Positions 1 to 59,417 of a stretch of 59,417 nt of DNA are shown here, piece by piece. Below the pieces are notes generated by a model, which saw only the letters and a list, made by a program, of their open reading frames with translations, ran no database searches and was not told the origin of the DNA. This DNA comes from Microcoleus sp. AS-A8 (lineage in GTDB: Bacteria > Cyanobacteriota > Cyanobacteriia > Cyanobacteriales > Coleofasciculaceae): positions 1 to 59,417 of the forward strand of contig JAMPKV010000033.1 in the NCBI GenBank assembly GCA_039962225.1. The letters are read 5' to 3'. Positions within the stretch are counted from its first letter, which is position 1, and the number at the start of each line of letters is the position of its first letter. The position numbers and the translations under genes are program-made.

Positions 1-515
1 CCTGTGCCACCATACATCGCGTCATTGCCCGTACCACCATCGAGGTAGTTACTCGAGCTATTGCCGTAGATGACGTTGTCGAGGCTGTTGCCCACACCAG
101 AGTAGGCTGTTCCCATCACGTAAAGATTTTCTACATTGCTACCTAGGCTGTAGCTGACGGAAGAATAGACCCAATCACTAGTACCTCCACCGGCGTACTC
201 GGAAACCGTGTCATAAGCGCTATCTACTACATAGGTGTCGTTGCCTGTGCCACCATACATCGCGTCATAGCCCGTACCGCCATCGATGTAGTCGTTGCCA
301 GCACCACCATCGATGTAGTCATCACCACCTCTACCATAGAGAGCATCATTGCCAGCACCACCATCAAGATAGTCATTGTACGCACCACCATATAGGGCAT
401 CGCTGCCAGCATAGCCCAGTGCGTAGAGATTGGTATAGTACGACGGGTAATAGTAATTCGTCGTTAAGTCGAAGGAATCGCTTGCTGCTGTGCCGTAATA
501 GTAGTACCAAGCCAT
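1..515 (-). CDS. RTX-type calcium-binding repeat protein (N-terminal part, runs off left edge)
   Basis: Open frame from an ATG at 513-515 (minus strand) to the window edge with no stop, so only the first ~171 residues are present. A Tyr-rich N-terminus beginning MAWYYYYGTAASD leads into Asp/Gly nonapeptides of the GGAGNDALYG and GGTGNDAMYG type, the calcium-binding beta-roll of RTX (hemolysin-type) proteins. Between repeat blocks lies a spacer of the NDTYVVDSAYDTVSE type, common in large cyanobacterial RTX proteins. An AGGAG ribosome-binding site sits 9 bases upstream (complement of 525-529). Such proteins are usually exported by type I secretion using a C-terminal signal, which lies outside the window. 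Function beyond calcium-dependent folding outside the cell cannot be said. Confidence 0.85.
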   Translation of the reverse strand, partial: MAWYYYYGTAASDSFDLTTNYYYPSYYTNLYALGYAGSDALYGGAYNDYLDGGAGNDALYGRGGDDYIDGGAGNDYIDGGTGYDAMYGGTGNDTYVVDSAYDTVSEYAGGGTSDWVYSSVSYSLGSNVENLYVMGTAYSGVGNSLDNVIYGNSSSNYLDGGTGNDAMYGGT

Positions 516-1242
516 GATCAGTTGCTCCTAATTTGCCACAAGGTTTTGATGAGAGGGTAGAGCTTACTAACATTGCTTTTTCGGTAAGCATCTACTTTTT
601 GCACAAGTCCAGTTTGGTTATCTGTCTGTTGTACTTATCTCTGTTGCCGAGGTACCTTATGCAAGATTCGTTAGATTGGTTTTAGCGACACAGGCATTGG
701 GTAACCTCTGATGACTTGTCTGACCCTGTGGCAGCAGTTATGCAAGTCTTTACAAAACTTCACGATTAAATTCGTAGCCCTTCAGCTCAAACTCTTCTAA
801 CCGATGAGTGTCTCATCGGCTCATCCTACTCTTGTGATCCAAGATGGCAAGGTACCCGAAACGGGTACTTTTTTCTGGAGTTCGTTGCAGGATATGCGAA
901 AAATGAAGTAGGGGTAGCCCTTGTCTAACGCCTCCCTCAGGGAAGGGTACCGACAACGGATACTCCTAGAGGAAGACTCCTGGACACTCTTGTAGGATGT
1001 AGCAGGGTGGTCTGGATTAAGACGAAGACAGCAAAATCGAGGAGAATATTGAAGCTACGTTTACAGGCCAGCATTTACGATTAAGGAAATATCAAAGACT
1101 TCCACAAAAGTGTTGGTGAAGATCAATCAATATCGACCCTTTCCCCAGATTCAGGAACAATCAAGAAGACTCAGTCGTTTACTGGAATTGGCACTCTTCT
1201 CAACACAATCGGCAGTAGGAAAACTTAAGGAGCGATCGCTCA
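516..1242. other. Intergenic region, 727 bp, with one terminator-like hairpin
   Basis: Lies between the divergent RTX gene and the sigma-like gene and should hold both promoters. No coding frame of convincing composition was seen on either strand. The only clear structure is the hairpin with U-run at 852-874. The sigma-like gene has AAGGAG at 1227-1232, followed by a HIP1 octamer that lies between the ribosome-binding site and the ATG. Confidence 0.5.
852..874 (+). terminator. Rho-independent terminator-like hairpin with no obvious upstream gene
   Basis: GTACCCG (852-858), loop AAA, CGGGTAC (862-868), followed directly by six T residues (869-874). The T-run is only on the plus strand, so it would stop plus-strand transcription. 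No plus-strand gene precedes it in the window, which leaves room for a small RNA between about 600 and 874. Confidence 0.55.
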
Positions 1243-1878
1243 ATGAATGAACGGGAGGAACGGCTGGACTCATTGGTTACAGAAGGCTGTAAACATCCAC
1301 CAGGAAGTGCTGCGCGTCAGAGAAACTTAACAAGGATTATTCGCCTGATTGGCCCCAAGCTTTGGCGAGAGAATACTCCTTACTATCCAGACGCCTTGCA
1401 ACAGACGTGGGTATATTTCTGCCAGAACATCTGCGAAGGCAAGACAGGCAGAGCTTATGACCCGGATCGGGGTAGTATCGTCACCTGGTTAAATTTTTAC
1501 CTGAAGAAACGACTCCACGATTTTTACACAGATGATCGCGATCGGGAAAGAAAAATTGCGACCCCAAAATCTGATGACTCGACCGAAAATCCTGACCCCC
1601 TGGAAAATATTGCTTCTGAACCCGACGTTCCTCCCCTACTCGAACAGGTTAAACAATGGGTTGAAGACGATTTAGACGGAGAATTAAGGCACATCCACAT
1701 TGCCAACCGCAAAGATGTCACTGCCCAAGTCTTAATCTTGCGGCGCTTGCCCCCAGAAACCAGTTGGAAAGATCTCGCCACAGAATTTAATCTATCAGTC
1801 TCGACGTTGAGCAGTTTTTATCAGCGACAATGTCTACCTCGGCTGCGTAAATTTGGTGAATCAGAGGGATATCTATAG
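1243..1878 (+). CDS. Sigma-70-like factor (ECF-type, cyanobacterial)
   Basis: 211 residues. Residues ~24-95 resemble sigma region 2, including an AYDPDRGSIVTWLNFYLKKR stretch, and residues ~165-205 form a region-4-like helix-turn-helix (SWKDLATEFNLSVSTLSSFY). They are joined by an acidic, proline-containing linker. The ATG at 1243 has AAGGAG 10 bases upstream. It is followed 84 bp later by a DUF1822 gene and then CHAT/CHASE2 and DUF928 genes, so it probably directs RNA polymerase to this locus or co-regulated genes. Region 4 is divergent, so promoter recognition is inferred from the family. Alternative: a DNA-binding regulator that kept the sigma fold without forming holoenzyme. Confidence 0.75.
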   Translation: MNEREERLDSLVTEGCKHPPGSAARQRNLTRIIRLIGPKLWRENTPYYPDALQQTWVYFCQNICEGKTGRAYDPDRGSIVTWLNFYLKKRLHDFYTDDRDRERKIATPKSDDSTENPDPLENIASEPDVPPLLEQVKQWVEDDLDGELRHIHIANRKDVTAQVLILRRLPPETSWKDLATEFNLSVSTLSSFYQRQCLPRLRKFGESEGYL

Positions 1879-1962
1879 TACGGGGTGTAAATAAAAGGGC
1901 ATCTACGTCTTGTGGCTGCTGTACGTAACCCCAAAAATTTACTAACACTAAGGAATAATCCC

Positions 1963-2946
1963 ATGACATACCCCACCCACGAGCTAGACGACTTGTCCTT
2001 ATCACTACCTATCACTCAGACAGCACTTCGTACTGCACAACAGTTTGCCAATGAACAACCCACACCCCAAAAAGCTGAGCAGGTTCGGCTCAACACTCTA
2101 GCGGTGTGTGCGGTTAATGATTACTTACAGATGATTGGCATACCAACCAACCTAGAAGCGAGCGACAGTTGGAATCCCGTGTTGCGCCTGTGTGCGGATG
2201 TCGCTGACTTAGAAGTCACAGGCATCGGTCGCCTGGAATGTCGCCCTCATAAAAGTGGTCAATCTAGCTGCTATATTCCCCCAGAAGTTTGGTTAGACCG
2301 GGTGGGTTATATCGTTGTTGAAATCGATGAACTCTCACTGGAGGCAACCGTGTTGGGTTTTACTCAAACTGTTACTAGCGAAGAATTACCCATTAGGCAG
2401 CTACAAGCGATCGACGATTTAATCGATGTCCTAAATCCGCTAGATGAACCCCAGCAGATTCCTACAGTTGCGAGGACACGCGTGAATCTGAACCAATGGT
2501 TAACCAATGTTTTCGAGCAAGGTTGGCAAACCGTTGAATCACTATTCGCTCCCACTGAACCTGAATTTGCCTTTAATTTCCGCAGTGCTCCGGACTCAGT
2601 TATGGATGAACTCGCTGTCTCTGATGAAGGCATCAGTCGCGCTAAACTTATCGACTTAGGAATGCAGTTAGCGGGTTACCCGGTGGCGTTAGTGGTTAAA
2701 ATCCAATCGGAATCCGAACGCAAAACCCATATCCTGCTTCAGCTTCATCCCAGTGGTGGGCAAATCTATCTACCCCCCTTCTTACAACTCACCGTACTCG
2801 ATGAATCTGGGTTAATTTTTCTGGAAGCCCAAGCCAGAAGCGCTGATAATTATATACAGCTCCAGTTTAGTGGTCTCCCTGGGGAACCCTTTAGCGTTAA
2901 AGTAGCTCTCGGTGATGCCAGTGTTACAGAAGACTTTGTGGTTTGA
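1963..2946 (+). CDS. DUF1822 family protein
   Basis: 327 residues from ATG 1963, which has AAGGA about 8 bases upstream. An in-frame GTG at 1912 exists but lacks such a site. Recognised as DUF1822 from a mid-protein RPHKSGQSSCYIPPEVW-like region and the C-terminal beta-rich part with ILLQLHPSGGQIYLPP. No signal peptide or membrane segment is evident, so it is probably cytoplasmic. The family has no established biochemical function. In this window it lies between a sigma-like gene and a CHAT-CHASE2 gene, which suggests it is an adaptor or regulator in the same system. Confidence 0.85.
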   Translation: MTYPTHELDDLSLSLPITQTALRTAQQFANEQPTPQKAEQVRLNTLAVCAVNDYLQMIGIPTNLEASDSWNPVLRLCADVADLEVTGIGRLECRPHKSGQSSCYIPPEVWLDRVGYIVVEIDELSLEATVLGFTQTVTSEELPIRQLQAIDDLIDVLNPLDEPQQIPTVARTRVNLNQWLTNVFEQGWQTVESLFAPTEPEFAFNFRSAPDSVMDELAVSDEGISRAKLIDLGMQLAGYPVALVVKIQSESERKTHILLQLHPSGGQIYLPPFLQLTVLDESGLIFLEAQARSADNYIQLQFSGLPGEPFSVKVALGDASVTEDFVV

Positions 2947-3314
2947 GTGGGATCAGGCTCAACTGTCTGCCCTCCTTTCTCTGGGACAGCAAGTTGCTGC
3001 CAACAGAAGCCCTAATCCACCTTTCACCCCTAATGCGGTTCTTTTTGGTATATGTGAAAGCCCAGATTTCTCTCTTCTCTCCTTCTTAACATCTCGCCAA
3101 TGAGCCAGTAATACTTCTGACCAGAACTAGATAAAACTGGAATTCATGAATGTTTGTTAAGGGTTAGACAATCCGTAAACCTCCTTGAGTAAGTTCCAAG
3201 CTACTGGGAAGTGCATAACCCAACAATGATTGGAAATAGAACTTCTAGGAGCGAACCACAGAGTCATCTTGATTGCCGAGGCAATGCCCTTAACTTCGAT
3301 CTGGAGAAGCCGTC
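2947..3314. other. Intergenic region, 368 bp
   Basis: Separates the DUF1822 and CHAT-CHASE2 genes. A 63-codon frame at 2912-3103 overlaps the DUF1822 3' end, has no ribosome-binding site and shows no family resemblance, so it is not called. No strong hairpin or repeat was seen. A promoter for the CHAT-CHASE2 gene could lie here. Confidence 0.4.
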
Positions 3315-5651
3315 ATGGGTAAGTTAGTCGTCCTAAAGCTAGGGGATGGTAGCTTTGAACAGGGATTTCCTGTCACCTTACAAATTGGAGAGGATGAAAG
3401 TCCCCCCTGTTTGGAAATCATCGGTAAGCTGCCACCGATCCCGGAAATTCCTCAATCCTATAAAACTTGGTCTACCACTTATCGCCATTTGGGAGGACGT
3501 TCCCGACTCGAAGCCCCTGCTGCCCAACGCACTCACTTTTCCACCATTGAAAGTTGCTGTAGTGCTGCCCAAATTTTACGCGATCGCCTCAACAATTGGC
3601 TCTACTCGGAACCGTTTCGCCCCATCCGAGAAAAATTACTCGAACAATTAATGCCGTCTGATGAAATCCGGCTGATTATTCAAACGAACGATATTTGGTT
3701 AAAGCGACTCCCCTGGCATCTGTGGGATTTTTGCGATCGCTACCCCAAAGCTGAAATTGCCCTAAGTCCACTTGGCTTTCCTCCCCACGAAACAAGCCTA
3801 ACCTCCCATACTCAAGTCAGAATCTTAGCCATTCTGGGTAATAGTAAAGACATTAATATCCAAGCAGATCGGCTCTTACTCGAACAGTTACCCAATGCAG
3901 AAGTCCGCTTTTTGGTAGAACCACAACGCCACGAATTCAGTGAAGAACTTTGGAATCAAGACTGGGATATTCTCTTTTTTGCGGGACATAGTTCCAGTCA
4001 TTGTAATGGCGAAACGGGTCGAATATATCTCAATCAAACCGATAGCTTAACCTTTGATCAGTTAAAATTTGCTGTTAAAAAAGCCGTAGAACGAGGCTTA
4101 AAAATTGCAATTTTCAATTCTTGTGATGGCTTGGGATTAGCCAAAGATTTAGTCGATTTGAATATTCCGCAAGTCATTGTCATGCGGGAGCCAGTGCCTG
4201 ACCGCATCTCCCAAGAATTTTTAAAGTATTTTTTAGATGCCTATTCTAGAGGTAAATCATTCTATCTCGCCGTGCGCGAGGCCAGAGAACGCTTGCAGGG
4301 ATGGGAAGATCAATTTCCTTGTGCGACTTGGTTACCGCTAATTTGTCAAAAAAATCCTGCCGTTGTGCCACCGACTTGGCGAGATTTGTATAAGGTGGAT
4401 GACAAGCCGCCTCCACCCCCGCTTCCACCCCCGCCACTCCGTCCTCTACCTCTGCCCAAATTGCGGTGTAGTCTGCGGACTGTGTTACTCATCAGTGTGG
4501 GAATCACCTCCCTGTTCCTGGGAATTCGACACAAGGGACTCCTGCAACCGTTAGAATTGCAAGCGTTCGACTGGATGATGCAAATCAGACCCGCCGAACC
4601 CCCTGATTCGCGCCTTTTGGTCGTCACTGTCACGGAAGACGATATTAAAGCTCAGGGAAATGAGTTCCGGCGTGGGTCACTATCCGATCGCACGTTAGCC
4701 CGACTGTTAGCGAAACTCGAATCCTATCAACCCAGAGTCATTGGCTTAGATATTTATCGCGATTTTAAAGTAGAAGCCAAGTACCCAGAGTTAGCCAAAT
4801 ATCTCAGAGAAAGTCAACGCTTCATTGCTGTGTGCGAAGCCAGTACAGACCCTAGCGACCCGGCGATTGAACCGCCGCCAGAAGTCCCTAAGGGCAACCT
4901 GGGCTTAAGTGATGTGGCGATCGATTCCGGTGGCATTGTCCGTCGTCATCTTCTGGCGATGACCCCATCTCCGGCCTCAGCTTGCAAGCCCTACTACACC
5001 CTCAGCACCCAGTTAGCATTCCGCTACCTAGAAACACAGGGCATCTCGCGTCAAATTACGCCAGAGGGGCTATTAAAACTGGGCAAAGTTGTGTTTAAGC
5101 CCTTGGAACCTCATAGCAGTGGCTACCAAGGCACCGACGCCTGGGGTCACCAAGTGCTGCTCAATTATCGCTTCTACCGCTCGAGCGAGGATTTTGTCGG
5201 ACAAGTCAGCGTCACCCAGGTTCTGAACGGTCAGCTCGATCCTGACTCCGTCAAAAACCGAATTATTCTCATTGGTGTTACAGCGCCCAGCGCTAAGGAT
5301 TTTTTTCTCACACCTTACGGTCAAAGAATTCCAGGTGTCGTCGTTCATGCCCAGCAAGTGAGTCAGATTCTCAGTGCTGTTCTCGATGGGCGACCGCTTT
5401 TGTGGGTTTGGCCTGGATGGGGAGATGCCCTGTGGATTTGGGGATGGTCGCTGGTCGGTGGTCTAATTTCTTGGCGCTTTTTCACAGGGCAGCGCTGGGT
5501 GGTGGTGATGGGTGCGATTGTCATTTTGTACGGGCTTAGCTATGTACTGTTCCTGCTGGGAGGGTGGATTCCTCTCGTTCCGGCAGCTCTGGTTTTGGTA
5601 TCGACCAGTGGCGGTGTTTTAGCTTACACCACCTGGCAAGCCCGAAAGTAA
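3315..5651 (+). CDS. CHAT protease-like domain fused to CHASE2 sensor, membrane protein
   Basis: 778 residues. The N-terminal half carries a CHAT (caspase/separase-like) domain with the expected dyad: His225 in FFAGHSSSH and Cys270 in FNSCDG. A proline-rich linker (~376-386) leads to a first membrane segment (~389-407), an extracytoplasmic CHASE2 domain (~415-690, with QAFDWMMQIRP and FLTPYG-type motifs), and two to three C-terminal membrane segments (~695-775). So an outside sensor is joined to an intracellular putative cysteine protease. CHAT proteases are known elsewhere as cell-death or virulence effectors; the substrate here is unknown. Translation ends 24 bp before the first DUF928 gene, so co-transcription is likely. 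The dyad looks intact. Confidence 0.88.
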   Translation: MGKLVVLKLGDGSFEQGFPVTLQIGEDESPPCLEIIGKLPPIPEIPQSYKTWSTTYRHLGGRSRLEAPAAQRTHFSTIESCCSAAQILRDRLNNWLYSEPFRPIREKLLEQLMPSDEIRLIIQTNDIWLKRLPWHLWDFCDRYPKAEIALSPLGFPPHETSLTSHTQVRILAILGNSKDINIQADRLLLEQLPNAEVRFLVEPQRHEFSEELWNQDWDILFFAGHSSSHCNGETGRIYLNQTDSLTFDQLKFAVKKAVERGLKIAIFNSCDGLGLAKDLVDLNIPQVIVMREPVPDRISQEFLKYFLDAYSRGKSFYLAVREARERLQGWEDQFPCATWLPLICQKNPAVVPPTWRDLYKVDDKPPPPPLPPPPLRPLPLPKLRCSLRTVLLISVGITSLFLGIRHKGLLQPLELQAFDWMMQIRPAEPPDSRLLVVTVTEDDIKAQGNEFRRGSLSDRTLARLLAKLESYQPRVIGLDIYRDFKVEAKYPELAKYLRESQRFIAVCEASTDPSDPAIEPPPEVPKGNLGLSDVAIDSGGIVRRHLLAMTPSPASACKPYYTLSTQLAFRYLETQGISRQITPEGLLKLGKVVFKPLEPHSSGYQGTDAWGHQVLLNYRFYRSSEDFVGQVSVTQVLNGQLDPDSVKNRIILIGVTAPSAKDFFLTPYGQRIPGVVVHAQQVSQILSAVLDGRPLLWVWPGWGDALWIWGWSLVGGLISWRFFTGQRWVVVMGAIVILYGLSYVLFLLGGWIPLVPAALVLVSTSGGVLAYTTWQARK

Positions 5652-5675
5652 CCTTCTACACCTGATTCATGCATC

Positions 5676-6572
5676 ATGATTTACAACAAGTTATCTCAAC
5701 TACCCAAAACCCTAACCCTGGGTTTGATTGTTGTCGGAGTGTATAGCCATCTTCCACTACCCACCCAGGCGACCGCTGCACCAACCCCATCGGCTCTATC
5801 CGTTGTTTCAAAAGCCCCGTCTGCCGCGACAACCCAACCCTCCTTCGTCCGGCTCCAACTTGCCCAGACACCGGGACAACTGGCCAGTCGCAGCGCAGCA
5901 ACGCCCTTTAAAACCACACCACTGCTCAAAGACCGAGGTGCACCCGCACCCGGTAAACGAGTGGGTGGAGCCAGCCGGGGGACTTGTCCAAGAGCCAGCA
6001 AGAGCCTTACCGCTTTGGTGCCTATTATCCCAACTCCTTCGACTGACTCTGTATTGGGCTTAACGTTTGCTGAGCATCCCACTTTGTGGTTTTATGTTCC
6101 CTATTCCATGACATCTACACGCCCTGTTGAGTTCATCCTGAAGGATGATCAAGGTACGGAACTCTACAGAACCTTGCTATCGGAGTCGGGCACCGCGCCT
6201 GGAGTAATGGGCTTCCAGATTCCTGAAACGGTGCCACCCCTGGCGGTCAACAAGCGCTATAAGTGGTACTTGACGATTTTTTGCGATGCGAATGAGCGTA
6301 GCGATTTTAGGTCTGTGGAGGGCTGGGTACAACGGGTTGCCCTTGAACCCAAACTCCAACAGGAGTTAAAACAAGCCTCCCCCCAACAGAAGGCTGTTCT
6401 TTATACCCAAGCCGGCGTCTGGCACGAGGCTGTAACCACTCTTGCCCAACTGCATCGCCAGAATCCCAACAATGCCACCCTGCAACAGCAGTGGCAAGAA
6501 TTAATGCAATTGATTGATTTAGGCGCGATCGCTCCGGAACCGATTACCTCAATGCTTACTCCTAATAAATAA
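5676..6572 (+). CDS. DUF928 family secreted protein, copy 1
   Basis: 298 residues. An N-terminal hydrophobic stretch followed by an Ala/Pro-rich region indicates a signal peptide or membrane anchor. The DUF928 core has a DRGAPAPGKRVGGASRG entry motif, then LTALVP, a HPTLWFYVPY motif and a beta-rich domain. The C-terminus (KAVLYTQAGVWHEAVTTLA) resembles a TPR-like helical hairpin. It starts 24 bp after the CHAT-CHASE2 stop, without a strong Shine-Dalgarno, which suggests translational coupling. Probably acts in the periplasm or cell envelope; DUF928 has no proven function. Its paralogue follows at 6761. Confidence 0.88.
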   Translation: MIYNKLSQLPKTLTLGLIVVGVYSHLPLPTQATAAPTPSALSVVSKAPSAATTQPSFVRLQLAQTPGQLASRSAATPFKTTPLLKDRGAPAPGKRVGGASRGTCPRASKSLTALVPIIPTPSTDSVLGLTFAEHPTLWFYVPYSMTSTRPVEFILKDDQGTELYRTLLSESGTAPGVMGFQIPETVPPLAVNKRYKWYLTIFCDANERSDFRSVEGWVQRVALEPKLQQELKQASPQQKAVLYTQAGVWHEAVTTLAQLHRQNPNNATLQQQWQELMQLIDLGAIAPEPITSMLTPNK

Positions 6573-6639
6573 GCCTCTGATTAATCTCAGTCTTCTTATC
6601 GGACTACGCTGTTACAAACTAATTATTTTGAGCTTTCAC

Positions 6640-6760
6640 GGAGGGCGATTGGGTGGCTCTTGTCCCGGCAGCCCTGGTTTTAGTATCTACTAGTGACAGT
6701 CTCTTTGTTTAAGGCCACTTGTCACCCCGACGCCTACCTTCTACACTTTATTGATTCATT
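6640..6760 (+). pseudogene. Remnant of the CHASE2 gene 3' end (duplication scar)
   Basis: This spacer matches the last ~100 bp of the CHAT-CHASE2 gene plus its spacer. Compare CCGGCAGCCCTGGTTTTAGT (from 6665) with CCGGCAGCTCTGGTTTTGGT (from 5580), and CCTTCTACACTTTATTGATT with CCTTCTACACCTGATTCATG just before each DUF928 start. The frame is broken. It shows that copy 2 of DUF928 arose by tandem duplication of a block starting inside the CHASE2 coding end. Confidence 0.8.
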
Positions 6761-7789
6761 ATGATTCACAAAACATCATCCGAACGACAGAAAAGCTTAG
6801 CGCTCAGATGGGCTGCTGCCCCTTGGGCATTCGCTCTCACCGTTGCCGGGGCGTATGCTAGTCTTCCTCGACAAAGCCTTGCCATTCCTGTCCAAACCCC
6901 ATCGACCCCGGTCGTCTCGACAGTAACGCCTATTCGGGTTGAGACAACTCCACTCTCTTCCCTTAGACTACAACTGGCTCAGATTGAAAAACAACGGGTT
7001 CAACAAGGTACAGCCCAGGGTGATTCTCGCCTAGGTGGAAGTACGCGTTCCCAGAATCTATCTCAAAACCAGCAACCCAAAGACCGAGGTGCGCCTGCAC
7101 CCGGTCAACGGACAGGTGGGGCGACGCGTGGGACGAATGCAAGGTGTCCAGTTGCCAGCAAGCCTCTTACAGCTTTGGTGCCGATTATTTCAGCCACTTC
7201 GGATAAGAGTCAACACCCAATTCTTGCCAGCACTCCCGCCGGAGCCGTTTTGGGTTTAACCGTCGTCTCCCATCCAACTTTCTGGTTTTATGTTCCTTAT
7301 TCCATCACATCTGAACGTCCCGTTGAGTTTATCCTGAAGGATGATCGGGACAACATTATTTATCAAACTTTCTTATCCGAGTCGGCAATTGCGCCCGGTG
7401 TAGTCGGTTTCAAGCTTCCTGATACCGTGACACCCCTGGTGGTCAACAAACGGTATAACTGGTTCCTCACCATAGCTTGTGATCGACCATCATCGACCTC
7501 TAGCGAGCAAGAAGAACTGACCAAGATTTTTGTTTCAGGCTGGGTAGAACGGGTGACTCCTGATCCCTCACTCCAACGGGAGTTAGACAAAGCCACACCC
7601 CAGCAGAAGGCTCTCCTCTATGCCAAGGGCGGCATTTGGCACGAGGCTGTAACCACTCTGGCTGAGCTACGTCGTCAAAAACCCAACAATGTCACCCTGA
7701 AGGAAGAATGGGCTAAATTGTTGCGATCGATTAACTTAGAGGCGATCGCACCTGAACCAATTACCTCTATGCTGACCCCGAAAAAATAA
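6761..7789 (+). CDS. DUF928 family secreted protein, copy 2
   Basis: 342 residues, paralogous to the gene at 5676. It shares the DRGAPAPGQRTGGATRG motif, LTALVPII, the HPTFWFYVPYSIT core, VEFILKDDRD and the closing EPITSMLTP. It is longer because of a Gln/Ser-rich stretch after the signal region and a larger linker (residues ~150-165). N-terminal signal peptide or anchor with Ala-rich hydrophobic core. The ATG is preceded by the same spacer sequence as copy 1, carried along in the duplication. Presumably envelope-located. The divergence between copies suggests an old duplication kept by selection. Confidence 0.87.
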   Translation: MIHKTSSERQKSLALRWAAAPWAFALTVAGAYASLPRQSLAIPVQTPSTPVVSTVTPIRVETTPLSSLRLQLAQIEKQRVQQGTAQGDSRLGGSTRSQNLSQNQQPKDRGAPAPGQRTGGATRGTNARCPVASKPLTALVPIISATSDKSQHPILASTPAGAVLGLTVVSHPTFWFYVPYSITSERPVEFILKDDRDNIIYQTFLSESAIAPGVVGFKLPDTVTPLVVNKRYNWFLTIACDRPSSTSSEQEELTKIFVSGWVERVTPDPSLQRELDKATPQQKALLYAKGGIWHEAVTTLAELRRQKPNNVTLKEEWAKLLRSINLEAIAPEPITSMLTPKK

Positions 7790-7799
7790 GCCCTCGATG

Positions 7800-7836
7800 A
7801 TGGCTCAAAACGAGCATTGCACCTTCGATGAGCCAT
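7800..7836. terminator. Hairpin between convergent DUF928 and aat genes
   Basis: ATGGCTCA (7800-7807) and TGAGCCAT (7829-7836) form an 8-bp stem, extendable with one mismatch, in the 61-bp convergent spacer. There is no clear U-run on either strand, so it may be a weak or bidirectional terminator. Confidence 0.35.
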
Positions 7837-7850
7837 GATCCATGCCTCTA

Positions 7851-8426
7851 TCAATCCAAAAAACATGTGCGCTGCAATGCCTTCTGTAACAAAACTTGAT
7901 AGTTCTGTTCACTCAGGGTTTGAGCACCGAAGCGAGCGAGGTGAGGGTTGATCATCTGAGCATCAAATAGGATAAAACCTCGCGATCGCAACTGTTCCAC
8001 TAACTTAACTAGCGCGACCTTGGAGCCTTCAGGAATCCGATAAAACATAGATTCACCAATGAAGGCTCCACCTATCACAATTCCTAAAATTCCTCCTGCC
8101 AACTCATCATCTTGCCAAGTTTCAAAGCTATAAGCCCAACCGGCTTTATAAAGTGACCAATAAATCTCCTTCAGTTGGGGAGAAATCCAGGTAGATTCTC
8201 GATTCGCACAACCCGCAACCACACCTTTAAAGTCGCGATTAATCGCCATACTAAAACGCTCCTGATTAAGGACACGACGCAATGAAGTTGGGTAACGAAA
8301 TCGGTCATCCAGGGGAATGATCGCACGGTGGCGACTGGTGTACCAGCCTAACTCGCCAGTTTCATCTGCCATCAAGAAGTAGCCTTGGGCATATCCCTGG
8401 AGCAGGGAAGGAATATCAAATGCCAT
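7851..8426 (-). CDS. aat: Leucyl/phenylalanyl-tRNA--protein transferase
   Basis: 191 residues. Transfers Leu or Phe from tRNA to the N-terminus of proteins starting with Lys or Arg, marking them for ClpS/ClpAP-type degradation (N-degron pathway), in the cytoplasm. Family landmarks: GYFLMADE near the N-terminus, [39 protein letters not shown], the [21 protein letters not shown] core and [16 protein letters not shown]. It is shorter than the E. coli enzyme (234 residues), mainly at the N-terminus. Monocistronic on the minus strand, convergent with DUF928. Confidence 0.92.
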
Positions 8427-8643
8427 GAATAGAGTTCATTCGTCAGAAGCACTCATGTATATTATCTAACTGGGTATTTGGTATTGATCGGTCAATTAAG
8501 AAAGCGATCAAAATATAGCCAGTTTAAATAAATTGTAAAACTCTGTGTTCTCTCTCTTCTCTTTCTGGGTGTTCTCTGTGTTCTCTGCGTCTATGTGGTT
8601 TATTATTTTCACAAATCATTTAGAACCCCTATATACGACCGAC

Positions 8644-9696
8644 TCAACCTTTCTTGAGTGCCTTTGTGACCAACTCAGGAATCTGAGAAGGACGCTCTGC
8701 CACAGGGATATTCGCTTGCTTAAATGCTGCCACTTTGTGCTGGGCTGTACTAGCATTAGTGACTGGCCCTGATAGCTGAGCCGCAATAATGGCACTTGTA
8801 TCACTAACTTGTTTGTCCAAGGGTGTATGGCTTCCCGCAACGTAAGCAATTACGGGTTTATCAATAGTCTCGGCAATGTACTCAGCGGTTGCGTCATCGA
8901 TCAAACCACCAGTTTGATCCACTAAAACAATGACTTCCGTACTTCTATCCATAGCTAAAATCTGTAGCCATTGAGAAAAAGAAGAGCCAACAATGGCTGC
9001 ACTACCCAGATTAACCGCTATGGACTGTCCTAGTTGACGCTGGGTTAACTCTAAAGCCACTTCATAAGCGAGGGCACCACTACGGGCAATCAACCCAACC
9101 GGTCCGGGGCTATAAAATTCACTCTCCTGAGTACCCAGCAATACTTTTCCCGGCACAATGATACCCGAACTACTCGGCCCCAAAATTAAAGTACCCGTGC
9201 CCTCGGCTTTCCGCAAGAGGCGAACCATATCCAGGGGAGGAACACCCTCTGTAACCAAAATAATCAGCGGGATTTCTGCATCCATAGCTTCGAGTGCAGC
9301 ATCCAGAACTCGGTAGGATTCCACAAAAATAATGGTCGCCTCAATCGGTCCCGTCTGAGGCAGCACCTGCTCTACCAAGTCAAAGACAGGAATACCATGA
9401 AGTTCTTGCCCTCCCTGACCAGCACTCACCCCAGCCACGACATTGGTACCATAGGCTTTCATGCGAGCCGTGTAGTAGGAACCTAAGGGCTGTGTAATGC
9501 CTTGAACCAAGACTTTGCTGTTTGGCGTCAAGTTAATAGTCACTTGATGTGTAAGTGGTGTAGGTGCTGGATTGAGCGTCTCAACAACCCCAGCCGCTAC
9601 CTTCGTACCATTAGCTTTCATGGGGAGGGTGTAGTAAGAGTTCAGCGATGGTGTACTGTCCTGTTCCAGGGTTTGGCTTTCTTTTGTCAAGTTCAT
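8644..9696 (-). CDS. sucD: Succinyl-CoA ligase alpha subunit-like protein, divergent
   Basis: Recognised from VLVQGITQPLGSYYTARMKAYG, TEGVPPLDM, the GPVGLIARSGALAYE region and overall SucD length. From ATG 9696 it has 350 residues; a start at GTG 9543 gives 299, the usual family length. The extra ~50 N-terminal residues are a degraded copy of the normal N-terminus (LNSYYTLPMKANGTKVAAGV versus LGSYYTARMKAYGTNVVAGV). Key residues appear lost: the active-site His of the GHAGAI motif is replaced (SDTSAI, Asp codon at 8800-8802), and the Glu of GEIGG is Gln (VDQTGG). Normally forms the SCS heterodimer with SucC; pairs with the gene at 9950. Catalysis is doubtful. Confidence 0.75.
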   Translation of the reverse strand: MNLTKESQTLEQDSTPSLNSYYTLPMKANGTKVAAGVVETLNPAPTPLTHQVTINLTPNSKVLVQGITQPLGSYYTARMKAYGTNVVAGVSAGQGGQELHGIPVFDLVEQVLPQTGPIEATIIFVESYRVLDAALEAMDAEIPLIILVTEGVPPLDMVRLLRKAEGTGTLILGPSSSGIIVPGKVLLGTQESEFYSPGPVGLIARSGALAYEVALELTQRQLGQSIAVNLGSAAIVGSSFSQWLQILAMDRSTEVIVLVDQTGGLIDDATAEYIAETIDKPVIAYVAGSHTPLDKQVSDTSAIIAAQLSGPVTNASTAQHKVAAFKQANIPVAERPSQIPELVTKALKKG

Positions 9697-9949
9697 AGAT
9701 ACTTTCTGGTCCAAGAGGTGTAGCTGCTGGATTGAGCTTAACAAAAGCAGCCCACTCTTCCCAGATGAGGATAACTTCAACAAAAGAGAGGAAGAAAATC
9801 AACCGACTCAAGACAGTCAGCATACTAACCTTATACAGATTAATCTTAAGCCGGTGATCATTTGTGGGAAAAACGTAATCAGGGCTTAATGATAGGGATG
9901 TCCCCGTCTTCTTCCTCTCCCTACATTGTGAATCTTTATCTTGCTTGGG

Positions 9950-11215
9950 TTAAGACTGCCTCACTTTGGAGTTGGCCAAGGAAATCGCTTGGGCTACTGC
10001 CTCATCCAAGTTATCCCTCCAATGGATGGGTATCGCGGCCAGATGCTCTTTAGCAGAGTCAATTTGTCCTCCCACGATACGGATGACAAAGTGAGGGATC
10101 TGGCTGAGAGCTACAGATTGCTTAGAAAGCGTATGAGTGCCATTATTTTGAGTACGATGAGTCGGAGCTGTCATCCTCATCGGTCTTTCTGGCTGCTCTA
10201 CGGCCTTGAGTACTGGCACTTCCCCAAATTTAGAAAGCAGATAATTGGCAATGACCTGAGCCACTTGTTCACTGGCGCTAGCACTGGCCAAAATGTTGAC
10301 TAAGATAACTTTAATCCCTTTGGCTTCTGTAATTTGCTTGAGCGCACTTTGCAGTTGTGGCACGGGAGAGGAGGCAGTTGGCACGTCCCAACTGGTATAC
10401 CCGTCCAAAATCAGACAACTGGCAGGTTTTCCCTTTTCTTGGTAGACCAAATCTAAGGTCGCAGCCGCCAGACAAGCATCGTTACACAAAATCCCAATGT
10501 TGCCTTCTGTGTCCGTCCAGTTGAGGTTAGGCACTCGCTGAGAGGAGCTATTGGGAATAATGGATGCCAAGGTGGCTAACTCGGCATGACGCCCCAAAGC
10601 GTTATCGTTTGCCGCAATTTTGCCATCCAAGGCCATCACCTCACCCGTGGAACTAATGCCTAGGGGGTTAATTTCCACTAAGTCCAAATCTTTTTCGAGA
10701 AATAGCTGGTACATGTTTTGGATAACCCCACTGACCGACTCAATCAGGTGTCCTTGGAGTCCCATTTTCAGGGCTAGACGCCGCGCATAAAAGGAGGAGA
10801 ATTCTTGCTCCACTACAACCTTTTGCATGTGCTGCATCACGGCTTCTACGTCAATGCCTCCTTGGGAAGACCCTAAGAGGACAGGACGCCCAAGAGTAGA
10901 GTCGAGGATGACGGCGAGAAACAATTCCCGGTCGGCATCGTAGCGGGATTCGGCAAGCAGGACTTGGGGATAGCAACCGAGAATAGGAAGGTTGAAAATA
11001 GCTCTTGCTGCCGCGATCGCATCAATGGTATTTTCCGCAAAGCGGATACCACCGGCTCTACCCCTTCCTCCTGTAGGCACCTGAGACTTGAGGACAACCG
11101 GATAAGGAATTTCTAAGCGCTTGAGGTCGGCAGGATGGTCGATGCGTTGAGACGGCAAAACAGGGATGCCAATCTCGCGAAATAATTCTTTCGCTTGGTA
11201 CTCTAATAAGTCCAT
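9950..11215 (-). CDS. sucC: Succinyl-CoA ligase beta subunit-like protein (ATP-grasp), divergent
   Basis: 421 residues from ATG 11215 (MDLLEYQAKELF, the canonical SucC start). The ATP-grasp half keeps GGRGRAGG, the DLDLVEINPLGI metal-binding motif and MALDGK. The C-terminal ligase domain is divergent: the usual NGAGLAM loop reads NDACLAA and the Gly-rich FLDVGGG segment reads CLILDGYTSW. A normally conserved His before GGRG is replaced (QVPTGGRG). It lies upstream of the sucD-like gene, separated by ~250-400 bp depending on the sucD start, probably in one transcript. With the matching losses in SucD, the pair may have altered or no synthetase activity. Confidence 0.78.
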   Translation of the reverse strand: MDLLEYQAKELFREIGIPVLPSQRIDHPADLKRLEIPYPVVLKSQVPTGGRGRAGGIRFAENTIDAIAAARAIFNLPILGCYPQVLLAESRYDADRELFLAVILDSTLGRPVLLGSSQGGIDVEAVMQHMQKVVVEQEFSSFYARRLALKMGLQGHLIESVSGVIQNMYQLFLEKDLDLVEINPLGISSTGEVMALDGKIAANDNALGRHAELATLASIIPNSSSQRVPNLNWTDTEGNIGILCNDACLAAATLDLVYQEKGKPASCLILDGYTSWDVPTASSPVPQLQSALKQITEAKGIKVILVNILASASASEQVAQVIANYLLSKFGEVPVLKAVEQPERPMRMTAPTHRTQNNGTHTLSKQSVALSQIPHFVIRIVGGQIDSAKEHLAAIPIHWRDNLDEAVAQAISLANSKVRQS

Positions 11216-11439
11216 AAATGGGTATTGATTAAAGGTCAACTGAAAGCTGAAGTATGTAGTATGAAGCATTAAGTATAAAGTAGGAAATTCCTCCACATCG
11301 GAGAGCTAAGCTCCAGTTAGGGCGAGGCATATACCGATAAATTTCCACTTCATCTCTCATCCTTTAAGCTTCAGACTTCTTTACTCAAAAGCTCATAACC
11401 TTGATCAAGTTATCAATTTCCCACCTTGCAGTCGGTTTT

Positions 11440-12357
11440 CTACCTTACCCTTTGAGCCAAACTTTTCCACTCTTTCTCAACTTTGTCAATTTTGTAGAAG
11501 CGTTTCCAGAACAGGTCTACCAGTGGAGTCGGTAGGAGTTTTCTCATCAAAAACAGCATCATCTTTCCCCCGGTTGCCGCCACGTAGCGGGGACGGGGGT
11601 GGCGCGAGGTTAACGCCCGAATGATCACATCTGCCACCCGTTCTGAAGTCCAGGCCAGACGTGCCGTTTGCTGTTCAATGTCTTTGATGCCCTCAATCGC
11701 TGCCCGATAGAGCTTTCGTCCTGACTCCGATATATTCAGATCGACCTTATCGCCAGCCACACTAAAAAAGTCTGTGGTGACGGGGCCTGGTTCAATCACA
11801 CTGACTTTAATGTTGAACGCCGCTAACTCCATCCGCATGACATCACTCAAGGCTTCTAAAGCAAATTTAGAAGGGCTATACATCCCCCCAGCCGGAAACG
11901 CCACCCGACCGCCGAGGGATGAAACATTGATAATTCGACCACCCCCCTGGTCCCGCAGGGTGGGGATGAACGCCTGACTCAAGATTAACGGCGCATGAAA
12001 ATTGACCGCAAATTGCCTCTGGGCATCTTCCGGTGAAATTAATTCCATCGGCCCCATGTGTCCGTAACCTGCATTATTCACCAAGGCATCCACTCGACCA
12101 AAGTGGTCAAGTACTTTTTGAGGTAGGGCTTTGACCTGTTCGAGTTGAGCAAGGTCAGTTGGCACAACCAGTACTTCTGCACCCACTTTTTGACAATCGG
12201 TCGCTACAGCTTCTAGCTTGTCCTTATTGCGGGCGGCAAGGACTAAGCGAATACCCAAAAATTGCTGGGCTAACCGTCGGGCGAGAGCTGCACCAATCCC
12301 GGTGGAAGCGCCAGTAATTAAAATAACTTGTTCGGCTAGTGGGGGAGACTGAGTCAT
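11440..12357 (-). CDS. Short-chain dehydrogenase/reductase (classical SDR)
   Basis: 305 residues. Rossmann NAD(P)-binding motif TGASTGIG at 15-22, NNAG at 94-97, catalytic Ser at 146/147 and YSPSK with Tyr160 and Lys164. The C-terminal extension (~250-305) has an amphipathic stretch (MMLFLMRKLLPTPLVDLFWKR) as in membrane-associated SDRs of the DltE/YqjQ type. Acts on an unknown alcohol or ketone with NADP(H) or NAD(H); the Ala-Arg-Asn after beta-2 (AARNKDKL) favours NADP(H). Separate from the sucC gene by ~220 bp on the same strand. Confidence 0.88.
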   Translation of the reverse strand: MTQSPPLAEQVILITGASTGIGAALARRLAQQFLGIRLVLAARNKDKLEAVATDCQKVGAEVLVVPTDLAQLEQVKALPQKVLDHFGRVDALVNNAGYGHMGPMELISPEDAQRQFAVNFHAPLILSQAFIPTLRDQGGGRIINVSSLGGRVAFPAGGMYSPSKFALEALSDVMRMELAAFNIKVSVIEPGPVTTDFFSVAGDKVDLNISESGRKLYRAAIEGIKDIEQQTARLAWTSERVADVIIRALTSRHPRPRYVAATGGKMMLFLMRKLLPTPLVDLFWKRFYKIDKVEKEWKSLAQRVR

Positions 12358-12746
12358 AATAAGTTTTGAGTTTTTAGGACATTGTTAATGGGTACCGATT
12401 CCCTTTATCTATGGAGGCATCACCAGGACTTAAAGCAGTAGCCCCCTTTTGTCTATAATTTCAGCGGAAACTCGTCTTTTGCCTCTATCTGCCAGAAGAA
12501 CATGGCAAAATTAAACGTTTAAGCTGAGGTTCTATTGGGTTAATCAATGAGCTGGCTGAATCATTTTTAATCCAACAGCCCTAACCATCCCTAATCAAAC
12601 GGGTGGGTTCAGCCATACTCGTTTGCGAAATTAGCAGAAATAGGGGGAGAGAACGTTACCTCTTTGGATGCAACTCGGTATCAAGAGTCGCTGTGGGTTG
12701 GTAACTCACCCCAAAAAAGCAACTACCTGAAGAATGGTGTAGTCAC
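12358..12746. other. Intergenic region, 389 bp, between divergent genes
   Basis: Lies between the SDR (minus) and the helical-repeat protein (plus) and must hold both promoters. No ORF, repeat family or strong hairpin was seen. Confidence 0.4.
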
Positions 12747-14579
12747 ATGACAACAGCGACCCGACCTAATAATTTAGAAACTCTGGAGCATCTTTTACAC
12801 GAAGGCTTCCAATCTGACCTGTTACCGTTTGTCCCGGTTCAGGTTCAGTGTCGGCTTAAGGATGAGATGCTAGTGGTTCTGGCTCAACATCCAGCGACAA
12901 CGGTACCCGATTCACAACAAGTATTTAGCTCGATTGAGCGAACCATTCAGGAGCAGCAATGGTCAGATAGTCACTCGGTCAAAATTTACTTGCGAGTAGA
13001 AGGCCAGAAGTCGCCTTATGCGTTTTATTCGTTCAAAATAGATCGGCCTGTCTCTCCCACCACAACCACTACACCTGTTGAAGAGACACTAGATACCCCT
13101 GATTTATCCGACTCTCTCCCAGAAGAGGCAACGGATAGTCATGAGGTAGAAACGGAAACGAGCCAAAGCTCAGAGGTTCCGCCATTCGAGTCAACATCCC
13201 CTCACCCCTGGGATCAACCGATTCAGGAAGAGAATTCCCTCCTGGAAGAGCCACCTGAGGAAATTGTCACACCAGGGAACAGCAAGTCTAAAAAAACCCT
13301 GCTGCCGATGGTCGTCGCTGGGACTGGCCTAAGTTTGTTCATTTTCTTGACCAGCCTGTTTCTGCTCACTCGTCCCTGTGTGGTTGGACAGTGTCAAGCC
13401 CTTTCAGACGCTCAGGAATTGAGCCAGACGAGCCTGAACAGGTTGCAAAAGCCCCTATCTGGGAAAGAGGTTCTGGAAGCTCAAGAGCAATTAATGGAAG
13501 CGATTCGGATGTTACAATCCATTCCATTTTGGTCGGGTTCTTACGGGAAAGCCCAAGAGCAGCTTAAGGTATATCAAGCTCAGGCCAAACGAGTTGAGGA
13601 GATGGTAACGGCATTACAGACAGCAGCTAGGGCGGCTCACAAAAGTGAAAATCCGCCTCATCCAACGGCGCGGTGGGTCGAAATTCAGGGTTTGTGGCGA
13701 GAGGCGATCGCACGTCTGGAAGAGTTACCGACTAATAGCGATCTCCAACCCTTGGCTCAGCAAAAAATTAAGGAATATAAGCAGAATTTAGCAGCGGCGA
13801 ATCAGCGATTAGTGAAAGAGCGAAACTCTCAGCAGCGTCTTCAAGAGGCGAAAGATGCGGCGTTAATTGCCGAAGCGCGTCAAGGAGTGGCTCAGTCGTT
13901 GGAAAATTGGCAACTGGTTTATGGGACTTGGCAAACGGCGATGAAGCGCCTCAAGCAGATTCCTCAAGGGACAACCGCTTACGAACAGGCACAGCAATTG
14001 TCGTCCCTGTATTTGCCGAAAATGTCAAGTGTGCAGGATAAGAAAACTCAAGAGCAATTTGCTGTTAACGCTTATAACCAAGGACTCCAGTTAGCTCAAC
14101 TCGCCAAAAATGCTCAGCTCGATAATCAGTGGTCAGTTGCAGTGGTTCACTGGCGCAAGGCTCTAACCAACATGAATCAGGTTCCCAAAGAGTCGTTTTA
14201 CTACAGCAAGACACAATCCCTCGTACAGTCTTACTCCAACGCTCTCAAGCAAGCGAAACTTAAGTTGCAATTAGCTCTAAAAGTACAACAAACCCGCAAT
14301 GATTTAAAACAAACTTGCACGGGGAAAGTTCAAGTCTGCAACTTCGGGATTATCAATAATATCATCAAAGTTCGGCTAACACCCGCCTACACCAAGCTAG
14401 TGAAACAAACTGCAAACTCTGCCCAAGTTAGAGGTGACTCTAATGCTCAATCCAGTATTGTCAATCACATCTTAACCTTAGGAGAAGCGTTGGAAGCGAT
14501 TAGTGATAACGCTCGTATGCGTTTGGAAGTTTATGATGCGGATGGAACCTTAATCCAAAATCACGTCCCCGGCAATTGA
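12747..14579 (+). CDS. Membrane-anchored protein with four helical repeats, unknown function
   Basis: 610 residues; no named family recognised. Residues 1-95 form a small folded domain, ~100-180 are acidic and Pro/Thr/Ser-rich (disordered), and one membrane segment lies at ~185-208 (VVAGTGLSLFIFLTSLFLL) followed by CVVGQC. The rest is helical with four copies of a ~75-residue unit marked by W-x-x-A-x-x-x-L-x-x-[IVL]-P: AIRMLQSIP (from 252), WREAIARLEELP (317), WQTAMKRLKQIP (395), WRKALTNMNQVP (469), each followed by a Tyr and Ala-Gln-rich helix. The layout suggests a cytoplasmic head and an extracytoplasmic scaffold. Lies 142 bp upstream of the exosortase genes on the same strand. Confidence 0.75.
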   Translation: MTTATRPNNLETLEHLLHEGFQSDLLPFVPVQVQCRLKDEMLVVLAQHPATTVPDSQQVFSSIERTIQEQQWSDSHSVKIYLRVEGQKSPYAFYSFKIDRPVSPTTTTTPVEETLDTPDLSDSLPEEATDSHEVETETSQSSEVPPFESTSPHPWDQPIQEENSLLEEPPEEIVTPGNSKSKKTLLPMVVAGTGLSLFIFLTSLFLLTRPCVVGQCQALSDAQELSQTSLNRLQKPLSGKEVLEAQEQLMEAIRMLQSIPFWSGSYGKAQEQLKVYQAQAKRVEEMVTALQTAARAAHKSENPPHPTARWVEIQGLWREAIARLEELPTNSDLQPLAQQKIKEYKQNLAAANQRLVKERNSQQRLQEAKDAALIAEARQGVAQSLENWQLVYGTWQTAMKRLKQIPQGTTAYEQAQQLSSLYLPKMSSVQDKKTQEQFAVNAYNQGLQLAQLAKNAQLDNQWSVAVVHWRKALTNMNQVPKESFYYSKTQSLVQSYSNALKQAKLKLQLALKVQQTRNDLKQTCTGKVQVCNFGIINNIIKVRLTPAYTKLVKQTANSAQVRGDSNAQSSIVNHILTLGEALEAISDNARMRLEVYDADGTLIQNHVPGN

Positions 14580-14721
14580 GCAGCTTTTCTATCAAGACCA
14601 GAGAGATGCTGAAAAAAGTAACAGGAAACAAGGAAAGGGGATTTTTTCACAGCACTCTTCATGTCTTTTCTCCAATTACCTATTACCCATTACCCATTGC
14701 CTTACCAACATCTAACCTAAT

Positions 14722-15576
14722 ATGACTCAACTGAGCAAGCTCAAACTTTTACCAGGATTCAACTTCTGGATAGTTGGAATAGCCGTTGGTTTAATTGCAC
14801 TCCACTTGACTTTAACCCTAAAGGCAAACAATCTGGATCTACTGAGTACAAGTCTGGTCTTTTGGGCAGCTGTATCTTCTCTCGTTTGGGATAAAAAAGA
14901 TCAGCTCCGTACAGAAAGTGGCATTTTCTCCAGCTTTTTGGGAGCATCACTGCTGACTTCAGTACTTCTCAAGAGTTTTTTAGTACCGGGGAATGATATT
15001 TTTCTTCGCTTCTCACCCTTTATTTCCGCCTTCAGTTTGGCTTTATTGGTATCGGGTGCAAAAGGATTAAAACAGTATTGGCAAGAACTGCTACTCCTTG
15101 GTTTTATTAGCATTCCACAGGGTTTGGTACATCGATTTTTAGATCTCAGTCTGTTAACCGCCAAATTCTCTGCTTCTCTGCTTAGTGGTTTGGGATTTTC
15201 AGTTTATCGCCAAGGTGTTTTTATCACCCTGCCAACCGCCAAAGTAGAGGTCGCTTCGGGCTGTAGTGGAGTGAATGGTATGCTTCAGTTACTGGGACTC
15301 TCTTTGCTTTTCTTATTTATGTTTCCCCAAACCAATCGGAAACAGAAAGTTTTTATTCCATTTCTGGCTGTGTTTATTGCTTTTATTGTTAATGGCATTC
15401 GGGTTGCCATCTTAACTCTACTCGTAGCAAACTCAAATTCAGAAGCTTTTGATTATTGGCACTTGGGAACTGGCTCCCAAATCTTTCCTCTAATGGGGGT
15501 ATTCATTTTTGGGTTGTTCTGCTGGTTTTTCATCCTAAGAAAGCCAGCCAAAGCCCAACTAAAGTCTGAAGGATAA
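14722..15576 (+). CDS. crtA: Cyanoexosortase A (exosortase/archaeosortase superfamily)
   Basis: 284 residues, about eight membrane segments. Exosortases process proteins with PEP-CTERM-like C-terminal signals at the membrane, often linked to exopolysaccharide. The catalytic set is visible: Cys181 in ASGCSGVNGM, Arg227 in VNGIRVAIL and His247 in YWHLGTG. It is followed after 45 bp by its family-specific partner gene. No PEP-CTERM target protein and no polysaccharide gene cluster are in the window, so the substrates lie elsewhere. Confidence 0.88.
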   Translation: MTQLSKLKLLPGFNFWIVGIAVGLIALHLTLTLKANNLDLLSTSLVFWAAVSSLVWDKKDQLRTESGIFSSFLGASLLTSVLLKSFLVPGNDIFLRFSPFISAFSLALLVSGAKGLKQYWQELLLLGFISIPQGLVHRFLDLSLLTAKFSASLLSGLGFSVYRQGVFITLPTAKVEVASGCSGVNGMLQLLGLSLLFLFMFPQTNRKQKVFIPFLAVFIAFIVNGIRVAILTLLVANSNSEAFDYWHLGTGSQIFPLMGVFIFGLFCWFFILRKPAKAQLKSEG

Positions 15577-15621
15577 AATACGACATTGTTCTGAAAAGTT
15601 ATATCAGCCGTGTCAATTTTG

Positions 15622-16284
15622 ATGAATTCATGGAAAACGATTAGAATTTGGCTGCTGGTGGTTCTTTTTATTGGGGTTTTGTGCGTTCTGATTAAGTCAA
15701 TTTTGTTTCCTGCTAGCCAGCAATCAAGAGTAACTCCTTTTGTTTTTCCCAGTACAATTACCTTACCTCAGTGGCAGTTGGTGGATAGTGTACCGTTGAA
15801 AATCACTGATGATCCGACCTTTCTAGCGAGTAGGCGTTATCGATATCAACAAAATCCCCTCACCCTGACTATTGATATGCATTATATTATTCAATCATCG
15901 GGGGATGTTCAAGATTTTTTGAAAAAGCATATTTTCTCAGAAAAATCTACCGCATCGATTCTCATTCATAAAAAGTCAGGCGTGGGTTTTCATACTCTAT
16001 TCACTAAGGAAGGAACAGCTTATTTAACCTCTTGTATTAATCCACGTGGTGGTAGTACTGTAACGTTTGACCAATTTAGAGAAAACCGGAATGTTTATGA
16101 TGTAAAACCGGGTCGTGTACTGCTTTGGTTACTGGGTTTTCAAGAATTGCGAGACTTCCGTTGTATGTGGAATATGCTGTCTGTGCCTTTGGAGGAAAAT
16201 CAACCAGAAGAAGCATATTCTCTCTTGGAATCTGTATGGTTTTCTTGGTATGCATGGTGGCAGCCACGGTTTCCGAAACCTTAG
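15622..16284 (+). CDS. Cyanoexosortase A system-associated protein
   Basis: 220 residues from ATG 15622 (a GTG at 15610 would add four). One N-terminal membrane segment (IRIWLLVVLFIGVLCVLIKS) followed by an extracytoplasmic domain with LPQWQLVDSVPL and RRYRYQQNPLTLTIDMHYI, as in EpsI-like partners found next to cyanoexosortases. Contains two Cys residues (in SCINPRG and FRCMW) that could form a disulfide. Operonic with the exosortase. Exact role unknown; partners of this type are thought to assist exosortase action or polysaccharide export. Confidence 0.8.
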   Translation: MNSWKTIRIWLLVVLFIGVLCVLIKSILFPASQQSRVTPFVFPSTITLPQWQLVDSVPLKITDDPTFLASRRYRYQQNPLTLTIDMHYIIQSSGDVQDFLKKHIFSEKSTASILIHKKSGVGFHTLFTKEGTAYLTSCINPRGGSTVTFDQFRENRNVYDVKPGRVLLWLLGFQELRDFRCMWNMLSVPLEENQPEEAYSLLESVWFSWYAWWQPRFPKP

Positions 16285-16319
16285 AGGGGGGTTTGAAATA
16301 AGTGTAAATACCGGGAGAA

Positions 16320-16364
16320 CCCCCTAAATCCCCTCAATAAAGCTCTGGCTTAACAAGGGGGAGT
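16320..16364. repeat. G/C-run palindromic dispersed repeat, copy 1
   Basis: Begins CCCCCTAAATCCCC and ends CAAGGGGGAG with AAAGCTCTGGCTT in the centre. Resembles the core of the copy inside murD on the opposite strand. Other members are at 17951, 34004, 36231, 56808 and 59260. Confidence 0.65.
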
Positions 16365-16375
16365 TACGCATGGGG

Positions 16376-16741
16376 CTAGCTGCGAACGCGGCGTTTAGTT
16401 TCTTCGTGCCAATAAGCTGTTAAAAGCTGGAATTCTGGCAGTTGATTCTGACAAACTACGCGAAGACCTCTCAGAGTATCGGTAAACCGAAAGTAAGGAG
16501 TCTGCCTCAAAATTCGGTCAGTCAGTGTATAAATTACTGCCCCTTTGTTGTAGTGCTTGCACCCATACATCAGAGCAACTTGAATCATGGCATTACTAAT
16601 TGCTCGTTGCTGCTGACGGCGTTGTACGTGATTGCTGTCTTTATGTTTAGGTGCGATTCTCAGTGTGCCGATTTTGTTTTTATTGGGATCACTCTCCACT
16701 ATCAGGCTAAGTTGTTTTTTCGTGTCCATCTCGTTTTGCAT
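16376..16741 (-). CDS. DUF4258-like small protein
   Basis: 121 residues, basic. Contains HVQRRQQQRAISNAMIQVAL, YGCKHYNKGAVIYTLTDR and LRGLRVVC, the layout of DUF4258 proteins: an R-x-x-x-R helix followed by a beta sheet. Some DUF4258 proteins sit in toxin-antitoxin-like contexts, but no partner is adjacent here. The start is uncertain between ATG 16741 and the in-frame ATG 12 bp inside. Confidence 0.55.
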   Translation of the reverse strand: MQNEMDTKKQLSLIVESDPNKNKIGTLRIAPKHKDSNHVQRRQQQRAISNAMIQVALMYGCKHYNKGAVIYTLTDRILRQTPYFRFTDTLRGLRVVCQNQLPEFQLLTAYWHEETKRRVRS

Positions 16742-16894
16742 CGCTCGATGATTCGAGAATATCGAGGTAAACCCGGAGAGTACAGGGAAAATAAGGGCAG
16801 ATATTAACTCATTTATCTCCGTGTATTTGCGCTTTTCAATCAGCTTTAGATTAATTAAGGTGGTGATTGTCGTAGTGGAATCTACTCCCTACCT

Positions 16895-19800
16895 ATGAGA
16901 GAAACGCGCAAACGTGGATTTTCAATCAAGCCTGAAGGTTTAGCCCTAATCGAGCAGAAAATGGCTGAAAAGAGCTACACCAGCCGTGAACAATTGGCTG
17001 AGGCGGCAGATTATTTAAGTATTGACACCGTTAATCGTCTATTCCGAGGAAAGAATCCTCAAAGAAAGACGATTGAAGCGATCGCAAAAGCTTTAGACTT
17101 AAAACCTACTGACCTTGTTGAGCATAGCGAGTGGTTTCCAGCGTTCTCAACTGCGGCACAAGAGAAAACTGCTGCTAGTGAAATCGATATTGACTGGCCG
17201 GAAGTTTGCCATAGGATGCTCAAGGAGCAGCAAGACAAACAGAGGCTTAGACGGCAAGCAACTGAGATGGGTGTTGAGGTCAATGTTCATGTCCCTCTGG
17301 GATTGGTGGAGCGAAAACAGCAGCAACGCCGGAGTGAAAATGTTGATCCAAATCAGCTATATCAGCTAAATCAAGAGGTCATTGCCAAAACCTATCAGCA
17401 TGATGAGTTTCTCACAGAAGTAATCGGGCAAAGGCAAGATAGGAAAAACAAGAACATTGCGATTGTTGGGGAACCGGGTGCGGGGAAGACTACCTTGTTG
17501 GGTGCGATCGCATCTTTCATCCAGTCCAACACGGAAGACTTGTCCATCTGTATTACCTTGGCAAGTTTGCAGGGGAGAACGATAGAGCATTATCTACTCA
17601 AGACGTGGCTCCCTGAATCGCTAGGATTGGTGAATTCTGAAGTTGCTGTCACGCCAGCAATGGAGAATGAGCTAATCAAACAGTTCCGTAAGGGTGGGGT
17701 GTGGCTGCTATTAGATGGCGTGGATGAGATGGGGGCAGATTCACCCGTTCAGGCATTAGCCACAATCCAGAAACAATTTACAGGCTGGCTTGGACAGGCG
17801 CGGGTAGTGCTGACTTGTCGGCTCAATGTTTGGGATGCCAGCGTTAACAATATGCTGACAGGCTTTGACACCTATCGCACTCAGGAATTTGCACATGAGC
17901 AAATTGACAAGTTTATTCAGGAGTGGTTTAAGGTAGCTAGCCAAGAGGCAGATCCCCCCCAACCCCCCCTTGCAAAGGGGGGGCTAGAAAATACCTCAAC
18001 TCCCCTTCAAAAGGGGGGACTAGAAAATACCCCCCTTTCTAAGGAGGGACAGGGGGGATCGATTCAGCAGCGAGGCGAACAACTAAAGGCGAAGTTAAAG
18101 GAAACGGGACGAAAGCGAATCCGCGAATTGGTGAAAAATCCGCTCATGTTGGCGCTGTTGTGTCAGACTTTCTATCTGGATAAGCAGGGAGAATTGCCAG
18201 AAACAAAGGCGGTACTTTACGAGAGATTCATCTGCTATTTCTATGAGTGGAAACAAAACCTTCATGCAAAAGATTTGATTAACCAGAATGAATTAAAGAA
18301 TGAATTGCACCAAGCTCTAGGCAAATTAGCTCTAGCAGGAATTAACAGCAGCGCTAGATTTCGGCTGAGGGAGAGTCTGGCACGTCAGGAAATGGGTAAA
18401 CCGGTGTTCAATTTAGCCTGTGTTCTGGGCTGGCTAAATTTGGTAGAACGAGACGCCCAAACGGATGAATCTGTTTATGCTTTCTTTCATCCTACGTTCC
18501 AGGAATACTTTGCGGCGCTGGCGGTTGATCATTGGGACTATTTTCTGCCGCGAGAACACGATAACCGCAACCCTAAAGCAGTGAGAGACACCTACCGCAT
18601 TTTTGAACCACAGTGGAAAGAGGTAATTTTGCTATGGCTAGGACGAAAGGATGTCGCCGAGGAGCAAAAAGAAACCTTTATCAAAGCGTTGATAGAATAT
18701 AAGGATGGTTGTGGAAGCGAGAATTTTTACGGCTATCAAGCTTATTTATTAGCAGCTACGGGAATTGCAGAATTTAAAAAATGTAGCCTTGCTGATGAGA
18801 TTGTTAAACAGATTGTTAATTGGACGTTTAGCTCATTTAATTGGAAAGAACCCCAAGAGCAAACACTCTCACTGATTGCAAAGGTAGCTAAAGAAATTTT
18901 GCCGGGGAGCGAACGCAACCTATTAATCAAACAATTGCTCAGCTTAATTAACATCCTATGTGCTAATCAGGATAATAAAAGCCTTGAGATAGCTCTCGAA
19001 ATTTTAGGAAAAGTCGGTACTGCTAGTTCAGCCGTTAAAAATGCACTGTCTGATTTTATACATAGTGAAGACAAGATTTCAAATCGCATTAAAGCTGTTG
19101 AGAGCTTGATAGAAATCAATGCTGATGTTTCGGAAGTTGCAGAGGAGTTAAATAACCTGCTGCATTCTAGAGTAGATGAATCAGAACGGTGGAGCTTCCT
19201 AGAAATGTTGAATGAGATATTGAATGCAAACCACGAGGCTATCTTACAATTTAGTATAGATAAATCTGAACGCTTGAGACTACTGAATCAACAGAATAAC
19301 TTCATCAATTCACTAAAGAAACAATGCGATGTAGAACCACTACCCTATAGCCTGAGAAGTGTTGATCGTGTAAGACTCGCTGCGGTACTATTAAAAATCG
19401 ATCCTGACAATAAAGAGGCAATTAAGGCTCTCAAGGAAATATTTGACGATGAGTACTCTACCGCAGAAGTACGTCTACAAGCGGCTGAACATTTAAACGT
19501 TAGCTATTTAGAAGATAACAGGGGATTTTTAATTAGATCTCTATACGATAAAGATATAGATATCGCATTCAAAGCTGCTACAATTTTGAAAAAAAATAGC
19601 CTAGATTATACGATTGAACTTCTGGGTGATGCACTACGGTTTAATAATGATGAGCAAGCTTGCAGCAATGCTGCCGATATCTTGATAAAAATCGACCCAG
19701 GCAACTTAGAAGCCATTGATGCTTTCACGCAACTGCTGAACTCTAGTAATAATTCAATCGCTGTACATGCTGCTAGTGGCTTAATAACGGCTGTGAGCGA

Positions 19801-20653
19801 CTTGGTAATAATTGACCATAGCAACAAACAAGCCATCGATACTTTAACGAAACTCCTAGATTTTGATGATATTGACATCCGTTTTGACGCTGCTAATGAA
19901 TTGATAGCAATTGAACCGGACAACAAACAAGCCCTTGACACTCTCAATAAACTCCTGCAAAACAGTCAGGGAGACTATAATCCTTATTTTGTTCTCAGAG
20001 TTCTAAATAAAAGGAAAATTCACCTTGATAATCTCTTCTCAGTAGTGGCAGACTTGAAAAATTGCTTACAGCTACCCCCTGATCAGTTGAATGATAGTAA
20101 CCTCCTGTCTAGCTACATCATTGAGCGCTACTGGGCTTGCTGTATCATCTGGCACTGTGCCCAAAACATGACTTACCCAGACTTTTATCGGGCTTGGCAC
20201 GGTGAACCTTCTTTAATTCAATCATTAGAAAACTCATTCACTAATATTACCTCTCAACTGCAACCCACTGACAAAACCTATCCCATTATCATCAACGCGC
20301 AAGCACTAGAAGGAGAGACAGATACAAGCGCGATCGCACAAGCACTCTCCAACCGCATCTATCGCTTCGTATTTCCCGATGATTCAGAAATTCCACCAGA
20401 AGTCAGTAACGCCTATCAACTAGAGCGATCGCTTCTCCAACTCAAAAAGCAACTGCAAAAACAAAACTTGGCTTTGATTCTGGACAAGTGCGAACCCAAG
20501 AAGGCACTTATTACCTTTTGCCGCAAACTCACCCATGTGCTGCATATCGCTTGGATTACTAACCAACCGCTTGAACCACCTTTGAAAGGCTTTCCATCCG
20601 AACAGCCGAATTTACTCAGTGCTATTCAAAGCTGGATTAATGAGATAGGGTGA
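16895..20653 (+). CDS. HTH-NACHT-HEAT STAND ATPase (candidate immune or signalling switch)
   Basis: 1252 residues. N-terminal XRE/Cro-like helix-turn-helix (~10-75: SREQLAEAADYLSIDTVNRL then TIEAIAKALDLKPTDL). NACHT ATPase: Walker A GEPGAGKTT from 192, Walker B WLLLDGVDEMG (~270-280), and sensor-like region VVLTCRLNVWD. Helical NACHT-associated region to ~620 with FFHPTFQEYFAAL. HEAT-like repeats (~680-1030) with DPDNKEAIKALKEIF-type units. Distinct C-terminal domain (~1080-1252). STAND proteins sense a ligand with the C-terminal repeats and oligomerise on ATP binding; related bacterial NACHT proteins defend against phage. Here the effector end is a DNA-binding-like domain rather than a nuclease. 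An in-frame repeat insertion occupies ~353-389. Confidence 0.85.
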   Translation: MRETRKRGFSIKPEGLALIEQKMAEKSYTSREQLAEAADYLSIDTVNRLFRGKNPQRKTIEAIAKALDLKPTDLVEHSEWFPAFSTAAQEKTAASEIDIDWPEVCHRMLKEQQDKQRLRRQATEMGVEVNVHVPLGLVERKQQQRRSENVDPNQLYQLNQEVIAKTYQHDEFLTEVIGQRQDRKNKNIAIVGEPGAGKTTLLGAIASFIQSNTEDLSICITLASLQGRTIEHYLLKTWLPESLGLVNSEVAVTPAMENELIKQFRKGGVWLLLDGVDEMGADSPVQALATIQKQFTGWLGQARVVLTCRLNVWDASVNNMLTGFDTYRTQEFAHEQIDKFIQEWFKVASQEADPPQPPLAKGGLENTSTPLQKGGLENTPLSKEGQGGSIQQRGEQLKAKLKETGRKRIRELVKNPLMLALLCQTFYLDKQGELPETKAVLYERFICYFYEWKQNLHAKDLINQNELKNELHQALGKLALAGINSSARFRLRESLARQEMGKPVFNLACVLGWLNLVERDAQTDESVYAFFHPTFQEYFAALAVDHWDYFLPREHDNRNPKAVRDTYRIFEPQWKEVILLWLGRKDVAEEQKETFIKALIEYKDGCGSENFYGYQAYLLAATGIAEFKKCSLADEIVKQIVNWTFSSFNWKEPQEQTLSLIAKVAKEILPGSERNLLIKQLLSLINILCANQDNKSLEIALEILGKVGTASSAVKNALSDFIHSEDKISNRIKAVESLIEINADVSEVAEELNNLLHSRVDESERWSFLEMLNEILNANHEAILQFSIDKSERLRLLNQQNNFINSLKKQCDVEPLPYSLRSVDRVRLAAVLLKIDPDNKEAIKALKEIFDDEYSTAEVRLQAAEHLNVSYLEDNRGFLIRSLYDKDIDIAFKAATILKKNSLDYTIELLGDALRFNNDEQACSNAADILIKIDPGNLEAIDAFTQLLNSSNNSIAVHAASGLITAVSDLVIIDHSNKQAIDTLTKLLDFDDIDIRFDAANELIAIEPDNKQALDTLNKLLQNSQGDYNPYFVLRVLNKRKIHLDNLFSVVADLKNCLQLPPDQLNDSNLLSSYIIERYWACCIIWHCAQNMTYPDFYRAWHGEPSLIQSLENSFTNITSQLQPTDKTYPIIINAQALEGETDTSAIAQALSNRIYRFVFPDDSEIPPEVSNAYQLERSLLQLKKQLQKQNLALILDKCEPKKALITFCRKLTHVLHIAWITNQPLEPPLKGFPSEQPNLLSAIQSWINEIG
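17951..18061 (+). repeat. Three consecutive G/C-run palindromes inserted in frame in the NACHT gene
   Basis: Three successive hairpins, each a C-run, a short centre and a G-run, the first two followed by the same CTAGAAAATAC tail. Length preserves the reading frame and is translated as PPQPPLAKGG-, STPLQKGG- and PLSKEGQGG-like peptides in a predicted surface loop after the NACHT core. Same repeat family as the copies at 16320, 34004, 36231, 56808 and 59260. Confidence 0.8.
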
Positions 20654-20662
20654 GGGGCGAAA

Positions 20663-20695
20663 TGCGCTCGCGCTACATACAGACTATGCGATCGC
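20663..20695 (+). repeat. 33-bp dispersed repeat, copy A
   Basis: Matches 21692-21724 at 30 of 33 positions; shared core CGCTACATACAG and a terminal GCGATCGC. The two copies flank the XisI fragment and the MntA/HepT genes. Confidence 0.7.
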
Positions 20696-20764
20696 TTCTC
20701 CCATACAGTTAGGATATCTACGTGCGATAGCGAAGCGCTGCTGCGAAGCGCAGATCGCCTTTCT

Positions 20765-20890
20765 CTAAGCTACTCCATAGCCTGTATACTGCCGCTTGTA
20801 AGGAACATGAAGCCCCAGCACAATATCCTCTTTCGGCACTCCCATTGCGACTAATTCTTCGGCTGGATTCTCCTCAGATGCCTCTTTCAT
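20765..20890 (-). pseudogene. C-terminal fragment of an XisI-family protein
   Basis: 41-codon frame from ATG 20890 to TAG 20765. Its second half, [20 protein letters not shown], is the characteristic XisI C-terminus (fdxN element excision controlling factor family, normally ~110 residues). The N-terminal ~70 residues are absent, and the sequence upstream shows no homologous frame. No XisH partner is present. Most likely a truncated remnant, though the short frame is open and could be translated. Confidence 0.7.
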
Positions 20891-20975
20891 ACTTAGGATA
20901 GTGAGATATCAATATAGAGCAGAATTGAATTGCTCATACACTAGCTACAAGACGACGCTAATAAAGGGTCAAGTC

Positions 20976-21266
20976 ATGACAATTTATGAGCTTTTACAAG
21001 CCAACAGAGAACGCATTCTCCAAACGGCTTCCCAATATGGAGCTTACAACGTTCGGATTTTTGGTTCAGTGGCACGGGGAGAAGCCGATGCAAGCAGCGA
21101 TGTAGATTTTCTAGTCGAAATGGAACCCGGACGAAGCTTGTTCGATTTGGGAGGACTATTAATGGACTTGCAAGAATTACTCAATTGCAAAGTCGATATC
21201 GTCACTGAAAAAGGATTGCGAGAGCGAATTCGGGAACGGGTGTTAAGAGAGGCAATTTCATTGTGA
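20976..21266 (+). CDS. mntA: MntA-like minimal nucleotidyltransferase antitoxin
   Basis: 96 residues from ATG 20976, with AAAGGG upstream. Nucleotidyltransferase signature [19 protein letters not shown] starting at residue 30, giving the G-S...D-x-D metal and nucleotide site. In characterised MntA/HepT pairs this enzyme AMPylates the HepT toxin and so neutralises it. It overlaps the next gene by four bases (GTGA), the usual arrangement of the pair. The active site looks intact. Confidence 0.88.
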
Positions 21267-21598
21267 GAGATGATCGCGAAAAGCTGTGTGACATTCTAGA
21301 AGCAATTGAACGGATCGAGCGCTATGCTGTTCAAGGGCGACAGGGTTTCGAGGAAGATGAACTGATTCAAACTTGGTTTATCCGACATCTTGAGATTATC
21401 GGTGAAGCATCTCGTGCCTTGTCGCCAGATACTAGAGAGCAGCACCCTGATGTGCCTTGGTCGCAAATCATTGGGATGCGAAATATTTTGACTCACAATT
21501 ACTTTGAAATTGACCTAGACGTTGTGTGGTCTGCTGTAGAGCATAATTTGCCAGAACTTAAACGTCAAATTCAAGCCATTTTGCATTCCTTATCCTGA
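21263..21598 (+). CDS. hepT: HepT-like HEPN-domain toxin (DUF86)
   Basis: 111 residues starting at GTG 21263, overlapping mntA by four bases. The HEPN ribonuclease motif R-x4-H-x-Y is present as RNILTHNYF near residues 73-81; the Tyr is the residue modified by MntA in studied pairs. Preceded by a conserved [12 protein letters not shown] helix. Its stop codon lies within the first copy of a perfect 24-bp tandem duplication (21592-21639). Expected to act as a cytoplasmic RNase toxin when unmodified. Confidence 0.88.
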
Positions 21599-21639
21599 CA
21601 GGCAACAGAAGCGATATCCTGACAGGCAACAGAAGCGAT
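21592..21639 (+). repeat. Perfect 24-bp tandem duplication across the hepT stop
   Basis: Unit ATCCTGACAGGCAACAGAAG plus CGAT occurs twice head-to-tail (21592-21615 and 21616-21639). The first unit contains the hepT stop codon (21596-21598), so the coding end is unaffected. Confidence 0.9.
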
Positions 21640-21691
21640 TGCTTACAGAATAGCTCCGCTAGACGCACCTTTCCGATTAACAACAGAAAAG

Positions 21692-21724
21692 TGCGATCGC
21701 GCTACATACAGGATATGCGATCGC
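21692..21724 (+). repeat. 33-bp dispersed repeat, copy B
   Basis: Second copy of the repeat at 20663-20695 in the same orientation, with three mismatches; carries HIP1 octamers at both ends. Confidence 0.7.
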
Positions 21725-21752
21725 CAAATCAAATCCCTCTTCAACGGATTAC

Positions 21753-21793
21753 AAACAAACCGTTTGTTTGGGCACGATATCATCGTGCCCAAA
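21753..21793. terminator. Two overlapping hairpins between convergent hepT and ychF
   Basis: AAACAAAC (21753-21760) pairs with GTTTGTTT (21762-21769). The second hairpin has 12-bp arms, TTTGGGCACGAT (21767-21778) and ATCGTGCCCAAA (21782-21793), around an ATC loop. They share TTT at 21767-21769, so both cannot form fully. It lies ~70 bp past the ychF stop and could end its transcript, though no long U-run follows. Confidence 0.45.
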
Positions 21794-21860
21794 CCCCGCC
21801 TCATATATGAACAATCGCTCACGATTGCGTTAGCAAAATTCAATTAAACGCTGAATTTTC

Positions 21861-22952
21861 CTAAACATTAAACCGGAACAACATTACATCCCCTTCTTGC
21901 ACCACATACTCTTTCCCTTCACTGCGAACTAAACCCTTCTCCTTCGCCCCATTCATCGAACCAGTAGCAACAAGGTCATTGTAAGCAACGGTTTCAGCGC
22001 GAATAAAACCCCGCTCAAAATCTGTGTGAATCGCCCCGGCGGCTTGAGGTGCTTTCATTCCCGCCTGAATCGTCCAAGCGCGAGTTTCTTTCGGGCCAGT
22101 TGTTAAGAAAGTCCGCAACCCCAAAAGCTCATAAGTAGCGCGAATGAGGGATTTCAACCCACCCTCTTCAACCCCTAAAGACGCGAGAAAATCCCCTCGT
22201 TCCTCTTCCGGTAACTCAACGAGTTCGGACTCCACCTGAGCCGAAACCACCACCACTTGAGCATTATCAGTCACAGCCACTTGCCGTACTTGCTCCACCC
22301 AGTCATTCCCACTTGCCAAGTCATCTTCGGAGACATTAGCGGCGTAAATCACCGGCTTGGCTGTCAGGAGTCCCAACACTTTCACCGACTCCGCTTCTTC
22401 CTCGGTTAAACTCACCTGCCTCGCTGGTTTGCCTTCATTCAACGCCGCACTCAACTTTTCCAAGGCACCCAGTTCAATCTGAGCATCTTTGTTGGTACGA
22501 GCCTGTTTGCGGGTACGATCAATGCGGCGATCAACTTGCGCTAAATCAGATAACGCCAACTCCAAATTAATCACTTCAATATCTCGCACCGGGTCAACGG
22601 AACCCGAAACATGGATAATGTCATCGTCATCAAAGCAGCGCACCACATGGACAATCGCATCCACTTCCCGGATATTGGCTAAGAATTGGTTACCCAACCC
22701 TTCGCCTTGACTGGCACCCTTGACTAAACCCGCAATATCGACAAACTCCACACGAGTCGGCACGATTTGCTCGGAGCTAGAAATTTTGGCCAGAACTTGC
22801 AGCCGCTCATCCGGCACTGCCACGACGCCGACATTCGGCTCAATCGTGCAAAAAGGGAAGTTAGCAGCATCCGCCTTGGCATTAGCCACCAAGGCATTAA
22901 ACAAAGTGGATTTGCCCACGTTAGGCAGTCCAACAATTCCGGCTCTTAGCAT
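21861..22952 (-). CDS. ychF: YchF ATPase (Obg-family, ribosome-associated)
   Basis: 363 residues, full length. G1 motif [11 protein letters not shown] at residues 8-18, G3 [20 protein letters not shown], and in place of the usual NKxD motif the YchF-type NVSE, which goes with ATP rather than GTP specificity. The C-terminal TGS domain (residues ~278-361) ends in MLFRFNV. Binds ribosomes and is linked to translation quality and oxidative stress responses in other bacteria. Stands alone on the minus strand. Confidence 0.95.
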
Positions 22953-23009
22953 GACAGTTTGATTAGGAGTTAGATCAAAGATTTAGATGAAGACTAAACC
23001 CTCTTAATT

Positions 23010-23279
23010 TTATTGGAAGCCAGGAATGGTTTGGGGAATCGTCCCAGGTACAGTTTGAGGAATGGGAGACGGCACGATTTCGGGTACAGGTTGGGGTACC
23101 GCCGGTTGGGGAATGGGTGCAGGCACAGGCTCTGGTACTGGCTCCGGAACCGGTTGAGGAATGGGACTCGGTACGGGTTCAGGGATGGGAGCGGGATCTG
23201 GCGATGGAGCGGGATTCGGGGAGGGTAAGGGGGCGGGTTCTGGACTGGGAATTTGTGGCTCTGGAGCGGGGTAAATCAT
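23010..23279 (-). CDS. Proline-rich low-complexity ORF
   Basis: From ATG 23279 an 89-residue frame in which almost every second residue is Pro (PEPAPLPSPNPAPSPDP-type). It ends TIPGFQ, with no signal peptide or cysteine. No Shine-Dalgarno is obvious; TTG and GTG starts ~30 bp further upstream are also possible. It may encode an extended proline-rich linker-like peptide, or it may be a pure low-complexity DNA tract that happens to be open. It lies 57 bp upstream of ychF on the same strand. Confidence 0.35.
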   Translation of the reverse strand: MIYPAPEPQIPSPEPAPLPSPNPAPSPDPAPIPEPVPSPIPQPVPEPVPEPVPAPIPQPAVPQPVPEIVPSPIPQTVPGTIPQTIPGFQ

Positions 23280-23312
23280 AATCGTTGTAATGCCAGATCT
23301 CGACTCCACCAA

Positions 23313-23671
23313 GGTATAGGGAAATCCTCAACCTTACATCACCCCAAATAGTTACGTCTCGCTACAATCTACGATTGATAAACTCAATTCAGACATGAGC
23401 TACTACTTCCGAGCATCTGGCTGATGATTGTATATTTGAACAGCGCGTGGCGATCGCTTTGCACATTCGCTATCTAGGTAAGGGGGAGAGGGTGAAAGAT
23501 GGGGTGATCAGGAAAAACCTGCTCTCCCAAAATCCCTTGTCCTTCAGGATAGAGAAACTTGCCTGGTGATTGGCTCTCTACGTTGCGTCTGATGGGGGTG
23601 CTGTTGCTTTAATCGTTGAAATGGGAAAGTAAGCAACTCAGCTTCCCTCAAGACTGCCAATTTGTGATAAA
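23313..23671. other. Intergenic region, 359 bp
   Basis: Between the divergent proline-rich ORF and the decarboxylase-like gene. Contains a HIP1-containing stretch around 23450 but no convincing ORF, hairpin or repeat family. Confidence 0.4.
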
Positions 23672-25168
23672 ATGCTAGACCAATTAAAAGCCCCTTTACT
23701 ACAAGCCCTAAAAGAGCTCGCTCACAAGCCTCATGCTCCGTTTTATGCGCCAGGACACAAACGAGGGCAGGGCATCCCGCAACCCCTCGCCGATTTGTTG
23801 GGGGCGTCTGTGTTTCCGGCAGATTTGCCAGAATTACCCGACTTGGATAACTTATTTGCGCCTGAAGGGGTGATCAAAGAGGCACAAGCCTTGGCAGCAG
23901 AGGCTTTTGGGGCAGACCAAACGTGGTTTCTCGTCAATGGTTCCACCGCTGGAGTGATGGCGGCAATCTTAGCCACCTGTAATAGCGGCGATAAAATTAT
24001 CCTGCCTCGCAATATCCACCAATGCGCGATCGCGGGCTTGGTACTTTCGGGGGCGATCCCCATCTTCATCAATCCAGATTACGATCCGATTACGGGTTTG
24101 GCTTACAGTATTACCCCAACAGCCCTGGCTACTGCCCTCAAGCGATATCCGGACGTCAAAGCGGTGATGATGCTCTATCCCACGTATCAGGGGGTTTGTG
24201 GGGATATACAAGCGATCGCTCACTTAACTCATCAACATAACATCCCCTTACTGGTCGATGAAGCCCACGGCCCTCACTTTGCCTTCCATCCCGACTTACC
24301 TCCGTCCGCTTTATCCGTGGGTGCTGACTTAACCGTGCAATCCACCCATAAAGTTCTCGGTGCGATGACTCAGGCATCAATGCTGCATGTTCAGGGGAAC
24401 CGAATTGATCGAGAGCGGTTGAGTAAATCCTTACAACTGCTACAGTCTACCAGTCCCAGCTATCTCCTCCTCGCCTCATTGGATGCCGCACGGCAACAAA
24501 TGGCATTGCAAGGAGAACAGCTAATGACTCGAACCTTGTACCTTGCCCAAGAGGCGAGAAGTAAAATTAGCCAACTTCCCCGATTATCCGTTTTAGAACC
24601 CGTCAACAGTCCAGGATTTTTTGCCATTGATCGAACACGCCTGGTTGTCAAAGTCTCTGAGTTAGGATTGAGTGGGTTTGAAGCCGATGAAATTCTCTAT
24701 CAACAACTCGGCGTCACGGCAGAGTTGCCGACACTGGAACATCTCACCTTTATCATCAGTTTGGGTAATACAGAAGCCGATATTCAGCAGTTAGTCCAAG
24801 CCTTTAGCACCATCAGCCAAGACAACTACTGCCCCAAATGTGTCGCCCCTTTGCAGGATTTACTGCAAAAATGGAAGGCTGAATTGTTGTTTGTTCATCC
24901 TTCATCGTTTATCATTTCTCCGGTGCTCTCTCCCCGTGAAGCGTTCTTTGCCCCAACGGAAACACTGCCCGTCGAGCAAACCCTAGATCGGATGAGTGCG
25001 GAGTGGGTTTGTCCCTACCCACCCGGTATCCCAGCCTTAATGCCAGGAGAAATGATTAATCCGGCAGCTATTGAATACCTGCAACAAGTTCTGATTTTAG
25101 GGGGTACCCTCACCGGTTGTAGCGATCCCAGCCTCAAGACTCTGAAAGTAGTCAGTCATCAAAGTTAA
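23672..25168 (+). CDS. Orn/Lys/Arg decarboxylase-family PLP enzyme
   Basis: 498 residues, fold-type I PLP enzyme. The N-terminus HAPFYAPGHKRGQG is the family opening motif, followed by GSTAGVMAAILA (phosphate binding), VDEAHGPHF (Asp contacts pyridine N) and STHKVLGAMTQASML with the PLP lysine at Lys227. The C-terminal domain has ELLFVHPSSF-like and PYPPGIPALMPGE motifs, typical of the arginine/lysine/ornithine decarboxylase C-terminal domain. Probably decarboxylates a basic amino acid for polyamine synthesis; the specific substrate cannot be read from the sequence. It precedes cbiT by 77 bp on the same strand. Confidence 0.9.
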   Translation: MLDQLKAPLLQALKELAHKPHAPFYAPGHKRGQGIPQPLADLLGASVFPADLPELPDLDNLFAPEGVIKEAQALAAEAFGADQTWFLVNGSTAGVMAAILATCNSGDKIILPRNIHQCAIAGLVLSGAIPIFINPDYDPITGLAYSITPTALATALKRYPDVKAVMMLYPTYQGVCGDIQAIAHLTHQHNIPLLVDEAHGPHFAFHPDLPPSALSVGADLTVQSTHKVLGAMTQASMLHVQGNRIDRERLSKSLQLLQSTSPSYLLLASLDAARQQMALQGEQLMTRTLYLAQEARSKISQLPRLSVLEPVNSPGFFAIDRTRLVVKVSELGLSGFEADEILYQQLGVTAELPTLEHLTFIISLGNTEADIQQLVQAFSTISQDNYCPKCVAPLQDLLQKWKAELLFVHPSSFIISPVLSPREAFFAPTETLPVEQTLDRMSAEWVCPYPPGIPALMPGEMINPAAIEYLQQVLILGGTLTGCSDPSLKTLKVVSHQS

Positions 25169-25245
25169 ATAAATCTGTTTTTAACCTGGCTGATGGGTCA
25201 ATCGGGAAAGGACAATGACGAATGACGCATGACGAATGATAAAAA

Positions 25246-25848
25246 ATGTCTTCCTCACTTTGGCCTTACGTCACCCCTGGCATTCCTGATGATTTATTTG
25301 AGCAGTTACCCGGTATCCCTCTAAGTCAGAGAGAGGTGAGATTGCTCTTGATTTCGGCGCTACGGATGCAACCGAACTCTTTGTTGTGGGATATCGGCGC
25401 GGGGACGGGCACCATTTCGGTAGAAATGGGATTACTGTGTCCCAAGGGTAAGATTATGGCGATAGAACGCGATGGGGAGGTGGCGAACCTGATTCGACGC
25501 AACTGTGAGCGTTTTGATGTGCAAAATGTCCAAGTGATTGAAGGAAGTGCCCCAGAATGCCTGAAAGACCTTCCCCAGCCACCTCAACGGGTTTGTATTG
25601 GGGGGGTGCGTCAAATCAAGAACATCCTCAAAGAAGTCTGGCGTTACTTACCCCCCTCCGGGCGAGTCGTCGCCACAGCTAGTAATCTAGAAAGTCTTTA
25701 TGGCATTTCCGAAGCGTTTGCTCAGTTACAGGCACGCAACATTGAGGTTGTTCAATCTGCCGTCAATCGATTGGAGACACGGGGCACCCATCAAACGTTT
25801 GCACCCGTTAATCCGATTTTTATTCTCAGTGGTGAGAAGCTTGATTAG
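25246..25848 (+). CDS. cbiT: Cobalt-precorrin-6B C15-methyltransferase (decarboxylating), CbiT
   Basis: 200 residues. SAM-binding motif DIGAGTGTISVE at 49-60, opening PGIPDDLFEQLPGIPLSQREVR typical of CbiT, and a C-terminal part ending in NPIFILSG. It methylates C15 and removes the C12 acetate in the anaerobic-type corrin pathway toward cobalamin (or pseudocobalamin in cyanobacteria). The CbiE half is not fused here. No other cobalamin gene is in the window. Confidence 0.92.
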   Translation: MSSSLWPYVTPGIPDDLFEQLPGIPLSQREVRLLLISALRMQPNSLLWDIGAGTGTISVEMGLLCPKGKIMAIERDGEVANLIRRNCERFDVQNVQVIEGSAPECLKDLPQPPQRVCIGGVRQIKNILKEVWRYLPPSGRVVATASNLESLYGISEAFAQLQARNIEVVQSAVNRLETRGTHQTFAPVNPIFILSGEKLD

Positions 25849-26107
25849 AGCGCATTAGTAAGCTACGCTACATCAGACAGTTGGGGTCTCAAAAGCGCAA
25901 ACGTTTTGTGAACTTTTTTCAGCTCACCCCAATCCAGTTGAAGCGCCTTACTTTCTGATGTAGACGGATGGCGGTTTAGCGCCAATTCGTTACATTAAGC
26001 AAAAGCAGAGTGATTTCTTGGTGTGAGAGATGGTTATTTTCTCTGCTCTATCCGACCCCTCTCCATAACGACAGTTGCAGGCAACTGTCTTTTATCCGAA
26101 GCGTTCT
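25849..26107. other. Spacer with long-range inverted segments between cbiT and cdsA
   Basis: TACATCAGA (25869-25877) can pair with TCTGATGTA (25954-25962), and inside it TTGGGGT with ACCCCAA. This gives a nested two-stem fold of ~95 nt upstream of cdsA. No known riboswitch class was recognised. Confidence 0.3.
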
Positions 26108-27013
26108 ATGCCCTGGTCTCGAATTTTTAGTGGAATTATTGCGATCGCCCTAGCCTTGGGGATGATCATTCTTGGCGGATGGTACTTTACCTTCGGCTTC
26201 TGCGTCATCGTCTCTCTGGGTCTATTGGAATATTTTCAACTGGTTAAGGCCAAGGGGATTGCGCCGGCTGCCAAAATCACCATCGTTGTCAGTCTCCTGC
26301 TGCTGTTTACGTCTGCTGTTTCACCCACACTCACCGATGCGCTGTTTCCCCTAGCAGGAACGTTTATCTGTTTCTATCTGCTATTCCAGCCCAAGATGGC
26401 GTCGATTGCGGATATTGCTTCCTCTATTTTGGGCTTACTCTATGGCGGCTATTTGCCGAGTTATTGGGTGCGGCTACGAGTCGGTTGGGTTGAGGCGTCA
26501 GCACTGCCTGCGGATGCCGTCGCGAGTGCGACGAACCTCCCTTTAAAAGGATACTGGCCTACCTCTTGGACTGACTTAACGGCTTTACCTGAAGCGTTAA
26601 CCGCCACTTTACTCGCTTTTGCCTGCATTTGGGCTGCTGATATTGGGGCTTACTTTTTCGGTAAGTTCTTTGGTCGTACCCGCCTGTCTCATATCAGTCC
26701 CAAAAAGACCGTTGAAGGCGCTATTTTTGGTCTTTTGGGTAGCATCGCCGTCGCCACGGCTGGGGCGTGGTATCTGCATTGGCCGACTTGGCAACTGAGC
26801 GGTATTATTTTGGGCACGCTTGTGGGGATTGCTAGCCTTTTAGGAGATTTAACCGAGTCCATGATGAAACGGGATGCTGGAGTCAAGGATTCGGGACAAT
26901 TGATTCCAGGTCATGGGGGTATTTTAGACCGAACCGATAGTTATGTTTTTACAGGCCCCTTAGTTTACTATTTTGTGACTCTTTTGATGCCTTTATTAGC
27001 GAAGTTGCTGTAG
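26108..27013 (+). CDS. cdsA: Phosphatidate cytidylyltransferase CdsA
   Basis: 301 residues from ATG 26108; an upstream TTG at 26075 would add 11. Multi-pass membrane protein that makes CDP-diacylglycerol from phosphatidate and CTP, the precursor of phosphatidylglycerol. The C-terminal signature is complete: MMKRDAGVKDSGQLIPGHGG followed by ILDRTDS. An ADIGAYFFGKFFGRTRLSHISP-like region precedes it. Full length. Confidence 0.94.
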   Translation: MPWSRIFSGIIAIALALGMIILGGWYFTFGFCVIVSLGLLEYFQLVKAKGIAPAAKITIVVSLLLLFTSAVSPTLTDALFPLAGTFICFYLLFQPKMASIADIASSILGLLYGGYLPSYWVRLRVGWVEASALPADAVASATNLPLKGYWPTSWTDLTALPEALTATLLAFACIWAADIGAYFFGKFFGRTRLSHISPKKTVEGAIFGLLGSIAVATAGAWYLHWPTWQLSGIILGTLVGIASLLGDLTESMMKRDAGVKDSGQLIPGHGGILDRTDSYVFTGPLVYYFVTLLMPLLAKLL

Positions 27014-27138
27014 GGTACTAACGGATATTCATCAATAGAAATAGAGGGATAAACCCGCTTTAACAAGAGTAGCCAAAATACTCTTGGTTTTTGCTATTTA
27101 GAACTTAGGATATTGAAGTAACAAAATCAGCGATATCA

Positions 27139-30100
27139 CTACACAAATACGGATAGAGTAAACCAAAATGTTGTTCCCTCTTCTGGGCGACTTTGAACAC
27201 CTATTTCGCCGCCGTGAGCTGTAATAATTTGGCGACAAAGATATAACCCTAAACCTAAACCCGTATAGGGACGATGTCCCTGAGAGAAACTTTTTGCATC
27301 TTGGCCTCGGAAGTAAAGTTGGAACAAGTGATCGCACATGTCTTGACTCATGCCAACACCATTATCCGCAACGGTACAGCAAATGATTCCTTCCTTAACC
27401 TGAGCATCTAGCATGAGCCTGATTCCAGGTGGGTTATGGTTTAAGGCATTATTGAGTAGATTTTCAAACACTCGCCTGAGCTGCGCGGCATCGGCACTAA
27501 TTAGCGGTAAATTTGCAGGAATGTGATTGATGAGAGTTGCCTGATTTTTCGCCAACAGTGGCTCGAAATCTTCAACCAAAATTCGCACCAGTTCATCCAG
27601 TTGTATGGGTTCACGCTGCAAAGCAACGCCCGCCACTTCGCTGCTATGAACTTCTAAGAGGGAGTTAATCAAACGCATTTGGCGATCGCTACTTTGAATC
27701 ATCCGCTCTAAAACAGAGCGAGAAACTAGGATATTTTCGGGTTGGCTCAGCCTTGAAGGTTGAAGCGTTTCATCCGCACCTTCCATTTTCAATTTGCTAA
27801 CTTTCAACGCCTGAGACTTGCTAACATTCAACGCCTCTGATTCCTGACCATTGAGTAAGTTATTGAGTACCATTAACCAACCCAGCACCGGCGTCCGCAA
27901 GTCGTGGGACACGGCGTGTAAAAAGATATCCTTGAGTCGGTGTAGCTCTTGGAGTTCGGTGTATTTCTGCTTCAGCTCTTGGGTACGCTCTTCGACTTGG
28001 TGTTCTAAGTTAGTATTGAGCGCCTGTACTTGTTCGTAAAGTTGAGACTGCTGAACAGCGATCGCCACTTGGGTTGAGAGGGCTTTGAGTAAATCCACTT
28101 CAAAGGGCTGCCAGTGACGGGTGCGATCGCATTGGTGAGCCACCAAGACCCCAAACACCTTTTTGTCACTGAGCATAATGGGTACCCCTAAGCAAGCTTT
28201 GACTTGATATTGCACAAAGTAATGCGTCCGTAAGGGGGAAAGATCAGCCTCAGTGGTATCGTCGATGATCTGAAGCTCATCGGATTCAAACAGTGTTTTA
28301 AGTTCTCTGATATAGGCTGAGTTCCCCCGCAATACTTCTAAAACTGAACCCCAATTAGCTGCCACCGATTCAGCCGCAATATTACCCTGCAATCGTTGAT
28401 CAAAGTGAGTAATAAATACGCGATCGCACTCTAAAAATTGTCGAACTTCTGCAACAGTGGTCTGAAGAATTCGCTCCAGATCGAGGGATTGCCGAATCCG
28501 CAAAGCAATCTCTCCCAATAAGCGATCGCGTTGAACTCTCAGCAGGCGCTCTTCCTCGGCACGCTTGCCATCCGTGATGTCGCGCACAATGACCAAAACT
28601 TCGTCTTCCCCACACACGACAATTCTCGCTTCCCAATAACGCAACGTTCCATCAATTGGCAACTGGTACTCTAACGTTTGGATGGTTCGACACGAGAGGG
28701 CTTGCGCTATGAGCTGCCTAATCATCTGGGCTAGGGGTGGGGGTAAAACCTCCTCTACCTTTTTTCCAATTAATTCATTCGCAGGTACCAATAAATCATT
28801 GGCGTTTTCCGCATGGCAATCTAAATAAATACCCTCTCGACTCAAGCGAAAAATTAAATCGGGAATGGCATGGAGCAGAGCACGATTCCTCGCTTCACTT
28901 TGGCGTAGAGCATCTTCGGCTTGCTTGCGAACAGTAATGTCGCGCACTCCTACCACACGAGCCATGCGCCCCTGATAACTTATGCTTTTGGCGGTAATCT
29001 CGGCGATAAACGTTGTACCATTTTTCTTGAGACCTACGACTTCCAAGGGGTCATCACAGGGGAAATTTGAACGGGTTTGAATGATAGCCTGCGAACAGGG
29101 AGCAGTGATTTTCAATACAGATTGATTAATGAGTTCGGCTTTAGAGTAGCCAAGCAGTGCTTCGGTGGCAGAGTTAACATCGAGAATCACGCCGCGATCG
29201 TGAATCATTACCGCTTCAAACGTGGCATCAAAGAAACTCTGTAAACGTCCTTCGCTTGCCCTTAAACCCTCCTCGGCCTGCTTACGGTCTGTGATGTCCA
29301 CCAACACGCCATCCCAAAGCAAATCGCCGTTCCTCTGCTGCTCCAAGCGGGAAGTCCCTTGAACCCACTTGAGTTTGCCTGATGGCGTCACAACCCGACC
29401 TTCCCAATTCCAAGGCTCACCCTTAGCCGCAGAATTCGCCACCGAACGTTCATAAGCTTCGCGGTCATCAGAATGGATTAAGTTGGAAAGCACCTGAAAG
29501 TCGGCTTGAATCGCCTCTGGTTCTAACTCATAAAGTTCTCGACAACCCGAACTGGCATAAAGAACGGAACGAGAGCCATCGAGACGTTGCAGGAACTGAA
29601 AAATCATTCCTGGTACGTTACCGGTGATTTGTTCCAACCGTAACTGGCTCTGCTTCAGGGCGTCTGCCGTCTGCCGGTGAGAGATGCAGGAACCGATCAT
29701 CGCAGCCATGGTCATTAAAACGGCGGACTCATCGGGTGACCATTGGCGCTCCGAGTGGCAGTCATCAAAACCAATGAAGCCCCAAAGATGACCGTTAACG
29801 GGTATGGGGACAACCAAAATCGACAAAATCCCCTGCGATTCCAATAATTGCCGTTCTAGCACAGATAAGTCTCGCACTAACCCATGACAAGAGTGGCCGC
29901 CAGAAAGTGCCTCATACCAACGGCTCATACCAATAGAGGCAAAGGCGAGGTTTTGCAACTGAGGATTGTCAATTTCAGGCGTCACTGTTTCCCCTACCCA
30001 TTCACACCATTGGCTCATCGCCGGTTCACTCGTCTCTGTGTGGGGATGAATCTCAAAAATATAGACTCGATCTACTTGGGTAACTTGCCCTAAAATCGCT

Positions 30101-30258
30101 AAGGTTTGGTTGATGACGGTTGCCAAGTCATCAGTTGTTAACAGTTGGTTTGTGGCTTGTGCCACCCCTTGCAGAAGATTCGGGTAAGCATGAACGGCGA
30201 CACCATCAGTCTGCCAACTTGTTGAGGGTTCGACATTGTGGCCTCTAGCGTTAGTCAT
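27139..30258 (-). CDS. Sensor histidine kinase, GAF-PAS-PAS-PAS-GAF-HisKA-HATPase
   Basis: 1039 residues, no membrane segment, so cytoplasmic. Domains in order: GAF (~30-200), three PAS with PAC tails ending in DITDRKQAEE, DITVRKQAED and DITDGKRAEE (~225-590), second GAF (~590-735), coiled coil (EERTQELKQKYTELQEL), HisKA with phospho-His785 in AVSHDLRTP, and HATPase with N box ENLLNNALNHNP, DNGVGM and GLGLGLYL. Neither GAF shows a bilin-binding Cys-His, so light sensing by bilin is unlikely; ligands are unknown. No receiver domain and no adjacent response regulator, making it an orphan kinase. Confidence 0.92.
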   Translation of the reverse strand: MTNARGHNVEPSTSWQTDGVAVHAYPNLLQGVAQATNQLLTTDDLATVINQTLAILGQVTQVDRVYIFEIHPHTETSEPAMSQWCEWVGETVTPEIDNPQLQNLAFASIGMSRWYEALSGGHSCHGLVRDLSVLERQLLESQGILSILVVPIPVNGHLWGFIGFDDCHSERQWSPDESAVLMTMAAMIGSCISHRQTADALKQSQLRLEQITGNVPGMIFQFLQRLDGSRSVLYASSGCRELYELEPEAIQADFQVLSNLIHSDDREAYERSVANSAAKGEPWNWEGRVVTPSGKLKWVQGTSRLEQQRNGDLLWDGVLVDITDRKQAEEGLRASEGRLQSFFDATFEAVMIHDRGVILDVNSATEALLGYSKAELINQSVLKITAPCSQAIIQTRSNFPCDDPLEVVGLKKNGTTFIAEITAKSISYQGRMARVVGVRDITVRKQAEDALRQSEARNRALLHAIPDLIFRLSREGIYLDCHAENANDLLVPANELIGKKVEEVLPPPLAQMIRQLIAQALSCRTIQTLEYQLPIDGTLRYWEARIVVCGEDEVLVIVRDITDGKRAEEERLLRVQRDRLLGEIALRIRQSLDLERILQTTVAEVRQFLECDRVFITHFDQRLQGNIAAESVAANWGSVLEVLRGNSAYIRELKTLFESDELQIIDDTTEADLSPLRTHYFVQYQVKACLGVPIMLSDKKVFGVLVAHQCDRTRHWQPFEVDLLKALSTQVAIAVQQSQLYEQVQALNTNLEHQVEERTQELKQKYTELQELHRLKDIFLHAVSHDLRTPVLGWLMVLNNLLNGQESEALNVSKSQALKVSKLKMEGADETLQPSRLSQPENILVSRSVLERMIQSSDRQMRLINSLLEVHSSEVAGVALQREPIQLDELVRILVEDFEPLLAKNQATLINHIPANLPLISADAAQLRRVFENLLNNALNHNPPGIRLMLDAQVKEGIICCTVADNGVGMSQDMCDHLFQLYFRGQDAKSFSQGHRPYTGLGLGLYLCRQIITAHGGEIGVQSRPEEGTTFWFTLSVFV

Positions 30259-30692
30259 TTCAGGGGGTGGGAATACTAGATAAACTCAGTCCAAAAAAGT
30301 TGAAAACTGCCCAAATTTTGCGCGATTTAAGCCATTCATCTTGCCCCTCATTGATTCGGCGACGCACGCTCTTAGTAACGCCTAAGCGTACAACATAGCG
30401 CAAACGTAAGCGATAGGTATAGGTACAGGTCGCAAGTTTACGCTAACGCCTTCTGCACTTCATTCCCATCCAATCTCGCCGAGTTACTTGAGTAGCTAGC
30501 TATACCGCATAAGTTAACATTAAACCGCTCTTTAGCTATACAAATTTACAAAATAACAGAGCTAACTTTTAAAGGAAGCTTCCATCAAGATATCTTTAAT
30601 TCTTAATTGGCTAGCTTCTCTAAAATAAAACTTTTTGAGCAACAAAATTTGAAAGAGTATCATCTTTCGATCCTCATACTAAGGACAGAATA
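30259..30692. other. Intergenic region, 434 bp
   Basis: Upstream of both the histidine kinase (minus) and the secreted repeat protein (plus). A/T-rich near the plus-strand gene with CTAAGGACAG before its ATG. No ORF, repeat or strong hairpin identified. Confidence 0.4.
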
Positions 30693-31625
30693 ATGAGCAG
30701 ACAGAATCACAAAAAATCAATCAAAAAGCTTGTGGCACTAATCGGGGTTTCTAGTGCTAGTGTTTTCCTCAGTGTTCCGGCATTAGCACTGATCAATTTC
30801 ACCTCTAGTAGCTTTGATGGCTCTCTTAAGAATCGCACTCTCAATGCTGAATCGAGTGAAGGAAGTAGACAATTATTAGCTCAGGCTACGTCCGGGACTA
30901 GCGGAACCGGAACAGGTACAACGGGCGCTGGTGGAGCCGGTACGGGTCAAACGGGTACTGGTGGAACTGGAACGGGTCAAACAGGCGCTGATGGTACGGG
31001 TGCTGGTCAAACCGGAACAGGTCAAACTGATGCTGGTCAAACCGGCGCTGGTGGAGCCGGAACAGGTCAAACCGGAACGGGTCAAACGGGTGCTGATGGT
31101 ACGGGTGCTGGTCAAACCGGAACAGGTCAAACCGATGCTGGTCAAACGGGCGTTGGTGGCACAGGTGCTGGTGGAGCCGGAACAGGTCAAACCGGTACTG
31201 GTGGAGCCGGTGCTGGTCAAACCGATACAGGTCAAACCGGTACAGGTCAAACCGGTGCTGGTCAAACCAATACAGGTCAAACCGGTACAGGTCAAATGGG
31301 TACTGGTGGAACTGGAACCGGTGGAGCCGGAACAGGTCAAATGGGTACTGGTGGAACTGGAACCGGTGGAGCCGGAACAGGTCAAATGGGTACTGGTGGA
31401 ACTGGAACCGGTCAAACGGGTAGTTTCGTTGAGTTGATGAGAGCTGGGTACGCTGCAACCCAGCAAAGAGACTACACGACGGCTTTGACTTACTTCCAGC
31501 AGGCGCTTCAGTTACGTCCTAATAATCCCTATGCCAGACGAGCGGTGAGTAATGTACAAGGTTATATGCAGCGTGACGCACAGCGTGGCACGACCACTAC
31601 ACCAACTAATCAGAGCGGTCGTTAG
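30693..31625 (+). CDS. Secreted Gly/Thr/Gln repeat protein with C-terminal TPR
   Basis: 310 residues. N-terminal signal peptide (KKLVALIGVSSASVFLSVPALA, cleavage plausible near ALA). Residues ~68-246 are built from pentapeptides GTGQT, GAGQT, GTGGA and GTGGT. The last ~65 residues form one or two TPR helices (AGYAATQQRDYTTALTYFQQ, then ALQLRPNNPYARRAV). It resembles cyanobacterial extracellular or periplasmic TPR proteins with a flexible low-complexity spacer. The repeat DNA is a minisatellite. A strong terminator follows at 31651. Confidence 0.82.
   Translation: MSRQNHKKSIKKLVALIGVSSASVFLSVPALALINFTSSSFDGSLKNRTLNAESSEGSRQLLAQATSGTSGTGTGTTGAGGAGTGQTGTGGTGTGQTGADGTGAGQTGTGQTDAGQTGAGGAGTGQTGTGQTGADGTGAGQTGTGQTDAGQTGVGGTGAGGAGTGQTGTGGAGAGQTDTGQTGTGQTGAGQTNTGQTGTGQMGTGGTGTGGAGTGQMGTGGTGTGGAGTGQMGTGGTGTGQTGSFVELMRAGYAATQQRDYTTALTYFQQALQLRPNNPYARRAVSNVQGYMQRDAQRGTTTTPTNQSGR
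30900..31420 (+). repeat. Coding minisatellite of 15-bp units (GTGQT/GAGQT/GTGGA)
   Basis: About 35 imperfect 15-bp units of GGTCAAACCGGAACA and GGTGGAGCCGGAACA type, in frame. Higher-order copies of 45 bp (three units) occur near 31300-31400. Copy number is probably unstable. Confidence 0.85.
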
Positions 31626-31650
31626 TTAAACCTTTCCTCTGCATCCACCA

Positions 31651-31683
31651 AGCTGGAGTTGAGATTACAACTCCAGCTTTTTT
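31651..31683 (+). terminator. Rho-independent terminator after the Gly/Thr repeat gene
   Basis: AGCTGGAGTTG (31651-31661), loop AGATTA, CAACTCCAGCT (31668-31678), then a run of T to 31683. Perfect 11-bp stem, 26 bp past the stop codon. Confidence 0.92.
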
Positions 31684-31877
31684 GTCACATTTGCGTCGCT
31701 TCCTAATCAAACGGATACTCCCGGTCATTCATGAAAATAAGATAATCGCAGGCATTGAGCATATGTGTGTCGCAGCTATACGATTGCTTTGGATACGGTA
31801 CACAGCGCGATCGCCACTTTTGACGACAATACAATATAGGTTTTAAGCGCCGTCTCAACTAGGGCGGGGATAGTTGT

Positions 31878-32384
31878 ATGAGTTACAAGCAGTTCCGAGC
31901 ATTTCAATATCTCAATCAGACTCAATTACAAAACTTTGTCAGTGCCTGTCAAAAAATAACTATTCCTGCTGGTCAACGGATTGTGCAACAAAACTCCCAA
32001 GGGAACCAGATTTTCTTTGTTCTAGAAGGAGATGTTCGGGTGTTTCTCGACACTCCGACTGGCGAGAAGGAGCTATCTACCATCACAGCACCGACGGTAC
32101 TCGGAGAAATCAGCTTTTTCAGTGGTGAGCCGAATTCTGCCAATGTTATGGCGTTAACACAAGTACGGGCGCTGGCGATACCATTTGACGTTTTGCGCCA
32201 GCGTTTGCACACAGGCGATGCAGCCTCTTCAATTGTGATGTTGAATATGGCAGCCGCGATCGCGCAACGAGCATCAGCCATGACTCGCAAAGTTTCAGAA
32301 CTGTACAGTACCCAGCCGGATGTTCAGCTTTCAGAACTCCAGAATGCGAGTAAAACTCTTTTTGGTGAATGGAGTTTCTTATAA
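31878..32384 (+). CDS. Cyclic nucleotide-binding-fold protein without a DNA-binding domain
   Basis: 168 residues. A single cNMP-binding beta-roll (~10-120): IPAGQRIVQQNSQGNQIFFV, LEGDVRVFL and GEISFFSGEPNSANV. The phosphate-binding cassette keeps GE, but the Arg of the usual PRxAT is replaced (PNSAN), so cAMP or cGMP binding is doubtful. The remaining ~45 residues are helical and not a winged helix, so it is not a complete Crp/Fnr regulator. Stand-alone gene. Confidence 0.8.
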   Translation: MSYKQFRAFQYLNQTQLQNFVSACQKITIPAGQRIVQQNSQGNQIFFVLEGDVRVFLDTPTGEKELSTITAPTVLGEISFFSGEPNSANVMALTQVRALAIPFDVLRQRLHTGDAASSIVMLNMAAAIAQRASAMTRKVSELYSTQPDVQLSELQNASKTLFGEWSFL

Positions 32385-32415
32385 AAAAAGTTCTCTCAGT
32401 TGTTATAGAGAGAAC
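32383..32415 (-). terminator. Terminator oriented for minus-strand transcription
   Basis: GTTCTCTC (32390-32397) and GAGAGAAC (32408-32415) form an 8-bp stem. The A-run at 32383-32389 becomes a U-run only on the minus strand. It therefore fits the end of the minus-strand transcript from 33048, after a ~210-nt untranslated tail, while overlapping the end of the cNMP gene. Confidence 0.7.
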
Positions 32416-32628
32416 GATTGTTAGGGTTTGAGGTGCAACACATGACACTCTTGTTTGCTGATGAGCGAATCTAGTCAATGAATATGACAACCCAATGGCA
32501 AAGAGATGACAATCTTGGATTGATACTCTTGATTGGCACTCAAATATTGAGTCGTTATTACTTACGAGTTATTAGCTAAAAGCCTTAATACAAAAGACTT
32601 TTACTAATAAATAATCACCCATTCAGAT

Positions 32629-33048
32629 TCAGCCAGACGCACCCAGATTCAGCGCCGCCTTAGCATCATCCAATCGGGCAAGAGCTAAATCCATCTCACG
32701 ATTTGGCCTACAACGACTCAAGATGGTGTTGTGTACCATATCAAAGGCAGACTCGAGCGATTCGCTATTTGTTGCCAAAATATCACTTTGAGCTGGGTAG
32801 TCTGAGGGTTGATACCCCGTCTGTTGACCACGCTTCACCGATAGCCCTGCCCAGGTTTTAGATTCTTCCAAGTGAGCGATCGCTTCCTGAGTTTGAGCAT
32901 CCAAAGGATACAATCGCAACACGAGATCCCACAACTGGACAAAATGAAACTCCAGTTTGAGAATTCGATCAAGTTCCTCGCGGGTCGGCTCAAAATAGCG
33001 TGAAATGCGCTGACGCAGCGCTTGGGCTTCTAGAGAGAGGTTTGACAT
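32629..33048 (-). CDS. Small helical protein with duplicated hairpin motif, unknown
   Basis: 139 residues from ATG 33048; an upstream extension to 33126 is open but unlikely. Two similar helical hairpins: WDLVLRLYPLDAQTQEAIAH then LEESKTWAGL (~35-70), and MVHNTILSRCRPNREMDLAL then ARLDDAKAAL (~103-137). The pattern P-x-x-x-x-x-E-x-x-A-[LI]-A-x-L-[ED]-x-[AS]-K is shared. It faintly recalls the hairpin domain of phage Acb2/Tad1-type anti-defence proteins, but I cannot confirm homology. No membrane segment. Confidence 0.6.
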   Translation of the reverse strand: MSNLSLEAQALRQRISRYFEPTREELDRILKLEFHFVQLWDLVLRLYPLDAQTQEAIAHLEESKTWAGLSVKRGQQTGYQPSDYPAQSDILATNSESLESAFDMVHNTILSRCRPNREMDLALARLDDAKAALNLGASG

Positions 33049-33224
33049 AAGCAGGGGAGAGATTCGAGCTTTTGAGCTGTGTAATCGAAGCAGATCTGCA
33101 CCCCTACGAAAGCATGTAACAATCATCTTAACTACATTGTGTGATTAGCTTTTGCAGCAAGACAACCCCCTCCTACAAGTTACATTGCTAACCATCAGTA
33201 CCCTGGCATAAAGGAATCATAATT

Positions 33225-33953
33225 GTGACCGAGATTGAACAGTACCTATTCGATCTGCAAGGGTTCCTGGTCGTGGAGGACGCCTTGAGTGGTGCACAAC
33301 TCGCCGCCCTGAATGAGATTATCGACCAACAAATTGCCTTAGTTGATGAACCAGGGAAGCTGTGGTTGCGTTTCAACCGCTTACTGAGCTGGGGAACCCC
33401 CTTTCAAAACCTGATCGATAACCCCCGGATTAGTCCCTATCTGCTTGACCTGCTTGGCCCCAAATTTCGCTTAGATCACGACTACATACACATCATTCGT
33501 CAAGGGCCTGGACCCATTGGTAGTGATCTGCATGGGGGTGGGACTCCTTATGACCCTTGCCAGTATTACCAGTATAAAAATGGACGGATGTATAACGGCT
33601 TAACCGCCGTTGCCTACAATCTAACAGATGTGAATCCAGGAGAAGGTGGATTCGGTTGCATTCCAGGCAGTCATAAGAGCAACCTACCCCTCCCAGCAGA
33701 GTTGCAAGATTTAGACCATCCTCATCCCTGCGTACACGAGATAGGGGGCAAAGCGGGAACGGCAATTATTTTCACCGAAGCCCTAACCCACGGTACTCTG
33801 GTTTGGAAAGGACAGCGCGATCGCCGCACCCTGTTCTACAAATATTCTCCTTACCCCTCCGCTTGGTTGCGGAACTACTACAATCCTGATGATTATTCCG
33901 AACTAACGGAGGCTCAACGGGACATCTTAAGGACTCCTGGTGTTTATCCCTAA
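33225..33953 (+). CDS. Phytanoyl-CoA dioxygenase (PhyH) family protein with His-x-Gly motif
   Basis: 242 residues from GTG 33225. PhyH-type Fe(II)/2-oxoglutarate oxygenase fold: SDLHGGGTPYDP with His103, GEGGFGCIPGSHKSN, and second metal His189 in ALTHGTLVW followed by Arg residues (RDRR) for 2-oxoglutarate. The expected acidic ligand two residues after His103 is Gly, so the site reads H-x-G as in Fe/2OG halogenases. Other members of this subfamily may share it. Substrate unknown. A second PhyH gene follows 95 bp downstream. Confidence 0.82.
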   Translation: MTEIEQYLFDLQGFLVVEDALSGAQLAALNEIIDQQIALVDEPGKLWLRFNRLLSWGTPFQNLIDNPRISPYLLDLLGPKFRLDHDYIHIIRQGPGPIGSDLHGGGTPYDPCQYYQYKNGRMYNGLTAVAYNLTDVNPGEGGFGCIPGSHKSNLPLPAELQDLDHPHPCVHEIGGKAGTAIIFTEALTHGTLVWKGQRDRRTLFYKYSPYPSAWLRNYYNPDDYSELTEAQRDILRTPGVYP

Positions 33954-34003
33954 TTGAGCTGAAAAGCTATCTTATACTAATTGGCTTTTTCCGTGTCATC
34001 CCT

Positions 34004-34040
34004 GACCCCCCTACCCCTCTTATTAAAGGGGGAGCAATTA
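34004..34040. repeat. G/C-run palindromic repeat, copy upstream of second PhyH gene
   Basis: GACCCCCCTACCCCTCTTAT followed by TAAAGGGGGAGC. It ends only ~10 bp before the GTG start at 34049, so it has probably supplied the ribosome-binding region (GGGGGAG) of that gene. Confidence 0.65.
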
Positions 34041-34048
34041 GAGAATAT

Positions 34049-35017
34049 GTGTCAAACTCAAACCTAATTGGTATTAAACCTGCTCTCAAAAAAGTAGCGA
34101 TGCTTATGAGCCAAGCTAAAACTATCCTACGTTCTCTCGATCACGAACTTGATGGCTGCTCCAATGCTTTTGATTATTTAAAAGATTCATCAGGCTTACT
34201 CTCACAACCGGATGCACTGCGTTTGAGAATGCAAGAAGAGGGTTATTTGTATATTAAATCTCTTCTCAATTCCCAACAAGTGTGGCAAGTTCGTCGGGAA
34301 ATAGCAGATTGCTTAGCGGCTGAAGGGTCACTTAGGGCTGATTCACCGATTGAGGATTGCATTGCCAAACCAGGCTTAAGAATGAGTTTTCGTCCTGATT
34401 TAGCGACTCGAAGCCCAACACTTCAAGAAGTACTTTATTCGGGAGCGATGATGGATTTTTTTCACCTTTTTTTAGGGGGAGAAGTCCGACATTACGATTA
34501 CACTTGGTTGAGGGCCGTCGCCCCAGGACGAGGAACTTACCCTCATGGGGATAGTGTGTACATGGGACGGGGAACGGACTTTGTTTACACCGCTTGGACT
34601 CCTCTCGGTGATATTTCTTGGGAGTTAGGGGGACTGATGATTTTGGAAAAATCCCATCGTCTTGAAACCATTAAAAACGGCTATGGACGCAAAGATGTGG
34701 ATAGTTACTGTACGAACAGAAACAATGCGTCAATGTATGCATCCGGTCAAAAGTGGTGGGATGGAGCACTCTCTAAAAATCCAGTCTCTTTGCGTAATAG
34801 ATATGGAGGACGCTGGCTTTCTTCCGAGTTCCAGGCCGGAGATGTTCTAATTTTTAGTATATTTACGATTCATGCCAGTTTGGATAACCGTTCCTGTGCC
34901 ATTCGACTGTCTTCCGATAGTCGTTATCAGTTAGCGTCAGAACCAGTGGATGAACGCTGGGTAGGGAAAAATCCGGTTGGTCATTCCGCTGCGGGAAAAC
35001 GGGGGCGATGGTGCTAA
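34049..35017 (+). CDS. Phytanoyl-CoA dioxygenase (PhyH) family protein, second copy
   Basis: 322 residues from GTG 34049; ATG 34100 (305 residues) is an alternative, because the region before it overlaps a dispersed repeat. Metal site TYPHGDSVYMG gives a normal His-x-Asp, with second His in FTIHASLDNRS and a downstream Arg (CAIRLSSDSRYQ) for 2-oxoglutarate. It is only distantly similar to the PhyH at 33225. Oxidises an unknown substrate. Opens with MQEEGYLYIKSLL, typical of the family. Confidence 0.85.
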   Translation: MSNSNLIGIKPALKKVAMLMSQAKTILRSLDHELDGCSNAFDYLKDSSGLLSQPDALRLRMQEEGYLYIKSLLNSQQVWQVRREIADCLAAEGSLRADSPIEDCIAKPGLRMSFRPDLATRSPTLQEVLYSGAMMDFFHLFLGGEVRHYDYTWLRAVAPGRGTYPHGDSVYMGRGTDFVYTAWTPLGDISWELGGLMILEKSHRLETIKNGYGRKDVDSYCTNRNNASMYASGQKWWDGALSKNPVSLRNRYGGRWLSSEFQAGDVLIFSIFTIHASLDNRSCAIRLSSDSRYQLASEPVDERWVGKNPVGHSAAGKRGRWC

Positions 35018-35316
35018 GCTCGCGCTTTATTCCAGGAACACGCTCAATTCCATTCACCGTCAGGGCTGTAACGAATTTGTACGGTGACCCGCCCAGCAAA
35101 ATTTAGCTATACTGCGGGAACTGAGGAGCAATTACTCTCTCGACCACCAACGGCAACATTTCTACATCAGGGACTGTGGACTCTTCCTCGTACTTGACAT
35201 CGAGATTTGGCAATAGTGGGAATGGAGGCTCTCCTACAAGGAGAGGGAAGCGGATAATTTTTTTAGCTGAGAGAGGCTTTGATTGTCTCCCCTTCCAGCT
35301 AAAAACCAAACCCCAT
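35018..35316. other. Convergent spacer, ~299 bp, with one small hairpin
   Basis: Between PhyH and murD. CTCTCCT (35229-35235) and AGGAGAG (35239-35245) form a 7-bp stem; a T-run follows on the plus strand only after ~11 bases (35257-35264), so terminator function is uncertain. No gene seen. Confidence 0.4.
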
Positions 35317-36813
35317 CTAATCAACCAACCGCTGGCAGAGTTGACGGAAATCATCGCCTCGATGCTCAAAGCTTTGGTATTGGTCGAAACTAGCACAAGC
35401 CGGTGAAAGCAGGACAACATGGGCATTATAGTCTTGAGCCAATTGAGCCGCTCTCGGTACCGCCTTCGTCATGGTTTCCACAATTTCGTAATGCTCATAC
35501 CCCGATTGCTTCAACCGTTCAGCAAAGGCAGATGCTGCATCACCAATGAGTAAAACAGCCGCCGCTTTGGCATGAATCGTCTCAATCCAACCTGTATCGT
35601 CACCCGCTTTCGCTTCACCCCCAGCAATTAAAATCGTAGGACTTGCCACGGAAGATAATCCGACTTGAGCCGCGTCATAATTAGTGGCTTTACTATCATT
35701 AATAAAGTCAATTCCCTGCCAAGTGATGATGTGTTCCAGGCGATGAGGGACGCCAGGGAAATTAGCGATAGCCTCTTGAATCGCTTCCTTTTCAATTCCT
35801 GCCAACCGTGCCGCCGCCACAGCCATCAACAAATTTTGCTGATTGTGTTCCCCCACCATCCGCAAGGAATCTACCTTGACAATTGGCTCATTTTGTGAAG
35901 TAACCCAACCCTCTTGAATATAAAATCCCCGATTGGGGTCGCCTAATAGAGACTCTCTGCCTTTTACACTTGTCCAATAAGCATCAGGCCAGTGTTCCAC
36001 ACCCATTTTATGCAGGTAGGGGTCATCGCCATTGAAGATTTGAAATTGCGATCGCCCCAGGAGTTGCGCTTTGATATTGTAGTAATTGTCTAATGTTTTA
36101 TGACGACTGAGGTGGTCGGGGGTAAACGTCGTCCACACACCAATTTTGGGAGCTAGGTCGTGTGAAGATTCAATTTGGTAACTACTGATTTCTGCAATCA
36201 CCCAATCTGGGGGATTTTGGATTTTGAACTCCCCCCCTTGATAAGGCCGGAGCTTTAGTGAGGAGGATGGGGGGGGTGAATTTTGTATGGAAGACTCCTG
36301 TTGAGGCGACTCATTTGTCGTCCCTACGGCTGAGTTTAACGCCAGTTCACACGCAGCATTGCCGATGTTGCCGCAGGCGGGGGCATGGAAACCGGCAGAT
36401 TGAAAGATGGCAGCAATCAGAGCCGTGGTGGTCGTTTTACCATTGGTACCAGTGATACCCACCCAAGGACAGGATTGGAGATGACGCCAAGCGAGTTCGA
36501 GTTCTCCAATCGTGTCAATTCCTTTGCTTCTCGCTGCCACTAATACCGGGATATCCCAAGGCACACCAGGGCTAACAACAATGAGTTGGGGTAAGTCTGC
36601 ATCGTCGAGGGTTAAGGAATAACCCAGTTTAACGGTAATTCCCTCAGCCGCGAGGCTTTGTTGTTGTTGTTGCAGAGATTCGGAACCGTTCCGTGAAGCG
36701 ATGCTTTCTGCACTAGCAGAATCGCTGAGTGTGACTTGCCAGCCTTGCTGCTGAAGGAGACGTGCGGCAGCGATTCCGGAGCGTCCCAGACCAATTATCT
36801 GAGCGTTGGGCAT
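35317..36813 (-). CDS. murD: UDP-N-acetylmuramoylalanine--D-glutamate ligase MurD
   Basis: 498 residues. Adds D-Glu to UDP-MurNAc-L-Ala in cytoplasmic peptidoglycan synthesis. N-terminal [16 protein letters not shown] site GTNGKTTTT at 122-130, ACGNIG at 146-151, [30 protein letters not shown] and closing [12 protein letters not shown]. An extra segment at ~162-200, rich in Ser/Pro/Gln and not part of the family fold, contains a translated G/C-run dispersed repeat. This explains the greater length than the usual ~450 residues. Confidence 0.95.
36231..36276 (-). repeat. G/C-run palindromic repeat inserted in frame in murD
   Basis: C-run at 36231-36237 and G-run at 36269-36276 flank a centre that on the minus strand reads AAAGCTCCGGCC, close to the copy at 16320 (AAAGCTCTGGCT). 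Translated as [19 protein letters not shown]-like residues within MurD's expanded loop. Confidence 0.8.
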
Positions 36814-36900
36814 AAATTAAATGGCAGATATCCCTGGTTTAGCATTCCCCATAGTACTCAGGAGACTAGGAACTTGCCAATTACCAGGGAGAAAAGAACA

Positions 36901-39138
36901 CTAACTTTTCACGATCGCGCCAAAGTCAGCGAGCACACGCGCATGATTCCGCAGTAACCCCAACAGATTCAAGCGATTCCGTTGGATAGCTAACTCCTCT
37001 TCTGTCGGATTTTCTTTCGCCGCCACCATCACCAACACACTATCCTCCCCATCAAAGAATCGGCTTACCGTAGGTGCATTTTCTACCAAAGCATTGACCA
37101 GTTGTTCGTAATTTCGCTGTTCTTGTGCGGCTTTCGTTTGCGGCACTAAATTAACAATGGCCTCATAGAAAGCTTGCTCTGAACTTTTTTGGAACAATGT
37201 TGTATCTACTACAGCCATAGGGTCGAGTTGTTGCGTATCCAAATCTCCTTTTTGGGTAGCGAGACGAGAAGAACGGTTAACCGTTTCGTAGATGTCATCT
37301 AACCTCCCGTCCTTACGGATTTCTTGGAGGAATAAGGCGCGATCGCGGACATCCAACAAATCTTTTAAGGCTCGCTCTGTATATTCCGGGTCATTCTCTC
37401 CTAAAACCGCATTCACCAAATCATAGTCAATATGATCTATCATCCCTGAGCTAGTTTTTGCTATCTTCTCAGGAGTAGCAGTAAATGCCTGGAGATATAT
37501 GTTTCCTTCTTGCAAGAGCGTGCGGATACGTTGGATAAAAAACTCTTGTAACGTTTCTACCGGAGAATTTTTATCTGGATAAGCAGCTACAAAATCTGCT
37601 GATATATCCTGCAACAATTGATGCAGATTAATGCCTAAACCTTTCCACAATGAAATGTTAATGACTGCATTTGCCGCACGGCGCAGAGCGAACGGGTCGC
37701 TTGAACCCGTCGGTATCATTCCCAATCCAAAGATACTCACTAATGTATCAAGGCGGTCAGCTAAAGCTACCACTTGACCCGTCCGAGTATCGGGTAAATC
37801 ATCACTTGCCCCCTTGGGTAGATAATGCTCAAAAATTGCTGTTGCTACGGCTTCTGATTCTCCACTAGCCGTTGCATATTTTTGCCCCATTACTCCTTGT
37901 AATTCCGGAAATTCGTAGACCATTTGAGTCACGAGGTCAGCTTTACACAACAGCGCTGCCCGGAGAATATCAGTACGTTCGGATTCTGAGACAGCGAGTT
38001 GGTCGGCAATTTGAGCCGCAATTTTTTCAATTCGCTCCACTTTACCGCGTACCGAACCTAACTCATCTTGAAACGTCACTTTTTCCAACTTGGGTAAGTA
38101 GCTTTCAAGGGATGAAGCTAAGTCAGTTTTATAGAAATACTGACCATCGGCTAACCGGGCTTTGATCACCCGTTCATTTCCGGCGGCAATGATGTCAGAT
38201 TTATTCGAGTCTCCGTTAGAAATCGTAATGAAATAAGGCAGTAGTTTCCCTTCTTCTTCGTCGGTAAAAACAGGGAAATAGCGTTGATGAGTCACCATAA
38301 CTGTCGTGACCACTTCCGAGGGCAAACTTAAGAATTCTTGCTCAATTTTTCCGACGACGGCTGTCGGCCATTCCACCAAGTTGGTGACTTCTTCCCACAA
38401 ATCCTCGTCGATTGGGGCATAACCGCTCAGTTTTTGCGCGGCTGACTCCACTTGTTCTTTGATCAGGTTCTGTCGTTTTCCAGGTTCCACCATGACATAG
38501 GCAGAATGGAGAGACTCAACATAATCCGTTGCTTGGGAAATGGTGATGGATTGGGGGTGTAAAATTCGATGCCCGTAGGAGATGCGATCGCTCTTGATCG
38601 TCTCCGCTCCATTCTCCAGTTCAATGGGCAGCACGTCCCCATCCAGCAGCGTGACTAACCAGCGAATCGGGCGGGGAAACCTCAAATCCCCATCACCCCA
38701 GCGCATAAACCGCCTACCTTCTAAGCCGAAAATCCACTGGGGAATGAGTTCGGTGAGAATCTCTGTCGCAGCGCGACCGGGTATTTTCTTCAGAACAAAG
38801 ACAAATTCCCCTTTATCGGTATCTCTAACCTCTAGGGCGTCCAGTTCTACCCCCTGCTTGCGGGCAAAGCCTTCTGCGGCTTGGGTGGGTTTGCCATCCT
38901 TAAACGCGGCTTTGGCGGGGGGGCCTTTTACTTCTTCTTCGCGATCGGGTTGCTGTTCGAGTAGCCCTGGAATCAATACGCCTAAGCGTCGGGGCGTTCC
39001 GTAGAATTCAATTGGCTCGTGGGTGAGGCATTGCTCCTTGAGAGACTGAGGAATACGCTCTTTCCACTGTGCGATCGCACTATCGACAAAATCCGCGGGT
39101 AATTCTTCTGTACCAACTTCCAATAAAAACGTAGGCAT
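36901..39138 (-). CDS. glyS: Glycyl-tRNA synthetase beta subunit
   Basis: 745 residues from ATG 39138 ([17 protein letters not shown], the canonical start). Forms the alpha2beta2 bacterial-type GlyRS with GlyQ (not in window); the beta subunit binds tRNA-Gly. Landmarks: [44 protein letters not shown]-like [10 protein letters not shown], and [14 protein letters not shown], with the C-terminal anticodon-binding region carrying [13 protein letters not shown]. Lies 87 bp upstream of murD on the same strand. Full length. Confidence 0.95.
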
Positions 39139-39527
39139 ATCAATCAATCTAGAGAAGGCTGGACGTTACAGGCTGGTTTCAACAGTTTACCTTGCACAGA
39201 ATCCCAACGGTTCTCGCTGCCACAGGGCGAGATTAGATAAATATCTCACTAGTGCAGACTGGCAGAAATCACCCACCAGTTTTTTGTCGCTGTTTCTCCG
39301 ACTCCCCCTCCCCCATCCTCGTATGAGCTCCAATCCCCCTCCCCTATTCCCCATCCTCACGTAGCAATTCCTCGGTACGTTTATGGGTGATACATATCAC
39401 TGACAACTCAAACTTTCGTCGGTCAATCTTCGTTCTCAAAAGGATATATCACTCAACTCAACAGTGCACTCTAGATAGATATTCATGCTGATGGTTGGGA
39501 GTAATATTTATAGCAAAGGAGTTAAAA
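39139..39527. other. Intergenic region, 389 bp
   Basis: Between divergent glyS and the small acidic gene. Contains C-rich stretches (CCCCCTCCCCCATCC-like, repeated around 39304-39352) but no coherent palindrome or ORF. Confidence 0.4.
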
Positions 39528-39746
39528 ATGAAACCGGATAAATCAAAGCCTCAAGACCCTGAAATTTTCACTTCTTCCAGTGAATCAACGCTCTATCAAG
39601 ACGCCGTGAATGAAGTTGTTGATGAATACGAAATTAGTGCCAATTCAGACCAACCAACGGAACTTAACCCAGCCACTCAAAAAGAATTAGGTGAAGTTGA
39701 AAGAGCATTAGAAGACTCGGTGATGGGGATTGAAGATGCATCTTAG
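39528..39746 (+). CDS. Small acidic protein, unknown
   Basis: 72 residues from ATG 39528, with AAAGGA 7 bases upstream. Very acidic and hydrophilic (many Glu/Asp/Ser), no Cys, no membrane segment: DAVNEVVDEYEISANSDQP then ELGEVERALEDSVMGIED. Coding character is supported by the ribosome-binding site and stop placement 24 bp before the convergent ABC gene end. No family recognised; probably partly disordered. Confidence 0.6.
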   Translation: MKPDKSKPQDPEIFTSSSESTLYQDAVNEVVDEYEISANSDQPTELNPATQKELGEVERALEDSVMGIEDAS

Positions 39747-39770
39747 GTCATTCAATTACCCAAAAAAACG

Positions 39771-40664
39771 CTAATTTTGTTGAGTCACTTCTACATAAAT
39801 ATGCTCCAATCGCACGGGCTGGCGAGAAATGGAGTCGAGGGGAATACCATCAAAGCGGGCGATAATTTCTTTCAGTTCCAATTGTTCGGGTAACCAGAAA
39901 GTGAGGTCATTGCCATAACGACGGTGAGTGAAGCCAAAGGATTGAGCACGGGCGATCGCTTGTTCCTCCTGAGGGGTTTGCACCACTAGCATTTCTTGCG
40001 CTAGAATCCGTTGTCGTAACTCCTGCAAACTCCCCTCCGCTACAATTCGCCCTCCCTTGAGAATGCCAATTCTCTGACAAAGACGTTCCGCTTCATCTAA
40101 TAAGTGAGTTGTGAGCAGAATCGTCATGCCCTGGCTTTTCAAACGCCGAATCAAGTCCCAAATCTCATAACGTGCCTCAATATCTAAACCTGTCGTCGGT
40201 TCATCTAAAATTAACAACTTGGGTTGATGCACTAAAGCAACGGCAATATTCATCCGTCGCTGCATCCCTCCACTCAAGGTTTCTATCGGACTTTTTGCCC
40301 GATCTAAGAGATTAACCGCTGCCAGACTTTTCTCCACTTGTTGCCGACGTTCTGGTGTTTTTAAACCGTAGATTCGAGCGTAAAAATTTAAGTTTTCTTC
40401 ACAGCTCAGGGTTTTATACAGCAAATTTTCTTGAGGGGCGACGCCAACCCAAAGTTTTGTGGTTTTGGATACGGGTTTGCCATGAATTTGAATGATTCCA
40501 CTATCGGCACTCAACAAATTACAAATAATATTAATCGTGGTTGTTTTTCCGGCCCCATTTGGCCCTAATAATCCATAAATTTCTCCAGGCTGGATATGCA
40601 GCGTTAAATCTTGAAGAACTTGTCGCTCTCCGTAAGACTTGCATAATTTATCGATGTTCAGCAC
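39771..40664 (-). CDS. ABC transporter ATP-binding protein (drug/polysaccharide ABC-2 type)
   Basis: 297 residues. Walker A GPNGAGKTT at 34-42, Q loop (GVAPQENLLY), signature LSGGMQRRMNIA near 130, Walker B LLILDEPTTGLD near 155, and switch His in LLTTHLLDEAERLC. The C-terminal ~75 residues follow the DrrA/NodI pattern (EGSLQELRQ). It should pair with the ABC-2 permease at 43306, although a hybrid kinase gene sits between. Substrate unknown. Third gene of a probable minus-strand operon. Confidence 0.92.
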   Translation of the reverse strand: MLNIDKLCKSYGERQVLQDLTLHIQPGEIYGLLGPNGAGKTTTINIICNLLSADSGIIQIHGKPVSKTTKLWVGVAPQENLLYKTLSCEENLNFYARIYGLKTPERRQQVEKSLAAVNLLDRAKSPIETLSGGMQRRMNIAVALVHQPKLLILDEPTTGLDIEARYEIWDLIRRLKSQGMTILLTTHLLDEAERLCQRIGILKGGRIVAEGSLQELRQRILAQEMLVVQTPQEEQAIARAQSFGFTHRRYGNDLTFWLPEQLELKEIIARFDGIPLDSISRQPVRLEHIYVEVTQQN

Positions 40665-40783
40665 GATGTCAAGTCCACACTAGGGCACAACTGTTATATC
40701 ATTTCAATTTAATTGGGCTATGGCAGTCCTAAAGGATTCATGAAAACTTTCCCTTCTCGGTGGTGCACCCTGTATAACTCGAC

Positions 40784-43141
40784 TTAAACGTCAATCGATT
40801 GGCTACGTTCTGCCAGGTTGGCAACAACGGCAACTAACTCAGCCGGTTCAACGGGCTTAGGTAGGTGCATGTGGAAACCGGCATCGAGAGTACGAGTCCG
40901 ATCCTCCTCTCTCGCGAATGCGGTTAAAGCAACGGCGAGAATTGGCTTTCCCTGATCGACTTCCAGGGTTCTGACTTGGCGAATCAGCGAGTAGCTATCT
41001 TCCTCTGGCATACCGATGTCGCTAATGAGAATATCGGGTTTTAATTGTGCGATCGCATTAATCGCTTCCTCAACCGATGTCGCTGTTCGGACTTGCGCCT
41101 TGCACTGTTCGAGAATAAAAGCGATCAATTCTAGGGTATCGGCACAGTTATCCACCACCACCACCCGCAAGCCATCGAGGGCTGGAAAGTTATCCAGAAC
41201 GATTCTGTACTTCTGGGGTGGCTGCTTTGGCTCGGAATGAATCATTGGTAGCTGCACGATAAAGGTTGCTCCCTCGCCTTCCCCCTCACTCGTGGCATAA
41301 ACGACGCCGTTGTGCATTTCTACCAATTGACGCACGATCGCTAAACCCAATCCGAGTCCGCCATGGGTTCTTGTGGTTGTACCATCAGCTTGGCGAAAGT
41401 ACTCAAACACGTAAGGCAGAAAGTCAGGCGGAATCCCCTTACCGGTATCCCTGACGACGATCTGAGCGTAGGGGCAACCCCAAGACTCGCTGTTACCCTG
41501 TTCGAGTCGAACTTCGATCCGCCCTCCCTGAGGCGTAAACTTAATGGCATTGGAAAGCAAATTCCAGACAATTTGCTGCAAGCGTTCCGCATCGCCCATT
41601 ACTGAAGGCACGGAGGGGTCAAGCATCGACTCAATCTGAATCTCCTTGAGATCCGCCGTGGGGCGCACATTCTCAATGACGGCACTGATGATATGGTCCA
41701 GGTGAACTGGATAAGTATTGATGCGAATCTTGCCTCGGATGATGCGCGAGATATCGAGAATATCGCCGATCAGTTTTTTCTGGGACTGGGCATTTCGCTC
41801 AATCGTCTCTAAGGCTCTAGCCGTTGTCACGACGTTCACGGTTCGGTTCCGCAGGATAGTCACCCAACCTAGGATGGCGTTCAAGGGTGTGCGGAGTTCG
41901 TGGGAGACGATCGATAGAAACTCATCCTTGATGCGATTGGCTTGCAGAGCTTCCTGATAAAGCCGCGCATTGTCCATGGCGATCGCGCACCGTTGCGCCA
42001 GTTCCACCGCCATCATCAGATCGCCCCGACTGTAGCGGCGTTCGGGTTTTGACGAAACAAAGACCATCGTGCCCAGCGTTCGCTCACGGGCGATCAGGGG
42101 TACGATCATGTAAGATTTAGCATTAAACTGACGCAGCAGTTCCAGATGTGCCGCATCCTGTGCAATGGAGATGAGGAATGCATCGGGAATGTCGCTAATC
42201 AGTTTGGGTTCCCCAGTTTCTAACACCCTGGTTATGCCATAATCCGCCTCGAAGGGAAGCCGCTCGTTTACTCGGCGTTGCAGAATTCGGGCTTTCTGCT
42301 CGGCATCGGTTGCCGCCACAACCGGCTGATTGAACAAGGCTGGGTTGTTTTCAGCGCAATCAATAAAACACCAATCTGCCAGACGAGGCACGGCTAATTG
42401 AGCCATCCGGTTCAGGGTGGTGGAGTAGTCGAGACACGACGCTAACAAACGACTCGCCTCAGCCAGGAAGGCAGATTGTTCAGCTTGTGCCTCAGCCGCT
42501 TCACGAGCCGCCTGCTCACGAATGAGTAACCTTTGTTGTTCCTCCATCCGCTGGCGCTCGGTGATATCCCGGAGTAACCAGCGTAGGGCGCTCACCTTGC
42601 CTCCCGGTTCGCGCACAGGCGTGACCGTTAACGCGGCCTTCATCACTTTATCCTGGCGGGGCTGGAGAGTTACTTCCCACTCCTGTACTCGGTCTACCTG
42701 AGCGAGCTGAATCAAAAGAGCATAAAAACGCTGCCGTTCTGGCTGAGCAATAAAGACACTCAGGGGTTTGCCCACCAGAAATCGTGGCTCAATGTTGAGC
42801 ATCGAGGCGGCAGCAAAGTTGGCTTCCTGAATTTTCCCATTCACATCCGTGACTAAATAACCATCAGGAGCCAACTCAAACAGTTCAACGTAGCGCTGGC
42901 GTTGAACTTCCACAGCCTCACGAGTTAATATCAATTCTTGATTTTGCTGGAGTAGCTCGCTTTGGGCAACCGACAGTTCTTCTAAAGCAATGTGAAGTTC
43001 CTCGCAAGCCTCTCTCAGGAATTGTCGCAGCTCGTGAGGTGGTAGAGATGGGGTATCGCTTACTACATCCCTTTCTTGCAGCAGATCAGTCACACGAGAG
43101 AACCAATGTTCTATTTTTGGAGCCAATTCATCGAGATTCAT
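40784..43141 (-). CDS. Hybrid histidine kinase, PAS-GAF-HisKA-HATPase-REC
   Basis: 785 residues, soluble. N-terminal helical region with coiled coil (~1-80), PAS (~85-200, FELAPDGYLVTDVNG), coiled coil rich in Ala/Glu/Gln (~205-235), GAF (~240-390), HisKA with His414 in SIVSHELRTP, HATPase with WNLLSNAIKFTP, DTGKGIPP and HGGLGLGLAIV, and a C-terminal receiver with phospho-acceptor Asp708 in LISDIGMPEED. An intramolecular phosphorelay is implied, with the final output unknown. Lies between ABC-2 permease and ATPase genes with 119- and 164-bp spacers, so they may share a transcript and function. Confidence 0.93.
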   Translation of the reverse strand: MNLDELAPKIEHWFSRVTDLLQERDVVSDTPSLPPHELRQFLREACEELHIALEELSVAQSELLQQNQELILTREAVEVQRQRYVELFELAPDGYLVTDVNGKIQEANFAAASMLNIEPRFLVGKPLSVFIAQPERQRFYALLIQLAQVDRVQEWEVTLQPRQDKVMKAALTVTPVREPGGKVSALRWLLRDITERQRMEEQQRLLIREQAAREAAEAQAEQSAFLAEASRLLASCLDYSTTLNRMAQLAVPRLADWCFIDCAENNPALFNQPVVAATDAEQKARILQRRVNERLPFEADYGITRVLETGEPKLISDIPDAFLISIAQDAAHLELLRQFNAKSYMIVPLIARERTLGTMVFVSSKPERRYSRGDLMMAVELAQRCAIAMDNARLYQEALQANRIKDEFLSIVSHELRTPLNAILGWVTILRNRTVNVVTTARALETIERNAQSQKKLIGDILDISRIIRGKIRINTYPVHLDHIISAVIENVRPTADLKEIQIESMLDPSVPSVMGDAERLQQIVWNLLSNAIKFTPQGGRIEVRLEQGNSESWGCPYAQIVVRDTGKGIPPDFLPYVFEYFRQADGTTTRTHGGLGLGLAIVRQLVEMHNGVVYATSEGEGEGATFIVQLPMIHSEPKQPPQKYRIVLDNFPALDGLRVVVVDNCADTLELIAFILEQCKAQVRTATSVEEAINAIAQLKPDILISDIGMPEEDSYSLIRQVRTLEVDQGKPILAVALTAFAREEDRTRTLDAGFHMHLPKPVEPAELVAVVANLAERSQSIDV

Positions 43142-43305
43142 CTTAAGTAAAGTTTTTTATAGTTATAGTTGAAGTAGCTATCATTTGTACGTTGTTATAC
43201 CTGAAAATCATTGATCTTCATAGTGAACTATAACCGTTTTTAAGAAGTTTTTCTCGCTCTTGAGAAGTATCTCTCAAGACGGGTTGGTTTTAAGAGCAGG
43301 AGCCT

Positions 43306-44079
43306 TCAAAGCCTGCGCTCAACCCGCAACATCCGTTGATAAGAAAGCCATCCTCCGGCCATCATCAGCAGGGAAAACACACACAAAAACCAAAAATGCT
43401 CTTGAATATCTGCTAAATCCTTGCCATTAGCCCAGACATTTAGCAAAGCTTCATTCATATGATAAATAGGGTTAAATTTGGCGATATCCAACAATTTTTT
43501 CGGAAATAAAGAAGCTGGCAGAAAAGCTCCCCCTAAAATCAACAGGGGTACCCCGAAAGCGGCAACTAAAGCATTGACATCCTCCGTCCGCCGTGCAAAC
43601 TGTGTACCGAGAATAAATCCTACACCCACATAGGAAATAATACTGAGTAAGATAATCAAGACCCCCAGCAGCACAGAACCTTGAAATTTAGCGCCCCAAA
43701 AAGCCGACAAGGTATACACCAGCAGGGCTTGACCGATACCAATACAACTGTGGGCGAAAAAAATACCTAGAAAATAGGACGTTCCACTCAAGGGGGAGAT
43801 AAATAAGCGCTTAAGCGTTTGCTGTTCTCGTTCAGCAACCACTGTTGCGACACTGCCACCCAGGCAACTGAAAAACAAAGCAGCACCCACTAAGGTAGAA
43901 GGAGCAGCACTTTCAAAGGCTTTAGCGCTGGACAGCTTTGCTCGTTCTGCCAAAATGAACCCGTTTAGCAAGAGGACAGAGATCGGGAAAATACTCCAAA
44001 AAATCAGGCTGCGGCGTCGTCGCCCCAATTCAATCAAGATTCGCTGGGCTACCGCCAGTGTTTCGCGCCAATATTTCAT
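43306..44079 (-). CDS. ABC-2 type permease
   Basis: 257 residues with about six membrane segments (first ~24-42: LIFWSIFPISVLLLNGFIL). Motifs VAEREQQTLKRLFISPLS and NPIYHMNEALLNVWANG are typical of NodJ/DrrB-like ABC-2 permeases. It presumably forms the exporter with the ATPase at 39771. Its start codon is only 25 bp from that of the divergent carotenoid gene, so their promoters must overlap each other or the coding ends. Confidence 0.9.
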   Translation of the reverse strand: MKYWRETLAVAQRILIELGRRRRSLIFWSIFPISVLLLNGFILAERAKLSSAKAFESAAPSTLVGAALFFSCLGGSVATVVAEREQQTLKRLFISPLSGTSYFLGIFFAHSCIGIGQALLVYTLSAFWGAKFQGSVLLGVLIILLSIISYVGVGFILGTQFARRTEDVNALVAAFGVPLLILGGAFLPASLFPKKLLDIAKFNPIYHMNEALLNVWANGKDLADIQEHFWFLCVFSLLMMAGGWLSYQRMLRVERRL

Positions 44080-44104
44080 TCTGTCAGGATACGCTTACGA
44101 TCGC

Positions 44105-46147
44105 ATGAGTCAATCATCCAATTCTCCTCTATCATCACCCCCGTCACTTCCCCCTAACCACGAGGAAGACAGCGCACAGAACTTTCCTTCAGTCTCTCGA
44201 CGGACGGCACTCAAATTACTCAGTGTTGGTGCTGTAGGTAGTGTTCTGGGATACTCTCGTTTCTCGAAGCCTCAGCCTACAGTTTTTCAGCAAGACACCC
44301 TGGATTTACCCCGCCATTTGAGCCAACCCAAAACAGTGGTTGTGGTGGGGGCAGGACTCGCGGGACTCGCTTGTGCCTATGAACTGAGTCAACGCGGATT
44401 TAGTGTCACGCTGTTGGAAAAGTCGCCTCAATTGGGAGGAAAAATTGCCAGTTGGCCGATCCAGGTAGGGGAGGAAACCTTCATGATGGAGCATGGGTTT
44501 CATGGCTTTTTCCCGCAATATTACAACCTCAACAGCCTGGTTGAAGAACTCAAAATTCGTGATAATTTTGTCTCGTTAGAGTCTTATGCGGTGGTTTTTC
44601 GCGATGGGAAATACCAGCCAGAGGTGTTTAAACCCAACCATTCAGCGTTTCCCTGGAATGTGGTAGATTTAGCGATCGCATCTCCCAATTGGCTACGCTG
44701 GGGGATTAATCTCACCAAACTGCAACACTGGAAAGTGTTCCGGGAAATTGGAGGGTTTCAGATTCCAGAGAGTTTTGAGCGCCTGGATTCCCTATCTGTG
44801 GCTCAATGGATTCAGCCCGATTTCCCCCAAGGACTTTATGATTTATACTTTTTACCCTTTGCCAAATCTAGCCTGAACGCCCCAGATGTCTTGAGTGTGG
44901 GAGAACTCATGCAGTTTTTCCACTTCTACTTTTTTGGCAATCCAGAGGGACTGGCTTTTAATGGCACCAGGCAAGATATGGGTACGAGTTTAGTGCAACC
45001 CATCCGTCGAGCGATTCAGCAACGGGGCGGCAAGATTGTCACAGAAGCAAGCGTAAGCCGGATTAACTGCCAACGCAATCAAATTGAATCTCTCAGCTAT
45101 CAGCAGGGAAGTGTGCAAAATGATGTTCCCTTTTGGGTTCAGCGTAGCGTGGGGAACTCCGAGTCAGTCGTAGGGGCGACGTATGCATCGCCCGAAAAAG
45201 AGTCAGGAGTGCTGGACTATTACGGGGCGGGGGATGCCGTTTTTGCCGCCGTACCGGGAAGCGATGAAGCCATTTCTCTCACCTGTACTCACCAAGGCTG
45301 TACCGTGCAGCACCAAGCGGATGGGAAGTTTCTTTGTCCTTGTCACGGCGCACTCTATGACAAGGAGGGGCGAGTCTTGGCAGGGCCGGCTCAACGGGAT
45401 TTACCTCGTTTCCAAATTACTCAACGCACTGAAGATCAGGTGCAACTGGTAGGGGCGACACAGGCATTGCCCCTACAAACCTCTGGAGAGACAATTCAGG
45501 CTGATTATTATGTGTTTGCCACCGATGTACCTGGAGTCCAGCAGCTATTTAAGCGGTGCGAAGGTGAGGTGAATCCACAGGTACAAACTCAGGTGGAGAA
45601 ATTAGCGATCGCAGACCCATTTGCCGTTGCCCGTTTCTGGTTTGACCGCGACTTTGACTGGGAACACAGTAATTTTACTTCGTTATCGGGCTATCAACTC
45701 ACCGATAGCATCACGCTGTATCACCGAATTCAAGACCAATTTATCGCTTGGCACGAGAAAACGGGGGGCAGTGTGGTGGAGTTACATGCTTACTGCTACA
45801 AAGAAAAACAATTCCCGAATCAGCAAGCTTTGCTGACGACATTTGAACAGGAACTTTATGAAATTGTCCCCTTTCTGAAACAGGCGACGATGCTACATCG
45901 AGAACTGGTGAATCAGAAGAATTTCTCTGGCTATCCACCCGGAAGTTATGCCCAGCGTCCCGAAACTTCCACCGATATTTCCAATCTGATTTTTGCCGGG
46001 GATTGGGTGAAGATGCCGTTTCCTTGTGGCTTGATGGAACGGGCGATTAGTAGTGGGTTACTGGCAGCGAATCAGATTTTGCAGCGAGAGGGGTTAAAGA
46101 GGCGATCGCTGTTTTCAGTGAATCCGGAAGGTATCTTGAAAATTTAG
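44105..46147 (+). CDS. cruE: FAD-dependent carotenoid desaturase/methyltransferase with inserted Rieske domain (CruE/CrtU-like)
   Basis: 680 residues from ATG 44105. N-terminal region carries a twin-arginine-like stretch (SRRTALKLLSVGAVGSVLGY), then FAD-binding VVVVGAGLAGLACAYELSQR and LLEKSPQLGGK. The phytoene-desaturase-like body is interrupted at ~380-430 by a Rieske [2Fe-2S] domain: Cys394-x-His396 and Cys411-x2-His414, plus Cys399/Cys413 as the likely disulfide. The C-terminal FAD region has FAGDWVKMPFPCGLMERA. CruE/CrtU enzymes convert beta-carotene rings to aromatic rings by desaturation and methyl migration. A CruH-like oxygenase lies 936 bp downstream. Two short palindromes (45170, 45449) are translated in frame. 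Confidence 0.75.
   Translation: MSQSSNSPLSSPPSLPPNHEEDSAQNFPSVSRRTALKLLSVGAVGSVLGYSRFSKPQPTVFQQDTLDLPRHLSQPKTVVVVGAGLAGLACAYELSQRGFSVTLLEKSPQLGGKIASWPIQVGEETFMMEHGFHGFFPQYYNLNSLVEELKIRDNFVSLESYAVVFRDGKYQPEVFKPNHSAFPWNVVDLAIASPNWLRWGINLTKLQHWKVFREIGGFQIPESFERLDSLSVAQWIQPDFPQGLYDLYFLPFAKSSLNAPDVLSVGELMQFFHFYFFGNPEGLAFNGTRQDMGTSLVQPIRRAIQQRGGKIVTEASVSRINCQRNQIESLSYQQGSVQNDVPFWVQRSVGNSESVVGATYASPEKESGVLDYYGAGDAVFAAVPGSDEAISLTCTHQGCTVQHQADGKFLCPCHGALYDKEGRVLAGPAQRDLPRFQITQRTEDQVQLVGATQALPLQTSGETIQADYYVFATDVPGVQQLFKRCEGEVNPQVQTQVEKLAIADPFAVARFWFDRDFDWEHSNFTSLSGYQLTDSITLYHRIQDQFIAWHEKTGGSVVELHAYCYKEKQFPNQQALLTTFEQELYEIVPFLKQATMLHRELVNQKNFSGYPPGSYAQRPETSTDISNLIFAGDWVKMPFPCGLMERAISSGLLAANQILQREGLKRRSLFSVNPEGILKI
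45170..45193 (+). repeat. Short GTAGGGGCGA palindrome within cruE, copy 1
   Basis: GTAGGGGCGA (45170-45179), spacer, TCGCCC (45188-45193). It sits in a stretch (VQRSVGNSESVVGATYASPE) that looks like an insertion just ahead of the Rieske domain. Confidence 0.6.
45449..45476 (+). repeat. Short GTAGGGGC palindrome within cruE, copy 2
   Basis: GTAGGGGC (45449-45456) and GCCCCTAC (45469-45476), perfect 8-bp arms, translated as VGATQALPLQ just after the Rieske domain. Same family as 45170. Confidence 0.65.
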
Positions 46148-46230
46148 CTTCTACTGTGTTGCTAATGGCGAATAGATGGAACTTATCCCCACTAGCCATT
46201 ACCCAATGGAGCCAACTAAAACTCCTTTTG

Positions 46231-46260
46231 TTCGCGATTGCCCTTTAGGGCAATCGCGAA
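46231..46260. terminator. Perfect 13-bp hairpin at convergent cruE and coiled-coil gene ends
   Basis: TTCGCGATTGCCC (46231-46243), loop TTTA, GGGCAATCGCGAA (46248-46260). The stop codon of the minus-strand gene (46245-46247) lies in the loop. No U-run, so possibly a bidirectional terminator or mRNA 3' protector. Confidence 0.6.
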
Positions 46261-46796
46261 CCGATTTTGCATTTTAACAGTTCCTGGAAAACTCGCTTTT
46301 TACACAACTGTACCCTAACTTCATAAGAATGCTCCCTAATCTCACGAGCTCGAGCTTGAATTTTATAAGACTGAACTGTAATCTGCTTAGACTCAGCCCT
46401 AAGCTGAATAGAATGAGCGATCATCTGATGAGACTCAGCCCTAATGTTACTAAACTCAGCCTTAAACTTATAAATTCTGCTTCCGACAAATCTTTTTGCT
46501 TTGAGCATACGGCTTGCCAAAAGCTTAGCCTCATCCATTGGGAGCTTCTTTGAGTTAATCAGATTAGAGATTTCCTGATTCATCCATTCCAGTTCTTGCT
46601 TTGCAAACTCCAATTCCTGAAGGCATTTATTTGTATACTCATACGCATCAGCCAACTCTTGCTTCAAGCTTTTTACATGTTCTTGCAAGAGTTCCATGTC
46701 TTGCTCCATATCCCATATTTTTCTCTCGTTCAACTCTTTGATTGGAGCCAGATTAGAAGGGTTATCTTGATTAGAACTTGAGCTTTCACTATTCAT
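46245..46796 (-). CDS. Coiled-coil protein, unknown function
   Basis: 183 residues, no signal or membrane segment. Residues ~20-80 are a predicted coiled coil (EQDMELLQEHVKSLKQELAD). Residues ~115-165 show repeating units of the IRAESHQMIAHSIQ, LRAESKQITVQSYK and IQARAREIREHSYE kind, a ~14-residue periodicity fitting a long amphipathic helix. Basic C-terminus. No family recognised; possibly structural. Confidence 0.65.
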   Translation of the reverse strand: MNSESSSSNQDNPSNLAPIKELNERKIWDMEQDMELLQEHVKSLKQELADAYEYTNKCLQELEFAKQELEWMNQEISNLINSKKLPMDEAKLLASRMLKAKRFVGSRIYKFKAEFSNIRAESHQMIAHSIQLRAESKQITVQSYKIQARAREIREHSYEVRVQLCKKRVFQELLKCKIGSRLP

Positions 46797-47082
46797 AAAC
46801 TTTTAGATTAAGATTTAGTTTATTCATCAGCTGGATTACTTCCTGCTTGTATCTTAGTACATCTGCTAAAAAGTATACTTGTCATAATTGTAGACATAAT
46901 AACTAAATGCCTTAAACCTCCAGCGAGTTCAAACCTCTCCAACGGTTGCTTACTGAGGGGTTTGACCTCCATTCCTTATAATTAATGATTATTAACTCGT
47001 GATTCAACATGAAAGATGGGTTAGAGACTCCAGTCTCTAACCCGCGAGAATCCACAGCTAATTTTGCCTGCAAGCTAACATC
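46797..47082. other. Intergenic region, 286 bp, with a 12-bp perfect inverted repeat
   Basis: Divergent spacer before the Rieske oxygenase gene. GGGTTAGAGACT (47018-47029) and AGTCTCTAACCC (47032-47043) form a near-perfect palindrome 40 bp before the ATG at 47083. It could be a dispersed repeat, an operator or an mRNA leader hairpin. Confidence 0.5.
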
Positions 47083-48144
47083 ATGCAATCTCCCTGTCTC
47101 ACCAACCAGCGCCTTGATATTCGTCAGTTGGGAATTAACCCTAATCATTGGTATGTTGTTGCCAAGAGCAGTGAGGTTAACACCCAGCCTTTCGCTGTCA
47201 CTCTGTGGAATCAGCCGATTGTCCTTTATCGAGATGATATGGGTGGAGTCCATGCCCTAGAAGACCGCTGTCCTCATCGGCAAGTTAAACTCAGTCATGG
47301 TCGAGTTATAGGCGAACGATTAGAATGTCAATACCACGGATGGCAATTTAAGTCAAGTGGTGAGTGTGCTGCCGTTCCCTATTTAGCCGCCAATCAGAAA
47401 CTACCGAACTGTAAAATTCGCGCTTATCCCGTTCAGGAACAAGATGGTTTTATCTGGCTGTTTCCGGGCGACGTAGAGACATTGCACTCATCTTCCATAG
47501 AGCCAATGGGTGTACCCGAATGGGAACATCTCAACTACATTGCGACTGTTTCGGTGATTGAATGTAAAGCCCACTATTCCTATCTAATTGAGAACCTGAT
47601 GGATATGTATCACGGGCATTTGCATCAGGACTGGCAAGCTTGGACGGATGCCGTGTTAGAAGATATCGAAGAAAAAGATAATCGGGTGGATGCCCATTAT
47701 CAGGCACAAAGTTATTACAGAATAGACAAAATTTGGTCAATTTCTCAGTTGTTTTTCCCAGCCTTGCGACGCCTCCATCCGGAACCTTTGGATGTGAGTT
47801 ATGTGTATCCCCATTGGGTTTCTACCTTAGGAAAGGATTTTAAGATTTACTGTTTATTTTGCCCGGTGAGTAAGACAGAAACTCGTGCTTATTTGATTCA
47901 CTTTACTTCGTTAAATGCCTTCTGGCGTTTGCACAAGTTACCCGTATGGTTTCGTCGGTTTGTGAAAGATAGTTTGTTTGGTTCGGCACAAAAGTTACTG
48001 GATGGATTGGTGCGTCAGGATGTGTTGATGATTGAGGAGGAACAACAGGCGTATTTGAATCATTCTGAGCGGAAAGGGTATGAGTTGAATCGGGCGTTAG
48101 TGAGTGTGCAACGGTTGATTCGGAGTCAGGTGGAGGGGGGGTAG
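47083..48144 (+). CDS. cruH: Rieske non-heme iron oxygenase (CruH-like)
   Basis: 353 residues. Rieske centre Cys63-Pro-His65 (DRCPHRQVKLS) and Cys82-x2-His85 (CQYHGWQF). Catalytic domain with mononuclear iron site in ENLMDMYHGHLHQDW, giving the D-x-x-H-x(n)-H pattern. No signal peptide. CruH is a Rieske-type oxygenase that oxidises the C18 methyl groups of renierapurpurin toward synechoxanthin. The assignment rests on class, size and proximity to the cruE-like gene and is inference; other Rieske hydroxylases (for example of chlorophyll or aromatic substrates) remain possible. Confidence 0.65.
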   Translation: MQSPCLTNQRLDIRQLGINPNHWYVVAKSSEVNTQPFAVTLWNQPIVLYRDDMGGVHALEDRCPHRQVKLSHGRVIGERLECQYHGWQFKSSGECAAVPYLAANQKLPNCKIRAYPVQEQDGFIWLFPGDVETLHSSSIEPMGVPEWEHLNYIATVSVIECKAHYSYLIENLMDMYHGHLHQDWQAWTDAVLEDIEEKDNRVDAHYQAQSYYRIDKIWSISQLFFPALRRLHPEPLDVSYVYPHWVSTLGKDFKIYCLFCPVSKTETRAYLIHFTSLNAFWRLHKLPVWFRRFVKDSLFGSAQKLLDGLVRQDVLMIEEEQQAYLNHSERKGYELNRALVSVQRLIRSQVEGG

Positions 48145-48164
48145 GAGGCGATTGAATCACAGAC

Positions 48165-48244
48165 GTAGGGTGTGTTAGGCTCCGGCCGTAACGCACTAAC
48201 CTGTAAAACTTTGATGCGTTACGCTGTCGAAGCTCGCATCCTAC
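48165..48244. repeat. MITE-like 80-bp structured repeat
   Basis: Begins GTAGGGTGTGTTAGG and ends GCATCCTAC (partial terminal inversion). Inside, CGTAACGCA (48187-48195) pairs perfectly with TGCGTTACG (48215-48223). Repeats of this GTAGGGTGTGTTAGGC type are familiar in many cyanobacterial genomes. No transposase inside. Confidence 0.6.
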
Positions 48245-48290
48245 AACTTGCACAAATGTTCAAAAGAAGGGTGATAAGTATATAAGAAAG

Positions 48291-49598
48291 ATGACTGGGG
48301 CAAGAGAGCAAATGGCTAAAACTGCGATGAAACGCAAGTTTTTAGTGGGGACAACTGCGATCGCATTAACAGCAGTGGCGATCGCAGGCTTTGACACTTA
48401 TCTAACTCCAAGCTGGGCACAGTCCCAACCAAGTCCAGCTATGGGAGCAGCGGAGAGTTCAAAAGAGCTGGTGGATGAAGTCTGGCAAATCGTTGAGCGG
48501 CAGTATATCGATACTACCTTCAACGGCAAGGACTGGAAAGCTGTGCGCCAGCAGTATCTAAATCGTTCCTATGCCTCTAAAGAGGAAGCCTATAAAGCGA
48601 TTCGGGAGATGCTCGCTCAGTTAGGCGACACCTTTACTCGGTTCTACGATCCTCAGGAGTTCAAAGCGCTGCAAGTTGACACCACCAGCGGTTCAGCCGG
48701 GGTAGGACTTCCGTTGATTCAAGATCAAACAACCAAGAAACTGGTGGTTATCACTCCCATTGAAGAATCTTCAACCTTCAAAGCGGGGATTTTACCGGGG
48801 GATGTACTGGTCAAAATTAATGGTGCAAGTACTCAAGGAATGAGTACGGTTGACGCTTACAACCGCCTTAGGGGGAAACCGGGAACAACCGTCGCCCTAA
48901 CAGTACGGCGAGGTCAACAAGAGCAGGAGTTTAGGATTGCCAGAGAGCAAGTTGAAGTGCGCCCAGTGCGCTACCGCAGCGAGACAACCCAAGTGGGCAA
49001 AATTGGCTACATTCGTCTCAATCAGTTCAGTGCCGGTGCGGCTGCGGAAATGCGAACAGCGATTAAAGATTTAGAAGGGCAGAAGGTTGGTGGCTATATT
49101 TTAGATTTGCGTACCAATCCAGGTGGATTATTATTCTCCATCATTGAGATAGCCCGGATGTGGCTGCAAGAGGGTACTATTGTCTCTACCTTTAACCGCC
49201 AGGGAGAGCTAGACCGCGAGATAGCAAACGGACGCGCCCTCACCGATAAGCCACTTATTATTCTTGTCAATGAGGGGACAGCTAGCGGCAGTGAAATTTT
49301 ATCTGGGGCATTGCAGGATAATCAGCGAGCCATTTTAGTGGGTACCAAAACCGTTGGCTATAACTCGATCCAGTCGGTGCGAGGACTTGAGGATGGATCA
49401 GGTTTGGCTGTAACAATTGCGAAGTGGCGGACTCCGAAAGAACGAGATATTGGCCAATCAGGAATTGCCCCCGATATCGTGGTTAATCTGACACCAGCTC
49501 AACAACAAGCCATGATTCGATCGCGTTCAGCAGGTACAATGGCTGATCCTCAGTATGCTAAGGCAGTGGAGAGGCTCACGTCGTTGATCAAGAAATAG
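48291..49598 (+). CDS. CtpA-type S41 C-terminal processing protease homologue, catalytic Lys missing
   Basis: 435 residues. Signal peptide (~15-44, KFLVGTTAIALTAVAIAG), helical N-domain, PDZ (~115-200: VVITPIEESSTFKAGILPGD), S41 core with GYILDLRTNPGGLL. Ser332 in NEGTASGSEIL matches the nucleophile, but the base lysine 25 residues later (SFGKGLVQ in active homologues) reads TVGYNSIQ, with Tyr357. The rest of the family's end, QSVRGLEDGSGLAVTIAK, is intact. So a thylakoid-lumen or periplasmic protein that may bind but not cut. CtpA proper matures the D1 protein; this paralogue is probably not that enzyme. Confidence 0.88.
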   Translation: MTGAREQMAKTAMKRKFLVGTTAIALTAVAIAGFDTYLTPSWAQSQPSPAMGAAESSKELVDEVWQIVERQYIDTTFNGKDWKAVRQQYLNRSYASKEEAYKAIREMLAQLGDTFTRFYDPQEFKALQVDTTSGSAGVGLPLIQDQTTKKLVVITPIEESSTFKAGILPGDVLVKINGASTQGMSTVDAYNRLRGKPGTTVALTVRRGQQEQEFRIAREQVEVRPVRYRSETTQVGKIGYIRLNQFSAGAAAEMRTAIKDLEGQKVGGYILDLRTNPGGLLFSIIEIARMWLQEGTIVSTFNRQGELDREIANGRALTDKPLIILVNEGTASGSEILSGALQDNQRAILVGTKTVGYNSIQSVRGLEDGSGLAVTIAKWRTPKERDIGQSGIAPDIVVNLTPAQQQAMIRSRSAGTMADPQYAKAVERLTSLIKK

Positions 49599-49793
49599 CA
49601 TCCTCATCTTGAAGCCATTGAATCGCTTGACTTATTGGATTTGCCCCAGAATTTGATATAAACTTCAGGCGCTAAGTATTTTCATCGCAGAAAAGCAATT
49701 AATAAATTATGCCGCAAGGCTGATCCTGCCCCATAACCGAGGAATTATGGGGAAGACTTACCATAGATTCATTCTGCTAATCGCTTGCCAGTT

Positions 49794-52133
49794 ATGAGCT
49801 ATTGCCTGAATCCAAGCTGCTCGAAGCCCCAAAATCCCAATGGCATCCAGTTATGCCGAAATTGCGGGTCAACCTTGTTGCTCCAAAAGCGCTATCAAGC
49901 CCTAAAGCTGATTGGTCAAGGTGGCTTTGGCAGAACCTTTCTGGCCGTGGATGGAGGTAAACCCTCTAAACCACGCTGTGTGATTAAGCAGTTTTTCCCC
50001 CAACAACCCGGTACGGATCATGCCCAGAAAGCCGCAGAATTATTTCGCCAGGAAGCTAAGCGATTAAAGGAACTCGGCAAACATCCCCAAATTCCCACAC
50101 TGCTAGCTTATTTTGAACAAAAAGGACAGCAATACTTAGTACAAGAATGTATCGAGGGGCAAAATCTGGCTCAAGAACTCGCAGAGGAAGGCGCTTTCAA
50201 CGAAAGCCAGATTCGGGAATTGCTCACCAGTTTGCTACCCATCCTCAAATTTGTCCATGAGCATCAGGTCATCCACCGAGACATTAAACCCGCCAATATC
50301 ATTCGCCGCATTTCCCCAACTCTGGGAACCCAACGGGGAGTAACACTCACTCATCGCCGAAAAAGTCAACTGGTTCTGGTCGATTTTGGTGCCGCCAAAT
50401 TCGCAACAGGAACCGCCTTATTGAAGACAGGGACTTCCATTGGTAGTGCGGAGTATACCGCTCCCGAACAAATTAGAGGTAAAGCGGTTTTTGCTAGCGA
50501 TCTCTACAGCTTAGGCGTCACTTGCATTCATCTGCTCACCCAGATTCCGCCCTTTGATTTATTTGATAGCAGTGAGGATACCTGGGTTTGGCGAGATTTC
50601 TTGCTCAGTCCGGTGAGTCCTCCTTTAGCGAGGGTTTTGGACAAATTACTGCGAAGTGCAACCAAGCGACGCTATCAATCAGTCGCTGAAGTCGTCAAGG
50701 ACTTAACCTTTGTGCCGACTCCAAGCGCCAAACAAACCTTTTGTGTTCCTAGAACCCATTTCCCCTCGAAACCTCAATCCACTCCAGAGCAAGCGGTTCA
50801 CGCTTCCAAGGCATCACCCCTACAAACCCCAGCCTGGTTGGATGCAGACATTTTCGAGGACTATTGTGATCAAACCCGGTGCGTTTTTCCGTTTGACGTG
50901 GCATCAGAGGCTCCGATTCAGCCTGTCGCTCATCAGCATGATTCATGGGTTACGACGACGCCGAGAAACCTGCGGCAAGCAGCAGCTTTGAGAGTGGGAT
51001 TTGTCACGTTGATGATTTTCGCAACCAGTAGTTTGGTTCGATTGGCAGCTAATCATTGGACTGAGGCGACGCTCTCTCCTGGAGATTCACTCTACACCCT
51101 ATCAGGCACTGAGCCACCCAGGTCTGACTTTTTAGAAATGGCTCAACCCATCTATACTATCTCTAAGTCAGGCTCGGTACTTTCCCTAGCGATCAGTCCA
51201 GATGGTCAAACCCTGGTCAGTGGTAGTGATAGTGATTGGTGGGAGGTTTCTCCCTCGGCTGAACCGGGAACATCTCGTGCGGTCAAAGACCACCAGCAAA
51301 GTAAAATTACAGTCTGGGATCTGCCGACCGGAAAACGGCGCTACACCTTGGATACTCAGTACCCCGTTTGGTCAGTTGCCCTCAGTCCCGATAGCCAGAT
51401 TCTGATTGCGAGCACAACTAATCATAGTACCGATCAATCGCGCAGCTCTGGAGAGCAAGGCAGTATTCAGCTTTGGGACCTGGGCACCGGCAAACTGCTC
51501 CGCACCATCCCGAAATCCGCAGAGGATGGAAAGTTTGTGGCAATCAGTCCCGATGGACAAACCCTCGCCAGTAGTGCGAATGAAAGCATCAAGCTTTGGG
51601 ACTTGCAAACTGGAAAACTGATACGTACTCTGGATACACAAGCATCGGGTGTTGATGCTCTTGTTTTTAGTCAAGATGGACAGACGCTTGCTAGTACTGG
51701 GTTTGACGGAAGTATCACCCTATGGAATCGGCGTACTGGAGACTTGATCCGCACTTTAGAGGGACAAATTGGTGCTTTAGATTCCATTAGCATTAGTCCC
51801 GATGGTCAAACGGTGGTGAGTGGTATCACAAGGGGGGAACAGGGAGCGATCGCCACTTGGAATGTGCATACCGGAAAACTGATACATACGTTTAATCCAC
51901 CGAATCCGGTTGATAAAGTGGCAATCAGTCCCGATGGGAAAACCTTTGCCAGTAGCAGTTGGGATTCCAAGGCAGGAACCATTAAGATTTGGAATCTAGA
52001 AACGGGAAAACTCCTGCGGACTCTACAGGCTCACCTGAGTGTAGTTGATTCTCTCAGCTTCAGTCCCGATGGGAAGACCCTCATCAGTGGCAGTCTTGAC
52101 CAATCCATCAAAATTTGGCAAGTTTATCCTTAA
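49794..52133 (+). CDS. Ser/Thr protein kinase with N-terminal zinc ribbon and C-terminal WD40 repeats
   Basis: 779 residues from ATG 49794 (TTG 49785 would add three). Zinc ribbon with Cys4, Cys9, Cys21 and Cys24. Kinase domain (~31-300): GQGGFGRTFLA, VIKQFF (Lys), HRDIKPANI with Asp163, and DFGAAKF with Asp197. Linker rich in Pro/Gln, one membrane segment (~400-417: VGFVTLMIFATSSLVRLAA), then six to seven WD40 repeats (~455-779) with SPDGQTLVSG and SIKLWDLQTGKL units. Kinase inside and propeller across the membrane implies a receptor-like kinase. Active-site residues are intact. Standard cyanobacterial Pkn-WD40 architecture. Confidence 0.93.
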   Translation: MSYCLNPSCSKPQNPNGIQLCRNCGSTLLLQKRYQALKLIGQGGFGRTFLAVDGGKPSKPRCVIKQFFPQQPGTDHAQKAAELFRQEAKRLKELGKHPQIPTLLAYFEQKGQQYLVQECIEGQNLAQELAEEGAFNESQIRELLTSLLPILKFVHEHQVIHRDIKPANIIRRISPTLGTQRGVTLTHRRKSQLVLVDFGAAKFATGTALLKTGTSIGSAEYTAPEQIRGKAVFASDLYSLGVTCIHLLTQIPPFDLFDSSEDTWVWRDFLLSPVSPPLARVLDKLLRSATKRRYQSVAEVVKDLTFVPTPSAKQTFCVPRTHFPSKPQSTPEQAVHASKASPLQTPAWLDADIFEDYCDQTRCVFPFDVASEAPIQPVAHQHDSWVTTTPRNLRQAAALRVGFVTLMIFATSSLVRLAANHWTEATLSPGDSLYTLSGTEPPRSDFLEMAQPIYTISKSGSVLSLAISPDGQTLVSGSDSDWWEVSPSAEPGTSRAVKDHQQSKITVWDLPTGKRRYTLDTQYPVWSVALSPDSQILIASTTNHSTDQSRSSGEQGSIQLWDLGTGKLLRTIPKSAEDGKFVAISPDGQTLASSANESIKLWDLQTGKLIRTLDTQASGVDALVFSQDGQTLASTGFDGSITLWNRRTGDLIRTLEGQIGALDSISISPDGQTVVSGITRGEQGAIATWNVHTGKLIHTFNPPNPVDKVAISPDGKTFASSSWDSKAGTIKIWNLETGKLLRTLQAHLSVVDSLSFSPDGKTLISGSLDQSIKIWQVYP

Positions 52134-52282
52134 CGGGGCGAGGTCGAAAAGGACAAATGGTGTTTGTGTATACAATCTGCCTTCACACAAATGCCCATCT
52201 CTGAGGAGATAAGAGTTGAGTGTGGATGCTGGTATTTTGATCAAGATAGCTCATAGGCAGAGAAAAAGCATAAGCTTGCTGA

Positions 52283-52313
52283 ACCCCAGTGTACCCTTCT
52301 GGGGTCTTTTTTT
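52283..52313 (+). terminator. Rho-independent terminator after the kinase gene
   Basis: ACCCCAG (52283-52289), 9-nt loop, CTGGGGT (52299-52305), C, then seven T residues (52307-52313). It lies 150 bp past the kinase stop, so either the mRNA has a long tail or a small RNA precedes it. Confidence 0.85.
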
Positions 52314-52359
52314 AGGGGTTCAGGTAACAATGTAACTACCTGTTTATCCAGCGAGCAAA

Positions 52360-52857
52360 ATGTATCCAGTAACTCTAGGGTATGACGAAGCCAAGAAACG
52401 AATAAAATCATTAATCCGAGATGGATATTGTTCTGAAGCCTTGGTTACAGCCGTATTTACTGCGGAAAAAATGTTGAGGCGTACCCTACGACAAATCATT
52501 GTCTCTGCTGGTTTTACCAGTAAGTCAGCTGAACAATTAATGAGTTTAGCGAGAGGATTGACGGCGCTGAAAGAACAATGGTTAATTTATGAACCCCATC
52601 AGAGAACACTGGTTGAAGTCATTGGCAATCAGGAATGGCAACAAATTTGTACTTTAGCCAAGATGCGGAATAAATTAATTCATGGAATTCGCGTCTATGA
52701 AGCTGAATATTGTCAAGAGCAGGCGGAAAAATTTCTTTTTACCTTAGATATGGTCAAGGAAAAACTAGAAGCCAGCTATGGTTACAGTGGATGGGAAAGG
52801 CTAGCCGCCCGGAAAAAAAGTAAACTTCATATCGACCCCAAGATCAAAATTATATAA
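52360..52857 (+). CDS. HEPN-like domain protein
   Basis: 165 residues. All-helical with MRNKLIHGIRVY near residues 109-119, matching the R-x4-H catalytic motif of HEPN ribonucleases. The rest (YCSEALVTAVFTAEKMLRRT) resembles the four-helix HEPN fold. Not followed by a nucleotidyltransferase antitoxin, so it is not an MntA/HepT pair; could be a stand-alone RNase or an inactive HEPN sensor. The C-terminus is very basic (ARKKSKLHIDPKIKII). Confidence 0.6.
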   Translation: MYPVTLGYDEAKKRIKSLIRDGYCSEALVTAVFTAEKMLRRTLRQIIVSAGFTSKSAEQLMSLARGLTALKEQWLIYEPHQRTLVEVIGNQEWQQICTLAKMRNKLIHGIRVYEAEYCQEQAEKFLFTLDMVKEKLEASYGYSGWERLAARKKSKLHIDPKIKII

Positions 52858-52903
52858 GATTAATAGGGTTCTTGATGTGCGAGTTCCACTGCCGTTGACT
52901 ATC

Positions 52904-53689
52904 CTAGAATTGCTCTCGAAGATAGGCCAAAATTGCCTGCGCTCCTTGCTGGACAATCTCTTTAAGTGGCGAAGTCAGTGGATTATCGCTGAGGGATAGC
53001 GCTGTCAGGTTGGTGAGATTAGAGACTTCTTTGGGGATCGCTTTCAGTTGGTTATTACGGAGGTGAAGCTGTATCAGATGGGGGAAATTTCCGATTTCTT
53101 TTGGCAGTACCGTTAGCTGATTGTCGCTGAGGAAAAGCTGTATCAGATGGGTGAGATTTCCGATTTCTTTGGGCAGCACTGTCAGTTGATTACTGTTGAG
53201 ATTGAGTACTCTCAGATTGACGAGATTCCCAATTTCGGGCGGCAGCAGCGTGAGTTGGTTGTTGTTGAGAAACAGCACAGTCAGATTGGTAAGCTGAAGA
53301 ATTTCCTTAGGCAGCGCTGTTAATTGATGATTGCTGAGAGATAGCAGTGTCAGATGGGTGAGTTGAAGAATTTCCTTAGGCAGCGCTGTTAATTGATGAT
53401 TGTTATCGAGGTAGAGTTGGGTCAAATGGGTGAGATTCCCGATTTCTGCTGGCAGGGTCGTCAGCTGATTACTGCCAAGGTAGAGTTGGGTCAGATGGGT
53501 CAGATTACCGATTTGTGTTGGCAGTGTCGTCAATTGGTTGTTGTAGAGGTCTAGCGCTGTTAGATGGGTGAGAATACCGATTTCTTTTGGCAGCGTCGTC
53601 AGTTTCTTGTCTGACAGGTTAAGGGAGGTTACCCTATCCTTGGCTGCTTTTTCAATAACGTCGAGCAGTTCTTCGTCTGTCACTAGCAC
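52904..53689 (-). CDS. Leucine-rich repeat protein (ROCO-type LRR domain without Roc-COR)
   Basis: 261 residues from GTG 53689 (GTG 53683 also possible). N-terminal cap LLDVIEKAAKDRVTSLNLS, then ten 23-residue LRRs of LTQLYLGSNQLTTLPAEIGN type. The end, KEIVQQGAQAILAYLREQF, is the sequence that normally joins LRRs to the Roc GTPase domain in cyanobacterial ROCO proteins, but a stop follows. It is thus a truncated ROCO sensor or a complete LRR-only protein. Its start lies ~24 bp from the right end of the TnpB element, so native promoter sequence has been displaced. Confidence 0.85.
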   Translation of the reverse strand: MLVTDEELLDVIEKAAKDRVTSLNLSDKKLTTLPKEIGILTHLTALDLYNNQLTTLPTQIGNLTHLTQLYLGSNQLTTLPAEIGNLTHLTQLYLDNNHQLTALPKEILQLTHLTLLSLSNHQLTALPKEILQLTNLTVLFLNNNQLTLLPPEIGNLVNLRVLNLNSNQLTVLPKEIGNLTHLIQLFLSDNQLTVLPKEIGNFPHLIQLHLRNNQLKAIPKEVSNLTNLTALSLSDNPLTSPLKEIVQQGAQAILAYLREQF

Positions 53690-53692
53690 TCA

Positions 53693-53850
53693 CAACCGAT
53701 GAGAATCTCTGGTTGACACTCCTCGCCCTAGAAGGGCGGGGATTCTTCGTTCATAGACCCAACTTGCTCTAACAGGATTGCTCCAGCCAGAGTAGAGGTC
53801 GAATCTCCCGAAGCGTTCGGGTCTTTGACCCAAGTTCCCACATGCCCTGT
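53693..53850 (-). ncRNA. Candidate omega (right-end) RNA of the TnpB element
   Basis: Inferred from the known layout of IS200/IS605 TnpB: the guide RNA scaffold overlaps the tnpB 3' end and runs to the right end, with the guide taken from flanking DNA. Here the right-end hairpin (53721-53742) and TCAA end (complement of 53713-53716) are visible. The guide would be minus-strand 53712 to ~53693. The 5' boundary is a guess. Confidence 0.35.
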
Positions 53851-55015
53851 GGTACTCAAGGCTAATTTCAGGATATTAATAGCAGCATTCCAATCTCTAT
53901 CTAGCACGAACCCACATTGGCAAACATGAGTTCTCATGGACAGAGACTTTTTAACTACGCTGCCACAGTTAGAGCATTCTTGGGATGTGTAGGCAGGATT
54001 AACTGCAACAGTTATCTTGCCGAGCTTAACTCCGAAATACTCTAGCCATTTTCTGAATTGATACCAAGAAGCATCATTAATAGACTTGGCAAGACAGTGA
54101 TTTTTAACTAAGTTCTTAATCCTCAAATCTTCATAGGCTACCAAATCGTTAGACTGGATTACGCAACGTGCCACTCTCTTGGCATGTTCTTCACGTTGCC
54201 TACTTATTTTGAGGTGTACTCGCCCTAGTCTGTTAATGGCTTTTTTTCGGTTGGCAGAGCCAATATTTTTACGAGAAACACGGCGTTGTCGAAACTTCAA
54301 CCGCTTCTCCCCAGTTCGATAAAACTTGGGGTTAGGTTCAGTATGACCATTGGAGTCTGTGTAGAACTCTTTCAACCCTACATCCAGTCCAACAATCCTA
54401 CCTGTCGGCTCAATGTCCACTTTTTCAATTTCGATCCTCACCAGAAACTGAACATAGTAGCCATCAGCACGACGTACTAACCTAACCCGTTTTATCTGGT
54501 CTAATGGGTAGAAGTGTAAGTCCCATGTCCCTTTTAGTTTGAGCTTGCCAATACCTTTCTTGTCAATGAAATTGATTGAGCGTCTATCCTCAGAAAGCTT
54601 CCAGCCAGAAGTTTTGTACTCGACTGTTCTACAATTCTTCTTGAATCTTGGGTACCCTTTCTTTCCGGGAACGGACTTCCTGCAATTCTCGTAGAACCGA
54701 GCAATTGAGGTATACGCCCACTCAACAGCAACTTGGCAAGCATGGGAGTTCAATGCGTTTACAAATGGAAAATCAGCTCTCAGTAGCGTGTTGTAGCGAT
54801 ACAACTCTTTCTGCCCTACACCTGTGTTGTCCATCCAGAAACGAATGCACTTGTTGCGGACAAATTGAGCCGTTCTTATCGCCTCATCTATCGCATTGTA
54901 TTGAGTTGTTTTTCCCTTAGCCTTGAACTCTAGGACAATCATTTGACGTAGAACAACTTCTACGGCAACATCATATCATGAAGAAAAGCCGTCCTGGAAG
55001 GACAGCGGAGCAATA
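53713..55015 (-). mobile_element. TnpB-only IS200/IS605-family element (IS1341-like)
   Basis: Contains a full tnpB but no tnpA (Y1 transposase). Right end: hairpin of CGCCC/GGGCG around 53724-53740 and TCAA terminus. Left end: hairpin GTCCT-GGA-AGGAC (54991-55003), a subterminal palindrome expected for this family. There is no target-site duplication, as usual. It would need TnpA from elsewhere to move. The outer left boundary is approximate. Confidence 0.7.
53728..54942 (-). CDS. tnpB: TnpB RNA-guided nuclease (IS200/IS605 OrfB)
   Basis: 404 residues, full length. RuvC residues: Asp in IVGLDVGLKEF, Glu in VAYEDLRIKNL and Asp in VLDRDWNAAINI. Zinc finger CSNCG ... CQCG between the last two. 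N-terminal wedge-type region starts MIVLEFKAKGKTTQYNAID, the standard start. TnpB uses an RNA from the element's right end to cut the empty donor site and favour element retention. All catalytic residues are present, so it is probably active. The C-terminus (~365-404) is longer than minimal. Confidence 0.93.
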   Translation of the reverse strand: MIVLEFKAKGKTTQYNAIDEAIRTAQFVRNKCIRFWMDNTGVGQKELYRYNTLLRADFPFVNALNSHACQVAVEWAYTSIARFYENCRKSVPGKKGYPRFKKNCRTVEYKTSGWKLSEDRRSINFIDKKGIGKLKLKGTWDLHFYPLDQIKRVRLVRRADGYYVQFLVRIEIEKVDIEPTGRIVGLDVGLKEFYTDSNGHTEPNPKFYRTGEKRLKFRQRRVSRKNIGSANRKKAINRLGRVHLKISRQREEHAKRVARCVIQSNDLVAYEDLRIKNLVKNHCLAKSINDASWYQFRKWLEYFGVKLGKITVAVNPAYTSQECSNCGSVVKKSLSMRTHVCQCGFVLDRDWNAAINILKLALSTTGHVGTWVKDPNASGDSTSTLAGAILLEQVGSMNEESPPF

Positions 55016-55422
55016 GTTACGCAGCTTGAATCCCATTATTTTTGGTCAAGTGTACCTCTTAGGCGTTAGCGTGATGCATAGCGATCGCCATATTAAGAGA
55101 AATGGCACTGACGTTAAGAGCCTTGAAATAAATTTCAGGCTCAAAGCTCAAGTAAGCTAAAGCTTACTGAATAAGCTTTTCAACCCGTTTTAACGGGTTT
55201 TAGCTCTGACGCCGTTCGCGCAGCGTTCTCCGCAGGAGTACTTTAGTTCAGGGCTTATTTCAGTGACATTCACATTAAGAGCGTCAGCATCCCATAAGGG
55301 TTATCGCACACCTCTCTCAGAAGAATTGCCTTTACATCGAAAAATTCAGTTCCCCTGAAAAACCGCGTTTCTGACAATGATAGAAGTAGTTATTCGTTTC
55401 TGTAATTGCTTAGTTGTGTTTC
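55016..55422. other. Intergenic region beside the IS element, with structured repeat
   Basis: From the IS left end to the P450 start. Contains the structured element at 55105-55290 and no gene. The last ~130 bp before the P450 gene show nothing distinctive. Confidence 0.4.
55105..55290. repeat. Multi-hairpin dispersed repeat with AACCCGTT palindrome
   Basis: GCTTACTGAATAAGC and AACCCGTTTTAACGGGTT are hairpins inside a longer imperfect inversion of GCCTTGAAATAAATTTCA at the left and AGGGCTTATTTCA at the right. ATTAAGAG-type short direct repeats lie near both ends. Looks like a non-autonomous repeat next to the TnpB element; no coding. Confidence 0.5.
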
Positions 55423-56754
55423 ATGGCTACTAATGATGCTATTGCCTCCCGTCCTTTGCCTCCAGGTAGCTTCGGTCTACCCTTCATTGGCGAAACCTTG
55501 AGCTTTCTATCCGACCCAGAATTCGCTGACAAGCGGCATCAAAAATATGGGCCGATTTTCAAGACCCAGATTTTGGGGCGTCCCACTGTCGTTATGGTCG
55601 GTTCAGAAGCGAATCGCTTTATTTTATCCAGCGATATGCATCGGTTTTCTTGGCGCGAAGGTTGGCCTAATACGTTCAAAGAACTGCTGGGTGAGTCGTT
55701 GTTTCTGCAAGAAGGTGAGGAACATCGCAGGAATCGCAAGCTGTTGATGCCAGCTTTTCACGGCCCAGCCTTAGCAAATTACCTCACTTCAATGGAAGGC
55801 ATTGTCCAAAACTATCTGGAGAAATGGGAGAGTCTGGGTACATTTACCTGGTTTGATGAACTCAAACAAATGACGTTTGATATTGCCAGCACTTTGCTGA
55901 TGGGTAGTGAACCGGGGCCGCTCACGGCGCGTTTATCGCAATGGTTTACGGAACTAACGACGGGTTTATTTTCTGTGCCGCTACGTTGGAGTTGGACTAC
56001 CTACGGTAAGGCACTTAAAGCGCGAGACCAACTCTTGGCTCACATTGAACAAGCGATTATTAGACGCCAGCAAGAACCCGCACAGGATGCCTTAGGATTG
56101 CTGGTGCAGAGTCGCGACGAAGAAGGCAATGGTTTGAGCTTGGAAGAAATTAAAGTCCAAGCACTACTCATGTTGTTTGCAGGTCATGAAACGACCACAT
56201 CCATGCTCACCTTAATGTGCATGGCTTTGGCGCAACACCCCAATGTGTTAGCGCGTGCTCGTGCCGAACAGCAAGCACTGGCGGCAAATGGTGGCTTGAG
56301 TTTAGAACAGTTGAAACAAATGACTTATCTAGAACAGGTGCTGCGGGAAGTAGAGCGCCTGTATCCTCCTATTGCTGGTGGATTTCGCGGCGTGGTGCAG
56401 GAGTTTGAATTTAATGGCTACTATGTGCCGAAGGGATGGCAGGCTCTCTACCGGATTAACAGCACTCATAAAGATAGCCGAGTCTACACCGAGCCAGAGC
56501 GATTTGACCCAGACCGTTTTAGTCCGGAACGAGCGGAACATAAAAAACAAGAGTTTAGCTTAGTGGGGTTTGGCGGTGGCCCTCGCATTTGTTTGGGAAT
56601 TGCGTTTGCCCAGATGGAAATGAAGATTTTTGCGGCGCATCTGCTGCGTCATTACACCTGGGAGTTACTGCCAGGACAGAATTTGACTCTTAGCCCGATA
56701 CCGACACTGCACCCACGTTCTGGGTTACAGGTAAAGTTTCACAAGATATCGTAG
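55423..56754 (+). CDS. Cytochrome P450 (CYP120-like)
   Basis: 443 residues from ATG 55423. Proline-rich start (RPLPPGSFGLPFIGET), oxygen-activation AGHETT from Ala253, ExxR with Glu309 and Arg312 (EVERLYPP), and heme loop FGGGPRICLG with Cys390. No membrane anchor, so cytosolic or peripheral. Cyanobacterial CYP120 hydroxylates retinoids; similarity to that group is my recognition of the overall sequence, and the substrate here is not proven. No dedicated redox partner is adjacent. Monocistronic. Confidence 0.9.
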   Translation: MATNDAIASRPLPPGSFGLPFIGETLSFLSDPEFADKRHQKYGPIFKTQILGRPTVVMVGSEANRFILSSDMHRFSWREGWPNTFKELLGESLFLQEGEEHRRNRKLLMPAFHGPALANYLTSMEGIVQNYLEKWESLGTFTWFDELKQMTFDIASTLLMGSEPGPLTARLSQWFTELTTGLFSVPLRWSWTTYGKALKARDQLLAHIEQAIIRRQQEPAQDALGLLVQSRDEEGNGLSLEEIKVQALLMLFAGHETTTSMLTLMCMALAQHPNVLARARAEQQALAANGGLSLEQLKQMTYLEQVLREVERLYPPIAGGFRGVVQEFEFNGYYVPKGWQALYRINSTHKDSRVYTEPERFDPDRFSPERAEHKKQEFSLVGFGGGPRICLGIAFAQMEMKIFAAHLLRHYTWELLPGQNLTLSPIPTLHPRSGLQVKFHKIS

Positions 56755-56807
56755 AGCGATCGCATCCAAGTAGGTCAACCTAATTAAATCTAAAACTGTC
56801 TTGGCTC

Positions 56808-56877
56808 GATCCCCCCTAACCCTCCTCATCGTCACCTTCGGCTCCGATCGCTCCGGTTAAAAAGGGGGGAACTAGAG
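56808..56877. repeat. G/C-run palindromic dispersed repeat
   Basis: GATCCCCCCTAACCCTCCTC, centre, then AAAAAGGGGGGAACTAGAG. A member of the family found at 16320, 17951, 34004, 36231 and 59260, here intergenic. Confidence 0.65.
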
Positions 56878-56962
56878 ACTTCAGCATTTTGTATTTTTTG
56901 AGTTGATTTATTTACCATATTGTGGATTTAGTCATTGAACTTTAAGAGTGGATAGCCCAACA

Positions 56963-57736
56963 ATGAGGCAAAAAATTATAGAAGCAATCCTTGCTACCTT
57001 AGAGCCAAAAGATTTTGTTTTAGCTTTATGGCAAGGAGGTTCAGCAGCACACGGGTCTACCGATGAGTGGTCGGATATCGACATTCAGGTAATTGTTGAA
57101 GACGATCGCGTTGAAGAGACCTTCGACATCCTTGAAGAATCTCTCAATACAATCTCTAAGATTCGATTGAAGTGGAGAGTTCCTGAACCTACATGGCATG
57201 GTCATTCTCAATGCTTTTATCAGTTGGAAGAAGCAAGTCCCTTTTTGTTTATTGATTTTGTTGTTTTGCAGCAAAGTCATCCTAACCATTTTGTAGAGGT
57301 GGAGCGACATGGAGAATTAGTAATTGGATTTGATAAAGCCAATCTTTTAGTGCAGCCTTCTTTAAATCGAAGTGAACATTTCTCAAAAATGCAAGAACGA
57401 TTGGCAACTTTAAGAAAGACCTTTGCTTTTTTCCAAGTTATTGTAAAAAAAGAGATAAATCGCGGATATTTGGTATCAGCAATATCCAACTACCACAGCT
57501 ACACGCTTCAGCCCTTAGTTGAACTGCTGGGAATGGTGTACCGACCGGAACGATACGATTTTAGAACCAAGTATTTTTATCGAGATTTTCCAACTGAGGT
57601 TATCGCTCGTGTAGAGTCGCTTTATTGCGTGATGAATCTTGCCGATTTGGCTGCAAAACAGCAACAAGCAGAGGTTCTGTTTGCTGAAACTTGGCCTCGT
57701 GTCGAAGCAGTTGTTATCAGTTGGCAATCTGGGTAG
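56963..57736 (+). CDS. Nucleotidyltransferase-domain protein (aminoglycoside adenylyltransferase-like)
   Basis: 257 residues from ATG 56963; GTG 56948 would add five. Pol-beta-type nucleotidyltransferase motif QGGSAAHGSTDEWSDIDIQV with Gly25 region and Asp38-x-Asp40; a third acidic residue is likely in FLFIDFVVL. The C-terminal helical part (residues ~130-255) resembles that of aminoglycoside-modifying and DUF4037-like transferases. Substrate unknown; resistance is not implied. A partial, decayed copy of its 3' end lies at 59183. Confidence 0.75.
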   Translation: MRQKIIEAILATLEPKDFVLALWQGGSAAHGSTDEWSDIDIQVIVEDDRVEETFDILEESLNTISKIRLKWRVPEPTWHGHSQCFYQLEEASPFLFIDFVVLQQSHPNHFVEVERHGELVIGFDKANLLVQPSLNRSEHFSKMQERLATLRKTFAFFQVIVKKEINRGYLVSAISNYHSYTLQPLVELLGMVYRPERYDFRTKYFYRDFPTEVIARVESLYCVMNLADLAAKQQQAEVLFAETWPRVEAVVISWQSG

Positions 57737-57946
57737 GAGCCTCCCACGCACGAAATCGTGTTCCTTATGAATGAAAGAAACACTTCCCTCTTTCCTTTTG
57801 CCCTATGCCCTATGCCTTCTGCCTTCTGCCTTGTGTTTCTGGAGAGCCTCAACACCTTCCCCCAGTCAGGTGAATCTGTCGGATGAAGCGATCGCCTTGC
57901 TGATGTTGTAACCTAGTGTAGTATCGTGTAATCAGCGGTGGATGAT

Positions 57947-59125
57947 ATGCCCCTTCAATTTCAATACAGCACCCTTACCCAGAGCGAGGACGTTGAGCCA
58001 CTTGGGTCTATCCTCGACCAGTGTTTTCTCGCTAAACCGGGTAACAGTGAAGCCTACATCAACCAGGTAGGTATGGAAAACCTCCGTCTCATCCGTCAAT
58101 CTGAGCAAATCGTGGGTGGACTGGCGACGATTCCAATGGCTCAGTGGTATGGGGGTCAACGTGTACCGATGATGGGTATTGCTGCTGTTGGCATTGCTCC
58201 CCAGTATCGGGGGACTGGCGCAGCGATCGCTCTGATGCAGCACACCCTCAATGAAATTCATGCTAAGGGTATACCGATTTCTGCTCTCTATCCAGCGACT
58301 CAACGCCTATACCGCAAAGCAGGGTACGAACAGGGCGGTAACCGATGCAGTTGGGAAATTCCAACCGCGAGTATTCAGATTCGGGAACAGCCACTCCCGC
58401 TGCAACCTGTAGTTCCGATCAATCTGGAAGTGTTTTATGAACTCTATCAGAAGCAGGCAAAACTCATCAATGGAAATTTAGACCGTCATCCCTTCATCTG
58501 GCAGCAAATCATCCGCCCCTCTGAAAATGAAGGAGTATACGCCTATCTGATCGGAACAAGCGATCGCCCTCAAGGGTACGCAATCCTCAGCCAGCACGAA
58601 AAAGACGATAAAAATTTTCTGTTCATCCGGGATTGGGTTGCTCTCACCCCTGATGCGGCACAAAGTTTTTGGTCGTTTGTTGCCAATCATCGCTCTCAGA
58701 TTGACCAGGTACGGTGGCGTGGCGCTGCAATTGATGTCTTGAGACTGCTGTTGCCGGAGCAATCTACCACAATCAAGTCTATGCAAACTTGGCTGCTGCG
58801 GGTGGTCGATGTCGCTAAGGCACTCGAAAAGCGGGGGTATCCGTCAGGACTTCAAGCCGAACTGCACTTGGAGGTGCAAGATGATTTAATTGCTGAGAAT
58901 AACGGCAGATTTATCTTGTCAGTTTCGCATGGGCAGGGTGAGGTCACTAGGGGGGGAACGGGAGAACTCAAGCTCCACATTCGGGAATTAGCGCCCCTTT
59001 ACACCAGCTTGTTTACCCCTTATCAGTTGCAGCTAACCGGACAACTGGAAGCGACCGAAACAGCTCTCGATAGGGCTGCACAAGTGTTTGCAGGTGTATC
59101 GCCTTGGATGCCAGATTTCTTTTGA
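57947..59125 (+). CDS. Eis-like GNAT N-acetyltransferase
   Basis: 392 residues from ATG 57947 (GTG 57938 would add three). N-terminal GNAT domain with acetyl-CoA motif APQYRGTGAAIALMQH and preceding beta strand VPMMGIAAVGIAP; second degenerate GNAT (~150-285); SCP2-like C-terminal domain ending SPWMPDFF. The aromatic C-terminus fits Eis enzymes, where the terminal carboxylate acts in catalysis. Eis proteins acetylate amines such as aminoglycosides or lysines; the substrate here is unknown. Confidence 0.85.
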   Translation: MPLQFQYSTLTQSEDVEPLGSILDQCFLAKPGNSEAYINQVGMENLRLIRQSEQIVGGLATIPMAQWYGGQRVPMMGIAAVGIAPQYRGTGAAIALMQHTLNEIHAKGIPISALYPATQRLYRKAGYEQGGNRCSWEIPTASIQIREQPLPLQPVVPINLEVFYELYQKQAKLINGNLDRHPFIWQQIIRPSENEGVYAYLIGTSDRPQGYAILSQHEKDDKNFLFIRDWVALTPDAAQSFWSFVANHRSQIDQVRWRGAAIDVLRLLLPEQSTTIKSMQTWLLRVVDVAKALEKRGYPSGLQAELHLEVQDDLIAENNGRFILSVSHGQGEVTRGGTGELKLHIRELAPLYTSLFTPYQLQLTGQLEATETALDRAAQVFAGVSPWMPDFF

Positions 59126-59182
59126 AGGTTTGTTGGGCGGTTCGTGAATAAGGGGAGCGATCGCTTACGTCACACTCAGGTT

Positions 59183-59250
59183 TTATGGCGTGATTAATCT
59201 TGCAGATTGGCGATCGCGATCATCAGTTGGCAACTCCTCTTCGGGTAGCT
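59183..59250 (+). pseudogene. Decayed 3' fragment of the nucleotidyltransferase gene
   Basis: TATGGCGTGATTAATCTTGC followed by AGATTGG matches TATTGCGTGATGAATCTTGC and CGATTTGG at 57624 in the intact gene, and ATCAGTTGGCAA followed by GGGTAG matches its last codons (57716-57736). About 75 bp between the two matches is missing. In frame it reads YGVINLADW versus YCVMNLADL. Confidence 0.7.
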
Positions 59251-59259
59251 ACTACTCTT

Positions 59260-59285
59260 GATCCCCCCTTGCTAAAGGGGGAACA
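59260..59285. repeat. G/C-run palindromic dispersed repeat, short copy
   Basis: GATCCCCCCTTGCTAAAGGG followed by GGAAC; compact version of the family seen at 16320, 17951, 34004, 36231 and 56808. Confidence 0.7.
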
Positions 59286-59417
59286 AGAAAAAAGAGCTGA
59301 TTAGCGGGACTTAGACAAAAATTAAGCCCAAATAAACCCTAAACTGGCTTTATAAGCAGCAAATACGTCATGATTTAGGTTCAACCAATCAAAAAATCGA
59401 AAAGACATAGCTGTTCT

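Follow-up and report, generated by a model that had tools for sequence, protein, structure and literature searches.

A sigma factor, DUF1822, CHAT-CHASE2 and DUF928 cassette in Microcoleus sp. AS-A8: a candidate stimulus-to-transcription switch

What brings together, on one strand of a cyanobacterial contig, a sigma-like factor, a DUF1822 protein, a membrane protein with both a caspase-like CHAT domain and a CHASE2 sensor, and two DUF928 proteins? The window analysed here, the whole 59,417-nt stretch of Microcoleus sp. AS-A8 contig JAMPKV010000033.1, holds five intact ORFs on the + strand at 1243-1878, 1912-2946, 3315-5651, 5676-6572 and 6761-7789, and the next two genes on the 3′ side encode a Leu/Phe-tRNA transferase and a CoA-ligase-like protein. 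Our ORF check returned the same five co-directional genes, in the same order and at the same coordinates, as an earlier note on this DNA that had read them as a candidate signalling system. The features are:

1243..1878, +, ECF-like sigma factor, 211 aa (ORF; regions 2 and 4 from family resemblance, weak alone)
1963..2946, +, DUF1822 protein, proposed sigma inhibitor; GTG start at 1912 possible (ORF, Pfam, pairing with sigma)
3315..5651, +, CHAT-CHASE2 membrane protein, 778 aa, in which a constant N-terminal part precedes the CHAT protease domain and the CHASE2 sensor
3315..3599, +, constant N-terminal region, residues 1-95, putative EACC2 equivalent by position and context, common to CHAT proteins with differing sensors
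3987..3989, +, His225 codon, predicted catalytic histidine (CHAT alignment)
4122..4124, +, Cys270 codon, predicted catalytic cysteine (CHAT alignment)
4470..4526, +, first predicted transmembrane segment of the CHAT-CHASE2 protein, residues 386-404 (hydropathy)
4509..5465, +, CHASE2 domain (Pfam)
5499..5624, +, predicted C-terminal transmembrane segments of the CHAT-CHASE2 protein, residues 729-747 and 752-770 (hydropathy)
5676..6572, +, DUF928 protein 1, exported by a crude test, proposed periplasmic CHASE2 partner (ORF, Pfam, linkage)
6657..6760, +, relic of the CHAT-CHASE2 gene 3′ end in the spacer, where the duplicated unit begins (self-match)
6761..7789, +, DUF928 protein 2, tandem duplicate (ORF, Pfam, self-match)

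The genes and their products

Is the first product a sigma factor? Taken alone, the window protein had no Pfam match at E 0.1, and against TIGR02937 it reached E 0.0074 and 15.9 bits, below the cut-off of 42.9. Among its family, nine of 29 members matched Sigma70_r4_2 and five of 29 matched Sigma70_r2 (E up to 0.1, weak profile matches), and the top PDB match of the family profile was RpoE/ECF SigE (E 0.006). Counting against the assignment, hhalign of this profile with SigB/F/G-like sigma factors gave a probability of 18, in region 4 only. The sigma-like factor of the earlier note is thus backed by the family profile, whereas the single protein is weak. Several other sigma assignments in our set are also weak, being single members of the divergent class with absent or weak NCBIfam matches.

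The second protein matches DUF1822 with 296.8 bits in Pfam. Most of the relatives aligned with it start at the position of the ATG at 1963, which is therefore a likelier start codon than the GTG at 1912. The third holds both CHASE2 (233.5 bits) and CHAT (51.8 bits, Pfam), and by hydropathy hydrophobic segments flank the CHASE2 domain on either side. His225 and Cys270, previously described as intact, are both present and are identical in 29 of 30 aligned CHAT proteins, that is, in all 29 that reach the dyad, since the thirtieth ends before it. The predicted catalytic dyad appears intact, as in the CASP/Craspase protease. Some 95 residues N-terminal to CHAT form a constant region across differing sensors (25 matches against 30 CHAT matches among the ORFs scanned, the five CHAT ORFs without it being those with divergent CHASE2), and its position and context make it a putative EACC2. 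What follows this same EACC2-CHAT module is variable: CHASE2, a Peripla_BP_6/ANF receptor, TPR, nSTAND1, or nSTAND1 plus WD40. One protein has the layout reversed, with pentapeptide repeats followed by a C-terminal CHAT.

The last two proteins match PF06051 with 222.2 and 203.9 bits. By a crude hydropathy test, an N-terminal hydrophobic stretch occurs in 93 of 94 DUF928 proteins versus 25 of 141 DUF1822 proteins, and a search of DUF1822 by hydropathy for a membrane anchor saw none. Both window copies had been called secreted: the first is exported by the crude test, and the second, with a hydropathy of 1.6, falls slightly below the threshold of 1.7. Two cysteines are kept in 97% and 94% of the 94 DUF928 proteins (92 distinct). 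The tandem arrangement left a duplication trace, window positions 6657-6794 matching 5572-5709 at 72%. The CHAT-DUF928 gap is 24 bp, as tight as had been claimed (median 81 across 79 pairs), and the 368 bp between DUF1822 and CHAT are a long spacing for the family (median 137.5 in 110 pairs), these pair sets containing up to three duplicated loci.

Linkage across genomes

DUF1822 was searched in 59 genomes, from which 23 class-level genomes and the genome of origin were kept, and 20 of these 24 had a match. Left out were 34 genomes outside the class, with matches of at most 44.1 bits, mostly to ORFs of about 850-1300 aa; one genome (G057) resembling another (G002); and five weak places (<50 bits) in the 20 genomes, and 55 genes were examined. 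A second set comprised 80 loci listed out of 248 candidates, in which CHASE2 lies downstream in 78 of 80; this figure is biased because the query was built mainly from CHASE2-type DUF1822, and 14 of 55 in the 24-genome sample is fairer. Three duplicate loci were removed from the 80 (L194, L202 and L203, equal to L099, L105 and L097, respectively), so that 81/88 became 79/86, 55/66 became 53/64, 54 became 52 and 0/32 became 0/31. Outside the genome of origin, 36 CHASE2-DUF928 places were scanned (47 less 10 known CHAT cassettes and L304, which has no ORF), as were 40 of 82 CHASE2 places without DUF928, picked after shuffling.

Contiguous cassettes running sigma, DUF1822, CHAT-CHASE2, DUF928 were found in 8 of the 24 genomes, and the order is kept in many Nostoc species and in other filamentous genera. 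The comparison of neighbourhoods suggested in the earlier note therefore found strong conserved linkage across the families, and the linkage of the five genes is not chance.

DUF928 tracks the CHASE2 sensor rather than the protease. Of 86 distinct CHASE2-type cassettes, 79 have it as the following gene, five of the seven exceptions being from Moorena, as against none of 11 cassettes with another or a divergent sensor (11 and not 12, because L110 ends before any sensor, without a Pfam match). Within 3 kb of CHASE2 lie 58 of 104 DUF928 places, versus 1.25 expected, and DUF928 also adjoins CHASE2 cyclases and histidine kinases. Because DUF928 accompanies CHASE2 across different outputs, the proposal that the two form the sensing part gains support.

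DUF1822, in turn, is paired with sigma factors also where CHAT is absent, and the two co-diverge. In the 24 genomes, 47 of 55 DUF1822 genes stand directly after a sigma or sigma-related ORF, and for 52 of 55 such a gene lies within 7 kb. Among the three misses, one has a sigma elsewhere in the genome that is 92% identical to a relative's query, and in another the 5′ end of the gene carries a sigma fragment of 26 residues (E 1.2e-4), the DUF1822 match starting at profile position 33. Many Nostocales loci have DUF1822 and the sigma gene separated, in one genome on different contigs. The partner varies in type, being ECF-like, SigB/F/G-like (four cases, 98.6-107.2 bits) or divergent, while DUF1822 is constant. 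Distances between DUF1822 proteins and between their sigma partners correlate with rho 0.76 over 46 distinct pairs (0.767 over 47 pairs with one duplicate kept), a value reached by 0 of 999 permutations; with partner swaps restricted to within genomes, rho was 0.61 against a mean of 0.259, and 1 of 2000 swaps reached the observed value. Because DUF1822 is paired with sigma genes and co-diverges with them, a role for it as a sigma regulator is supported. A profile of 14 DUF1822 proteins searched against PDB for a solved anti-sigma factor gave one match, to an unrelated protein (E 0.42), a result compatible with the idea that DUF1822 may be a new anti-sigma fold class. A CHAT gene is absent within 600 bp downstream of 29 of 55 DUF1822 genes, and thus CHAT cleavage cannot explain all DUF1822 proteins.

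Do shared promoter sequences tie these genes together? In Nostocales, the operon carries 5′ of DUF1822 a promoter-like element, GGCATAAAT-N15-GATA, that is sharply conserved and fixed in its spacing. It is near-unique, with one or two perfect sites in each of four genomes, and therefore fits poorly with a sigma factor of wide regulon. With one mismatch allowed, GGCATAAAT has 24, 27, 23 and 21 sites in the four genomes versus 6, 16, 9 and 7 for a reversed-pattern control, the targets not being named. The element was found upstream of 0 of 31 sigma-adjacent CHASE2 cassettes, and the exact string GGCATAAAT did not turn up 5′ of sigma genes at the loci scanned. For 16 sigma-adjacent cassettes, the best dyad common to their upstream regions occurred in 3 of 16, with 3-4 in shuffles. 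In window positions 900-7900, a sigma-70 promoter and terminator scan gave 4 and 7 sites, not above shuffles (means 6.6 and 7.2), and Rfam gave no match at gathering scores in positions 1-9000.

A possible switch and its alternatives

We propose, with a probability of about 0.43, that the cassette is an EACC2-caspase type of switch from stimulus to transcription, in which relief from DUF1822 frees the sigma factor. CHASE2, outside the cytoplasmic membrane, and exported DUF928 would jointly sense a cue from the envelope or from outside the cell, and the signal would pass through the membrane segments to activate the cytoplasmic CHAT domain. CHAT would then cut DUF1822, or cut itself in a manner that disturbs DUF1822; DUF1822, which would normally keep its partner sigma inactive, would release it, and the freed sigma would switch on target genes, probably the cassette among them. 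Proteolysis by CHAT and inhibition by DUF1822 are what we infer, and cleavage of DUF1822 in particular is suggested by analogy: the whole switch would parallel, with sensing at the membrane, the CRISPR-linked CASP system, which runs from Csx29 to Csx30 to an ECF-like sigma.

The caspase-like domain might instead cleave itself when the sensor fires, the freed EACC2/CHAT part acting on the sigma or on other proteins and DUF1822 serving as an adaptor rather than a substrate. Autoproteolytic activation by the caspase domain is the proposal in print (PMC8195603, in its accessible text), and the constant EACC2-like region that precedes CHAT despite differing sensors agrees with it, although only 25 of the 30 CHAT matches come with that region, the exceptions having divergent CHASE2. 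By itself this explanation also leaves the pairing of DUF1822 with sigma in places without a nearby CHAT unexplained, and we consider it rather unlikely. The dyad, identical in all 29 aligned CHAT proteins that reach it, speaks against a CHAT protein that acts through contacts and not cleavage, and so does HetF, in which mutation of a conserved active site causes loss of function (PMC8406250, as far as accessible). HetF is also what favours such a scaffold, being the sole NCBIfam family that the CHAT protein matches (weakly, 24.3 bits against a cut-off of 1200) and acting in the divisome, where it interacts with FtsI according to the same source; on balance a scaffold is very improbable.

Might CHAT be a killer protease triggered by the sensor, in a cell-death or anti-invader response where sigma merely tunes expression? 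EACC2 systems are covered within apoptosis- and immunity-like mechanisms in the accessible part of PMC8195603, and cyanobacterial caspase homologues are discussed as death agents in those of PMC2853523 and PMC7475262. Against this, a PADLOC scan of the five proteins gave 0/5 matches. The stable cassette order noted above is, in our judgement, unlike fast-turnover defence islands, and cyclases and histidine kinases, which belong to ordinary signalling, have DUF928-CHASE2 pairs as well. Nothing in the analysis points in particular to the cell death named in the earlier note. We regard the explanation as improbable. We give similarly little credence to DUF1822 as a positive partner, a chaperone of sigma or its carrier to RNA polymerase, with CHAT controlling something else. 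Pairing and co-divergence suit an activator equally with an inhibitor, but the gene that follows an ECF sigma gene can encode an anti-sigma factor according to a review, which also reports, in the portion available, that cyanobacterial SapG, encoded 3′ of sigG, binds SigG (PMC2758279).

Returning to the switch with DUF1822 as inhibitor, a wider picture can be drawn, which we hold as doubtful when taken whole. DUF1822 would be a large undescribed class of sigma inhibitors, one branch of which would be the substrate of a membrane CHAT run by a CHASE2/DUF928 receptor, and hence an envelope-sensing version of CASP; another branch would govern SigB/F/G-like sigmas, possibly SigJ (Alr0277), and DUF928 would be a general periplasmic partner of CHASE2 across outputs. 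We know of no regulator of SigJ. If true, two families would receive their first functions, sigma inhibition for DUF1822 and partnership with CHASE2 for DUF928, and the SigB/F/G-like group would gain a candidate regulator. CHAT-sigma coupling, which we found demonstrated only in CRISPR-linked CASP, would then be a common way of signalling among filamentous cyanobacteria.

Comparison with known systems

EACC2-caspase systems are the subject of a 2021 eLife paper, reportedly by Kaur, Iyer, Burroughs and Aravind. The accessible text of that paper (PMC8195603) already describes an EACC2-caspase protein, whose sensor varies and can be CHASE2, together with an ECF sigma and DUF1822, and places ECF sigma and DUF1822 genes next to most EACC2 systems without a TRADD-N gene. 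The core has thus been in print since 2021 and this is not a new system: the locus shares the constant N-terminal domain, as judged by position, the caspase-type domain, the highly variable C-terminal part and the sigma and DUF1822 neighbours. Beyond that account, as far as it is accessible, are DUF1822-sigma pairs without CHAT or with a SigB/F/G-like sigma and the Nostocales element, and DUF928 has 0 occurrences in its main text. The tracking of CHASE2 by DUF928, the pairing and co-divergence of DUF1822 and sigma, and the Nostocales element appear to be additions to the literature that we found.

With other CHASE2 receptors the protein shares the Pfam domain flanked by hydrophobic segments; CHASE2 is C-terminal to the output here and N-terminal in the cyclase, GGDEF and kinase proteins of the same genome. 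A Nostoc punctiforme cluster also has CHASE2 and DUF928 genes near each other, alongside two WD40 genes and a hypothetical gene, and was species-specific in the set surveyed; unlike our cassette, its description names no sigma, DUF1822 or CHAT in the accessible part of PMC5587647. SigG-SapG likewise joins a sigma gene to a co-transcribed 3′ gene, and the products interact, but the available portion of PMC2758279 describes no protease gene there. CASP/Craspase comprises Cas7-11, the CHAT protease Csx29, Csx30, Csx31 and CASP-sigma, and resembles our locus in bringing a CHAT protease together with an ECF-like sigma factor and one further protein in a single locus (PMC10028731, in its accessible part). 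In the same account, Csx30 binds and inhibits the ECF-like sigma, and cleavage of Csx30 by Csx29 relieves the inhibition. By PADLOC, the five proteins include no defence-system or CRISPR parts like Cas7-11: CASP is activated by target RNA through Cas7-11, whereas here the sensor is a membrane CHASE2 domain.

The cassette in the window and in other genomes

An ORF scan of the window recovered all five genes grouped by the earlier note as intact and co-directional, and Pfam confirmed DUF1822, CHAT and CHASE2 in a single protein, and two DUF928 proteins. The CHAT dyad reported as intact is indeed present in the sequence, and His225 and Cys270 are invariant in 29/30 aligned CHAT proteins, that is, in all that reach these positions. 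By crude hydropathy, the CHAT-CHASE2 protein has one membrane segment ahead of CHASE2 and two behind, and the window sigma and DUF1822 proteins have none. The sigma assignment held at one level only: the window protein alone gave no match in the Pfam scan and 15.9 bits against TIGR02937, whereas its relatives matched Sigma70_r4_2 (9/29) and Sigma70_r2 (5/29), and among solved structures the family profile came closest to ECF sigma factors, with E values from 0.006 upwards. The first gene is thus classed from sequence as sigma-like at the family level only.

Window positions 5572-5709 and 6657-6794 match at 72%, and the spacer before the second DUF928 gene keeps a relic of the CHAT-CHASE2 gene 3′ end; in this region (window 5572-7789) the second DUF928 gene is the product of a tandem duplication whose unit begins within the CHAT-CHASE2 gene. 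At window 3-515, on the - strand, lies the start of a protein running past the window's left end, with many GGAGND-type repeats that we take to be of the calcium-binding type.

The comparison of neighbourhoods proposed in the earlier note bore out the linkage. Contiguous sigma, DUF1822, EACC2-CHAT-CHASE2 (EACC2 standing here for the constant region before CHAT, which corresponds to it by position and context) and DUF928 genes form nine cassettes in 8/24 genomes:

Contiguous four-component cassettes: the window and loci L065, L094, L102, L105, L109, L114, L119 and L120

The window's own genome has a second cassette, on contig C11, with all four components present. Six loci (L168, L179, L185, L190, L192, L193) hold two back-to-back cassettes with a single sigma gene between them; the - strand copy comprises sigma-DUF1822-CHASE2-DUF928, the + strand copy DUF1822-CHASE2-DUF928. 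In two others (L126 7943-11068, L127 105-6589), a large protein lies downstream of sigma and DUF1822; it has a TPS domain in L126 and a near-identical start in L127, where a CHAT protein follows and a DUF928 gene lies beyond on the opposite strand.

DUF1822, its sigma partners and downstream genes

We examined 55 DUF1822 genes, from the 20/24 genomes having any. Directly before them stood a sigma gene like that of the window in 26, a SigB/F/G-like sigma of ~390 aa in 10 (four scored with TIGR02937 at 101.5, 105.5, 107.2 and 98.6 bits, the other six assigned by resemblance), a related longer protein in 2 (42.2 and 34.4 bits) and a divergent protein in 9. The divergent-protein profile matched the SigB/F/G-like class with probability 97.8 (E 1.1e-12; DUF1822 and DUF928 controls, 0.1-0.5), and the five members scanned singly matched NCBIfam weakly or not at all. 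A non-adjacent sigma lay <7 kb away in 5, and 3 had none nearby, one of these having a sigma elsewhere in the genome. Among the three is L117 (G053:C31:28912-29822), in which the DUF1822 match begins at profile position 33 and a 26-residue sigma fragment persists at the DUF1822 5′ end, the remains of a decayed sigma-DUF1822 pair.

Sigma and DUF1822 distance matrices correlate with rho 0.76 (46 distinct pairs). For the 26 pairs of known genome rho was 0.61, against a mean of 0.259 when partners were swapped only within genomes, and 1/2000 swaps reached the observed value. The correlation goes beyond within-genome swaps, as specific partnership predicts, and the initial grouping of the two proteins is now better supported than at first reading; co-divergence is equally silent on whether DUF1822 inhibits or helps sigma.

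After DUF1822, the same sample held EACC2-CHAT-CHASE2 in 14, EACC2-CHAT without CHASE2 in 9, a divergent CHASE2 form in 3 and no CHAT within 600 bp in 29. The nine without CHASE2 carried Peripla_BP_6/ANF receptor (5), TPR (1), nSTAND1 (1) or nSTAND1 plus WD40 (1) domains, the ninth (L110) being incomplete and ending before any sensor. Some DUF1822-sigma pairs adjoin trypsin-like, TPS or M48 domain proteins. Over all loci together, the CHASE2 type makes up 95/138 distinct DUF1822 genes among the matches listed, most of them from a query biased to that type. In three scanned Nostocales loci (L099 8059-10824, L178 4979-7705, L097 2895-5717), sigma and DUF1822 are separated by a TPR-CHAT protein of ~900 aa, its N-terminus hydrophobic by eye, giving two different CHAT proteins in one locus.

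A separate DUF1822 subfamily directly follows a SigB/F/G-like sigma (~390 aa) in L079, L080, L087, L088, L093, L095, L098, L100 and L101, none of which has a CHAT gene in the next 600 bp; it is possibly an unrecognised partner of such factors. The text available of PMC6495340 and PMC2758279 presents SigJ as a hormogonium and desiccation sigma factor, its post-transcriptional or post-translational control undefined. Outside the class, genomes from a distant family of the phylum each gave one weak DUF1822-like match, scoring at most 44.1 bits (e.g. G058:C1:133163, G048:C4:88164); these matches fall in long ORFs, mostly of 850-1300 aa.

Among the matches listed, GCATAAAT occurs upstream of 53/64 distinct CHASE2-type DUF1822 genes without an adjacent sigma and of 0/31 sigma-adjacent ones; in 52/53 sites GATA follows at a spacing of exactly 15. 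In the Nostocales loci (L148-L204), GGCATAAAT-N15-GATA precedes DUF1822 by ~62 nt (L178 7938-7965 is an example), and 8 of the 11 genes without the exact core show, by eye, a variant form in that position. Over 17 dereplicated loci, conservation rises to 2 bits in the core columns, against <0.6 in the far upstream flank. Perfect sites number one or two per genome (four genomes), one always before DUF1822; the window's cassette has none. Either the partner sigma or a different regulator may recognise this sharply conserved, promoter-like element.

DUF928 and the CHASE2 sensor

DUF928 follows 79/86 distinct CHASE2-type cassettes with 1 kb of contig remaining, among the matches listed, and 12/13 in the unbiased sample; it follows 0/8 cassettes with another sensor seen and 0/3 with the divergent CHASE2 form (CHASE2-type against other cassettes, L110 included: Fisher's test 6e-11, a guide only because rows are related). 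Across the 24 genomes, 58/104 DUF928 places lie <3 kb from any of 141 CHASE2 places, 1.25 being expected under uniform placement, and the majority of CHASE2 places (87/141) have no DUF928 within 3 kb. Outside cassettes, the outputs of 36 CHASE2 proteins adjoining DUF928 include nucleotide cyclase (16), histidine kinase (7), CHAT (3), GGDEF-EAL (1) and protein kinase (1); those of 40 without DUF928 include protein kinase (12), GGDEF (10), cyclase (7), histidine kinase (3) and CHAT (3). With cyclase/histidine kinase set against protein kinase/GGDEF, Fisher's test gives 2.9e-6. DUF928 thus goes with CHASE2 over several outputs, favouring some: it tracks the sensor. Two cysteines are kept in 97% and 94% of DUF928 proteins (n=94), which could fit an exported, disulphide-bonded protein. 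The part of PMC5587647 available notes a CHASE2-DUF928 cluster and cites the acid-stress response of a DUF928 protein.

Comparison with known CHAT systems

The component order, sensor, protease, candidate inhibitor and sigma, suggests regulated sigma release. In the CRISPR-linked CASP system, according to the text available of PMC10028731, the CHAT protease Csx29 cleaves Csx30, an inhibitor of the ECF-like CASP-sigma, so that a CHAT protease is able to free a sigma factor. We infer DUF1822 cleavage, sigma inhibition and the envelope cue alike: triggered by such a cue, CHAT-CHASE2 would act on DUF1822 as Csx29 does on Csx30. Self-cleavage by the caspase-type protein, an alternative drawn from the text available of PMC8195603, may apply instead.

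The literature searched, with few subscription journals and no supplements, yielded no paper naming both CHASE2 and the CHAT domain and no statement of DUF928 as part of EACC2 systems or of DUF1822-sigma pairing outside them. The core of the system was described in 2021, as far as the available text of PMC8195603 shows. The cassette is real and functionally coherent, and is mostly a member of this described, uncharacterised kind; relative to the described core, DUF928 is a new component.
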